Positions 1 to 40,641 of a stretch of 40,641 nucleotides of DNA are shown here, in pieces. The notes under the pieces were generated by a model. That model searched no databases. It was given only the letters and a program-made list of their open reading frames with translations, and was not told where the DNA came from. The stretch is from a bacterium. GTDB taxonomy: Bacteria > RBG-13-66-14. The DNA is taken from contig DATKYS010000048.1 in assembly GCA_035528375.1 (NCBI GenBank), positions 1-40,641 on the forward strand, written 5' to 3'. The translations under genes and the position numbers were made by a program. Position 1 is the stretch's first letter. The number at the start of each line of letters is the position of its first letter.

Positions 1-53
1 GAAGGACACGCCTGTCGAGTTTATATCACCCTCTCGAATGACCCGCCCTTTTC

Positions 54-275
54 GGCGGCCCGTGGAAGGGCCGCCATACACCTTTTACATTCAGCATCTC
101 TTCTTTTAAAAGTGTGCTGACAGATCGTTAGCGGTCGTCTCGACATCGTGCTGGTCCGAAATGAAGTGGTGATCCCTATAAAAAACTACGTCATAGCATA
201 ACATGGGCGGGGTACGGAGCCCCCGCCCTACGTCCAATTGGATGATGCGTAGGGCGGCAGCTTTTATATGCCGCC
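54..275. repeat. Intergenic palindromes at the left edge
   Basis: The first 294 bases hold no gene I can support. They contain GC-rich hairpins: GGCGGCCC at 54-61 pairs with GGGCCGCC at 68-75, a GGGCGGGG...CCCCGCCC hairpin lies at 205-228, and a GGCGGC...GCCGCC pair lies at about 253-275. The GTAGGGCGG-type edges match palindromes elsewhere in the window, for example at 32819-32975. They may act as terminators for the minus-strand gene ending at 295, but no clear T-tract follows. They look like members of a dispersed intergenic repeat family. Confidence 0.5.
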
Positions 276-294
276 TTCAAAACCCCTCGTCCGT

Positions 295-813
295 TCAGAG
301 CTGGAACCCCAGACCGAAGACCATGCGCACCGACAGCCCGACCCGCTCACCCACGGGGAAGAGGAGCGCCGCGTCCACAAAGGCGTCCAGGGCGCCGAGC
401 AATTTGATCCCCACCCGAATACCGAGCTCGCCGGCCCAAAGACGCCTCACCTGGGACTTCAGGACATCGGCCGACCGGTTGAAGGGGGCCAGGCGCCAGA
501 AGTAATCCACCCCTCCCCCCAGGCGCAGGAAGAGCTGGGAGGCGGGGTTGGTGAAGTAGTACACGAGGAGCCGCGGCCCCTGGGAGCCGCCCATCTCCGA
601 GAAGGGCTCGGCGAAATAGCCGAGGGTGAAGGCCACCTCATCCAGGCGGAAGCCGAGATCCAGCGCGCAACTGAAAGCCGCCGGCACGTTGGATAGACCG
701 TAGGTGGAGAGCCCGGCCTCGGCTGAGAGGGCGAATCCGCCGTAAGAGGCCGCCAGGGTGAGCGCCGGTAAAAAGATGACGAGGGCCGCGTTTTTGAAAG
801 GAGTGAAGCTCAC
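295..813 (-). CDS. Predicted outer-membrane beta-barrel-like protein
   Basis: This is a protein of about 172 residues that I do not recognise as a named family. It has a short basic N-terminus, a hydrophobic segment and an Ala-rich stretch that fit a signal peptide, followed by alternating hydrophobic/polar strands rich in Gly, Tyr and Phe, and a C-terminus ending GLGFQL. That pattern is typical of small outer-membrane barrels. I chose the GTG at 813 because it puts the signal peptide at the extreme N-terminus; a TTG at 849 in the same frame would add 12 residues, and neither has a good ribosome binding site. It lies just downstream of the M14 carboxypeptidase gene on the same strand. A 7-bp stem (GGGTCGC/GCGACCC, 856-875) lies in the gap. 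The barrel assignment is inferred from composition. Confidence 0.6.
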   Translation of the reverse strand: MSFTPFKNAALVIFLPALTLAASYGGFALSAEAGLSTYGLSNVPAAFSCALDLGFRLDEVAFTLGYFAEPFSEMGGSQGPRLLVYYFTNPASQLFLRLGGGVDYFWRLAPFNRSADVLKSQVRRLWAGELGIRVGIKLLGALDAFVDAALLFPVGERVGLSVRMVFGLGFQL

Positions 814-898
814 GCGAAGATGATATACGATGTGACCGCCTTCCGACAAGTCGAAGGGTCGCCGACCTGCGACCCTCCGGAGGCGGTTGATTTAAAGG

Positions 899-2866
899 TC
901 ATCGGGCGACGACGAAGCGCTGGACCCGAACCACGTCTCCCCGGCGCGCCGCCCGCGCCACCAGCACGTGCACGCCGTTGGAGAGCCCACTGGCGTCCAG
1001 CTCGACGAGGTTACGGCCGGACGGGAGTTCCCCCCGATACAGGACGCATTCCAGCCGCCCCGCCAGATCGTACACGGTTATCTCGCAGTACCCGCCGGCC
1101 GAGTTCACCTCCACACAGGCCCGCTCCCCGACCGGGTTGGGATAGACGCCCAGAATCGCGAACCTTTCCGGGTCGGCCACCGTCTCGATCTCGACGGGAC
1201 CGAAGAGCAGGCGGTGACCTTCGGGTGTAAAGGCCTCGAGGCGGTAACGCGCCACCGTGGCGGGCGGTTCGAGGTCCAGGTAGCTCACGGCGGCACCCGG
1301 AAGGGTCGCCCCGTTCAATTTCTCCCCGATGTGACCCGCGGCGTCGCACCGGTATAGGCTGAAACCGGTGTAATCGCCGACCGGCCGCCACAGGATCAGC
1401 ACCCCGTCGGAGGTCCGCCGGGCGCTGAGCCCCAGATCGTCGCCCGCCTCGACGGGCTCGAACTCCACGTCCAGCGGCGGTGTGCCCTCACCGGTGACCT
1501 CCACATTCTTGAAGACGATGGGGTTGTAACCCTTGGCGGAAAAGACGATGTCGTAAAAACCGTCGGCCAGGGGGAGCCAGTAGTCGCCGTGCTCCGTGGG
1601 ATCGGAGTACGCAAAGGCCTCGTCGCGGGCGCCCACGGTGATGGTGACCGGAACGGGGCCGTCGCCGGCCTCGGTGGCCCTCCCGTGGAGACCGTCGTCG
1701 GCCCACTCGATCCAGCTCTTGATGGCACACCAGTTCACGTCGGCCTGGGAGAGGATGTCGCGCGGGTCGGTGTGCTTATCGTTGTCGGCCTCGATGGTGG
1801 TGTCAATGCACCCCCGCGCGCCGTAGCTCCAGTCGTTCAGATCCCCGTGGGTCTCGTACCAGTCCCAGCCGTCGGTCACCCAGTCCATGTACGTGTCGTC
1901 CTGGTAGCTGTGGCCCTCCACCCAGGGCGGGTACTGGGGGGAGAGCTCGCAGGAGTCGGAGTAGTCGTAGCAGATGGTCTGGATGTGGTCGTCGTCGGGT
2001 GCGCGCTCCGGTTGGTAGTTCCAGACGTAGTTCACGCAGATGGCGCCGGAGTGGTAGGTGAGGCCCAGGACGAAGGTGTTGTCCTCGACCAGGTCGGGGA
2101 CGTTTGCCTCCCGACACCCGGAGTAATCGGCCACGGCCCGGGTCTCCGGCTCGCTGAACGGGTTGGGGCCGGCGTACCACTCACCCTCATCCCACTGGTA
2201 GCTGAAGTTGCGGTTCAGGTCCACACCATCGGCGTTTAACCGGGTGCCCATGACGTAGCCGTCGGGGTTGACCAGCGGCTGGAGCCAGATTTCGAAGCTC
2301 TTGACCAGATCGGTTATTTCGGGATCGACGCCGTAGCCGGTGAGAAGGCGCTCGGCGGCGTAGAGGACTATCTCGTTGGCGGTTATCTCGTCACCGTGGA
2401 TGGTGCCGACTATGCGAACCTCGGGCTCGTACTCCTCGAAGGAGGGATTGTCGGTGACGACGAGAACGTAGAGCTCACGGTCCTGAACCGAATCGCCCGC
2501 GTCCACCAGGCGGCAGATGTTGGGGTATTCGACGGCCCACTGCTGCAGCAGGGCGATGGTGTCGTCGTAGGAGTGGAAGGCGTCCCAAGGCTCGTCACGG
2601 TCGTCGGCCGGCCAGAGGGCACGCTCGGCGGCGTAATGCGCCGCCAGGTCGGCGACGAGCACCCGGTGCGGCCACGGCAGACCGGCCAGGAGCTCCGGGG
2701 CGTCGGTGTAGCAGTAGGCGTATCCCGAGCGATAGTCGTCAACGACGAGGGGGTACCCGGAGAGCAGGGCCAGATCCTCGCGCTCGATCGGGCCAACCAG
2801 GACCAGTGACTCGGTTGCGCCGGCCAGAACCGCCCAGACCAGGAGCAAAAGCACGACCCGTTTCAT
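899..2866 (-). CDS. Secreted M14 zinc carboxypeptidase with C-terminal sorting domain
   Basis: This 655-residue secreted enzyme should remove C-terminal residues from peptides outside the cell. After an N-terminal signal peptide the M14 catalytic domain shows the zinc motif HGDE near residues 157-160, NPDG near 200, DLNRNF near 216, the third zinc ligand in TYHSG near 272 and the catalytic Glu in TTIE near 359. A carboxypeptidase regulatory-like beta-sandwich follows, then a type III-like domain. A C-terminal sorting domain (YPNPVGE ... VYDLAGR ... SNGVHVLVA) closes the protein. The start is the ATG at 2866 because GGAGGAG sits just upstream; a GTG at 2881 would place this Shine-Dalgarno sequence inside the gene. 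The sorting domain implies export and surface attachment by a type IX-like or related route, which is not seen in this window. Confidence 0.93.
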   Translation of the reverse strand: MKRVVLLLLVWAVLAGATESLVLVGPIEREDLALLSGYPLVVDDYRSGYAYCYTDAPELLAGLPWPHRVLVADLAAHYAAERALWPADDRDEPWDAFHSYDDTIALLQQWAVEYPNICRLVDAGDSVQDRELYVLVVTDNPSFEEYEPEVRIVGTIHGDEITANEIVLYAAERLLTGYGVDPEITDLVKSFEIWLQPLVNPDGYVMGTRLNADGVDLNRNFSYQWDEGEWYAGPNPFSEPETRAVADYSGCREANVPDLVEDNTFVLGLTYHSGAICVNYVWNYQPERAPDDDHIQTICYDYSDSCELSPQYPPWVEGHSYQDDTYMDWVTDGWDWYETHGDLNDWSYGARGCIDTTIEADNDKHTDPRDILSQADVNWCAIKSWIEWADDGLHGRATEAGDGPVPVTITVGARDEAFAYSDPTEHGDYWLPLADGFYDIVFSAKGYNPIVFKNVEVTGEGTPPLDVEFEPVEAGDDLGLSARRTSDGVLILWRPVGDYTGFSLYRCDAAGHIGEKLNGATLPGAAVSYLDLEPPATVARYRLEAFTPEGHRLLFGPVEIETVADPERFAILGVYPNPVGERACVEVNSAGGYCEITVYDLAGRLECVLYRGELPSGRNLVELDASGLSNGVHVLVARAARRGDVVRVQRFVVAR

Positions 2867-2886
2867 GGCTCCTCCTTCCACGAATC

Positions 2887-2915
2887 ATATTAGTACCCGA
2901 CCGACCGAGCGTCAA
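2887..2915 (-). promoter_or_regulatory. Sigma-70-type promoter for the M14 gene
   Basis: Read on the minus strand, TTGACG (2915-2910) is followed after 17 bases by TAATAT (2892-2887). The predicted start of transcription is about 15 bases before the carboxypeptidase ATG, leaving room for its GGAGGAG ribosome binding site. It is back to back with the promoter at 2935-2963. Confidence 0.6.
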
Positions 2916-2934
2916 GGGGAGTCGAGCCCGCGCG

Positions 2935-2963
2935 TTGACCCGCCGGATTCCGCGTGGCATAAT
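2935..2963 (+). promoter_or_regulatory. Sigma-70-type promoter facing the acyltransferase remnant and lptA
   Basis: TTGACC (2935-2940), a 17-base spacer and CATAAT (2958-2963) form a good consensus promoter. It would transcribe the broken acyltransferase at 3003 and probably continue into lptA-lptB, since no terminator is evident between them. This offers a reason why the remnant region is still present: it carries the leader of the lpt genes. Confidence 0.6.
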
Positions 2964-3002
2964 CCCTTGTCGAAAGGGGACTAAACCCGTTTTCCCGTGG
3001 CG

Positions 3003-3425
3003 ATGGACGAACCACGGCGATCTAACCTCGACCGGGCCGCCCGCGAGCCGGGTCGCGCCCTCCGGTACGCGTGGAGCCGTCTGCGCGGAGGGCTCGCCCG
3101 TTTTCGTTGCGTCTTCCGGAACGGGTGACCATCGGGAAGGGCTTCCGGCTGCTGGGCCGGCTGCGAATTCGAGGACCGGGTCGGGTGGTGATCGGGGACG
3201 ACGTTTACGTGGACGGCCCCCCCGACCGTCAGCCTGCCGACGTACTCACCCGGGGCCGAGATACGCATCGGCGCCGGCAGCTACTTGAACGGCACGCGCA
3301 TCCGCCGGGGCAGCACCGTCGCCGCGGGAGCGGTCGTGATGGGCCGCTTCCCCGAGAAGGTCGTCATCGCCGGGAACCCGGCCCGCGTGATAATGGGGGT
3401 GGGCGAGCCTCCGTCCGCGGTGTGA
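3003..3425 (+). pseudogene. Decayed hexapeptide-repeat (left-handed beta-helix) acyltransferase
   Basis: The three frames together spell a WcaF/maltose O-acetyltransferase-like protein, but it cannot be read continuously. Frame A starts at the ATG at 3003 and ends at a TGA near 3126. Frame B carries VTIGKGF ... VVIGDDVYVDGPP. Frame A then resumes with TVSLPTYSPGAEIRIGAGSY and ends with the family hallmark VAAGAVVMGRFPEKVVIAGNP. The second shift falls in a run of seven C (3217-3223); six C would restore VDGPPTVSL. In addition, the stretch normally lying between LNGTRI and the AAGAVV turn (several hexapeptide coils) is missing, so this is more than one sequencing error. It lies directly upstream of lptA and has a good promoter. 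Confidence 0.75.
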
Positions 3426-3499
3426 GTCGGCGGACCACGGAATAGTCGGCCGAGGATGCGGTGGAGAGCGCCTGCCCGAAGAGAGTCGAGACCTTCAAA

Positions 3500-4657
3500 A
3501 TGACACGCGGCAAAAAAAGCCTGGGCATGGCCCTTCTCCTGCTGCTCCTGCCTATCGCGGCCCTCGCGGCCGAGGAGACCGGGGAGGCGCCCTCCGACGG
3601 GGAGACCCGGCGCATCGAGCTCGGCAAGCCCGGCGAGGACTACTACCTGGAGGCCGACCGCGTGGTGGGGAACTTCACCGAGGGCATCCGCACCGTCCGC
3701 GCCCTGGGTCACGTGAAACTCGTCCAGGGACCGACGGAGATAACCGCCGACGAGCTCTACTACTACGACCGGGAGCAGATAGCCCTCCTCAAGGGCAAGG
3801 TCATGGTCCTGGATAGAGAGAAGAACGCCCGCCTCGAGGGGCGCTACCTGGAGTACCACCGCGCCGGCCGCTACGTGATTCTCACCGAGGAGCCGGAGCT
3901 CTTCCTGGTGAACCGCGCCGGGGGCGACGTCCACGTCACGGGCAAGGTAATGGAGTACTACCTGGACGAGGACCGGGGAGTGGCCTCGGGCGGGGTGCGA
4001 ATAGACCAGGAGGAGCTCTACGCCGAGGGCGACCGGGCGACCTACTACGGCGGCGAGAACAAGATCATCCTGGAGGGCGACCCCATCGCCTGGCGGGGGG
4101 ACGACAAGGCCGGCGGGGAGCTGATGACCATGTACCTCCTCGACGAGGAGGGCGGCCTGGAGAAGATAGAGATTGACGGCACCGCCCGCGCGGTGTACCA
4201 CGTGGCCAAGGAAGAGGACACGGCGGACGGGGAGAAGGGGAAGCTTGAACTGGCCGGCGACCGTATCGTACTCTTCTACGTGGGCGACGAGGCCGACCGC
4301 ATCGTCTGCACCGGGAACGCCACCGCCCTCTACCTGCCCGACCCGGCCTCGGGGGAGGAGGGGCGGATAGACTCCCGGGCCCAGGAGATAACCATCTACC
4401 TCGAGGAAGAGGTGGCGACCCAGATAACCCTCGAGGGTGACGCCTACGCCCTCTACCAGCCCGACCCCGGCAACCCGCACCCCGACCGGGGTCGCACCGA
4501 GATGCAGGGCTCGCACATGGACCTCTTCATGGTGGACGGCGAGCTGGACCGCTTCGTCGCCCGCGGGCACGCCCAGGGGAGCTACGTCCCCCCCGAGAGG
4601 GCCGAGGCCCCCGAACCGGAGACGCCGCCCGTCGAGGAAACGCAAACGGAGGAGTAG
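3500..4657 (+). CDS. lptA: LptA/OstA-like periplasmic lipopolysaccharide-transport protein, long form
   Basis: This 385-residue periplasmic protein belongs to the OstA/LptA beta-jellyroll family that bridges lipopolysaccharide from the inner to the outer membrane. A signal peptide (hydrophobic core MALLLLLLPIAALAA) is followed by repeating strands such as YLEADRVVGNF, ITADELYYYD, LYAEGDRATYY and LELAGDRIVLFY, which look like two OstA-type units in tandem. It is about twice the length of Escherichia coli LptA (185 residues), so it may span more of the periplasm or fuse LptC-like and LptA-like roles. The tail is acidic and rich in Pro and Glu. I chose the ATG at 3500 because it opens directly into the signal peptide; a GTG at 3461 adds 13 unlikely residues. 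lptB follows after 5 bases. Confidence 0.8.
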   Translation: MTRGKKSLGMALLLLLLPIAALAAEETGEAPSDGETRRIELGKPGEDYYLEADRVVGNFTEGIRTVRALGHVKLVQGPTEITADELYYYDREQIALLKGKVMVLDREKNARLEGRYLEYHRAGRYVILTEEPELFLVNRAGGDVHVTGKVMEYYLDEDRGVASGGVRIDQEELYAEGDRATYYGGENKIILEGDPIAWRGDDKAGGELMTMYLLDEEGGLEKIEIDGTARAVYHVAKEEDTADGEKGKLELAGDRIVLFYVGDEADRIVCTGNATALYLPDPASGEEGRIDSRAQEITIYLEEEVATQITLEGDAYALYQPDPGNPHPDRGRTEMQGSHMDLFMVDGELDRFVARGHAQGSYVPPERAEAPEPETPPVEETQTEE

Positions 4658-4662
4658 AGCCG

Positions 4663-5430
4663 GTGGTCGAAAAAGACGCCAGGCCCGCGGGAAAGCCGGA
4701 GCACAACGGGTCCGTCCTCTCCACCTCGGGGCTGGACAAAATCTACCGCAAGCGGAAGGTGGTCAACGAAGCCACCATCCGGGTGCGGCAGGGCGAGGTG
4801 GTGGGCCTTCTGGGCCCCAACGGCGCGGGGAAGACCACCACCTTTTACATGATAACGGGGCTCATCCGCCCCGACGCGGGCCAGGTTTACCTGGACGGCG
4901 ATGAAATCACCCACGAGCCGATGTACAAGCGGGCGCGGATGGGCATCGGCTACCTGGCCCAGGAGCCCTCCATCTTCACCAAGCTCACCGTCCGGGACAA
5001 CATCTACGCCATCCTGGAGACGCTGCCGCTGACGCACGCCGAGCGCGCCGGACGCCTCAAGGAGCTTTTGGCAAAGCTGGACCTCACGCCGCTGGCGGAT
5101 AAAAAAGCCTACACGCTTTCCGGCGGCGAGAGGCGGCGGGTGGAAATCACGCGGGCTTTAGTCAGGCAGCCGAGGTTCATGCTCCTGGACGAGCCCTTCG
5201 CCGGTATAGACCCCATAGCCGTCGAGGGCATCCAGAAAATCATCGAGAAGCTCCAGGAGGACGGGCTCGGAATCCTGGTGACCGACCACAACGTGCGCGA
5301 GACGCTCTCCATAACTGACCGGTCGTACATCATGTACGAGGGGCAGATTTTAATCGAGGGTACGAGCCGGGAGTTGGCGAACGACCCCGAAGCCCGCCGG
5401 ATCTACCTCGGCGAGCGTTTCCAGATGTAA
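4663..5430 (+). CDS. lptB: LptB, ATPase of the lipopolysaccharide export ABC transporter
   Basis: This 255-residue cytoplasmic ATPase powers LptBFGC extraction of lipopolysaccharide from the inner membrane. Visible motifs are Walker A GPNGAGKTT, the Q-loop in YLAQEPSIF, the signature LSGGERRR, Walker B FMLLDEPFAGIDP and the switch His in VTDHNV. The FAGIDPIAV segment and the overall length match LptB rather than other ABC ATPases. An unusual extension of about 20 residues (VEKDARPAGKPEHNGS) precedes the first strand. The GTG start at 4663 is supported by GGAGGAG eight bases upstream, which overlaps the end of lptA and implies translational coupling. LptF/G are not in the window. Confidence 0.93.
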   Translation: MVEKDARPAGKPEHNGSVLSTSGLDKIYRKRKVVNEATIRVRQGEVVGLLGPNGAGKTTTFYMITGLIRPDAGQVYLDGDEITHEPMYKRARMGIGYLAQEPSIFTKLTVRDNIYAILETLPLTHAERAGRLKELLAKLDLTPLADKKAYTLSGGERRRVEITRALVRQPRFMLLDEPFAGIDPIAVEGIQKIIEKLQEDGLGILVTDHNVRETLSITDRSYIMYEGQILIEGTSRELANDPEARRIYLGERFQM

Positions 5431-5431
5431 G

Positions 5432-5547
5432 CCCCCTCTCCCTGTGGGAGGTTGCGGGTCGGTCTCCCTCTCCCCGTGGGAGAGGGCCGGGGTGAGGGCT
5501 ACCTTATGTCCCCTCTCCCTTTAAGGGAGAGGGTTAGGGTGAGGGTA
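5432..5547. repeat. Composite CCCTCTCCC/GGGAGAGGG intergenic palindromes
   Basis: The gap between lptB and the next gene is filled by nested inverted repeats. CCCTCTCCCCGTGGGAGAGGG lies near 5472-5488, and CCCTCTCCCTTTAAGGGAGAGGG follows near 5512-5532, trailed by GGTGAGGG tails. The same composite order recurs at 22829-22912 and in decayed form at 24119-24165 and 40254-40335. It may terminate lptAB transcription, although there is no T-tract. Confidence 0.7.
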
Positions 5548-5592
5548 GAAATACGGGTATAGAGCGACCCACCAAAACCCATTAAACCTTAT

Positions 5593-6435
5593 ATGATTAA
5601 TAAAATATCCCTTATCTGCTTCCTGGCGACCGCCACCCTCGCCCAGGAGGGCCGGCTGGCCTTTTCCGCCTACGACGAGGCCACCGGGCGCCACCTCACC
5701 TACACCTACGACCTCGCCACCGACGACCTCCGCGAGGTCGTAATTCCCGTCGAGGCCGACTGCGGCGACCTGGCCCTCATCTACGACGGCTCCCGCGTGG
5801 CCGTCGAGCTGGACGCGGACGGCGAACAGCTCCTCTACGTCTGCCCCACGCGCACCGGCGAAAGAGCGCTGCACCGGGCGCCCTTCCCCGGCGCCGAACC
5901 CTCCTGGATCGCCTACACGACTTTGTGCTACACGATTTCGGGCGACCTGTGGCACTGGGACGGCGTCAACGACCCCCTGGACTGGCAGCCGGACGCGGGC
6001 CGCTCCCCGGTCCACCGCGACTGGGTGAACATTTTTTACATCCTCGACTACCCGGACGGGGAGGAGGCCATCGTCCACGTGAACGTCAACGAGGGTGCGG
6101 AGGAGGCGGTGCTCTCCACCGAGCGCGTCACCGAGCGCCTGGACGACCTGGACGTGAGCCCCGACGGGCGCTACCTGGCGTTTTCGTGGGTGGAGTCCTC
6201 CGGGGCGATTCTGTTCCTGGACCTGGAGGGGGGCGGACCGCCGTTGCGGGCGGCGTCTTCCGCGGGCGAGCTGCGCTGGCCCTCCTTCAGCCCCGACGGT
6301 GAGTGGCTCGCCTACTACGACGCCGGGGGCGGGGCGGTCATGGCCGTGCCCGTGGAGGGCGGCGACCCGGTGAAGCTCTACGACCTCTGCGACTGCCGCG
6401 GCCTGGACTGGGGCCCCACCCCCGAGGACTGGTGA
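5593..6435 (+). CDS. Secreted TolB/PD40-type beta-propeller protein
   Basis: This 280-residue protein has a short signal peptide (MINKISLICFLATATLAQ) followed by repeats of the PD40/TolB type, such as VSPDGRYLAFSWV and FSPDGEWLAYYDAGG, that form propeller blades. It resembles the lipoprotein at 27300 in fold but lacks a lipobox. No catalytic residues are evident; such proteins bind partners or ligands in the periplasm. There is no clear ribosome binding site before the ATG, and the 5' flank is unusually AT-rich for this genome. Its TGA stop shares a base with the ATG of the oxidase gene, so it is the first gene of the operon running to 9973. The functional link with the three metabolic enzymes is not obvious. 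Confidence 0.75.
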   Translation: MINKISLICFLATATLAQEGRLAFSAYDEATGRHLTYTYDLATDDLREVVIPVEADCGDLALIYDGSRVAVELDADGEQLLYVCPTRTGERALHRAPFPGAEPSWIAYTTLCYTISGDLWHWDGVNDPLDWQPDAGRSPVHRDWVNIFYILDYPDGEEAIVHVNVNEGAEEAVLSTERVTERLDDLDVSPDGRYLAFSWVESSGAILFLDLEGGGPPLRAASSAGELRWPSFSPDGEWLAYYDAGGGAVMAVPVEGGDPVKLYDLCDCRGLDWGPTPEDW

Positions 6436-7808
6436 TGGTCGAGCTGCCGCGCGCCTTCCTCCGCGGTCTGCGCCGCATCGTCGGCCGGAAAAATCTGCTC
6501 CAAAAACCCACCGACCTCTTCGCCCACTCCTACGACGCCACCAACCGGCCCGTGAAACCCGGGCTCGTCGTCCGCGTGACCGAGCGGGGCCAGGTCCCGC
6601 CGATTCTCAGGCTGGCGAACGAGCACGGGATTCCCATCGTCCCCCGGGGGGCGGGGACCGGCTTCACCGGCGGTAGCCTGACCGTCCGGGGCGGCGCGGT
6701 GCTGCTCCTGGACCGGCTGAACCGGATTCTCGGGATTGACGAAAAAGGGCGCGAGGCGGTGGTCGAGCCCGGCGTGGTGACGGAAGACCTCCAACGGGCG
6801 GTGGAAAAAATCGGGCTTTTCTACCCGCCGGACCCCGCCAGCCAGGACGTCTCGACCCTGGGCGGCAATTTCTCGGAGAACGCCGGGGGCCCCCGCGGCG
6901 TGCGCTACGGCGTCACCGGGGACTGGGTGAAGTCGGTCCTGGCGGCCCTGCCCGACGGGACGCTCGTGGATACGGCGTCCGACCCGGCGCTGACCCAACT
7001 CCTCCTGGCCGGCGAGGGAACGCTGGGCGTGGCGCTGGAGCTCCGGCTGCACCTGGCTAAAAATCCCCCGGACACGGCGACCGTCCGGGCGTTGTTCACC
7101 GATACGGCCTCCGCCTGCGACGCGGTGACCGAGATTCTCTCCTCGGGCCTCGCGCCGTCCAAACTTGAGTTCATGGACGCCGAAACCCTGCGGTGCGTCA
7201 GCCGCTACCTGGGTGAACCGCCGCCACCGAGGGATTCCGCCCTCCTCCTGGTCGAGCTGGACGGCTCCGCGGGGGAGGTCGGGGAATCCCTGCCCGCCGT
7301 CCACGGCATCTGCGAGCGCCGGGGGGCCGTAGAGCTGTCCGTGGCCCGGGAGGCCGGGGAGCAGGAAAATCTTTGGGCCATGCGCCGCGCCGGTTCGCCG
7401 GCCATCGCCCGCCTCAAGCCCCTGAAGATAAACGAGGACGTGGTCGTCCCCCGGGGCGCGCTCCCCCGGATGGTCGGGACCATCGAGGAGCTCAGGCGGA
7501 AGTACGGCCTTTTAATTCCCGTCTTCGGCCACGCCGGCGACGGCAACCTCCACGTGAACGTCATGTGCGACCCGGCGGACTCCGGCGAATACGCCCGGGC
7601 GCGGAAGGCCCTGGACGAGATCTTGACCGCCGTGTTAGCCTTGGGCGGTACGCTTTCCGGCGAGCACGGCGTCGGCGTGTCGAAGCAGCCCTTCATCGGG
7701 CGGGAGCTGCCCGAGGCGGTGATAGCGCTCTCCCGGCGCGTCAAGCGGCGCCTGGACCCCCGGAACGTCTTGAACCCCGCAAAAATTTTCCCCTCCCCCG
7801 AGGAGTGA
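6435..7808 (+). CDS. glcD: FAD-binding glycolate/D-lactate dehydrogenase subunit (GlcD family)
   Basis: This 457-residue flavoprotein of the FAD-linked oxidase C-terminal family oxidises a 2-hydroxy acid such as glycolate or D-lactate to the 2-oxo acid. The FAD-binding domain shows VPRGAGTGFTGGS and YPPDPASQDVSTLGGN. The C-terminal cap domain shows NEDVVVPR, FGHAGDGNLHVN and SGEHGVGVSKQPF, all diagnostic for GlcD/Dld proteins. The start is the ATG at 6435, overlapping the preceding TGA by one base; the open frame continues upstream only as a shadow of the propeller gene. Its usual partners GlcE and the iron-sulfur GlcF are absent here, so it is either a stand-alone form or is paired with distant genes. 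The exact substrate cannot be read from the sequence. Confidence 0.88.
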   Translation: MVELPRAFLRGLRRIVGRKNLLQKPTDLFAHSYDATNRPVKPGLVVRVTERGQVPPILRLANEHGIPIVPRGAGTGFTGGSLTVRGGAVLLLDRLNRILGIDEKGREAVVEPGVVTEDLQRAVEKIGLFYPPDPASQDVSTLGGNFSENAGGPRGVRYGVTGDWVKSVLAALPDGTLVDTASDPALTQLLLAGEGTLGVALELRLHLAKNPPDTATVRALFTDTASACDAVTEILSSGLAPSKLEFMDAETLRCVSRYLGEPPPPRDSALLLVELDGSAGEVGESLPAVHGICERRGAVELSVAREAGEQENLWAMRRAGSPAIARLKPLKINEDVVVPRGALPRMVGTIEELRRKYGLLIPVFGHAGDGNLHVNVMCDPADSGEYARARKALDEILTAVLALGGTLSGEHGVGVSKQPFIGRELPEAVIALSRRVKRRLDPRNVLNPAKIFPSPEE

Positions 7809-7811
7809 ACC

Positions 7812-9212
7812 GTGACCGAGAAAGAAACCTACGAGCTGCCCCGCAAGTCCTGCTTCGACACCCAGGACGCGGCCTGGCACGCCGAGTCCTTCGCCTTCGC
7901 CGACCGCTACCGCAGCTTCCTGAACATCTCCAAGACCGAGCGTGAGTGCGTGGCCAGCTTCGCCAAGATGGCGGCGGAGCACGGCTTCGTCGAGCACGTC
8001 CCCGGCGAGTCGAAGAAGGGCGCCCCGGGCTACCTCTTCGTCTGGAAGGAGAAGGCGGTCGCCCTCTACCGGTCCGGCAAGCTCCCCGCCGCGCGGGGCC
8101 TGAACATCGTCATCGCCCATACCGACAGCCCCCGCCTGGACCTCAAGGTGAGCCCCCTCATCGAGGAGGCGGACATCGCCCAGCTCAAGACCCACTATTA
8201 CGGCGGCGTCCGCAAGCACCAGTGGCTGTCGCGGCCCCTGGCGATTCACGGCGTGGTCGTCCTCGCCGACGGCACGACCCTCCCGATCTCCATCGGCTCG
8301 TCGAAGGAGGACCCCGTCTTCGTCATCAGCGACCTGGAGCCCCATTTGTCGTACAAGGTCCAGAACGACAAAAAGGTCACCGAGTTCTACCCCGGGGAGA
8401 AGCTGAACCTGGTGGCCGGAATCATCCCCGACGCCGACGAGGAGGCGAAGAACCGGGTCAAGCTGGCCGTGCTGGACATCCTTCACGAACGGTACGGGAT
8501 GACCGAGGAGGACTTCGTCAGCGCCGAGCTCGAGGTGGTGCCGGCCTGCATGGTGCGCGACGTGGGCTTCGACCGGGCGATTCTGGGCGGTTACGGCCAC
8601 GACGACCGGGTTTGTGCCTTCACCTCCGTCCGGGCCCTGCTGGAGGCCGAGAGCCTCGAGCGGGGCGGGGTGGCCTTCGCCGTGGACAAGGAGGAGGTAG
8701 GAAGCATAGGCGCCACCGGGGCGGGGTCGGCCTTCATCCTCAATACCCTGGCCGAAATCCTGGCCCTGGAGGGCGAGACGGGCGATCTGGCGCTCCGTCG
8801 CGCCGCGGAAAACACCAGCGTCATCTCCGCCGACGTCGGCGCCGCGCTGCACCCCGACTGGCAAGAGGTTCAGGAGAAGCAGAACGCCGCCCGCATGGGT
8901 CACGGCCTCGCCCTGACCAAGTACACCGGCTCCCGGGGCAAGGCGGGCGCCAACGACGCCAACGCCGAGTTCGTGGGCCGGATACGCCGCCTGTTCAACG
9001 AGGCCGGGGTCCCCTGGCACGTCGCCGAGCTGGGCAAGGTGGACGAAGGCGGGGGCGGGACCGTGGCCCGGTTCCTCGCCGCCCACGGGATGGACGTGGT
9101 GGACGCCGGACCGCCGATCCTCGGGATGCACTCACCCATGGAACTGGTGGCCAAGTGCGATATCTACTCCGCCTATCTCGGCTACCGCGCCTTCTTCGAG
9201 CGGTTCAACTAG
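7812..9212 (+). CDS. apeB: M18 family aminopeptidase (aspartyl aminopeptidase type)
   Basis: This 466-residue cytoplasmic metalloenzyme releases N-terminal residues, typically acidic ones, from peptides. The M18 metal-binding set is present in order: AHTDSPRLD, GGYGHDDRV, the Glu pair in DKEEVGS, and the C-terminal His in GMHSPMELV. The family segment NDANAEF is also seen. Length agrees with bacterial M18 enzymes. The GTG at 7812 lies three bases after the glcD stop, with GAGGAG inside the end of glcD as ribosome binding site. tpiA follows after eight bases, so this is the third gene of the operon. Confidence 0.92.
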   Translation: MTEKETYELPRKSCFDTQDAAWHAESFAFADRYRSFLNISKTERECVASFAKMAAEHGFVEHVPGESKKGAPGYLFVWKEKAVALYRSGKLPAARGLNIVIAHTDSPRLDLKVSPLIEEADIAQLKTHYYGGVRKHQWLSRPLAIHGVVVLADGTTLPISIGSSKEDPVFVISDLEPHLSYKVQNDKKVTEFYPGEKLNLVAGIIPDADEEAKNRVKLAVLDILHERYGMTEEDFVSAELEVVPACMVRDVGFDRAILGGYGHDDRVCAFTSVRALLEAESLERGGVAFAVDKEEVGSIGATGAGSAFILNTLAEILALEGETGDLALRRAAENTSVISADVGAALHPDWQEVQEKQNAARMGHGLALTKYTGSRGKAGANDANAEFVGRIRRLFNEAGVPWHVAELGKVDEGGGGTVARFLAAHGMDVVDAGPPILGMHSPMELVAKCDIYSAYLGYRAFFERFN

Positions 9213-9220
9213 GAGCAACA

Positions 9221-9973
9221 GTGAAAAACCTCGTCGCCGGGAACTGGAAAATGCACCTCTCGCCGGGGGAGGTTGCCGGGTACGCCGGGCGGTTGGTGCC
9301 CCGAACGGCGGACCTGGCCGGGACGGTGGACCTCCTCGTCTGCCCGAGCTACCCCGCGCTGCCCGCGGCGGTGGCGGCCTTCAGGGGCACGCACGTTGCG
9401 GTGGGCGCGCAGAACATGCACCAGGAGTTATCCGGGGCCTTCACCGGCGAGGTATCGGGTGCTATGCTCGTTGACCTCGGCGTCGGGTGGGTGATTCTGG
9501 GCCATTCGGAGCGCCGGCACGTCTACGGCGAGACCGACGCCCTGGTCCTGGCAAAGCTCGAGCGGGCCCACGAGCTGGGCCTGCGACCGATAGTCTGCGT
9601 GGGCGAGCTCCTGGAGGAGCGCGACCGGGGTGAGACCGAGGCGGTGCTGCGGAGGCAGTTTTCCCAAAGCCTGGCCGGGGCGGGACCGGAGCTCGCGGGG
9701 AAAACCGCCCTAGCCTACGAGCCGGTTTGGGCCATCGGTACGGGCCGGACCGCCACACCGGAGACGGCCCAGGAGGCCCACCAATTTTTGAGGGGGCTGC
9801 TCAAAGAAACGCTCGGCACAGCCGCGGAAGGGGTGAGAATCCTCTACGGCGGATCGGTGAAACCGGAGAACGCCCGTGAGCTCATGGCGCAGACCGACGT
9901 GAACGGTGCACTGGTGGGCGGGGCGAGTCTGGACCCGGAGGCCTTCGCCGCCATCGCCCGCGCCGGCGCGTAG
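9221..9973 (+). CDS. tpiA: Triosephosphate isomerase
   Basis: This 250-residue TIM-barrel enzyme interconverts dihydroxyacetone phosphate and glyceraldehyde 3-phosphate in glycolysis and gluconeogenesis. The substrate Lys is in AGNWKMH, the catalytic His in ILGHSERR, the catalytic Glu in AYEPVWAIGTG with the mobile loop, and the phosphate-binding motif is LYGGSVKPEN. The GTG start at 9221 follows AGGAGCA. The open frame extends far upstream only as a shadow of the aminopeptidase gene. It is the last gene of the operon and is followed by a strong terminator. Unusually, no other glycolytic gene is nearby. Confidence 0.97.
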   Translation: MKNLVAGNWKMHLSPGEVAGYAGRLVPRTADLAGTVDLLVCPSYPALPAAVAAFRGTHVAVGAQNMHQELSGAFTGEVSGAMLVDLGVGWVILGHSERRHVYGETDALVLAKLERAHELGLRPIVCVGELLEERDRGETEAVLRRQFSQSLAGAGPELAGKTALAYEPVWAIGTGRTATPETAQEAHQFLRGLLKETLGTAAEGVRILYGGSVKPENARELMAQTDVNGALVGGASLDPEAFAAIARAGA

Positions 9974-9990
9974 CCGCTTCAGGTCGATAT

Positions 9991-10026
9991 AAAAAGAAGA
10001 CGCCCGGCCGGGCGTCTTTGGTTTTC
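9991..10026. terminator. Bidirectional rho-independent terminator after tpiA
   Basis: The 22-base perfect palindrome AAGACGCCCGG/CCGGGCGTCTT (9997-10018) is flanked by an A-run on the left and a T-rich run on the right. It can end both the rightward tpiA operon and the leftward DNRLRE transcript whose stop is at 10047. Confidence 0.85.
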
Positions 10027-10046
10027 CCTCGTATTGACCGCAAAGA

Positions 10047-10667
10047 TTAGAAGTTGGCCTTGATCTGGCCCCAGGAGGCCTCCACCACCTCGGTGCGGGG
10101 GGAGTAATCTACGCACAGTTTTGGCCGCAGATCGGGATCGGTGGTGTAATCCGAGGAGTACACGATGGGGAACGTGCAGCCGGGTGAGTGAACCAGGGCC
10201 ACCCCGCAGTTCTCCTGTTCGCCGTCCGCCCATAGCTGGACCTGCTCGGTGATGTCGAACACCCACCAGCCGGGCACGCCGTCGCCGACGACGGAGTCCC
10301 ACACCCTCGCCCCGAGCTGGGGACGGTTCCCCCAGATGACGCTCGCCTCTTCCCAGGCGTACTTGATGCGCTGGCAATTGATTGCGGCGCCGTAGGTGCC
10401 CACCTGACCCTCGTAAACCTCGAGGGTCGCCAGCTCGATGGTTATCTCTTCGGCCAGGATATCGCTCAGGTCGAACTCGACCAAGCCCCAGGCCTGCACG
10501 CCTCACCCGCCGACGGGCATCAAGAGGTACGGGTAACCCCCGTGAGGCGTACCACCTTGCAAACTGTCTATCTCGGCATCCTTCCCCTCGGGTCCGGGCT
10601 GGTAAACCTGCGTCTCGGCCAGGGCCAGGGTGAAGAAGAGCAGGACACATAGCACGATTAGCCGCAT
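10047..10667 (-). CDS. Secreted DNRLRE-domain protein with in-frame UGA (copy 1; candidate selenoprotein)
   Basis: Read through a TGA at 10505-10503, this gives one continuous 206-residue protein: a signal peptide (MRLIVLCVLLFFTLALAE), then a complete DNRLRE beta-sandwich. The domain shows VYQPGPEGKDAEID, the UGA at residue 55, WGLVEFDL, LATLEVYE, VIWGNRP, GWWVFDITEQV and YSSDYTTDPDLRPKL, and the protein ends ASWGQIKANF. The part before the UGA carries the signal peptide and first strand, and the part after it the rest of the domain, so neither piece makes sense alone. The paralog at 10838-11473 has a UGA at the same position. The start is the ATG at 10667, with GGGAGG upstream partly inside a CCCTTTT/AAAAGGG hairpin (10677-10692). 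DNRLRE domains are found in secreted or surface proteins. The alternative is two pseudogenes. Confidence 0.7.
10464..10505 (-). promoter_or_regulatory. UGA codon plus SECIS-like hairpin, copy 1
   Basis: Read on the minus strand, the TGA (10505-10503) is followed after 20 nt by GGUCG-AGUU-CGACC (10482-10469). A lower stem GCU/AGC extends it to 10486-10464, separated by a single unpaired U on the 5' side and UG on the 3' side. The apical loop starts about 26 nt after the UGA and has G as its second base. Bacterial selenocysteine insertion elements lie just downstream of UGA, have a G near the start of the apical loop and, in Escherichia coli fdhF, a bulged U. The match in layout is seen; the function is inferred. 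Confidence 0.5.
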
Positions 10668-10837
10668 CTCACACCTCCCTTTTTTAAAAGGGTACAAGCA
10701 ACTAACAGAGGGGCAACCGGTGCGCCGGTGGGTACGTTGAAAAACAGAATCATCACAACGCACGGCAAAAACCCCGCAATACCCGGCGAAGCGAGCTTCT
10801 CGGAAGGTTCCCCTCTACGACCGGAAAACGAGACGAT

Positions 10838-11473
10838 CTAGAAGTTGGCCTTGATCTGGCCCCAGGAGGCGTCCTCGACGGCGGTCTCGGTATACATAAT
10901 GGTCAGCTTGGGGCAGAGCAACGGGTCCACCTGGGAATACTCGGAAGCGCACACCCGCGGGGGCGAGCACCCGCCGCCGGGGTGGGTGATGGAGACGCCG
11001 TAGTTTGGAAAGACGCCATCCAGCCAGTCATTCACCAGAGAGGTGACGTCAAACGACCACCAACCGGTGGAGTAGTCGGTGGTGATGTAACCGTAGGCGC
11101 TGCTCCCCCAGGCCGGTCGGCTGTTCCAGATGACCGTGGCCTCGTCCCAGTCTGCGAGGATGCGGTAGGCGCCGAAGGCCACCCCGACGTCACTTATCAA
11201 GTCTTCGTAAACCTCGAGAGTGGCGCTGTCAACGCTGATGGACCAGCTCATGATTGGGTTCAGGTCGAACTCGACCAAACCGGCGAAGTCGTTGCTTCAC
11301 CCGCCCATGGGCAACAGCACGTAGGGGTAATGCCCGTGGGGGGTGCCGCCCTGTTTGTTGTCAATCTCCGCGTCCTTACCCTCGTCGCCGCCGGGTTGGA
11401 AGACAAGCGTTCCGGCCGTCGCCAGCGAGGCGAAGAACAGAAGACTTACGCATACCACACCTAAGAATTTCAT
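10838..11473 (-). CDS. Secreted DNRLRE-domain protein with in-frame UGA (copy 2; candidate selenoprotein)
   Basis: This is the 211-residue paralog of the neighbouring gene, continuous when the TGA at 11299-11297 (residue 59) is read through. It has a signal peptide (MKFLGVVCVSLLFFASLATAG), VFQPGGDEGKDAEID, the UGA after LLPMGG, then GLVEFDL, SATLEVYE, TVIWNSRP, GWWSFDVTSLV and a C-terminus ASWGQIKANF identical to copy 1. The short segment before the UGA matches copy 1 at 27 of 37 positions by eye, while the long segment after it has diverged much more yet stays open in the same frame. That is unexpected if the part after the UGA were untranslated. The ATG at 11473 has GGAGAA upstream. The stop is TAG at 10838-10840. 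The two genes are separated by 170 bases. Confidence 0.7.
11257..11299 (-). promoter_or_regulatory. UGA codon plus SECIS-like hairpin, copy 2
   Basis: The TGA (11299-11297) is again followed after exactly 20 nt by GGUCG-AGUU-CGACC (11276-11263). Here the lower stem is GGUU/AACC (11281-11278 with 11260-11257), again with one unpaired U on the 5' side and UG on the 3' side. Compared with copy 1, one lower-stem pair changes from C-G to U-A, which keeps pairing although it changes a codon from Ser to Asn. The conserved upper hairpin also encodes the conserved residues LVEFD, so protein constraint could explain that part alone. Confidence 0.5.
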
Positions 11474-11825
11474 GGGTTCTCCTTCCACCTTGGATTTATG
11501 ATAGTTGAACGTCGTAATGCGTCCGATTGAGAGGATAGCAGAGAAGCGACCCACTGACAAGTGGGGTATTCGATTTCTATGAATAAGCCTGGGACACGGG
11601 ACTAACTATAAAAAGGGCGCCCTCCCGGGCACCTATATTACTCCTCCATTGATTTTTTATGTCGCCCTTTATTAAAAAACGCGTCACCGAACGCACCGCC
11701 GCGCCCATGACCGTCGAGCGCCGGATTCACTCCCCATACCAGCTCGATGTCTCAAACCGATAACACGGAAGGTTCGAGTGGTGCGCATCATCCTCATCCG
11801 CCGCGGCGATTTCGTAAACGGGCGT

Positions 11826-11850
11826 AAAAAAAGGAGGCCCGTGCGCCTCC
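11826..11850 (-). terminator. Terminator of the 11880-12254 gene
   Basis: Read on the minus strand, GGAGGC-GCACGG-GCCTCC is followed by seven T residues, a canonical intrinsic terminator 30 bases after the stop codon of the upstream membrane protein. The rest of the gap from 11474 to 11825 shows no gene I can support; it holds a short palindrome AGGGCGCCCT with a T-run on the minus strand near 11612-11623 and otherwise unremarkable sequence. Confidence 0.8.
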
Positions 11851-11879
11851 CACTTCCGCGGACGACGGACGTTTCAATT

Positions 11880-12254
11880 TTACCGAGCCTCGGAGCGCGC
11901 CGCGGGGACGAAGTACCGGACGTAGTAATCCAGGACCTCGCCCACGGTGAAGATGTTGACGAGCTCGGTGTCCTTGAGCTCCTCCCACCGCTCGTGGAAG
12001 ACGAGGTCGGTGCGGTAGGCCTCGGAAATCAGGGCGGCAGCCTCGTCGTAGCGCCCGCCCTCGAAGGCCGCCCGGGCGTCGTCCGGCAGCGCGGCGAGGA
12101 AGAGGTCCAGCCGCTCGGCGCGGCCCTCCTCCACCGTGGGGGCCAGGGCGAAGAGGACGATTATCGCGGCCGCCAACCCCGCCATCGCTACGAGGGCGAT
12201 CCGCTCCACCCGCCATTCGGGACCTTTCAAAAAACTTTTACCGGTCATTTTCAT
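11880..12254 (-). CDS. Small single-pass membrane protein, unknown function
   Basis: This 124-residue protein is not one I recognise. It has a short cytoplasmic N-terminus, one membrane segment around residues 19-42 (IALVAMAGLAAAIIVLFALA), and a soluble helical remainder rich in Glu and Ala (for example LDLFLAALPDDARAAFEGG and YDEAAALISEAYRTDL) that resembles a single TPR-like helical pair. The ATG at 12254 and another at 12248 are both possible starts. It lies 58 bases downstream of thiC on the same strand, and its first codons sit inside a copy of the thiC 3' end (see the repeat at 12235-12337). A good terminator follows. Confidence 0.6.
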   Translation of the reverse strand: MKMTGKSFLKGPEWRVERIALVAMAGLAAAIIVLFALAPTVEEGRAERLDLFLAALPDDARAAFEGGRYDEAAALISEAYRTDLVFHERWEELKDTELVNIFTVGEVLDYYVRYFVPAARSEAR

Positions 12255-12337
12255 CCCCGTAGGTCGTATTCGTCATTCCGCAAGAACGACCGCGCCGGAC
12301 CCTGGAAGGCCTTTACCGGTCGTTTCCATCCCCGTAG
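12235..12337. repeat. 28-bp duplication of the thiC 3' end
   Basis: Bases 12310-12337, which encode the last codons of thiC and its stop, recur at 12235-12262 with 25 of 28 positions identical. The second copy still spells YGDENDR-stop in the thiC phase, against YGDGNDR-stop in thiC. In another frame the copy supplies the start codon region of the downstream membrane protein. It looks like a small tandem duplication with 47 bases between the copies. Confidence 0.7.
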
Positions 12338-13614
12338 AGCACGCGGCGCATCCCCTTGATGGCGCACAGCTCGGAACACATGGTGCAGACCGATTCGTCG
12401 GCGGGGCGGCTCATGTCCCGCCACTGCCGGACCAGCTCCGGGTCCAGGGCCAGCTCGTACTGGCGGTGCCAGTCCAGGGCACAGCGGGCGCGGCCCATCT
12501 CGTCGTCGGCCTCCCGCGCCCCGGGGAGTTTTCTGGCGATGTCACCGGCGTGGGCCGCGATCCGGCTGGCGATGACCCCCAGCTTCACGTGCTCGACGCC
12601 GGGCAGGCGGATGTGCTCGGCGGGGGTGACGTAGCAGAGAAAGTCGGCCCCGGCCATGGCGGCGATGGTGCCCCCGATGGCCCCGGTGATGTGGTCGTAG
12701 CCGGGCGCGATGTCGGTCACCAGCGGCCCGAGGACGTAGAAGGGCGCCCCGTCGCAGAGCGACTTTTCCAGCCGGACGTTCTCGGTTATCTGGTCGGCGG
12801 GCACGTGGCCCGGACCCTCGATCATCACCTGCACACCGGCCTCCCGGGCGCGGCGGCCCAGCTCGCCCAGGGTTACGAGCTCCTGCATCTGGGCCCGGTC
12901 GGTGGCGTCGGCCAGGCAGCCCGGCCGCAGCCCGTCGCCCAGGGAAAGGGTCATGTCGTGGCGCCGGGCGATCTCCAGCAGGCGGTCGAACTGCTCGTAG
13001 AGAGGGTTCTCGCGGTCGTTGCGCAGCATCCACTCGGTGAGGATGGCCCCGCCCCGGCTCACCACCCCCGCCACCCGAGGGGCTCGCTGCAAAAGCTCGA
13101 TGGCCGCCCGGGTCACGCCGCAGTGGACGGTGATGAAGTCAACGCCGTCGGAACCGTGGAGCTCGACGGCGTCGAAGAGCTCGTCGGCGGTCATCTCCCA
13201 GATTTCGCGCCCCTCTTCCCCCACCCGGACGGCGGCGTCGTAGATGGGCACCGTGCCGACGGGGACGGGGGTGTTTTCCAGAACCGCCAGTCGGGTGGCG
13301 TGGAGATCACCCCCGGTGGAGAGGTCCATCACCGTGTCGGCGCCGGCCTCCAGCGCGACGCGGAGCTTCTCCAGCTCGAGCGCCGTATCCGGCGAATCCT
13401 TGGAGGTGCCCAGGTTGGCGTTGACCTTGATCCGCAGGCCTTCGCCGACGCCCAGGGCCACGGAGGTCTCCCGGGCTACGTTCTTGAGGACGACCACCGT
13501 CCCCCGGGCGACGCGTTCCCGCAGAATTTCGGGGTCGAGCCGCTCGTCGGCGGCCACCCGCTCCATCTCGGGCGTCACACGTCCCGTCCTCGCCGTTTCC
13601 AACTGCGTCGTCAT
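12313..13614 (-). CDS. thiC: Phosphomethylpyrimidine synthase (ThiC)
   Basis: This 433-residue radical SAM enzyme converts aminoimidazole ribotide to the hydroxymethylpyrimidine phosphate moiety of thiamine. Visible family segments include [37 protein letters not shown] and [18 protein letters not shown]. The C-terminal cluster motif is C410-X2-C413-X3-C417 (CTMCSELC), the spacing of the short form as I recall it, against CX2CX4C in Escherichia coli. The protein is the short form, without the long N-terminal extension of the roughly 630-residue enzymes. The ATG at 13614 has GAGG upstream. I see no thiamine pyrophosphate riboswitch in the 112 bases before it, and no other thi genes nearby. Confidence 0.96.
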
Positions 13615-13726
13615 CGCGCCTCACCCGTCATTACTATACCACAACCCGCCGCAGTCACCAGCAAATCCCACCGAAAAACCCGGTAAAATTACGGAGAAGG
13701 CGAAGCCTACCACGCAGGCGGCTCAT

Positions 13727-15661
13727 CTACTCGACGACGACGCGGCAGCCCGCCTCCCCGGTCTCCGAGGTGAGCCGGAGGAGGTAAACCCCCGGTCTCG
13801 AGTCGCTCTCCCAGACGAGGAGATGCCTGCCCCCGGCGAGGAATCCGTCGTGGACGAGGGCTACGCGCCGTCCGGCGATGTCGTAGGCCGCCACCGTCAC
13901 CCGTCCCCCGGAGGGCAGATCCAGGGCCAGACCCACCGCGCCGTCGGCGGGATTGGGATAGGCGGCGATGGCCAGCGGGCGCGACGGGGGAGGTTCGTAG
14001 GCGAGCTCGACCTCGGCGGAGACGACGAGACCCCCGTCCGCCCCGAGGGCTTCCAGCAGGTAATGCTGCGAGCCCGACGCGTCGCGGACCAGCCAGGCGC
14101 TCCCGGTGATGCCCGAGGCGAGCTGCGCCCAGGCTCCGGCCTCCCGGCGGGAAAGACGGTAGGAGAGGCAGTCGGCGGTGCCGGACCAGCGCAGGAGCAG
14201 CCCCTCCTCGCGGGAGAATCCGGCCAGAAGGAGATCGTCCGCCGCCGAGGAGTCTATGGTCACGTCGCAGATGATGTCGTCGCCGGACTCGCGGATACGG
14301 GTCACCGACACCCAGGTCGGGTTGCCGGAACGGTCCCGAGAGCTGGGGTTCGTCTCGTCGGCGAAGCGGGTGTTGCCCGTGGAACCGGGGAAGGGGTCGC
14401 CGTCGTCCCCCAGGTCGTCCTCATCGGGGTCGGGACGATCGCCGTCGCCCTGGTCCAGCTCGTTGAGCCCGTCGGCCTGTTCCAGGTCCAGGTCGTTCCA
14501 GTCGAAACCGAAGCCGTGGGCCCCGGAGTAGATGTGCCAGATTAAAAGCCCCTCGCCGACCAGCACCGGTTCGGGGTCGAGCCGTTGGCGGTTCTCCAGG
14601 TAGAACCACTGGTCGGGATCGGGGGAGCCGTCCCGCCAGAGGGTGTAAACGGTGTCGTGGGTCTCGGCGGGGTGGACGACCAGGTCGCCGACGTCGGAGC
14701 CCAGGTTGACCACGTCGGTCCAGCCGAGGTCCGACCGGCACCAGGCGCAGGGGAAGCTGGGGTAGCGGTCGTCGGAGCCGTCGGCGCCCCAGGCCCCGTA
14801 GCTCATCAGGCACCACAGCCCCGCCCCCCAGTCATACCTTTGGTAGTCGTAGAGGTCGGGCAGACCCAGAAGGTGCCCCATTTCGTGGCAGGCCACGGAG
14901 ATGTCGGACAGGCTCCCGTCGGGGTGCTCCTCGGCCTGGATGTCGTAGGCCTCGATGGTGATGTAACCGCCGCCGGCCGCCGGGTCGTTCGTGGTGTAGT
15001 CGAAGTAGGAGCTCATGTGGCTCCAGATGTCGTGGGGGTCGCCGGTGTCGGCGCCGTCGGGCCCGGCGTGGTAGACCATGAACAGGTCCACCTCGCCGTC
15101 GTCGTCGCCGGAATTGGGGATGCCGTCGGGCCCGTCGTTGTCGTAATCGCCGAAATCCACCGTGGGGTCGGCCAGCCCCGCCGCGGCCAGCGCCACCCGG
15201 GAGCCGCCGTAGGTGAGGCCGAAGTTATTGTCATCGAAGTACCCGTTATGATACCCATCAGGCGAATAACAACCGTAGTAGTTCTCGACCGTCCGGAACC
15301 AGCCCGAGACCCCGCCCGCCAGATCGAAGGCGTCGTAGCTCGCCGTGTTCCAGTAGTCGCGCAGTGAGCCGGTCTCGTAGGTGTCCCGGCTGAAGAGCAT
15401 CTCCTCGTAAGCCGAGCGGGGATGGTCGTCACGGTCGGCCTGGTGGTCGGGAAAGTCCACCAGCACGGCGACGGCCCCCATCACCGGGGGGGTGGGGAGG
15501 GGGGGTGAATCGGCATCGGGGCCGATCCAGGGCGGCATCTCGGGCAGGGACACCCCCGTCGTCCGGTGCACGCCCGTCCGCAGGTCCCAGGAACCGGGCT
15601 TGGGCGGCACGGCGAGGCCGGCGAGCACGAATAAGGACAGGATGAGCGCTGTGGTCCGCAT
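13727..15661 (-). CDS. Secreted M6 family metalloprotease with C-terminal sorting domain
   Basis: This 644-residue extracellular protease resembles immune inhibitor A (M6). After the signal peptide (MRTTALILSLFVLAGLA), the catalytic domain carries HEMGHLLGLPDLYD near residues 259-272 and a Met-turn-like CLMSYG near 284-289. Upstream Asp/Gly-rich segments such as DYDNDGPDGIPNSGDDDGEVD look calcium-binding. The tail has a type III-like region and a sorting domain (YPNPADGAVG ... AYDIAGRRV ... SRPGVYLLRL). The ATG at 15661 has GAGG nearby and opens straight into the signal peptide; longer starts on the same frame run into the promoter region. It shares architecture with the M14 enzyme at 899-2866, which suggests a set of exported hydrolases using one secretion route. 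Confidence 0.92.
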   Translation of the reverse strand: MRTTALILSLFVLAGLAVPPKPGSWDLRTGVHRTTGVSLPEMPPWIGPDADSPPLPTPPVMGAVAVLVDFPDHQADRDDHPRSAYEEMLFSRDTYETGSLRDYWNTASYDAFDLAGGVSGWFRTVENYYGCYSPDGYHNGYFDDNNFGLTYGGSRVALAAAGLADPTVDFGDYDNDGPDGIPNSGDDDGEVDLFMVYHAGPDGADTGDPHDIWSHMSSYFDYTTNDPAAGGGYITIEAYDIQAEEHPDGSLSDISVACHEMGHLLGLPDLYDYQRYDWGAGLWCLMSYGAWGADGSDDRYPSFPCAWCRSDLGWTDVVNLGSDVGDLVVHPAETHDTVYTLWRDGSPDPDQWFYLENRQRLDPEPVLVGEGLLIWHIYSGAHGFGFDWNDLDLEQADGLNELDQGDGDRPDPDEDDLGDDGDPFPGSTGNTRFADETNPSSRDRSGNPTWVSVTRIRESGDDIICDVTIDSSAADDLLLAGFSREEGLLLRWSGTADCLSYRLSRREAGAWAQLASGITGSAWLVRDASGSQHYLLEALGADGGLVVSAEVELAYEPPPSRPLAIAAYPNPADGAVGLALDLPSGGRVTVAAYDIAGRRVALVHDGFLAGGRHLLVWESDSRPGVYLLRLTSETGEAGCRVVVE

Positions 15662-15695
15662 GATGTCGGCCTCTGGGATGTGTACGACCGCCCGC

Positions 15696-15724
15696 AATAT
15701 AGCACAATAATTCCCGGAGATAAA
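15696..15724 (-). promoter_or_regulatory. Possible promoter for the M6 protease
   Basis: On the minus strand TTTATC (15724-15719) and TATATT (15701-15696) are spaced by 17 bases. The -10 element is good and the -35 element is weak. It is back to back with the rpsT promoter that begins at 15733. Confidence 0.4.
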
Positions 15725-15732
15725 CCGGGACC

Positions 15733-15762
15733 TTGACACGCCGCCCGGTGGTATTCTAGTAT
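15733..15762 (+). promoter_or_regulatory. rpsT: Promoter of rpsT
   Basis: A perfect TTGACA (15733-15738) is followed after 18 bases by TAGTAT (15757-15762). Transcription would begin about 25 bases before the GTG start. The strong -35 element fits the high expression expected for a ribosomal protein. Confidence 0.65.
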
Positions 15763-15794
15763 TCACCACTCTTCACGGGGGAAAAGGAGATTAC

Positions 15795-16061
15795 GTGCCC
15801 CAGACCCGTTCAGCCAAGAAGCGGCTCCGCCAGACCGAGAAGCGCACCCTGCGGAACAAGGCCTACAAATCCCGCATCAAGACCGCCATCCGCAAGGTCC
15901 GGCTGGCCGTGGCCGAGGGCCGCGCCGAGGACGCCCGGCTCTCGTACCGCGAGGCCACGAGCCTGTTGGACAAGGCGGTGGATAAGGGTATCCTGCACAA
16001 GAACAACGCCGGCCGCCGCAAGAGCCGCCTGACGGTGCAGGTGAACAAGCTGGAGGGCTAG
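15795..16061 (+). CDS. rpsT: 30S ribosomal protein S20
   Basis: This 88-residue basic protein binds 16S rRNA in the small subunit. The N-terminus PQTRSAKKRLRQTEKRTLRN and the C-terminal segment KGILHKNNAGRRKSRL are diagnostic of S20, and the length is normal. The start is GTG at 15795 with AAAGGAG five bases upstream. It is monocistronic, with its own promoter and a terminator hairpin at 16082-16139. Its neighbours are unrelated, as is usual for rpsT. Confidence 0.97.
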   Translation: MPQTRSAKKRLRQTEKRTLRNKAYKSRIKTAIRKVRLAVAEGRAEDARLSYREATSLLDKAVDKGILHKNNAGRRKSRLTVQVNKLEG

Positions 16062-16081
16062 GCTCCGGGACTTAAATAATG

Positions 16082-16139
16082 GGCCGCGCGGTCGTAAGAC
16101 AAGGGGTTTAAACCCCACGTTCCAACCGGCGGCCTTTTT
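16082..16139 (+). terminator. rpsT terminator with nested palindrome
   Basis: GGCCGC-G-CGGT (16082-16092) pairs with ACCG-GCGGCC (16125-16134) and is followed by TTTTT. The loop contains its own palindrome GGGGTTTAAACCCC (about 16103-16116). A related CCGCCGCGCGGTT...AACCGGCGG hairpin follows at about 16178-16205. Confidence 0.75.
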
Positions 16140-16241
16140 CATTGACGAAGAGCCGCTGGCCGAACTCGACACAGTCACCGCCGCGCGGTTGTTTTAAACC
16201 GGCGGCCTTATCATTTGGGGATAGCGAGTTAGGACTACGAC

Positions 16242-16262
16242 GGGCCGCGAGGCCCTTTTTTT
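16242..16262 (+). terminator. Second terminator downstream of rpsT
   Basis: GGGCC-GCGA-GGCCC followed by seven T residues is a compact intrinsic terminator. It is the third hairpin in a row after rpsT, which isolates the downstream region from rpsT transcription. Confidence 0.65.
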
Positions 16263-16349
16263 CGGGCAGCCCTCACCCTCAATCCCGTCGGCGCGCCGCT
16301 CCCACGAGGAAAGGGAAACCGTTCCAACCCTCACCCCGGTTGCGATGAT

Positions 16350-16450
16350 GTAGGGGCGGGTCTTTAGCCCCGCCCGCGGGCCGACCTAAAGGTCGGCCCC
16401 TACGTTCGGCAACCACAGAGTCGGGCGACCGTGGACGGTTGCCCCTACGG
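16350..16450. repeat. Composite palindromic repeat GTAGGGGC...GCCCCTAC
   Basis: Bases 16350-16404 form GTAGGGGCGGGTC, an inner CCCGCCCGCGGG junction and GGTCGGCCCCTAC, that is two adjacent hairpins. The element is nearly the exact reverse complement of 22739-22793, including the flanking GCGATGA. A shorter related hairpin (GGGCGACCGT...ACGGTTGCCC) follows at about 16423-16450. The gap from 16062 to 16502 otherwise holds only terminators and CCCTCACC-type fragments; I see no RNA gene. Confidence 0.75.
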
Positions 16451-16502
16451 CTCTATTTCGCGGTTGGCGTAAGGACGGGTGTCCACACCCCCCGTCACCA
16501 CT

Positions 16503-16532
16503 TTGCCTTCAGCCGCGGTTTTGGGGTATAGT
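16503..16532 (+). promoter_or_regulatory. Promoter of the large TPR protein
   Basis: TTGCCT (16503-16508), an 18-base spacer and TATAGT (16527-16532) form a plausible promoter. The transcript would start near 16539, leaving a leader of about 30 bases that contains the GGAGG at 16559-16563. Confidence 0.5.
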
Positions 16533-16569
16533 TGGGAAAACTAACCGGTGTGCACCCCGGAGGTCACCC

Positions 16570-19500
16570 TTGACCAGGTTCGTTCGGGCGTTCTTTTTTG
16601 TGTCCCTCGCGGTCGGCATCTCCCACGCCGCGGCGGTGGACGCGCTGGACCCCCTGGAGCTCCTGCTCCTGGGGGGGGACCCCGCCTCGGTCACAAAGGG
16701 CGCGGAGCTGGTCATCCGGGAGAATCCGGGCGACCCGGCGGCCCACGAGGCGCTGGGCTGGATCGCCCTCCTGGAAGGTCGGGAGGTTGAGGCCCAGGAG
16801 CACTTCTTCCAGGCCGTCCTCTCCGATCCGTCCGACCCGCGGGCCGAGGCGCTCCTGCGCGACGCCATCCGCTTCAGCGAACGCGTGACGCGTTTCCACG
16901 AGCTGGAGCCCGTCTGCGAGGAGGTGCTGCGCGCCGCGGACACGACATTCGAGACGCGCACCGTCGCCCGTCGCTGGCTTCTGTATTTCGCCCGTGAGGA
17001 ACGCGACCCGGCGAGGACTGCGGCGATGGAAACCGAGCTCGGCTACCTCACCGACTGGCTCCTGGTCGCCCCTTTCATCCACTCCGGCGGCCTGGACCTC
17101 TACCAGGAGTTCGAGCCCGAGAAGGAGATAGAGGAAACCTACGATCTCCCGGCCCTCGGGGAGCACGGCTGGCTGAAGATGCCGGGCGGCGCCTACCAGG
17201 GGTACGCCGTCTTCGACAACCTCTCCCCCATCCCCCGCGGCGTCGGCTACGCGCTGACCTACGTCCGCCTTCCCCGCGACGGACGATACCGATTCGGGGT
17301 CACCAGCGACGACTCGGTGGTGATCTGGATGGACGGGATCAGGGTCCTGGAGCGCGACGCGGTTTCCGGCTACCCGGCGGTGGAGTCGAACGACGCCGGG
17401 TTCTACGCCGACGCGGGCTGGCACAGGATTTTGGTCAAATGCCTCCGGGACACCGCGACCAGCTCGGCCCACGTCCCGGTCGGCTGGGGTTTCCAGCTCT
17501 GTCTGTCCGCCTTCGAGGACGGGGACGGGGGCGGCCCCGTCGAGGGCCTGGAGTGCCGGGCCGATCTCGCCCTGGAGAGAAAGGTCTCCGAGGGCGGCGT
17601 GGATGCTTTTCGCATAGAACCGCCGACGACGGCCTCCGATTTATCCCTGGACGGACGTTTCCATCGGGCGCTCTCTCACGCGCACCGGGAGGATTACGAC
17701 CTGGCGGTCGCCGAGCTGGAGGGGCTCATCGAGGAGAGGAGCGGCCCTCCGCCCGACGGGCCCTCGACGGAGGAGTCCGCCCGCACGTCCCGTCCCGAAT
17801 GCGTACTCTTGCGGCTGGTCCTGGGCTGGGTCCTGGACGCCGACGGGAGCGAGGAACGCCTGGGTCGCGCCCGCTCCCAATACAACCGTGTGGTGGAGGC
17901 GGCGCCGGAAACGGTACCGGCCCAGCTCGCCCTGGCCGAGCTCGAGACCGCCGAGGGCAAGTACTGGAGCGCCCTGGAAAGGGTCAACGCCGTGGCGGAA
18001 TTTTGCCCGGAAAGCGCCCGCGTCTGGCTCGCCATGGCGAATCTGTACCGGCAGAAAAACATCACCCCCCGGGAGCGCGAGGCCCTGGAGAGGGCCCTGG
18101 CGGCAGAACCGGACCACATGGCCGCCCTCTACGAGACGGGCCTCTTCCTGCGCCGGCACCAGCATCCCACCGAAGCCATCGAAATCCTCCGGCGCCTGGT
18201 GGAGCTCTCCCCGGACCACCAGAACGCCTGGCGCGACCTGGCCGACCTCCTCCAAAGCACCGGCGGTTACCATGAAGCCGCCCGTGCCTACGAGCGGTTC
18301 CTGGAGCTCAAGACCACCGAGGTGGACGCCTGCCTGGAGCTGGCCCGTTGCCACCAGAAGGGGGGATTCGGGGACCGGTTGGCCGATTTCTCGACGGTCA
18401 TCGAGCGCGCGCCGTTCGATTACCGCGGCTACGTCCAGCTCGCCCTGGCGCTGGAGGAGGACCAGGGCCGCCTGGACCGGGAACTCTACCGCCGGGCCCT
18501 GGAGCTTTACCCCGCCAAGGACTGGCTGCGCGGTTACCTCGCCTGGCGGTCGAACGCCACCCGGGACGAGTTCATGCCCGACGTCGGGGAGCTCATCGCG
18601 AACGCCCCCGAGGCCGCCGACTACCCCGAGTCGGACGCGGTCTGCCTGCTGGACTACCTGCGGGTGGACGTCCACGCCGACTTCGCGTACTCCTTCGCCG
18701 AACGGCGGGTGTACAAGTTCTTCTCCCAGTCCGGGGTGGACCGCTGGGCGGAGATGATAATCCCCGATCCCACGAACACCGAGGTCATCTACGCCCGCAC
18801 GTACACTCCCGACGGCCGCGTTTTGGACGCCACGGTGCTCACCCCCACCGACGAGGGGCTGGCGGTGAGCCTGGAGGGCGCAGTCCCCGGGGCCGTGGTG
18901 GACCTCTACTACCGCCAGTACTCGGAGGTGCGGACCCTCTACGACCTGTTGGACTACTGGAGCAACCGGTTCTACTTCCGCGAGTACTCCGACCCCCTCC
19001 TGGTAAGCCGTTTCGTGGTTACCGTACCCGAGGGGATGGAACCGGCCTTCGACAGCCTGAACTTCTCAGGCCGTGTGGAGAGGCACCGACTGCCCGACGG
19101 CTTCACCACGGACGGCTCCGCCGACATACCGGTCGAGCCGCGTGTGGCGTATATCTATGAGGAGAAGGACTCGAAGGCCATCATAAGCGAGGGGCTGATG
19201 CCGGAACGGGGCTTTTTCTCCCCCGTGGTCGGGCTCTCGACCATCGAGGACCCGGAGGACTTCTTCGACTGGTACTGGGGGAAGGCGGTAAAGGCCCTCG
19301 TCCCCGACGGGCAGGTGAGGGAGCTGGCGCACGGCCTGACCGACGGTCTGGACGATCCCCGGTCGAAGGCCGAGGCGCTTTACGGCTACGTGGTGACCCG
19401 GATCAAGGACCGGTCGGGGAGCATCTTCTTCCCCGACACGGTGCGGGAGACGTACTACCGGCGCTCGGGACGGCCCGTGGACAAGCTTCTTCTGTGGACG

Positions 19501-20403
19501 GCCCTGGCCCGGGAGGTCGGCCTGGAACCGGAAATCTGCCTCACCCGCTCCCGCTGGGACACCCCGATGCTCACCGGGGCCTTTTCGCCGATTGATTTCA
19601 CCGACGCCGTCGGCCGGCTGCCCCTCGGCGGGGAAGTTCTGTGGGTTGATTTTTCCATGGGGCGGGTCGCCCTGGGCGAGATTTCCCCGGTGTACGAGGA
19701 GCAGCCGTACTGGCGCTGCGCGTCGCGGAAGATGGAGCGCTTCGGCGAGCGGGACCCGCTGGATCAGCGCGTCGAAATCGCCGTTCGGGTGGACCTCGAC
19801 GAGACGGGGCGCGGCAGCGGCACCCTGGAGGAGACCTACCACGGGCTGTCCGCCGGCAACCGCGTCAACTACCTCGACCCGGAGACCGCCAGCCGCAACC
19901 TCGACGCGGAGCTAAACTCCTTCTTCCCCGGCGCCTCTCTGGGGAGTTACGATTTCGCCGCCCTCGAGAACCTCGCGAAGCCCTTCGGCTACACGGTGGA
20001 GTTCATCGCCCCCAACCTCGCCGTCCCCCGCGGGTCGGGTTTCGTGCTGGACCCCGTCCTCTACTCCCTGGACCTCTCCAACCGCTTCATCAGCCGCTCC
20101 GAGCGCTCCTACCCCATGGATGTCAACGGTATGGTCGCCGTCGTGGAGGAGCTGCGCTACACGCTCCCGGAAGGCTGGTCGCCCACGGCCGACTCCCTCT
20201 TCACCGAGAGGGTGGAGTCGGGGGTGAACGGCTATCTCCTGGAGGTCGCCCGGGACTCCGACGCCGGGGACGGGCTGATTCTGCGGAGGGTGGCGGTGAT
20301 TCCGCTCCAGCGGGTGGAGACGTCGGAGTACGGCGAGTTCCGAGAGTTCTGCCGCCGGGTGGACGAGCTCGAACGGCGCCGCGTGACCCTCGTTCACGGG
20401 TAG
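16570..20403 (+). CDS. Large secreted TPR / DUF3857 / pseudo-transglutaminase protein
   Basis: This 1277-residue protein has a signal peptide (residues 1-22) and N-terminal TPR helices to about 130. A beta-rich PA14-like segment follows (about 165-320, with YRFGVTSDDSVVIWMDG), then a second TPR array at about 355-660. A DUF3857-like beta domain spans about 690-860, and a transglutaminase-like domain about 930-1070. In active members the last domain has Cys in a GDCKDK segment; here it reads GRPVDK with Pro969 in place of Cys. The His position reads FTDAV with Asp1012, while the Asp in LWVDFS remains. It is therefore probably non-catalytic. The TTG start at 16570 is supported by GGAGG six bases upstream. 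It precedes the GT2 and radical SAM genes, 3 bases before the former. Role unknown; a periplasmic scaffold is plausible. Confidence 0.82.
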   Translation: MTRFVRAFFFVSLAVGISHAAAVDALDPLELLLLGGDPASVTKGAELVIRENPGDPAAHEALGWIALLEGREVEAQEHFFQAVLSDPSDPRAEALLRDAIRFSERVTRFHELEPVCEEVLRAADTTFETRTVARRWLLYFAREERDPARTAAMETELGYLTDWLLVAPFIHSGGLDLYQEFEPEKEIEETYDLPALGEHGWLKMPGGAYQGYAVFDNLSPIPRGVGYALTYVRLPRDGRYRFGVTSDDSVVIWMDGIRVLERDAVSGYPAVESNDAGFYADAGWHRILVKCLRDTATSSAHVPVGWGFQLCLSAFEDGDGGGPVEGLECRADLALERKVSEGGVDAFRIEPPTTASDLSLDGRFHRALSHAHREDYDLAVAELEGLIEERSGPPPDGPSTEESARTSRPECVLLRLVLGWVLDADGSEERLGRARSQYNRVVEAAPETVPAQLALAELETAEGKYWSALERVNAVAEFCPESARVWLAMANLYRQKNITPREREALERALAAEPDHMAALYETGLFLRRHQHPTEAIEILRRLVELSPDHQNAWRDLADLLQSTGGYHEAARAYERFLELKTTEVDACLELARCHQKGGFGDRLADFSTVIERAPFDYRGYVQLALALEEDQGRLDRELYRRALELYPAKDWLRGYLAWRSNATRDEFMPDVGELIANAPEAADYPESDAVCLLDYLRVDVHADFAYSFAERRVYKFFSQSGVDRWAEMIIPDPTNTEVIYARTYTPDGRVLDATVLTPTDEGLAVSLEGAVPGAVVDLYYRQYSEVRTLYDLLDYWSNRFYFREYSDPLLVSRFVVTVPEGMEPAFDSLNFSGRVERHRLPDGFTTDGSADIPVEPRVAYIYEEKDSKAIISEGLMPERGFFSPVVGLSTIEDPEDFFDWYWGKAVKALVPDGQVRELAHGLTDGLDDPRSKAEALYGYVVTRIKDRSGSIFFPDTVRETYYRRSGRPVDKLLLWTALAREVGLEPEICLTRSRWDTPMLTGAFSPIDFTDAVGRLPLGGEVLWVDFSMGRVALGEISPVYEEQPYWRCASRKMERFGERDPLDQRVEIAVRVDLDETGRGSGTLEETYHGLSAGNRVNYLDPETASRNLDAELNSFFPGASLGSYDFAALENLAKPFGYTVEFIAPNLAVPRGSGFVLDPVLYSLDLSNRFISRSERSYPMDVNGMVAVVEELRYTLPEGWSPTADSLFTERVESGVNGYLLEVARDSDAGDGLILRRVAVIPLQRVETSEYGEFREFCRRVDELERRRVTLVHG

Positions 20404-20406
20404 GCC

Positions 20407-21543
20407 ATGCGCGTCATCTCCGTCATCGTCTGCGTGCACAACCGGGAGGACCTGATCGCTGAGGTTCTGGAGGCGGTCTTTTCCAATTCCCCCGGAGCGC
20501 GGGGCGCCGCCGCCGAAGGTGAGGACGACCCTCCGCTGTTGAGCCTCGAGGGACACCCGGAGGCGGGTTTCGAGGTCATCGTGGTGGACGACTGCTCCCG
20601 GGACGGCACCGTCAACGAGGTCCGGCGGTTCCCGGTGAAGCTCCTCTGCTCCGTGGCGACTCGGGGGCCCTCCCTGGCGAGGAACGAGGGGGCCCGATGC
20701 GCCCGGGGCGAGATTCTGGTCTTCGTGGACTCGGACGTGGTCATCCGCCCCGACACCCTCGGGCGCATCCTGGATAGGATGGAGGACCGACCGGAGCTGG
20801 GCGGCATCGCCGGAATCACCTCCCTGGAGTGCCCCTACCCGAATTTCCTCTCGCGATACCAGAACACATTTCTGCGCTACCGCTACCTCTCCATGCCGGA
20901 AATCATCGCCACGCCGTGGGCCTCGCTCATGGCGGTGCGACGGGACGCCTTCGCCGCCGTGGACGGCTTCGACGTCTCGATGAAGACCTACGAGGACTAC
21001 GACATCGGCTACCGGCTGGGCTCCGTGGACGCCCTCTTTCATTTGGACAAGGGGCTGGACTTCGTCCACCACAAGGAGTTCCGCTTCCGGCGCCTGTTCA
21101 CCGACTACCTGCGCAAGGTGGCGAACATGTTCAGTTACCACCTGCGTATGAGGCTGGGCGGCCGGAAGGCCTGGGAGGCGAAAAAGCCCCACACGTGGCA
21201 CGGCCACGCGCCGCACTTCCCACCACTCTCGGTGGGCATGCCAAGTGGGGCGGTGTTCAACTACCTCATCGCCGGCCCGACTCTCGTCAACCTCGCCGTC
21301 GCCCTCGCCCTGGGCGGATTCGGGCTCTACTTCTGGATCAGTCTCGGACTTCTGTGCATCGGCCCCCTCTCGATGACCGCGTTCTGGTTCTACCTCTTAA
21401 AAACTAAAGGGTTCTGGTTCACCGTCCGGGGGGTGCTCACCCAGCCTGCCCTGGCGCTGGTGGCCGAGGTCGCGGTGCTGGTTTCCCTCGCGCGGGCGGT
21501 CTTCGGAAAAACCTCCTCGGACTTCCTCGGGGCCAGCCAATGA
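20407..21543 (+). CDS. GT2 family glycosyltransferase with C-terminal membrane segments
   Basis: This 378-residue membrane-associated glycosyltransferase transfers a sugar from a nucleotide donor to an envelope acceptor that cannot be identified here. The GT-A fold shows ISVIVCVHNRE, VIVVDDCSRDGT, ARNEGA and the metal-binding FVDSDVV (DSD at 108-110), then YEDYDIGYRLG as the acceptor-side motif. Membrane helices follow from about residue 275 to 360. An insertion of about 25 residues between the first helix and VIVVDD (SPGARGAAAEGEDDPPLL) is unusual. It begins three bases after the TPR gene and overlaps the radical SAM gene by four bases (ATGA), so the three are translationally coupled. Confidence 0.88.
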   Translation: MRVISVIVCVHNREDLIAEVLEAVFSNSPGARGAAAEGEDDPPLLSLEGHPEAGFEVIVVDDCSRDGTVNEVRRFPVKLLCSVATRGPSLARNEGARCARGEILVFVDSDVVIRPDTLGRILDRMEDRPELGGIAGITSLECPYPNFLSRYQNTFLRYRYLSMPEIIATPWASLMAVRRDAFAAVDGFDVSMKTYEDYDIGYRLGSVDALFHLDKGLDFVHHKEFRFRRLFTDYLRKVANMFSYHLRMRLGGRKAWEAKKPHTWHGHAPHFPPLSVGMPSGAVFNYLIAGPTLVNLAVALALGGFGLYFWISLGLLCIGPLSMTAFWFYLLKTKGFWFTVRGVLTQPALALVAEVAVLVSLARAVFGKTSSDFLGASQ

Positions 21544-22676
21544 GCGGTCCGGCGAGATTCCTGGGCCGGTTCATCGAGCCCGCGGGGCTGCCGCTTCAGC
21601 TCATCGTCTTCGTGACGGGCCGCTGCAACTGCCGCTGCGGCCACTGTTTCTACGGCCGTGAGGTGGAGCGGGCCGCGCCGGGACCGACCCTGGAGGAGTT
21701 CGGAAAAATCGCGCGGAGCTCCGGCCCCCTCCTCTGGCTTTCACTCACCGGCGGCGAGCCGTTCCTGCGCGAAGACCTGCCTGAAATCACCCGCCTCTTC
21801 GTCGCCCACGCCGGCCTCAGGAACCTCACCCTGCCCACCAACGGCCTGGCCACCGACCGCATCCTCGAGTCCACGGAAAGGATTCTGCGGTTGCACCCGC
21901 GGCTCCAGGTCGTGGTTTACCTCTCCCTGGACGGCCCGCGGGAGGTCCACGACGCCCTGCGCGGCGTGGATGGCTGCTTCGATCGTGCGCTGGAGACCTG
22001 GCGGGGGCTGAAAGAGCTGAAAAAGCGCCACCGGCGGCTGAACCTGGCGCCCGTCACAACCATCTGCGGCTCGAACTCGGCGCTCCTGGGAGAATTCTTC
22101 GACTGGCTCCTGGCCGAGCTGGAGCCCGACGACGTGGTGCTCAACATGCTCCGGGGGACCACCCCCGACCGGTGGGAAGGTTTTTTCGACCCGCAGGATT
22201 ACGTCGCCTTTCAGGAGAAGAAGGACCGGGCCCTCGTCGAGGGGAGGCTGCCCCATTTCACCCTGAACAGGTTGGGGCTCCTGGCGGCCAAAGAGCGCTA
22301 CCAGTGGCGGCTGATTCTTTCCATCCTGGAGGAGCGGCGGCAGGTCATCCCCTGCCTCGGCGGGACGCTCTCGGCGGTGGTCTCCGAGACGGGGTACCTC
22401 TACCCCTGCGAGACGCTGATGGGGTCGCCGGAGGACGACCCGCTGCAGCGGGAGCACTTCTGCCGACATTCGGCGGCGGCCATCGGCAACCTGGCCGAGG
22501 CGGACTGGAATTTGCGAAAGCTCTGGTGGTCGAAGCGGGCGGAGGAGATAAGGCGGCACGTCGCCCGGGGTCACTGCTGGTGCACCTACGAGTGCGCCTG
22601 GACGACGAGCATCCTGTTCAACCCACGGTGCTACCCCGACCTGCTGCGGTTGATGCGGGGCAAGGCCGAGTCGTAG
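21540..22676 (+). CDS. Radical SAM protein with SPASM-like C-terminal cysteines
   Basis: This 378-residue iron-sulfur enzyme cleaves S-adenosylmethionine to start a radical reaction. The cluster motif is C29-X3-C33-X2-C36 (CNCRCGHC), followed by LSLTGGEPFLRED and LPTNGLATD. The C-terminal half carries many Cys residues (IPCLGG, YPCETLMG, GHCWCTYECAW, PRCYPD), typical of SPASM or twitch domains holding extra clusters. Such enzymes modify peptides, proteins or small molecules. No short precursor peptide gene is visible beside it, and its coupling to a glycosyltransferase points more to envelope glycan or glycoconjugate chemistry, which is inference. The start overlaps the GT2 stop. It is followed by about 540 bases of repeats. 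Confidence 0.9.
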   Translation: MSGPARFLGRFIEPAGLPLQLIVFVTGRCNCRCGHCFYGREVERAAPGPTLEEFGKIARSSGPLLWLSLTGGEPFLREDLPEITRLFVAHAGLRNLTLPTNGLATDRILESTERILRLHPRLQVVVYLSLDGPREVHDALRGVDGCFDRALETWRGLKELKKRHRRLNLAPVTTICGSNSALLGEFFDWLLAELEPDDVVLNMLRGTTPDRWEGFFDPQDYVAFQEKKDRALVEGRLPHFTLNRLGLLAAKERYQWRLILSILEERRQVIPCLGGTLSAVVSETGYLYPCETLMGSPEDDPLQREHFCRHSAAAIGNLAEADWNLRKLWWSKRAEEIRRHVARGHCWCTYECAWTTSILFNPRCYPDLLRLMRGKAES

Positions 22677-22738
22677 ATAAGGCCGCCGCGGGCGGGTTTG
22701 GAGGCCGTCCCCCACGTCACGGACCGCCATTTAACCTC

Positions 22739-22793
22739 GTAGGGGCCGACCTTCAGGTCGGCCCGCGGGCGGGTCTAAAGACCCGCCCCTACG
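22739..22793. repeat. Composite palindromic repeat, inverted copy of 16350-16404
   Basis: GTAGGGGCCGACC...GGTCGGCC and GGCGGGTCTAAAGACCCGCC lie side by side around a CCCGCGGGC junction. Reverse-complemented, the element matches 16350-16404 at all but a few bases, and GCGATGACGTAGGGG flanks it. A fragment with the same flank occurs at about 22913-22946. Confidence 0.8.
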
Positions 22794-22828
22794 TCATCGC
22801 AAGATGGGGATTAATGGTCGGAGGGATC

Positions 22829-22912
22829 TCCCTCTCCACGTGGGAGAGGGACTAAGGGTGAGGGCTGCCATATATCCCCTCCCCCCTCTGGGGGAGGGCT
22901 AGGGAGAGGGGC
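22829..22912. repeat. Composite CCCTCTCC/GGAGAGGG palindromes
   Basis: This element has the same order of parts as 5464-5545: CTCCCTCTCCACGTGGGAG, a GGTGAGGGCT tail, a short AT-rich spacer, then a second CCCCTCCCCC...GGGGGAGGG hairpin. Its two hairpins could stop transcription from the radical SAM gene. Confidence 0.7.
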
Positions 22913-22978
22913 GGGCGGGTCAGGAGACCCACCCCTACGTCATCGCGCCCCCTCACCCCGACCCCCAAGGATAGAAAA

Positions 22979-23097
22979 GGGGCCGGTCAAAAGACCGGCC
23001 CCCTTGGGGGAGATAAATCGAACAATTCCCACTACACACGTGAATCCACTATTTCCTGCAAAAGGGGCCGGCTATTTAACCGGCCCCCTTGGGGGAG
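22979..23097. repeat. Two tandem GGGGCCGG...CCGGCCCCCTTGGGGGAG hairpins
   Basis: Hairpin one pairs GGGGCCGGTC (22979-22988) with GACCGGCCCC (22993-23002). Hairpin two pairs GGGGCCGG (23064-23071) with CCGGCCCC (23080-23087). Both are followed by CTTGGGGGAG, both are preceded by AAAAG or AAAG, and only the loops differ. They may act as tandem terminators or as a protein-binding repeat. No gene is visible in 22677-23220. Confidence 0.65.
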
Positions 23098-23220
23098 TAG
23101 GCCGAACCATCCGGGGCTTTCCTTGGGGGGAGGAGGAGAGACGGTTCAGCCTACAGGTGGCAAATGATAGGCCACGGAGGGGAAGTGGTCAAGGAAAAAG
23201 TGGAGGGGGACGGCGAGCCC

Positions 23221-23250
23221 TTGACCGTCGGCGGGGCGAACCTCTATAAT
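23221..23250 (+). promoter_or_regulatory. Strong promoter of the V-ATPase subunit D gene
   Basis: TTGACC (23221-23226), an 18-base spacer and a perfect TATAAT (23245-23250) make this one of the best consensus promoters in the window. The transcript would start near 23257, leaving a leader of about 17 bases with GGAAGGGG before the GTG start. Confidence 0.75.
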
Positions 23251-23273
23251 CACCCTCCCGGAAGGGGTGCCCC

Positions 23274-23906
23274 GTGATTCTGGACGTCAACGCCACCCGC
23301 ATGGAGCTGATGCGGCTGAAGAAGCGCCTTGCGATAGCGCGGCGCGGCCACAAGCTCCTCAAGGACAAGCAGGACGAGCTCCTGCGGCGTTTCTTCGCGC
23401 TCATCGAACGGGCCAAGGGCCTGCGGAACCAGGTGGAGGAGGAGCTCCGGCGGGCCATGACCGGCTTCATCATCGCCCGGGCGCTCATGGACGAGCAGAC
23501 CACGGCCACGGCCCTGGCGCTGCCCAAGGTCACCGGCGAGGTGAAGACCGTCACCCGTCAGGTGATGAACCTCAAGGTGCCGTCCCTGGAGGTGATCCTG
23601 GAGGGTAACGCGCTGGCCTACGGGCTGGCGACGACGCCGCCGGAGCTGGACCTGGCGGTGGAGGGCTTCCGCGGGGTGCTGCCCAGGCTGTTGGATCTGG
23701 CCGAGCTGGAGAACTCCATCGAGATGCTGGCCCGGGAGATTCAGCTCACCCGGCAGCGGGTCAACGCCCTGGAGTATATTTTAATTCCGAACCTGGAGGA
23801 GACCATCCGCTACATCGGGCTCAAGCTGGGCGAGCGGGAGCGTGGGACGCTGACGCGGCTGATGAAGGTCAAGGAGATGCTGGAAGCCGCCCGGCGGAAG
23901 GCGTGA
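23274..23906 (+). CDS. atpD: V/A-type ATPase subunit D (central stalk)
   Basis: This 210-residue coiled-coil protein matches subunit D (NtpD/AtpD) of V/A-type ATPases, the rotor shaft inside the A3B3 headpiece. The N-terminus (VNATRMELMRLKKRLAIARRGHKLLKDK) and the C-terminal RVNALEYILIPNLEETIRYI are the family hallmarks. Both ends are long helices and the length is normal. The symbol here means the V-type subunit, not F-type beta. The start is GTG at 23274. No A, B or other V-ATPase gene adjoins it; it stands alone with a strong promoter and a strong terminator, whereas these genes normally form one operon. Whether the rest is elsewhere in the genome cannot be told. Confidence 0.93.
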   Translation: MILDVNATRMELMRLKKRLAIARRGHKLLKDKQDELLRRFFALIERAKGLRNQVEEELRRAMTGFIIARALMDEQTTATALALPKVTGEVKTVTRQVMNLKVPSLEVILEGNALAYGLATTPPELDLAVEGFRGVLPRLLDLAELENSIEMLAREIQLTRQRVNALEYILIPNLEETIRYIGLKLGERERGTLTRLMKVKEMLEAARRKA

Positions 23907-23962
23907 GCGTCGCCGGGGGGTCGAAGGGGTGATGTGCGGTTTTGAGGTTTAACTAAATGTAG

Positions 23963-24002
23963 GGCGGGGACTGTCGGCTGAGCCGTAGTCCCCGCCGTTT
24001 TT
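23963..24002 (+). terminator. Terminator of the V-ATPase subunit D gene
   Basis: GGCGGGGACT (23963-23972) pairs with AGTCCCCGCC (23987-23996) around an inner CGGCTGAGCCG hairpin and is followed by TTTTT. It is partly built from the GTAGGGCGGG palindrome family. The remainder of the gap to 24483 holds a decayed GTAGGGGCCGACC hairpin (about 24068-24105) and CCCTC-type fragments; no gene is supported there. Confidence 0.75.
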
Positions 24003-24483
24003 CGTCGGCGGAATGGAGGCCGTGGGTCATCCAACGGTTTACCCTCACACATTGGCGCGTGGTTCCGTAGGGGCCGACCGACGGCGCGCCGTTCAGGTCG
24101 GTCCGCTTCTTTAAGGCAGCCCTCATCCCCATCCCTGTGCCTCGCAGGCCTCCCACAGGGAGAAGGGGGAACGAGTCACTGCCGGATGGACATTCAACGG
24201 CTCACCCTCACCATGCCCCTCCCCCTGAGAGAGAAAGGTAAAACCTCCCCGTCATTCACCCGGCGCCATCCGTGAGCCGTCGGCAAGCCCCGCCGGGGAT
24301 CGAAATCCCCCGCCACGCATCATCCGCGGCCGACCCAAAGGTAAGAGAACCTGCGGCTCCCTCTTCGTACTCTCCGAAATCGCCGACCTCGGCGCTCACT
24401 TGCGCCGGAAGCGCCAGACGACGGGGAAAATGGCAGCGCCGGGACGCTGGAGGCCCAGCGCGAATAGCGTGAGTCAACGGGGC

Positions 24484-24517
24484 AAAAAAAACGGCCGGAA
24501 ACCGACCGCTTTTTTTT
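24484..24517. terminator. Bidirectional terminator at the end of the vWA gene
   Basis: A run of eight A residues, the stem CGGCCGG/CCGACCG (one G-U pair) and a run of eight T residues make a symmetrical terminator. It should end the minus-strand vWA transcript 15 bases after its stop and could also stop rightward transcription. Confidence 0.8.
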
Positions 24518-24531
24518 GAGGGGAACGGGCG

Positions 24532-26352
24532 CTATTCGATGTACTCGATGGCCGTTATCTCGGCCTCGAAGGACCACTGGTTCTCGTCGCCCAGGCCGTT
24601 GTTCATGTAGTAGGAGGGGTCACCCTCGAGGTCGGCCAGGGAGCGCTGGGTCATGGTCGGGGCATCGGCGGAGCTGTCCAGCACGGAGAGGGATCCGGAG
24701 CGGAAAGCGATGGGGGCTTCCGCGCCCTCCTCACCCGAGGTGTCCTTGACGCCGGCGGCCAGCCAGACGGTCTCGCCCGTCCCGGCGGCCTCCTCGAGGC
24801 GGGCGAGCTGGCGGGCGTCGGTGACCGGTATCCAGTACACCTGATCGCCCTGGCGGACCTGGATGCGCGCCTGGGTGTGGCCCATGTCGTAGGTGACGCC
24901 TGAGCGACTGGCCACGTTGGACTGGACCACCTGGGTCACCAGCTTGTCGAGGTTGTTGTCCACACTCGTCTCGGTGCCGGAGACGGAGCCGGTGTACGCC
25001 CTCTCGGCCGCCTTGATATCGGCCCGGTCCCGTGTGTCGTCGGAAACCGAGGTCGGGGAAGCGGTAACGCCGCCGACGGCGCCGCCCGAGTGGTACGCCT
25101 CGGTATCCTTGTCCACCTCGCCCGCATCGAAAGCCTCCTCGGCCACGGTGGCCCGGGTCACGCCGATGTCGAACACCGATGTGTCCTCGTCTATGACGCC
25201 CGAATCCGCGAGCTCCCGGTGGACCGCCTCCTCATCGTAGACGTGGTCGCCCTCGTAGATGTAGCTCGCCACGCGGCCCGAGTCGTCCACGTAGGTCTTG
25301 CGGTAGGACAGGTACTCGAAGGAGCCGTTGGTCCCGAAGGCCACCTGCTTGAAGGAGTTCTCGCCGTAGGTGGAGAGGCCGGAGCAGCCGATGGCGAAGA
25401 TGGAGATGCCCCGGTCGTTGGCGTCCTCCACCGCGTCTTCCAGTGTGTAGAACTCGTCGGGGTACTCGTGGGGGCCGGCGTCGCCCAGAAGGAAGGCGAG
25501 CTTGGTCACCTCGCGGTCGGAGTCCCAGGAAAGCTCGTTGATGCCGTCGTCCAGGGCGCGGAAAACACTCTCCGGCTCGTCGCCGCCGCCGCCGGCGTAG
25601 ATGGCGTCTATGGCATCCTGGATCGCGAGGACGTCGTAGTTGAAGTCGGTGAGCTGGGTCACGTACGCGTCGCCCCGGTCGCGGTACTCGACGATGGCGA
25701 AGCGCACCGCGGGGGACGGGGTGCCCTGGGCGATGTTCACGGCGATTTTGCGCATCTCCTGCTTGACCACCTCGATCTCGTCGCCCATGGAGCCGGTGGT
25801 GTCCACGAAGAAGGCCACGTCCACGCGCGGCGCGCCGGAGTTGGGATCCACGAAGAGCACGGGGGTGTACCCCACGCCGTACCGCAGGGAGCGTATCTTG
25901 TCCACGAGCTGGTGGGAGACCAGGTCCACCATCTCGAAGACGCCGCCGGAGTCGGTCGTCTCGGCCCGCACGCCGCCGGCTATCTCCCCCGACTCCACGA
26001 AGAGGACCTGGGCGTCCAGCCGCATGCTCCCCTCGACCACCGTCAGGGAGCCCATGACCATCAGGTCCAGACCGAGGATGCGACCCAATTCGACGGCGGT
26101 GACGGGGTCGGTGATGCCGGAGCCCGACAGGGAGTGCTCGGCCAGGACCTCGTCCAGCCGCTCCCGCTCCACCACGGTCATGTCGGGCTGGTTGGCCAGG
26201 TCGGTCATCAGCATCTCGGCCATGCCGGTGGAGAGGTAATCGTAGGTGTCATCCGGCGCGGCGACGTCGAAGTAGAGCACGCCTATCCGCACGCCGGCCA
26301 GGACAGGCAGGGCCAGGAAACCGAGAAGCACAAACAAAAGAGCGTTACGCAT
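24532..26352 (-). CDS. Secreted CsgG/FlgO-like plus von Willebrand A domain protein
   Basis: This 606-residue exported protein has a signal peptide (residues 1-19). A CsgG/TolB-N-like domain follows (about 20-130: IGVLYFDVAAPDDTYDYLSTG, MTVVERERLDEVL, LGLDLMVMGSLTVVEG). A von Willebrand A domain then begins near 178, with the complete metal-ion site DTTGS at 184-188. The vWA half also shows FAIVEYRDRGD, LAFLLGDAGPHEYP and SIFAIGCSG. The C-terminal third, rich in Thr, Ser and Asp, is not recognised. The intact metal site suggests divalent-metal-dependent protein binding on the cell surface or in the periplasm. The ATG at 26352 has AGGAGG upstream. It is divergent from the BadF-type gene at 26476. 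Confidence 0.85.
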   Translation of the reverse strand: MRNALLFVLLGFLALPVLAGVRIGVLYFDVAAPDDTYDYLSTGMAEMLMTDLANQPDMTVVERERLDEVLAEHSLSGSGITDPVTAVELGRILGLDLMVMGSLTVVEGSMRLDAQVLFVESGEIAGGVRAETTDSGGVFEMVDLVSHQLVDKIRSLRYGVGYTPVLFVDPNSGAPRVDVAFFVDTTGSMGDEIEVVKQEMRKIAVNIAQGTPSPAVRFAIVEYRDRGDAYVTQLTDFNYDVLAIQDAIDAIYAGGGGDEPESVFRALDDGINELSWDSDREVTKLAFLLGDAGPHEYPDEFYTLEDAVEDANDRGISIFAIGCSGLSTYGENSFKQVAFGTNGSFEYLSYRKTYVDDSGRVASYIYEGDHVYDEEAVHRELADSGVIDEDTSVFDIGVTRATVAEEAFDAGEVDKDTEAYHSGGAVGGVTASPTSVSDDTRDRADIKAAERAYTGSVSGTETSVDNNLDKLVTQVVQSNVASRSGVTYDMGHTQARIQVRQGDQVYWIPVTDARQLARLEEAAGTGETVWLAAGVKDTSGEEGAEAPIAFRSGSLSVLDSSADAPTMTQRSLADLEGDPSYYMNNGLGDENQWSFEAEITAIEYIE

Positions 26353-26475
26353 GGTTCCTCCTGAGCTTCTTTCAAACCGAATGAGGGATTAAATAGTTAC
26401 GTCGTACCGTCCCGATGGGTTCCAGATGCATCCCGCAGCTTACCCTGAACAGGGGTAATATGTTAATCTACACCC

Positions 26476-27303
26476 GTGCCCGGAGGCAATACCCAGGCGA
26501 CGGCGGCCATCCATCTCGGCGTGGACGTCGGCTCGACGACCACCAAGGCGGTCGCGCTGGCGGACGGGGAGGTCGTCGGCCGGTCCCTGAGACCCACCGG
26601 CGAGGATTTTGCGTCCGCCGCCCGGGACGTCATCGCCGACGCGGCGGGCGGGAGACCTGGTTTCATCGTGGGCACCGGGTACGGCAGGCGGCTGGTCCCC
26701 GGGGCCGATCGGACGCTGACCGAGATAACCTGCCTCGCCCTGGGAGCCCGGGCCCTCGACCGTGACGCGGCGGCCTGCCTGGACATAGGCGGTCAGGACT
26801 CCAAGTTCCTCTGGCTGACACCCGACGGCCGTCCGGCGGGGTTCGCGCTGAACGACCGCTGCGCCGCCGGAACGGGCAGATTCCTGGAGCTGGCGGCGGC
26901 GAGGATTGGGCTGCGGCTCGAAGAATGGGAAACGGTCGGGCTCGACGAGGCGGGGGGGCTGGTCCTCTCGGCTACCTGCGGCGTCTTCGCCGAGAGCGAG
27001 TTGGTGGGTCACCTGGCGTCCGGGGTTAATCCCCGCTCCCTGGCCGCGGCGGCGGCGCTCTCCATCGCAGCGCGCATGTTGCCCCTGGCGGTCCAGGCGG
27101 GGCGTCCCGGGATGCCCGAGGACGGCGGGCTGGTCCTGGCGGGCGGCGTGTCCAACAACGCCCTGGTCGTGGCGGCGCTCCGCGGGGCCTTCACCGCCCT
27201 GGGGTTGCCGGTGCGGGTCCTGCCGGAACCGAGTCTTGCGGTCGCGTACGGCGCGGCCCTGGCCGCTGCACAACTTACTCCCACCGGGAAGGAGCCGGAG
27301 TGA
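26476..27303 (+). CDS. BadF/BadG/HgdC-type activator ATPase
   Basis: This 275-residue protein of the ASKHA superfamily resembles the 2-hydroxyacyl-CoA dehydratase or benzoyl-CoA reductase activators, which couple ATP hydrolysis to low-potential electron transfer from a [4Fe-4S] cluster held between two subunits. Phosphate motifs are GVDVGSTTTKAV and LDIGGQDSK; the cluster ligands are Cys129 in NDRCAAGTGRF and Cys168 in SATCGVFAESE; adenosine motif LAGGVSNN follows. All key residues are intact. No dehydratase or reductase subunit is adjacent, so the partner is unknown. Stand-alone family members also occur in anaerobes. The GTG start lacks a clear ribosome binding site and lies about 15 bases after TAATAT, so the message may be nearly leaderless. 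It overlaps the lipoprotein gene by four bases. Confidence 0.9.
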   Translation: MPGGNTQATAAIHLGVDVGSTTTKAVALADGEVVGRSLRPTGEDFASAARDVIADAAGGRPGFIVGTGYGRRLVPGADRTLTEITCLALGARALDRDAAACLDIGGQDSKFLWLTPDGRPAGFALNDRCAAGTGRFLELAAARIGLRLEEWETVGLDEAGGLVLSATCGVFAESELVGHLASGVNPRSLAAAAALSIAARMLPLAVQAGRPGMPEDGGLVLAGGVSNNALVVAALRGAFTALGLPVRVLPEPSLAVAYGAALAAAQLTPTGKEPE

Positions 27304-28208
27304 AAAAACTGCTCATCCCCCTGTCCATCGCCCTGGCCGTAATCGTGGGCTGCGGACCCAGCGTCAACCCCCACATCCAACTGGCGGGGAAGATAATCTA
27401 CGCGACGGAGTACGAGGGCGGAATCCACGTCATGCGGATAGACCCCCAGGGCGAGCACCGTGAGGCGCTCACCAACCCGGAGACCATCCGCGGCGCCAGC
27501 TCCTTCTTCGACGCCTGCCTGCTCCCCGACGGGGAGAGCTTCGTGGCCGTGGCCAATATCTACGGTAACTACGAGCTTGTGCTGGTAGAGCCCGGTTCCC
27601 CGCCCAAGGTCACCCAACTCACCCACAACAAGGCGCGGGACATCTCGCCCTCGGTGACCCCCGACGGGCGGTACGTTGTGTACGCCTCCGATCCCGGCGG
27701 CGACCTGGAGCTATTCAAGCTCGATCTGGAGGACCTGGACGCCGAACCGGAGCGCCTGACACACTCCAGGTCCAACGACACCGACCCGGCGGTCCGGCCC
27801 GACGGACGCTTCGTCGCCTTCGTGAGCGACCGGCAGGGCGCCTACGACCTCTACGCCGTTGACCTGACCGATGTGGAGCCGCTGCGGCGCCTGACCGACG
27901 AGTACGGCGACGTTTCCAAACCCAGCTTCTCGGCCGACGGGAAGTACGTCATCTACGAGTTGATGATCCACGGGAACCCCGAGATAGCTTACTGTAACTT
28001 CGACTCCCCCACCGAGCACGGTACGATCATCGAGAGCGACGAGTGGAACGAGTACTCGCCCTGCTTCTCCCCCGACGGGGATTACATCTGCGTCGTGAGC
28101 GACCGGGAGGGCACCAGCGACCTGTGCATCTTCACCTTCTCGGGGGACTTCATCCGCCGGGTGACGAGCACCCCGGAGTTCGACACCGACGTGTCCTGGA
28201 CGCGGTGA
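27300..28208 (+). CDS. TolB-like PD40 beta-propeller lipoprotein
   Basis: This 302-residue lipoprotein has a signal peptide ending in a lipobox (IVGC, Cys18), then about six PD40-type blades, for example VTPDGRYVVYASDPGGDLELF, VRPDGRFVAFVSDRQG, FSADGKYVIYE and FSPDGDYICVVSDREG. It resembles TolB but lacks the TolB N-terminal domain, so it is probably a periplasm-facing propeller anchored in a membrane. The GTG start overlaps the activator stop (GTGA), with AAGGAG just upstream. rsmG begins four bases after its stop. The coupling to a cytoplasmic activator ATPase is unexplained. Confidence 0.85.
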   Translation: MKKLLIPLSIALAVIVGCGPSVNPHIQLAGKIIYATEYEGGIHVMRIDPQGEHREALTNPETIRGASSFFDACLLPDGESFVAVANIYGNYELVLVEPGSPPKVTQLTHNKARDISPSVTPDGRYVVYASDPGGDLELFKLDLEDLDAEPERLTHSRSNDTDPAVRPDGRFVAFVSDRQGAYDLYAVDLTDVEPLRRLTDEYGDVSKPSFSADGKYVIYELMIHGNPEIAYCNFDSPTEHGTIIESDEWNEYSPCFSPDGDYICVVSDREGTSDLCIFTFSGDFIRRVTSTPEFDTDVSWTR

Positions 28209-28212
28209 CACG

Positions 28213-28902
28213 GTGGACTTTTCGCTCCCAGCTGTGCTAGACTCGCCGCGTTTCAGTCGCGCCCTCGAGGTCGTCGAGAGCGTGGTGACCGTTCCCGAGT
28301 CGGGGACGCTCGTCGAATTCCTGGAGCTCCTCGTCCGGTGGAATCGCCGGATCAATCTGGTTTCCCGCGCCAGCGATCCCACGGACCTCCTCGCCGACGC
28401 CCTGGTTGATGCCGCCGCGCTGACCCGGATTCTCGAGACCGGCGACGGAACCGAGCGAAGCGAGCTACGCCCCCGGCGAACGGTGGCCGACCTCGGGGCC
28501 GGAGCCGGACTTCTATCCGTCGCCCTCGCTCTTTTAGCACCCGGTTTAGACCTGGTGCTGGTCGAGTCCAACACGCGCAAGGCCGGCTTCCTGCGGCGGG
28601 TGGCGGCGCTCCTGGCCGACCGGGGGACCGGCGGTTTCGAGGTCGAGGACGCCCGTCTGGAGGAGCTCGAGGAGGGTCCGCGTAGACATCGTCTCTGGCG
28701 GGCCGCCTTCTCCCGGGCCGTCTGGCCTCCCGAAGAGGGGTGGGGGAGGGCGGCTCCCCATCTAATTCCGGGGGGCCTCTACATCGCCCTCACCGGACCG
28801 GACGCAACCGCGCCCCAGGGGTGGAGCCGGTCGAGCTACGCCGACCTCTTCCCCCATCCCGAGGGCTACAGCTCCCGCAGACTTCTGTGGCGATACAAAT
28901 GA
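28213..28902 (+). CDS. rsmG: 16S rRNA (guanine527-N7)-methyltransferase RsmG
   Basis: This 229-residue enzyme methylates G527 of 16S rRNA using S-adenosylmethionine. Motif I is VADLGAGAGLLS, followed by LVLVESNTRKAGFLRR and a late FSRAVWPP segment; the upstream LVRWNRRINLVSR is typical of the family. An insertion TERSELRPRRT just before motif I is encoded by a 31-bp DNA element also present in parB in another frame. The gene order rsmG-parA-parB is widely conserved near replication origins. The GTG start is four bases after the preceding stop, and the TGA stop overlaps the parA ATG. The C-terminal half is somewhat short. Confidence 0.92.
   Translation: MDFSLPAVLDSPRFSRALEVVESVVTVPESGTLVEFLELLVRWNRRINLVSRASDPTDLLADALVDAAALTRILETGDGTERSELRPRRTVADLGAGAGLLSVALALLAPGLDLVLVESNTRKAGFLRRVAALLADRGTGGFEVEDARLEELEEGPRRHRLWRAAFSRAVWPPEEGWGRAAPHLIPGGLYIALTGPDATAPQGWSRSSYADLFPHPEGYSSRRLLWRYK
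28450..28480. repeat. Intragenic 31-bp element, copy in rsmG
   Basis: ACCGAGCGAAGCGAGCTACG (28450-28469) continues with CCCCCGGCGAA to 28480. It contains the partial palindrome GAGCGAAGCGAGC and matches 30409-30439 in parB at 28 of 31 positions. Here the codon phase reads TERSELRPRR. A shorter relative (GCGAAGCGAGCT) lies in the intergenic gap near 10783-10796. Confidence 0.7.
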
Positions 28903-29681
28903 GCCGACGGATAGCCATCGCCAACCAGAAGGGCGGAGTGGGCAAGACCACCACCGCCATCAACCTCGGGGCCTCCCTGGCCGCCGCGGGCCGGCGTGTG
29001 CTCATCGTGGACACCGACCCCCAGGGGAACGCCGCCTCGGGATTGGGCGTCTTCGAGAGGGATTCCAGGCCCACCGTTCTCGACGCCCTCCTGAATCGAG
29101 CCGACCTGGAGGAAACGATCCGGCCCACCGACTCCGACTGCCTCTTCATCTCCCCCAGCGTCCCCGAGATGATCGGCCTCGAGCGCGACCTCTTGCACGC
29201 GAAGGACGCGCCCTACCGGCTTTCCAAGTCGGTGAACCGGCTCACCGATTTCGATTTCATCCTCTTCGACTGCCCCCCGTCGCTCGGCATACTGACCCTC
29301 AACGCCCTGTTGGCGGCGCAGAGCATCCTGATCCCGGTCCAGGCCGAGTACTACGCCCTGGAGGGCCTGACCCAGCTCCTGCGGGCGGTGGAGTACGTTC
29401 AGAAACGCCTCGGTCACCCCCTTGAGATAGAGGGCTTTTTGCTGACGATGGGGGATTCGCGGACGCGCCTCGCCGCCGATGTGGAGGCCGAGGTCCGCAG
29501 GCACTTCAAGGACAAGGTTTACCGGACCATCATCCCGCGCAACGTGCGGCTTTCCGAGGCGCCCAGCCGCGGGATGCCGGTCATCGAGTACGCCCTCGCG
29601 AGCAAGGGCTCCCAGAGTTACATCGCGCTGGCCCGGGAGCTGATGCTTCAACCTGCGCGGCTCGCCGAGGGGGCGCGATGA
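28899..29681 (+). CDS. parA: Chromosome partitioning ATPase ParA (Soj)
   Basis: This 260-residue ATPase drives chromosome origin segregation together with ParB. The deviant Walker A is KGGVGKTTT (residues 11-19), with DTDPQGNAASGLG and FDCPPSLGILTLNA as further nucleotide-binding motifs, and the late VRLSEAPSRGMP segment diagnostic for chromosomal ParA. The ATG at 28899 overlaps the rsmG stop; longer frames upstream are shadows of rsmG. The stop overlaps parB by four bases. Length is typical of the small chromosomal type, without a DNA-binding N-terminal domain. Confidence 0.97.
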   Translation: MSRRIAIANQKGGVGKTTTAINLGASLAAAGRRVLIVDTDPQGNAASGLGVFERDSRPTVLDALLNRADLEETIRPTDSDCLFISPSVPEMIGLERDLLHAKDAPYRLSKSVNRLTDFDFILFDCPPSLGILTLNALLAAQSILIPVQAEYYALEGLTQLLRAVEYVQKRLGHPLEIEGFLLTMGDSRTRLAADVEAEVRRHFKDKVYRTIIPRNVRLSEAPSRGMPVIEYALASKGSQSYIALARELMLQPARLAEGAR

Positions 29682-30625
29682 GCCCCCGGGACCCCAAGCG
29701 CGGTCTGGCCCGCGGTCTGGACGACCTCCTGGGCGACCTGGCCGATACGACCCCGGGACGGCGAGCCGTGCCGGCCGAGGGAGAGGTGGAGCTCGACCGG
29801 ATCGAGCCGAATCCCCTCCAGCCGCGCCGGCACTTCCCCCCCGAGAGCCTGGAGGGGCTGGCCTCCTCGATCAAGGCCCAGGGCCTCCTCCAGCCGATTC
29901 TGGTCCGGCCCAAAGAGGGCGAGGAGGGCCGTTATCAGGTCATCGCCGGCGAAAGGCGCCTGCGGGCCGCGAGGATGGCCGGTCTCGAGCGGGTTCCGGT
30001 CATCGTCCGCGCCGTGGACGACCGTAACGCGCTCACCCTGACCCTGCTGGAGAACCTCCAGCGGGAGGACCTGCGGCCCATCGAGCTGGCCCAGGGGTTG
30101 AAGGAGCTGGTCGAGCGGTTCGGCCTCACCCAGGTCGAGCTGGCGCGGGGGCTCGGTGTCTCCCGGGAGCAAGTCTCCAACACCCTGAGACTTTTGAAGC
30201 TGCCGGAGAAGGTCCGGGAACTGCTGGACGCGGGGCTCATCACCCCGGGGCACGGGAGGCTCCTGGCCTCCCTGGACTCCCCAGAGATGGCGCAGGCCCT
30301 GGGCGAGCTGGTCGTGGAGAGGGACCTGACCGTCCGCGAGCTGGAGATGCTCATCGCCGATCAGGCGGCGGTCGAGATTCCGACCGAGCCCGGAAGCGGG
30401 GTAAAAAAACCGAGCGAAGCGAGCTATGCCCCTGGCAAATCGTCGGAACCCCGGCGGGCGGCGTCGGTCAAGGACCCAGACCTCGTCCTCTTCGAGGAGG
30501 AACTCCAGCGCCGGATCGGCACCCAGGTGAAGATCCGCCACCTCAAGTCGGGGCGCGGGCGGATAATCATCGAGTACTACTCCCCCGACGAGCTGGCAGG
30601 AATCATCGAGAAGCTGACCGGGTAA
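29678..30625 (+). CDS. parB: Chromosome partitioning protein ParB (Spo0J)
   Basis: This 315-residue CTP-dependent clamp binds parS sites and stimulates ParA. The N-domain shows IEPNPLQPRRHF, the ParB box VIAGERRLRAAR and LLENLQREDL; the helix-turn-helix region has LTQVELARGLGVSREQVSNTLRLL and ITPGHGRLLA; the C-terminal dimerisation region starts near LFEEELQRRIGTQVKI. The linker before it is basic and contains a 31-bp DNA element (30409-30439) shared with rsmG. Translation is coupled to parA by an ATGA overlap. I see no perfect parS site nearby; the best partial match in the window is at 3705-3720, inside lptA. Confidence 0.97.
   Translation: MSPRDPKRGLARGLDDLLGDLADTTPGRRAVPAEGEVELDRIEPNPLQPRRHFPPESLEGLASSIKAQGLLQPILVRPKEGEEGRYQVIAGERRLRAARMAGLERVPVIVRAVDDRNALTLTLLENLQREDLRPIELAQGLKELVERFGLTQVELARGLGVSREQVSNTLRLLKLPEKVRELLDAGLITPGHGRLLASLDSPEMAQALGELVVERDLTVRELEMLIADQAAVEIPTEPGSGVKKPSEASYAPGKSSEPRRAASVKDPDLVLFEEELQRRIGTQVKIRHLKSGRGRIIIEYYSPDELAGIIEKLTG
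30409..30439. repeat. Intragenic 31-bp element, copy in parB
   Basis: ACCGAGCGAAGCGAGCTATG (30409-30428) followed by CCCCTGGCAAA matches the rsmG element at 28 of 31 positions. Here the codon phase is shifted, so the same DNA reads PSEASYAPGK, in the flexible linker before the dimerisation domain. Sharing at DNA level but not protein level points to insertion of a DNA element. Confidence 0.7.
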
Positions 30626-30630
30626 TAACC

Positions 30631-30700
30631 CGTAGGGGCGACCGGTAGGACGAGTCCTCCACGGTCGCCCGCGGGCGGGTGTGGACACCCGCCCCTACGG
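30631..30700. repeat. Composite palindromic repeat after parB
   Basis: CGTAGGGGCGACCG, an inner AGGACGAGTCCT mini-palindrome (30647-30658), CGGTCGCCC, then GGGCGGGTGTGGACACCCGCC and CCCTACG form two adjacent hairpins between GTAGGGGC ends. The layout matches 16350-16404 and 22739-22793, and the AGGACGAGTCCT core recurs at 32888-32899. It separates parB from the M23 gene and may act as a terminator. Confidence 0.75.
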
Positions 30701-30751
30701 CGTTTCGTTAAGGGATGCACATCCCGGGCGCTCTCGCGTGCGCCAACCACA

Positions 30752-31642
30752 TTGGGTAAAAAGCAGCCAGAATGGGAAATCCACATCATCCCCCGTTCGA
30801 CGGGGAGGCACAGGATTTTCCGGCTCACCGAGCTGAAGAGGAGGGCCCTTTTAATCGGCGCCTCCCTGGTGACCTTCATCGCCTTCGCCGCCATCGTCAT
30901 CACCGTTCTTCTATCCTTCGGGATCACCCTGGGGATGGACCAGTTCAACTTCGTCGAGCTCAAACGCCTGCGGGTGGAGAACGAAGAGCTCCGGGGGGAG
31001 CTGACGTTAATCGTCGACCTCGAACGCGAGGTGACCCTGGGCGAGGAGATAGTCAGCCGCCTGCGCGGGATGCTGGGGATTGACCTTGCCGAGGAGCGGC
31101 GCGCGGAGGCGGAGAGGATACTCACCTCGGCGGTGCCCTACGTGCCCGGCGAGGAACCGGAAGCGCTGGAGCTGACCGGCGAGGCGGCGACCTACGCCCC
31201 GACCGGCCCGGCGGCGGGGAGGACCAGCGAGCTGGCGGCTTACGTGGCCAGGGCGGCGGTCCAGGGACTGTCCACACCCCGGGGCTGGCCGCTTCGGGGC
31301 TGGATCACGCGGGGGTTCGTCCCCGCCGGGGACTCGAAGCACGCCGGAATAGACATCGCCTGCGACGAGGGGAGGCCTGTCTCCGCCACGGCGGCCGGAG
31401 TGGTCGTCTTCGCCTCCGAGGACAGGCATTACGGACTGAAGGTCGTCATCAGCCACGACTCCGGGTACACCACCACCTACGGTCACAACTCCAAACTCCT
31501 GGTCCAGGTCGGAGACACGGTGGAGAGGGGACAGCACATCGCTCTTTCCGGCAACACAGGCGCCAGCACGAGCCCCCACCTGCACTACGAGATACGGCGG
31601 GACGACATCCCCATAGATCCCACGCCGTTTTTAGAGGAATAG
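30752..31642 (+). CDS. Membrane-anchored M23 family peptidase
   Basis: This 296-residue protein is an LytM-type peptidoglycan endopeptidase or its regulator. A cytoplasmic basic N-terminus is followed by one membrane helix (about residues 31-58), a coiled coil (about 68-125) and the M23 domain. The zinc ligands appear intact: His197 and Asp201 in HAGID, and HLH at 276-278 in SPHLHYE, with YGHNS before them, so catalysis is likely. The start is TTG at 30752 with no good ribosome binding site, so it is uncertain. The bactofilin gene follows after 45 bases. M23 peptidases and bactofilins often pair in cell-shape modules. Confidence 0.9.
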   Translation: MGKKQPEWEIHIIPRSTGRHRIFRLTELKRRALLIGASLVTFIAFAAIVITVLLSFGITLGMDQFNFVELKRLRVENEELRGELTLIVDLEREVTLGEEIVSRLRGMLGIDLAEERRAEAERILTSAVPYVPGEEPEALELTGEAATYAPTGPAAGRTSELAAYVARAAVQGLSTPRGWPLRGWITRGFVPAGDSKHAGIDIACDEGRPVSATAAGVVVFASEDRHYGLKVVISHDSGYTTTYGHNSKLLVQVGDTVERGQHIALSGNTGASTSPHLHYEIRRDDIPIDPTPFLEE

Positions 31643-31687
31643 TTTTTTCAACGAGTTACGGCAGCCATCCCAGTAAAGCGAGGCCTG

Positions 31688-32182
31688 ATGACCAAAGAAG
31701 AGAAAAAGTATGACCGCGGATCCTCCGGCGTGCACTCCATCGTCGGCGAGGGCACCATCTTCGAGGGCAACATCTCCGTCCAGGGCAGCCTCCGCATTGA
31801 CGGCATCTTCAAGGGCACCATCAAGTGCGACGCCTTCTACGTGGGGCGCTCCGCCGAGGTCACGGCCGAGGTGGAGGCCAACCGCAGCGTCATCGGCGGG
31901 AAGATCCACGGCAACCTGGTTTCGCCCATGTCCGCCGAGATCGAGGAGACCGCGGAGATAATCGGCGACGTGCGCACCGAGTCGCTGACCATCACGGAGA
32001 AGGCGATCGTCCACGGTTTCATAGACATGGGCAAGTCCGAGGGGTACAAGAACCGCCTCGCGTCTCTGGGCAACCTGGCCAAACCGGGGGGCGGCGGCGG
32101 AGAGAAGGGCAGGGTCGAACCCAGGCCGGAGCCCAGGCCCGAGTCGAACTTCCCCCACCGGCCCCCCGAGGCGAAGAAGTAG
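31688..32182 (+). CDS. Bactofilin
   Basis: This 164-residue protein polymerises into cytoskeletal filaments at the membrane. The beta-helical core (about residues 14-118) shows the family pattern SIVGEGTIFEGNISVQGSL, IDGIFKGTIKC and VIGGKIHGNLVSP, flanked by a short N-terminus and a long Gly/Pro/Glu-rich disordered tail (KPGGGGGEKGRVEPRPEP). The ATG at 31688 has GAGG five bases upstream. It directly follows the M23 peptidase and lies near parAB; in Myxococcus, bactofilins help position ParABS, so the grouping may be functional here, which is inference. Confidence 0.95.
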   Translation: MTKEEKKYDRGSSGVHSIVGEGTIFEGNISVQGSLRIDGIFKGTIKCDAFYVGRSAEVTAEVEANRSVIGGKIHGNLVSPMSAEIEETAEIIGDVRTESLTITEKAIVHGFIDMGKSEGYKNRLASLGNLAKPGGGGGEKGRVEPRPEPRPESNFPHRPPEAKK

Positions 32183-32247
32183 CGCGGATCCAATTCAAAC
32201 GAACGACCGGCAGGGCGGCGGCGGCGCGCGCCTTCCGGCGGTGTGGG

Positions 32248-32766
32248 ATGCGAAGGATACTGACCGGTATATTCATCCTGGTCCTGTTGTCACCCGCGGC
32301 GGCGGGGAGGAGGGCCGGCCTCGAGGTGAAGGGCGGCGGCGTCCTCAATGTCGCCCAGGCCTTCAGCGGTTTTCTCAACATCGGCCCCCGCGCGGACGTC
32401 GGATACTACGACCACTGGTTCTACGTCGGAGGACGCCTCTCGTACCTCTACTCCGACATTCACGACGGCTGGAACCTTCGCGCCGGCGTTTTCTCGGGAT
32501 GGCGCTCCAACTTCACCCGGCACGAGCTGTACGTCACCGCCCTCCTGGGCGCCGAGTACCACCAGGCCCCCTGGGACGCCCTCGTATCCGGGGAGGGCTT
32601 CGGACCCTCCGGCGTCTTCTCCATCACCCTCGAGCCGGGGCTCACCGCCCGCATCACCGATTGGCTCTCGATCCACATCGAAGTGCCCATCGCCTTCCCC
32701 CTGGGCCGCGAGGGGCTGGACCCCGACGTGAAGGGATTCCTCTACGTGAACGTGTACTGGTTTTAA
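32248..32766 (+). CDS. Predicted outer-membrane beta-barrel-like protein
   Basis: This 172-residue protein starts with a signal peptide (MRRILTGIFILVLLSPAAAG) and continues with amphipathic strands rich in Gly, Tyr and Trp (YYDHWFYVGGRLSYLYSD, LYVTALLGAEYH, ITDWLSIHIEVPIAFPL), ending VYWF. An aromatic C-terminal residue is the usual recognition signal for outer-membrane insertion. The ATG at 32248 opens directly into the signal peptide; the open frame upstream is a shadow of the bactofilin gene. It is similar in size and style to the protein at 295-813. No specific family is recognised. A terminator follows at 32819. Confidence 0.7.
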   Translation: MRRILTGIFILVLLSPAAAGRRAGLEVKGGGVLNVAQAFSGFLNIGPRADVGYYDHWFYVGGRLSYLYSDIHDGWNLRAGVFSGWRSNFTRHELYVTALLGAEYHQAPWDALVSGEGFGPSGVFSITLEPGLTARITDWLSIHIEVPIAFPLGREGLDPDVKGFLYVNVYWF

Positions 32767-32818
32767 AAACACACGTAAAGAAGGATGACGCAACCGCCAT
32801 CCAGATTAAATGATGTAG

Positions 32819-32846
32819 GGCGGCCCCTCTGCGGGCCGCCGTTTTT
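32819..32846 (+). terminator. Terminator after the barrel protein
   Basis: GGCGGCCC-CTCTGC-GGGCCGCC followed by GTTTTT is a strong intrinsic terminator. It sits in a GTAGGGCGGC palindrome of the dispersed family. Confidence 0.8.
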
Positions 32847-32873
32847 AACCGCACCACATATATTACGGTGGTA

Positions 32874-32975
32874 TAGGGCGGCCCCGGAGGACGAGTCCTC
32901 TGCGGCCGCCGCTTTTATATTTCGCCCTCACCACGGCCCACGCAAACGTAGGGCGGGGGTTCCCAACCCCGCCGC
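32874..32975. repeat. Two further GTAGGGCGG-type palindromes
   Basis: At 32874-32912 GGGCGGCC flanks the mini-palindrome AGGACGAGTCCT (32888-32899) and pairs with GGCCGCC. At 32951-32973 GGCGGGGGTT pairs with AACCCCGCC; read leftward this could end the glycosyltransferase transcript from 33010. Confidence 0.65.
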
Positions 32976-33009
32976 TCTTTACCCAAACCCTCCCCCCACT
33001 AAATTGCGC

Positions 33010-33969
33010 TCACACCGTGGGCGGGGTGTCGAAGGGCGGCGGCTCGGCGGGATAACCGGCGGGTCCCGGCTTGCCCCGCAGGAGGCGGAAATTCCTCGGC
33101 TCGCCGAAGCGCACCCCGAGGCGGCGCTCGATCCACTCCAAGGCACGCCTACCCGGGGAATCGGTATAAGGACCGGATAAAACCTGTTTCCGCGCGGCAA
33201 AGACCCGGGCTCCCATCGGCGCCGGGTGTGTCCCGGTGAAGGGGACGATGTAGCGCGAGTTTTTGTAGACCGGCGCAGGTTGCACCTCGTCGGGCCGCGC
33301 CAGGCGCTCCTCCAGCTCGGCGTCGTCCGGCACGTACAGCCGGGTGAAGTTCCGCTGCTTGGCGCGGAAGGATTCCTCGGGCCGGGCCCAGCCGTAGTGG
33401 AAGACCTCCGCGTTTGCGGCCCAGACCACCCACGGTTTCCGTTCGGCGAGCCGCCCGTCGGGGAAGCGGAAGCCCATGGCGTCGCCCCAGGATTTCAGCC
33501 CTATGCCGAGCCGGATCACCCGCACCTCGCGCCGGTACCACTTCCGCCCGGTGTGAACCGTGTGATAACCGCCGTAAAAGTGGCGGAAACGGAACAGGAG
33601 CCCCTGGATTTCGCCGTCGGCCAGGTGGTGCTCCATACAGGCGCGGACGGCCGGGTGGTAGCGTTCGTGTATCGCCTCGTCGGCCTGGACGTAGAGGCCC
33701 CAGTCGCCGGAGCAGCGTTCCAGCGCCACGTCGGTCAGCCGGGCCAGAATCCGGCCCCCCGTCCGCAGCGACTCGTCCCAGGGCGCCTCGGAAATCACCA
33801 CGCGCGGGTCGCAGAGCTCGGCCCGGAGGTAATCCAAGGTGCCGTCGGTGGAACGGGCGACCACGAGCTGGAATTCGTCGCACAGCGGCAGGACGCTCCG
33901 CACCGCCTCCACGACGGGGTAGTCGTTCTCCAGGGCGTTGCGGACGAAGCTGAAACCGCAGACCCTCAC
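33010..33969 (-). CDS. Family 2-like glycosyltransferase
   Basis: This 319-residue protein resembles the short GT2-like proteins that begin with a CGFSFVRNAL segment. It shows VVEAVRSVLPLCDEF, STDGTLDYL (donor-site region), GDWGLYVQADEAIHE in place of a classical DXD, and later a conserved HFYGGYHTVH and VWAANAEVFHYGWARP. The sugar and acceptor are unknown. I chose the GTG at 33969 because it overlaps the MATE stop as GTGA and the family normally begins at this point; the ATG at 33987 adds six residues. Coupling to a MATE-type exporter suggests a shared envelope or export role, which is inference. Confidence 0.8.
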   Translation of the reverse strand: MRVCGFSFVRNALENDYPVVEAVRSVLPLCDEFQLVVARSTDGTLDYLRAELCDPRVVISEAPWDESLRTGGRILARLTDVALERCSGDWGLYVQADEAIHERYHPAVRACMEHHLADGEIQGLLFRFRHFYGGYHTVHTGRKWYRREVRVIRLGIGLKSWGDAMGFRFPDGRLAERKPWVVWAANAEVFHYGWARPEESFRAKQRNFTRLYVPDDAELEERLARPDEVQPAPVYKNSRYIVPFTGTHPAPMGARVFAARKQVLSGPYTDSPGRRALEWIERRLGVRFGEPRNFRLLRGKPGPAGYPAEPPPFDTPPTV

Positions 33970-35432
33970 ACCTTCAACCCCTTCCATTTGCCGCCGGCGA
34001 ACCGCCAGTAGGCGAGCCCGGCGCGGACGTAGAACGCCAGGACCGACAGGGCCCAAAAACCCACTATCCCCCATTTGAATACGAACACGGCCAGAAGGGA
34101 GAGGGGAATACGCAGCCCCCAGAAGCCGATGACGGCCAGGGCCAGGGTCCAGCGCGTGTCGCCCGCCCCCCGCAGACCGCCGGTCAGGGGCATCATGATG
34201 GCCAGGGCCGGCTGTTCGAGGGCGGCGATGGTGATCAGCACCGCGCCGGTGGAGAGCACCTGGCCCGAGGGCGCCGGTGGGAAGAGGGCGGGCACCTTTT
34301 CGAACCACCCCTGCCCGGTGTGAACCATGGCCGCGGCACCGGTGTGCAGGAGCTTGACCCCGGTCGCGCCCTCGTCTATGAAGACCCCCGCCAGGTCATG
34401 AGCGAAGAGGGCGAAGACCACCCCCATCGCGCCCATGAGGACCAGGGCGACGACGGCCGAGCGCCGGCCCGCCTTCTCCGCCAGCTCCGGCTCCCCCGCG
34501 CCCAGGTACTGCCCCACCAGGGTCGTGGAGGCCAGCGCCAGCCCCCACCCCGGCATGAAGGACAGGCTCTCCACCTGGATGCCGATCTGGTTGGCCGCCA
34601 GGGCCACCGTCCCGAGCTGGCTCACGATCCAGACCGAGACCATCTGCCCCACGCGGAACACGCCCTGCTCGAACATGGCCGGGGTGCCGACGTGGAAGAT
34701 GCGGCGGATGGCGGACCAGACCGGCCGCAGCGTCTCGGAAAATTTCAGCCGCTCCTTGGTGAACCCGAAGTAGAGGATGACCACCGTGGCGACCCCGGCG
34801 GCGGTCATGGACAGCGACGACCCGAGGGCGGCCCCGGCGACCCCCATGGGCTCGATGGGGCCCAGGCCGTAGATGAAGACGTAGTTGAAGGCGACGTTCA
34901 AGAGGTTGGCGATGAGGGTGATGATGAGGGGCCGGACGTTGTCGCCGAAGCCGCGCATCACCGACGCGCCCACCATCGTCACCACCCACGGCAGGCCGGC
35001 GTAGCACAGGATGCGCACGTACGCCGTGGCAGCGGACATCACCGCCGGCTCGGCCTTATAGATGGACAGCAGGAGCGGGAGCAGGAAGGGGCCTATCGCG
35101 GAGAGGAAGAGGCCGAATCCGAGGGCCACGAACATGGACTGGCCGCCGATGAACCGCGCCCCGTCACGGTCCCGACGGCCCCACAGGCGCGCCACCACCG
35201 CCGTGGTCCCCACCCCCACGCTGGTCAGGAGGAAGAGAACCGGCCAGACCACGCCGCCGCCCAGGGCCACCGACGCCACGCCGTTCTTCCCCAGCGCCTG
35301 GCCGATCATGATGGTGTCCACCACGCCCACCATGGTCTGCAGGACCATCTCCCCCACGGCGGGGAGCGCCAGGCGTAAGATGTTCCCGTTCAGGTGCCGG
35401 GCGTCGAGGACGAGGTTTTCTTCGCGGACCAC
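33966..35432 (-). CDS. MATE family efflux/export protein
   Basis: This 488-residue integral membrane protein has about 12 hydrophobic segments in two homologous halves. Family segments include ALPAVGEMVLQTMVGVVDTIMIG near the N-terminus, MRGFGDNVRPLI, and ALEQPALAIMMPLTGGLRGAGDTRW in the second half. MATE proteins export cationic compounds in exchange for Na+ or H+. An insertion-like hydrophilic loop (GQGWFEKVPALFPPAPSGQV, about residues 373-393) lies in the second half. The start is GTG at 35432 with a weak AAGG upstream. The glycosyltransferase follows with a 4-base overlap. The substrate is unknown. Confidence 0.93.
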   Translation of the reverse strand: MVREENLVLDARHLNGNILRLALPAVGEMVLQTMVGVVDTIMIGQALGKNGVASVALGGGVVWPVLFLLTSVGVGTTAVVARLWGRRDRDGARFIGGQSMFVALGFGLFLSAIGPFLLPLLLSIYKAEPAVMSAATAYVRILCYAGLPWVVTMVGASVMRGFGDNVRPLIITLIANLLNVAFNYVFIYGLGPIEPMGVAGAALGSSLSMTAAGVATVVILYFGFTKERLKFSETLRPVWSAIRRIFHVGTPAMFEQGVFRVGQMVSVWIVSQLGTVALAANQIGIQVESLSFMPGWGLALASTTLVGQYLGAGEPELAEKAGRRSAVVALVLMGAMGVVFALFAHDLAGVFIDEGATGVKLLHTGAAAMVHTGQGWFEKVPALFPPAPSGQVLSTGAVLITIAALEQPALAIMMPLTGGLRGAGDTRWTLALAVIGFWGLRIPLSLLAVFVFKWGIVGFWALSVLAFYVRAGLAYWRFAGGKWKGLKV

Positions 35433-35543
35433 GGCCTTACCTTTGGCGGAGCAATCGAACGGGCATTATTTGAAAAGACCGGCGGAGCCGCGGGTGAGAC
35501 GACGGAGATTGAGAGTCGCTTCGTTGTTTTCGACTCCGCCGTC

Positions 35544-36845
35544 CTAGGGCGAAACCTCCAAATACCGGACGAGGACCGAGGCCGGCCCGTGGTTTGGACG
35601 GGCCAGGTTCGGGTCGGGGTGGAGGCCGACGACCTCGCCCGAAATCATCCGCCCGCCGAGGCCCTCCGGCGCGTCCACCAGCTCGCCGCGCAGGTAATTC
35701 CCGGTGACGCCCGTCTGCGCGCCCGAATCGGACCGCCGCCGCTCGACCAGCAGACGGACACGAGTGCCCATATTTTCCCCGGCAAAATTAAATGCCAGCT
35801 CGGCGGAGAGCGACCGGAGGACGCGGGAGCGTTCTTTTTTTACCAGGGGCGGGACGCGGTCGGTAAAACCTTCCGCCGCCGTTCCCGGCCGGGGGGAAAA
35901 GCTGAACACGTGGAGGTAGTCCGCGGTTTTTTGAGAAACCTCCACCGTCCGGGCGAAATCGGCGTCGGTCTCGCCGGGGAAGCCGACCATTACGTCCTGT
36001 CCCAGCCCCAGGCGCGGGATGCGCTCTTTGGCGAAGCGGATGTTTTCCAGGGCGCGCGCGGCGGTGTACGGCCGGTTCATCCGGGCCAGAACGTCGTCGG
36101 CTCCGGACTGGAGCGGCACGTGGAGGTGTGGGGCTATCCTGCCCTCCGAACCGGCGATGAGATTGACCAGCCCCGCGGTCAGCTCGTCGGGCTCGATTGA
36201 GGTCAGGCGCAGGCGCTCGAGGCCTGGGGTTTCGAGGAGCGCCCCCAAGAGGTCCGTCAGTTTTTTACCCGATTCGGCTCCCCAGGCGCCCAGGTGAACG
36301 CCGGTCAGGACGACCTCCCGGTGCCCGGCGGCGACGAGACGCTCCAGAGCCGCTTTCGCGTCGTCAATCGGGCGGCTCCGGGCCTTCCCCCGGGCCAGTC
36401 GCACCTTGCAGTAGGTGCAGGCGCCATCGCAGCCGTCCTGCACCTTCAGAAAAGCCCGCGTGTGGTGCAAAAAACCGCCGGCCGTTTCGGGCCAGCGGTT
36501 TTCCTCAACCATCCCACCCTCCACCGCCCGCAGAAGGGCGGCCCCCGCGAGGGGGGTCACGTCCGTCACGCCCGGTATGCGTTCCAGGACGTCCGGATCG
36601 GTGACGGCGTAGCACCCGGCGGCCACGACCCTTCCCCCCGGGACGACGACCCCGGCCGCCCGGCGCAACAGGTTCCGCGAACGGTAGTCGGCCCTCCCCG
36701 TGACGGTGCAGGTATGGACGACGCAGACCTCCGCGGCCTCGCCGAACTCCACGGCCGTGTACCCGGCCCCGACGAAGGCGCTCAGGGTGGCCTCGGCCTC
36801 GCAGGCGGAGAGCTTGCAGCCGAGGCTGGCGACGGCGACCCTCAC
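35544..36845 (-). CDS. mtaB: tRNA t6A37 methylthiotransferase MtaB
   Basis: This 433-residue radical SAM methylthiotransferase converts t6A37 to ms2t6A37 in tRNA. The N-terminal UPF0004 domain supplies three Cys in SLGCKLSACE, VVHTCTVTG and AAGCYAV. The radical SAM motif is CDGACTYC, followed by LTGVHLGAWG, HLHVPLQSGADDVL and DVMVGFPGET, and a C-terminal TRAM-like region. The HTCTV and GVHLG segments favour MtaB over MiaB or RimO. The GTG start follows directly on the stop of the preceding gene (no gap). The 111 bases between its stop and the MATE start show nothing notable. Confidence 0.93.
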   Translation of the reverse strand: MRVAVASLGCKLSACEAEATLSAFVGAGYTAVEFGEAAEVCVVHTCTVTGRADYRSRNLLRRAAGVVVPGGRVVAAGCYAVTDPDVLERIPGVTDVTPLAGAALLRAVEGGMVEENRWPETAGGFLHHTRAFLKVQDGCDGACTYCKVRLARGKARSRPIDDAKAALERLVAAGHREVVLTGVHLGAWGAESGKKLTDLLGALLETPGLERLRLTSIEPDELTAGLVNLIAGSEGRIAPHLHVPLQSGADDVLARMNRPYTAARALENIRFAKERIPRLGLGQDVMVGFPGETDADFARTVEVSQKTADYLHVFSFSPRPGTAAEGFTDRVPPLVKKERSRVLRSLSAELAFNFAGENMGTRVRLLVERRRSDSGAQTGVTGNYLRGELVDAPEGLGGRMISGEVVGLHPDPNLARPNHGPASVLVRYLEVSP

Positions 36846-37373
36846 CTAGAGTTCGACGCCGCTCAGAACCTTGCTCCGGTCGCGAGCCACGGCGGCGAAC
36901 CCCTTCAGCTCGTTGTCGAAGGCGAGGAGCACGTTCTTCACCGACTCCGCGTCCGCGCCGGCGGTGCCGAGGCCCTCGCCCGACTCCACGAGACGGCCGA
37001 CCTTCTCCAGAAGCCCCTCGTCATAGGAGTAGAGCTGGTCCAGCACCTCCCCCGTGACCTTGATCGGATCGGTCTTTCCCGAGTAGCCGTAATCGGCGTA
37101 GTGGAAGGCGTCTGTCACCGTCTCCAGGCGGTTCTCCACGGCGTCCACCGCCTTCAGGAGCTCGAGCAGGCCGTTGTTGGTCAGCGAGATGACCATCTCG
37201 CGCAGCTTGACCTTGAGGCCGTCCAGGCGCGCGACGAGAATTTCGCGCAGCAGGCGGTCGGCCTCCCGGCGGGTTTTGAGCTCCTTGTAGCCCTGGTAGC
37301 CGGGGATCAGGCGGGCGAGCTTCGACTCCACACCCGAGCGGTCATCGGCGATTCGGTCGCGCAAATCATCCAT
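36846..37373 (-). CDS. Conserved-looking helical protein, unknown function
   Basis: This protein of about 175 residues is predicted soluble and mostly helical, with charged heptad-like stretches (LKTRREADRLLREILVARLDGLKVKL, AVDAVENRLETVTDAFHYADYG, SYDEGLLEKVGRLVES). I do not recognise the family, and there is no signal peptide or membrane segment. The start is probably the ATG at 37373, with GGGGAG eight bases upstream; an ATG at 37379 and a TTG at 37388 are in frame but too close to or within that site. Its stop abuts the mtaB start, so the two are cotranscribed, but a link to tRNA modification is only a guess. Confidence 0.65.
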   Translation of the reverse strand: MDDLRDRIADDRSGVESKLARLIPGYQGYKELKTRREADRLLREILVARLDGLKVKLREMVISLTNNGLLELLKAVDAVENRLETVTDAFHYADYGYSGKTDPIKVTGEVLDQLYSYDEGLLEKVGRLVESGEGLGTAGADAESVKNVLLAFDNELKGFAAVARDRSKVLSGVEL

Positions 37374-37458
37374 CGGCATACTCCCCAAAGAGTGGCAGGG
37401 GACGTGTTTTAACTTGACCCCTCCCTCGCCGGCGGACGGGGGCGGTCGGGTTGCAACG

Positions 37459-37464
37459 ATTATA
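37459..37464 (-). promoter_or_regulatory. Probable -10 element before the 36846-37373 gene
   Basis: A perfect TATAAT on the minus strand lies about 86 bases upstream of the helical protein start. The -35 region is poor, so only the -10 element is reported. Confidence 0.35.
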
Positions 37465-37523
37465 AACGCCGACCGGGGTAAAATCCAGCCTCCAGACCGT
37501 ATCGAGCCGCCCGGCGGCGACGG

Positions 37524-39257
37524 TCAGTCATGAACCGGCGTCTTAGGCGTCCGCAGCCTTTCGATGAGGCAGAAGCTGTCCAGCCACATCTTGCGCTCGG
37601 AGTAGAGGTCGTGGGACTCCTCGAGCACGACCTCGCCGGAGGGCCCTACCACCTTGGTCTTGGCGTAGTTCCAGGCCCGCCCTGTTTCCGTGGGGTTCAT
37701 CCCGTAGAGGGTGGCCACGCTGGATTCGGTCCCGCTTTGAATCTCCACGGAGAAGGCCCGTTCGCCGGCAAAGACGCCCGCCACGCAACCCATGTGCCGC
37801 ATGGGGAGGAAGTAGCGGAACTCCACGCGGTGCAGGCCCGGCGGGAGGGGAATCTTCACCTCGCCCGCGGCCGCGTGCAGAACGGCCACCAGGGAGTCGT
37901 CAACCAGGGCGTGGACGTAGGTCGAGCCGTGCTGACTGGTGAAGAAGAGCCGCAGGACGCCGTCCGCCGTCTGGACATCGTCCCGGGGCTCGATGGCCTG
38001 CGCGAGGACCAGTCCGGCCTCGGACAGGAAGCGAGGGAAGTGGAGCCGGTCGGGCACATCTCCTTCCAGCACCAGGATGAATTCCCCCATCAGGGCATCC
38101 ACGGCGAAGAACGAGATGGTGGAGCTCATCCCCGCGTTGGCCAGCTCGCCCCAGAATGCGTACCGGCATCCAGCCTCCCCGGCCTGAGCGACGGCCTCCT
38201 CCAACCCGAAGGCCCTGTGCCGGATGAGCCGCTCCGGGGGCTCAAGCTCCTGCTCGGCCAGTTTCCCGAGCTCGGCCAGATCGGGGTGCAGCACGACGCG
38301 GAAGTCGGGGCCGTAGTCGTCGAGCACCTCCTCCACCTCGGCCGCCGCGATGAGGCTCATGTAAGGGTCCTCGTATGAGAGGACGAAGGGGAGTGCGAGG
38401 ACTCGGTTGCGCCGCGCCTCCAGTTCCAGGGGGAGACGGTGCCCGAACCACGCCATGTCGGTGTCCGGCGGCAGCCTCCGGGCCACCGCCAGCGCCAGGG
38501 CGTCCAGCCGGGTGAAGGCCGGCGCGTCCCCCAGGACGGTCAGGGCTCGACGGGGATCGCCACCGCCGAGGGGGTTGAAGCCGTAGATCCGCATCAGGGC
38601 ACGCGAGAGAACGCGACCGAGCTCGGCGGAATCGCCTTCGGGGGGAATCCCGACAACGCCCCCCACGACCCTACCGGTCCGAGTGTCGTAGGTCGGCGTC
38701 AGTTCTGCTGCGACTGGGGCGCTCCGGACGATGATGTCGGCCCGGAGCTCGTCCTCGGCGGCGCGCGTGAGCTCGATGAAGCCGATGTCCGGGAGCCGGG
38801 GACCGGAGAGGGGTTCTCGGATGTCGTCGAGCGCCCCGGTCAGGTCCGGTTCGACGTACACCCGGGGCGGCGAATCCCAGCGGCACCGCCAGCGGGTGTC
38901 CGCATCCGCCGGGGAGGTGGCACTGGAATCCCGGATGAAATCCACCAGGGAGACCGGAACCTCGCCCAGGCGCACCAAGGCGGGGACGAGGGCGACGGTG
39001 ACCCGCTCGGTGCGCCCCACGGGCCGCCGATAGGCGGCGAAACGCTCCCCGGCCTCGACCACCAGGACCCCGAAGCCGTCAAATGTGATTCGGAACTCGC
39101 CCCGGCTGTCGGCTTGAACCGATTCATCCTGAATGGTCACCTCGGCCCCGGGCACCGGCACACCCGTGGCCGCGTCCAGGACCACCCCGGCGATGAATTT
39201 CGCCTGGGCGCCCCAGACCAGGACGAGCGGGAGGAGCAGCTTCAGTTTCAGCTTCAT
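37524..39257 (-). CDS. Secreted multidomain protein: carboxypeptidase-regulatory-like, degenerate metzincin-like and CsgG-like regions
   Basis: This 577-residue exported protein has a signal peptide (MKLKLKLLLPLVLVWGAQA). A regulatory-like beta-sandwich follows (about 20-95: GVVLDAATGVPVPGAEVTI). Residues about 130-280 resemble a matrixin-type zinc protease in pattern (DIGFIELTRA, ADIIVRS, TRLDALALAVARRL), but the expected HEXXHXXGXXH reads SRALMRIYGFNPL, so zinc binding is lost. Residues about 285-430 resemble a CsgG/TolB N-terminal domain (ALPFVLSYEDPYMSL, EEAVAQAGEAGCRYAFWGELANA, DALMGEFILVLEGD). The C-terminal 150 residues are not recognised. The degenerate protease call is pattern-based inference. 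The ATG at 39257 has no strong ribosome binding site. It stands alone, divergent from lpxI. Confidence 0.7.
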   Translation of the reverse strand: MKLKLKLLLPLVLVWGAQAKFIAGVVLDAATGVPVPGAEVTIQDESVQADSRGEFRITFDGFGVLVVEAGERFAAYRRPVGRTERVTVALVPALVRLGEVPVSLVDFIRDSSATSPADADTRWRCRWDSPPRVYVEPDLTGALDDIREPLSGPRLPDIGFIELTRAAEDELRADIIVRSAPVAAELTPTYDTRTGRVVGGVVGIPPEGDSAELGRVLSRALMRIYGFNPLGGGDPRRALTVLGDAPAFTRLDALALAVARRLPPDTDMAWFGHRLPLELEARRNRVLALPFVLSYEDPYMSLIAAAEVEEVLDDYGPDFRVVLHPDLAELGKLAEQELEPPERLIRHRAFGLEEAVAQAGEAGCRYAFWGELANAGMSSTISFFAVDALMGEFILVLEGDVPDRLHFPRFLSEAGLVLAQAIEPRDDVQTADGVLRLFFTSQHGSTYVHALVDDSLVAVLHAAAGEVKIPLPPGLHRVEFRYFLPMRHMGCVAGVFAGERAFSVEIQSGTESSVATLYGMNPTETGRAWNYAKTKVVGPSGEVVLEESHDLYSERKMWLDSFCLIERLRTPKTPVHD

Positions 39258-39268
39258 CTGTGACGGCT

Positions 39269-39297
39269 ACGCTAGCATAAGAAACTGCGCCTGACAA
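39269..39297 (-). promoter_or_regulatory. Possible promoter of the 37524-39257 gene
   Basis: On the minus strand TTGTCA (39297-39292), a 17-base spacer and TAGCGT (39274-39269). The -35 element is good and the -10 element moderate. Transcription would start only a few bases before the ATG at 39257, in line with the absence of a ribosome binding site. Confidence 0.45.
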
Positions 39298-39340
39298 GCC
39301 GCCCGGGAAGCTTCGATTTCCCATTCGACCGCGGCTGAAT

Positions 39341-39346
39341 TATAAT
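39341..39346 (+). promoter_or_regulatory. Perfect -10 element immediately before lpxI
   Basis: TATAAT ends only nine bases before the GTG start at 39356, so a start point seven bases downstream would give a leader of two or three bases. No purine-rich ribosome binding site lies in the intervening TCACCCGACC region. The -35 region (TTTCCC or TTCCCA) is poor. Confidence 0.5.
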
Positions 39347-39355
39347 CACCCGACC

Positions 39356-40210
39356 GTGAGCTACGAACCGCAGGAACCACTGGTCCTCGTCGCCGGGGCG
39401 GGCCGACTCCCCCTAGTGGCCGCCCGGAGCCACCGGGCGGGTGGCGGGCGCCTCCACCTGGTCAGCCTTTCTCGGCAGATTACCCCGGAGCTGGAGGAGT
39501 TGACCACCGAGGCCGTCGTCTTCAGCATCGGCCAGGTCGGCGGCATCCTGGACTACGCCCTCGGAACGGGCGCCCGCCAGGTGAGCCTGCTGGGTAAGGT
39601 AGTCAAGGGGAAGCTCTTCGACGGGCTCAAGCTGGATGCCCTGGCGATGAAGCTCTGGCTCGCGACCCGTGACCGGAGCGACCGGGGCATCATTCGCACG
39701 CTCTGCGACCTGGCGGGGGAGAGGGGGCTCGAGGTGGTCAGCCAGCTCGATCTCCTGCGAGAGCTGGTCACCCCCGAGGGGGCGTTGACGAAGAAGAGAC
39801 CCGGCCCGGCCGAGGAGGAGGACGCCCATCTGGCCTTCCGCCTGGCGCTGGAGTGCTCGCGTCTGGGCATCGGCCAGACGGTTCTGGTCCGCGGCGGGAT
39901 CGTTGTGGCCGTGGAGGCGCTGGAGGGGTCCGATCGCTGCCTCGTCCGGGCGGGGGAACTGAGCCGCGGCGGCTCCAGGCTGTTCAAGGGGGGTCTGGTG
40001 ATGGCCAAGGCCGCCGGATGGGACCACGACGTCCGCTCCGACGTGCCCACGGTGGGGACGGACACCTTGGCGAAGGCGAAGGAGGCGGGCGTAACCTGCA
40101 TCGCCCTGGAGAGCGGTCGGACTCTCATCGCCGATGGGGTGGAGGAGTTCGCGCGAACCGCCGCAAAGCTGGGCATCGCCGTGCTGGGTGTGCCGCTCCA
40201 CGACGCCTGA
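39356..40210 (+). CDS. lpxI: UDP-2,3-diacylglucosamine diphosphatase LpxI
   Basis: This 284-residue protein of the LpxI (DUF1009) family hydrolyses UDP-2,3-diacylglucosamine to lipid X and UMP in lipid A synthesis. The N-terminal domain shows LVAGAGRLPLVAARS and a FSIGQVGGILDYAL segment; the C-terminal domain shows GIGQTVLVRGGIVVAVEALEGSDR, MAKAAGWDHDVRSDVPTVGTDTL and ESGRTLIAD, the core of the catalytic domain. Length fits. The gene is monocistronic, the start is GTG without a ribosome binding site, and it may be expressed from a leaderless message. With lptA and lptB it supports a lipopolysaccharide-bearing outer membrane. Other lpx genes are absent here. Confidence 0.93.
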   Translation: MSYEPQEPLVLVAGAGRLPLVAARSHRAGGGRLHLVSLSRQITPELEELTTEAVVFSIGQVGGILDYALGTGARQVSLLGKVVKGKLFDGLKLDALAMKLWLATRDRSDRGIIRTLCDLAGERGLEVVSQLDLLRELVTPEGALTKKRPGPAEEEDAHLAFRLALECSRLGIGQTVLVRGGIVVAVEALEGSDRCLVRAGELSRGGSRLFKGGLVMAKAAGWDHDVRSDVPTVGTDTLAKAKEAGVTCIALESGRTLIADGVEEFARTAAKLGIAVLGVPLHDA

Positions 40211-40221
40211 TGCCCATTTGT

Positions 40222-40335
40222 CGTAGGGGCGGGTGTCCAAACCCGTCCCTACGCTTTCCCTTTCCCCGTGGGAGCTCTGCGAGGTACGGGCTGGGGTGAG
40301 GGTTTCCTTAGAGATAAATCCCCTCCCCCTCTGGG
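40222..40335. repeat. Palindromic repeats after lpxI
   Basis: CGTAGGGGCGGGTGT...ACCCGTCCCTACG (40222-40253) is a single hairpin of the dispersed GTAGGGGC family and is followed by a decayed CCCTTTCCCCGTGGGAG/GGTGAGGG composite (to about 40335). Up to 40500 there are further fragments (GGGCGGGGATTTTAATCCCCGCC near 40421-40443). No gene is supported in 40211-40500. Confidence 0.65.
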
Positions 40336-40500
40336 GGCGTAACAGCGACCCGCAGGGAACGCGTCCTACGGAGCCGCCTTACATACGCCCTTCAATGCTC
40401 GTCGGCTATCCCAAACGAAGGGCGGGGATTTTAATCCCCGCCGCGTTTTTCAAGGTAGCCCACACAGATAAATCCCGCTCCCAAAGGGAGAGAGAAACCC

Positions 40501-40641
40501 CTACCGGCTGATGACCAGCCTCTGGGTCAACGATCCCGCGGTCGTCTCCAGGCGGTAGAGGTAAACGCCCGAGGGAACCTCGCCGCAGTTCCAGGTCGCC
40601 TCGTGACGGCCCGCGGTCAACTCCGAGTCTAAAAGCGTCGC
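40501..40641 (-). CDS. 3' end of a secreted protein with a C-terminal sorting domain (partial)
   Basis: The last 46 codons of a gene that continues beyond the right edge are visible, ending in TAG at 40501-40503. The translated tail reads ELTAGRHEATWNC, then EVPSGVYLYRLET and QRLVISR, the second half of the same kind of sorting domain that closes the M14 and M6 proteases here. The body of the protein is outside the window, so its activity is unknown. Confidence 0.75.
   Translation of the reverse strand, partial: ATLLDSELTAGRHEATWNCGEVPSGVYLYRLETTAGSLTQRLVISR

Follow-up and report, generated by a model that had tools for sequence, protein, structure and literature searches.

Two tandem genes, here referred to as genes a and b, very likely encode exported selenoproteins whose single internal UGA is read as selenocysteine (Sec) by way of SelB and a SECIS hairpin, although all of the evidence is computational and no protein-level data are available. 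Selenocysteine had been put forward as the simplest explanation in an earlier sequence-only reading of this DNA, and it is now supported computationally by the Sec machinery of the genome, the conservation of the UGA, a covarying hairpin, and the existence of Cys-containing relatives; each of the refuting conditions set out in that reading was decided in its favor. In the proposed mechanism, the hairpin, with its loop 25 nt past the UGA, would recruit SelB with Sec-tRNA(Sec), UGA-59 of gene a and UGA-55 of gene b would be decoded as Sec, and the outcome would be one continuous protein with a signal peptide and a DNRLRE beta-sandwich.

Two tandem DNRLRE genes with an in-frame UGA

The window, that is, the whole stretch of DNA analyzed here (40,641 nucleotides), contains the following features of the two genes and their neighbors.

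10838..11473 (-): gene a, signal peptide plus predicted DNRLRE/CBM96-like selenoprotein, 211 aa with U59, stop TAG
10047..10667 (-): gene b, paralogue of gene a in tandem with it, 206 aa with U55, stop TAA
11297..11299 (-): predicted Sec-UGA codon (U59) of gene a
10503..10505 (-): predicted Sec-UGA codon (U55) of gene b
11411..11473 (-): signal peptide of the gene a product, approximately residues 1 to 21, read from sequence and conserved in homologues
10617..10667 (-): signal peptide of the gene b product, approximately residues 1 to 17, read from sequence and conserved in homologues
10967..10969 (-): partner Cys169 of gene a (GGGC-SPP), co-conserved with Sec
10176..10178 (-): partner Cys164 of gene b (SPGC-TFP), co-conserved with Sec
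10841..10870 (-): C-terminal tail ASWGQIKANF of gene a (putative sorting tail)
10050..10079 (-): C-terminal tail ASWGQIKANF of gene b (putative sorting tail)
9221..9973 (+): tpiA (triosephosphate isomerase), convergent neighbor, identified from sequence, with an orthologous neighbor in G011 and G013
12313..13614 (-): thiC, conserved neighbor on the other side

The gene structure described by the sequence-only reading was recovered in full: each gene consists of a signal peptide and a DNRLRE domain interrupted by a single TGA, which is codon 59 in gene a (PMGG-U) and codon 55 in gene b (PVGG-U). The two copies share 68% identity before the UGA and 45% after it, as expected from the claim that divergence is stronger downstream, and both products indeed close with the identical ASWGQIKANF. 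Shine-Dalgarno-like sequences lie upstream of both genes (AGGAG for gene a and GGGAGGTG for gene b). In the loci examined, 57 different open reading frames (ORFs) close with a tail of the form S/T-[WFL]-G-x-[IVL]-K-A-x-[FY], including ORFs without a DNRLRE domain, one of which lies beside selC; it occurs at many loci, L106:5701-6351 and L007 among them. This is apparently a sorting tail of the lineage that has not been described so far.

The synteny of M18 peptidase, tpiA, and the UGA-containing DNRLRE gene reaches G013. A redox partner was sought among the adjacent conserved genes (M18 peptidase, tpiA, and thiC), and none was found. Between the convergent tpiA and gene b, at approximately 9996 to 10020, there is an inverted repeat of high GC content (GACGCCCGGCCGGGCGTC) and, after it, a T-rich sequence, likely a terminator shared by these two genes.

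Selenocysteine machinery and the predicted SECIS hairpin

The source genome is a metagenome-assembled genome (MAG) from uncultured Coatesbacteria of 2.63 Mb in 144 contigs with an estimated completeness of 100%. Family searches identified selA, selB, selC (tRNA-Sec), and selD, the set of genes whose absence would have spoken against the selenoprotein proposal. The tRNA-Sec scored 75 bits and has a UCA anticodon, its gene is adjoined by selB, whose product contains the SelB winged-helix domain, and selD carries an in-frame UGA of its own at the known UxxK position. Two MAGs that are incomplete, G009 (75%) and G011 (88%), yielded no tRNA-Sec, although both have selA and a UGA-containing selD. 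The same two genes are present in G003, a single-contig Coatesbacteria genome, but here the best tRNA-Sec match reached 46.7 bits versus the Rfam cutoff of 47, and G003 perhaps has a divergent tRNA-Sec.

When genomes of the phylum Coatesbacteria (n = 14) were searched with both proteins, eight further copies were found. Each of these has a single TGA, and they are distributed over G009 (three copies), G011 (two), and G013, G008, and G012 (one apiece), giving a total of 10 UGA copies in 6 genomes and four genera. A hairpin is predicted downstream of the UGA in all ten of them, with the apical loop AGUU (GGUU in the G012 copy, G012a) starting exactly 25 nt past the UGA. The predicted bSECIS hairpins of the two genes, each with its loop 25 nt past the UGA, are as follows.

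11257..11281 (-): gene a, GGUUUGGUCG-AGUU-CGACC(U)GAACC
10464..10486 (-): gene b, GCUUGGUCG-AGUU-CGACC(U)GAGC

The stem has 5 bp and is extended in nine of the ten copies by 4 to 5 pairs below a one-nucleotide 3' bulge. According to the bSECIS model, a loop of 3 to 9 nt, a stem of 4 to 16 bp, a G in the first two loop positions, and a spacing of 16 to 37 nt are expected (PMC13188914), and the hairpins of all ten copies meet these four criteria. The energy criterion is a minimum free energy (MFE) of at most -7.5; values ranged from -9.3 to -11.8, except for the shortest hairpin, that of G008a, for which the upper stem alone gave -7.4 and the full 27-nt region folds at -12.8. In an ungapped alignment of the ten copies (alignment A3), pairing at the nine paired positions is retained in 98.8% of cells, and in four of the nine pairs both partners have changed; none of 500 shuffles matched the covariation score or the percentage paired, and pairing fell below 50% when the register was slid by one base.

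Since the peptide GLVEFDL could itself encode a stem, coding bias was controlled for by resampling synonymous codons with local usage. The 5-bp upper stem alone is expected in approximately 20% of such resamplings and is thus partly explained by the coding of GLVEFDL, so that only the full hairpin is unexpected. Its observed stability was reached in 0.4 to 3% of resamplings per copy (P values of 0.004 to 0.03, which are not to be multiplied because the ten copies are related), and in G012a, the stem itself is expected in 0.2%. In the corresponding segment of 33 non-UGA paralogues, the median P value was 0.51, and a full in-register stem was present in 1/33 compared with 10/10 Sec copies. An Rfam scan of positions 9900 to 11700 returned no significant RNA family (best E value of 0.43). 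Bacterial SECIS elements are too variable for detection by Rfam, and hence this result is not informative on the presence of a SECIS. The selD gene of the source genome shares with genes a and b an in-frame UGA, there at an established Sec position, but belongs to a known family, and the hairpin downstream differs in loop and spacing; as SelD hairpins have neither the AGUU loop nor the 25-nt spacing, we do not claim a SECIS that is fixed throughout the lineage.

The hairpin also bears on read-through of the UGA without Sec, by a near-cognate tRNA or a suppressor, which would yield both the full protein and a short exported peptide with GG at its end, in a regulated mixture. Protein-level selection downstream and conservation of the UGA would be seen with such read-through as well; yet it needs no SECIS, whereas every copy has a covarying hairpin with the loop and spacing of one. 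The presence of a full Sec system in the genome, the use of UGA only and never UAG or UAA, and the co-occurrence of the partner Cys with the UGA likewise count against it, and we give it only a slim chance.

Conservation of the UGA and of the downstream frame

Decoding as Sec also fits the pattern of conservation. All ten TGAs fall in one alignment column, in which no copy has TAA or TAG, and approximately 110 other DNRLRE matches have no internal TGA. The recurrence of the same single TGA in the same column in eight more copies excludes chance. In a tree of 43 DNRLRE rows, the ten UGA copies form one clade (95/83), which indicates a single gain of Sec that has persisted through gene duplications, and this gain would have preceded the split of the four sampled genera. 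The third copy of G009 (copy c) has its UGA in the same column and carries an extra C-terminal domain. At G012:C77:900-5300, at least six DNRLRE genes follow one another in tandem, and one of these contains an internal TAA. No further UGA copies were found outside the phylum (386 genomes searched with hidden Markov models [HMMs], 20 genomes of one other phylum), nor did a pattern-based contig scan reveal any beyond the six MAGs; within the searches made, the distribution of Sec-DNRLRE proteins is so far limited to one family of Coatesbacteria.

Between orthologues, dN/dS is 0.17 to 0.42 after the UGA and 0.11 to 0.23 before it. Purifying selection downstream is therefore much like that upstream, which bears out the claim that the part past the UGA has not decayed and indicates that it is translated within the same protein. 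A true stop, whether the duplicates inherited an old nonsense mutation or the gene is split and restarts at an internal start downstream, could draw on the open frames with internal GTG/TTG starts that follow the UGA. It is nevertheless very improbable: besides this selection, the UGA has been kept over four genera and several duplications, and a split would separate strand 3 from strand 4 of what is a single beta-sandwich.

Genome-wide reassignment of UGA, for example, to Trp or Gly, has nothing in its favor beyond the open frames and is barely conceivable given the approximately 110 DNRLRE matches without an internal TGA. As the sequence-only reading had held, UGA is a normal stop elsewhere: prfB, encoding release factor 2, is present (461 bits), and TGA ends selB itself, an FAD oxidase gene, and other genes of the source genome, which excludes a general reassignment. 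An assembly or sequencing error, imaginable for a window from a MAG in 144 contigs, can be dismissed, since the same TGA recurs in ten copies from six independent MAGs of different projects.

Domain, partner cysteine, and relation to known systems

Both gene products match the DNRLRE model NF033679 (5.8e-17 and 3e-21) and CBM96 (PF24517), with profile scores that exceed the curated cutoffs (46.9 and 51.1 bits versus 26; 62.2 and 76.2 versus 34). The AlphaFold2 model is a beta-sandwich (pLDDT of 82.7) that, as a predicted model, meets the criterion of a fold like 8wab/7vbo, and its best PDB match is 8wab, a chondroitin-sulfate-binding CBM (TM scores of 0.64/0.75). Polysaccharide binding is known for only a few members of the DNRLRE/CBM96 family (PMC9971899), and for the products of genes a and b, sugar binding would be no more than an analogy with these, without ligand data. 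There is also a resemblance of the Sec-DNRLRE profile and model to the TGF-beta prodomain (6.6e-5 to pro-TGF-beta2 by hmmsearch and 7e-6 by Foldseek; P0001/P0002, alignment A2), and the partner-Cys loop aligns with a Cys-rich stretch of the TGF-beta2 prodomain.

The second Cys (C169 in gene a and C164 in gene b), approximately 110 residues from the Sec in sequence, is present in 9/10 Sec copies, being absent in G012a, and in 0/33 non-Sec paralogues. The suggested comparison of homologues in the Sec column came out in favor of Sec: UGA was found in the eight further copies and Cys in relatives from another phylum, though most close paralogues without a UGA have a deletion there rather than a Cys. 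The relatives are five homologues with a Cys in the matching glycine-rich loop (SGGCG) and another in the second loop (KCSKFYSKEY); one of them starts at a contig edge and is cut just before the loop Cys. Their alignment requires a one-residue gap in the loop, and the proteins have a third conserved Cys. Judged from these sequences, and subject to this gap, the criterion of Cys homologues at the Sec position is met, and the loop Cys and partner Cys represent the Sec/Cys relation expected of selenoproteins. The Cys-DNRLRE family at L144-L148 (genomes G352, G398, G397, G392, and G391) has conserved GGCG, WWRCP, and KCSK cysteines, and the full-length copy L141 of genome G352 has an NYPNPFNP-type C-terminal tail. 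Within the phylum, the only Cys in the mature part of L034 (G001:C44), a DNRLRE protein of the non-Sec sister clade, coincides with or adjoins the Sec column (WGNC), a possible Cys version.

We infer that the Sec in the glycine-rich loop (GGUG) may pair functionally with Cys164/169 outside the cell, and that the two could act together in the exported protein, be it in redox chemistry as a couple, in a selenenylsulfide bridge, or in binding a soft metal; there are no data on function or on the Sec-Cys distance, and we do not rank these possibilities. Whether the gain of one Sec/Cys pair turned a CBM-like beta-sandwich into an extracellular redox or metal-handling selenoprotein family is, in our judgment, evenly balanced.

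Decoding by SelB and a SECIS is textbook knowledge; what is very probably new is the family and, for Sec, the CBM-like fold and the exported location. The sequence-only reading knew of no Sec in a DNRLRE domain, and this still holds: the catalogue of prokaryotic selenoprotein families dated May 2026 (119 families; PMC13188914) has no DNRLRE/CBM96 entry, and NCBIfam contains only the generic DNRLRE domain, no selenoprotein-specific model being matched. In the literature searched, no paper joins Coatesbacteria with selenocysteine; as far as titles and abstracts tell, none of the DNRLRE papers found there is evidently about selenoproteins, and those found on carbohydrate-binding modules are genome or enzyme surveys only. 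Automatic annotation truncates Sec genes at the UGA, and such genes are hence likely split or missing in databases.

The work adds a very probable selenoprotein family, in a candidate phylum, with a fold and place in which Sec was undescribed. Finding Sec in what is presumed to be a binding module poses the question of whether it serves catalysis, an Se-S bridge, or metal binding at the cell surface, and the covarying hairpin in ten copies is a clean natural data set for the rules of bacterial SECIS elements. With described DNRLRE/CBM96 proteins (NF033679, PF24517; PDB 8wab, 7vbo), the products of genes a and b share the domain matches (3e-21 and 1.8e-13), the superposition of the model on 8wab, and an exported, often tandem occurrence; no described member has Sec, whereas genes a and b add a glycine-rich Sec loop and a new Cys. 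Although they are not thioredoxin-like and lack a UxxC/CxxU motif, they have in common with the bacterial SelB/bSECIS selenoproteins (119 families, PMC13188914) the machinery, the UGA, a bSECIS-type hairpin, Cys homologues, and a second conserved Cys.
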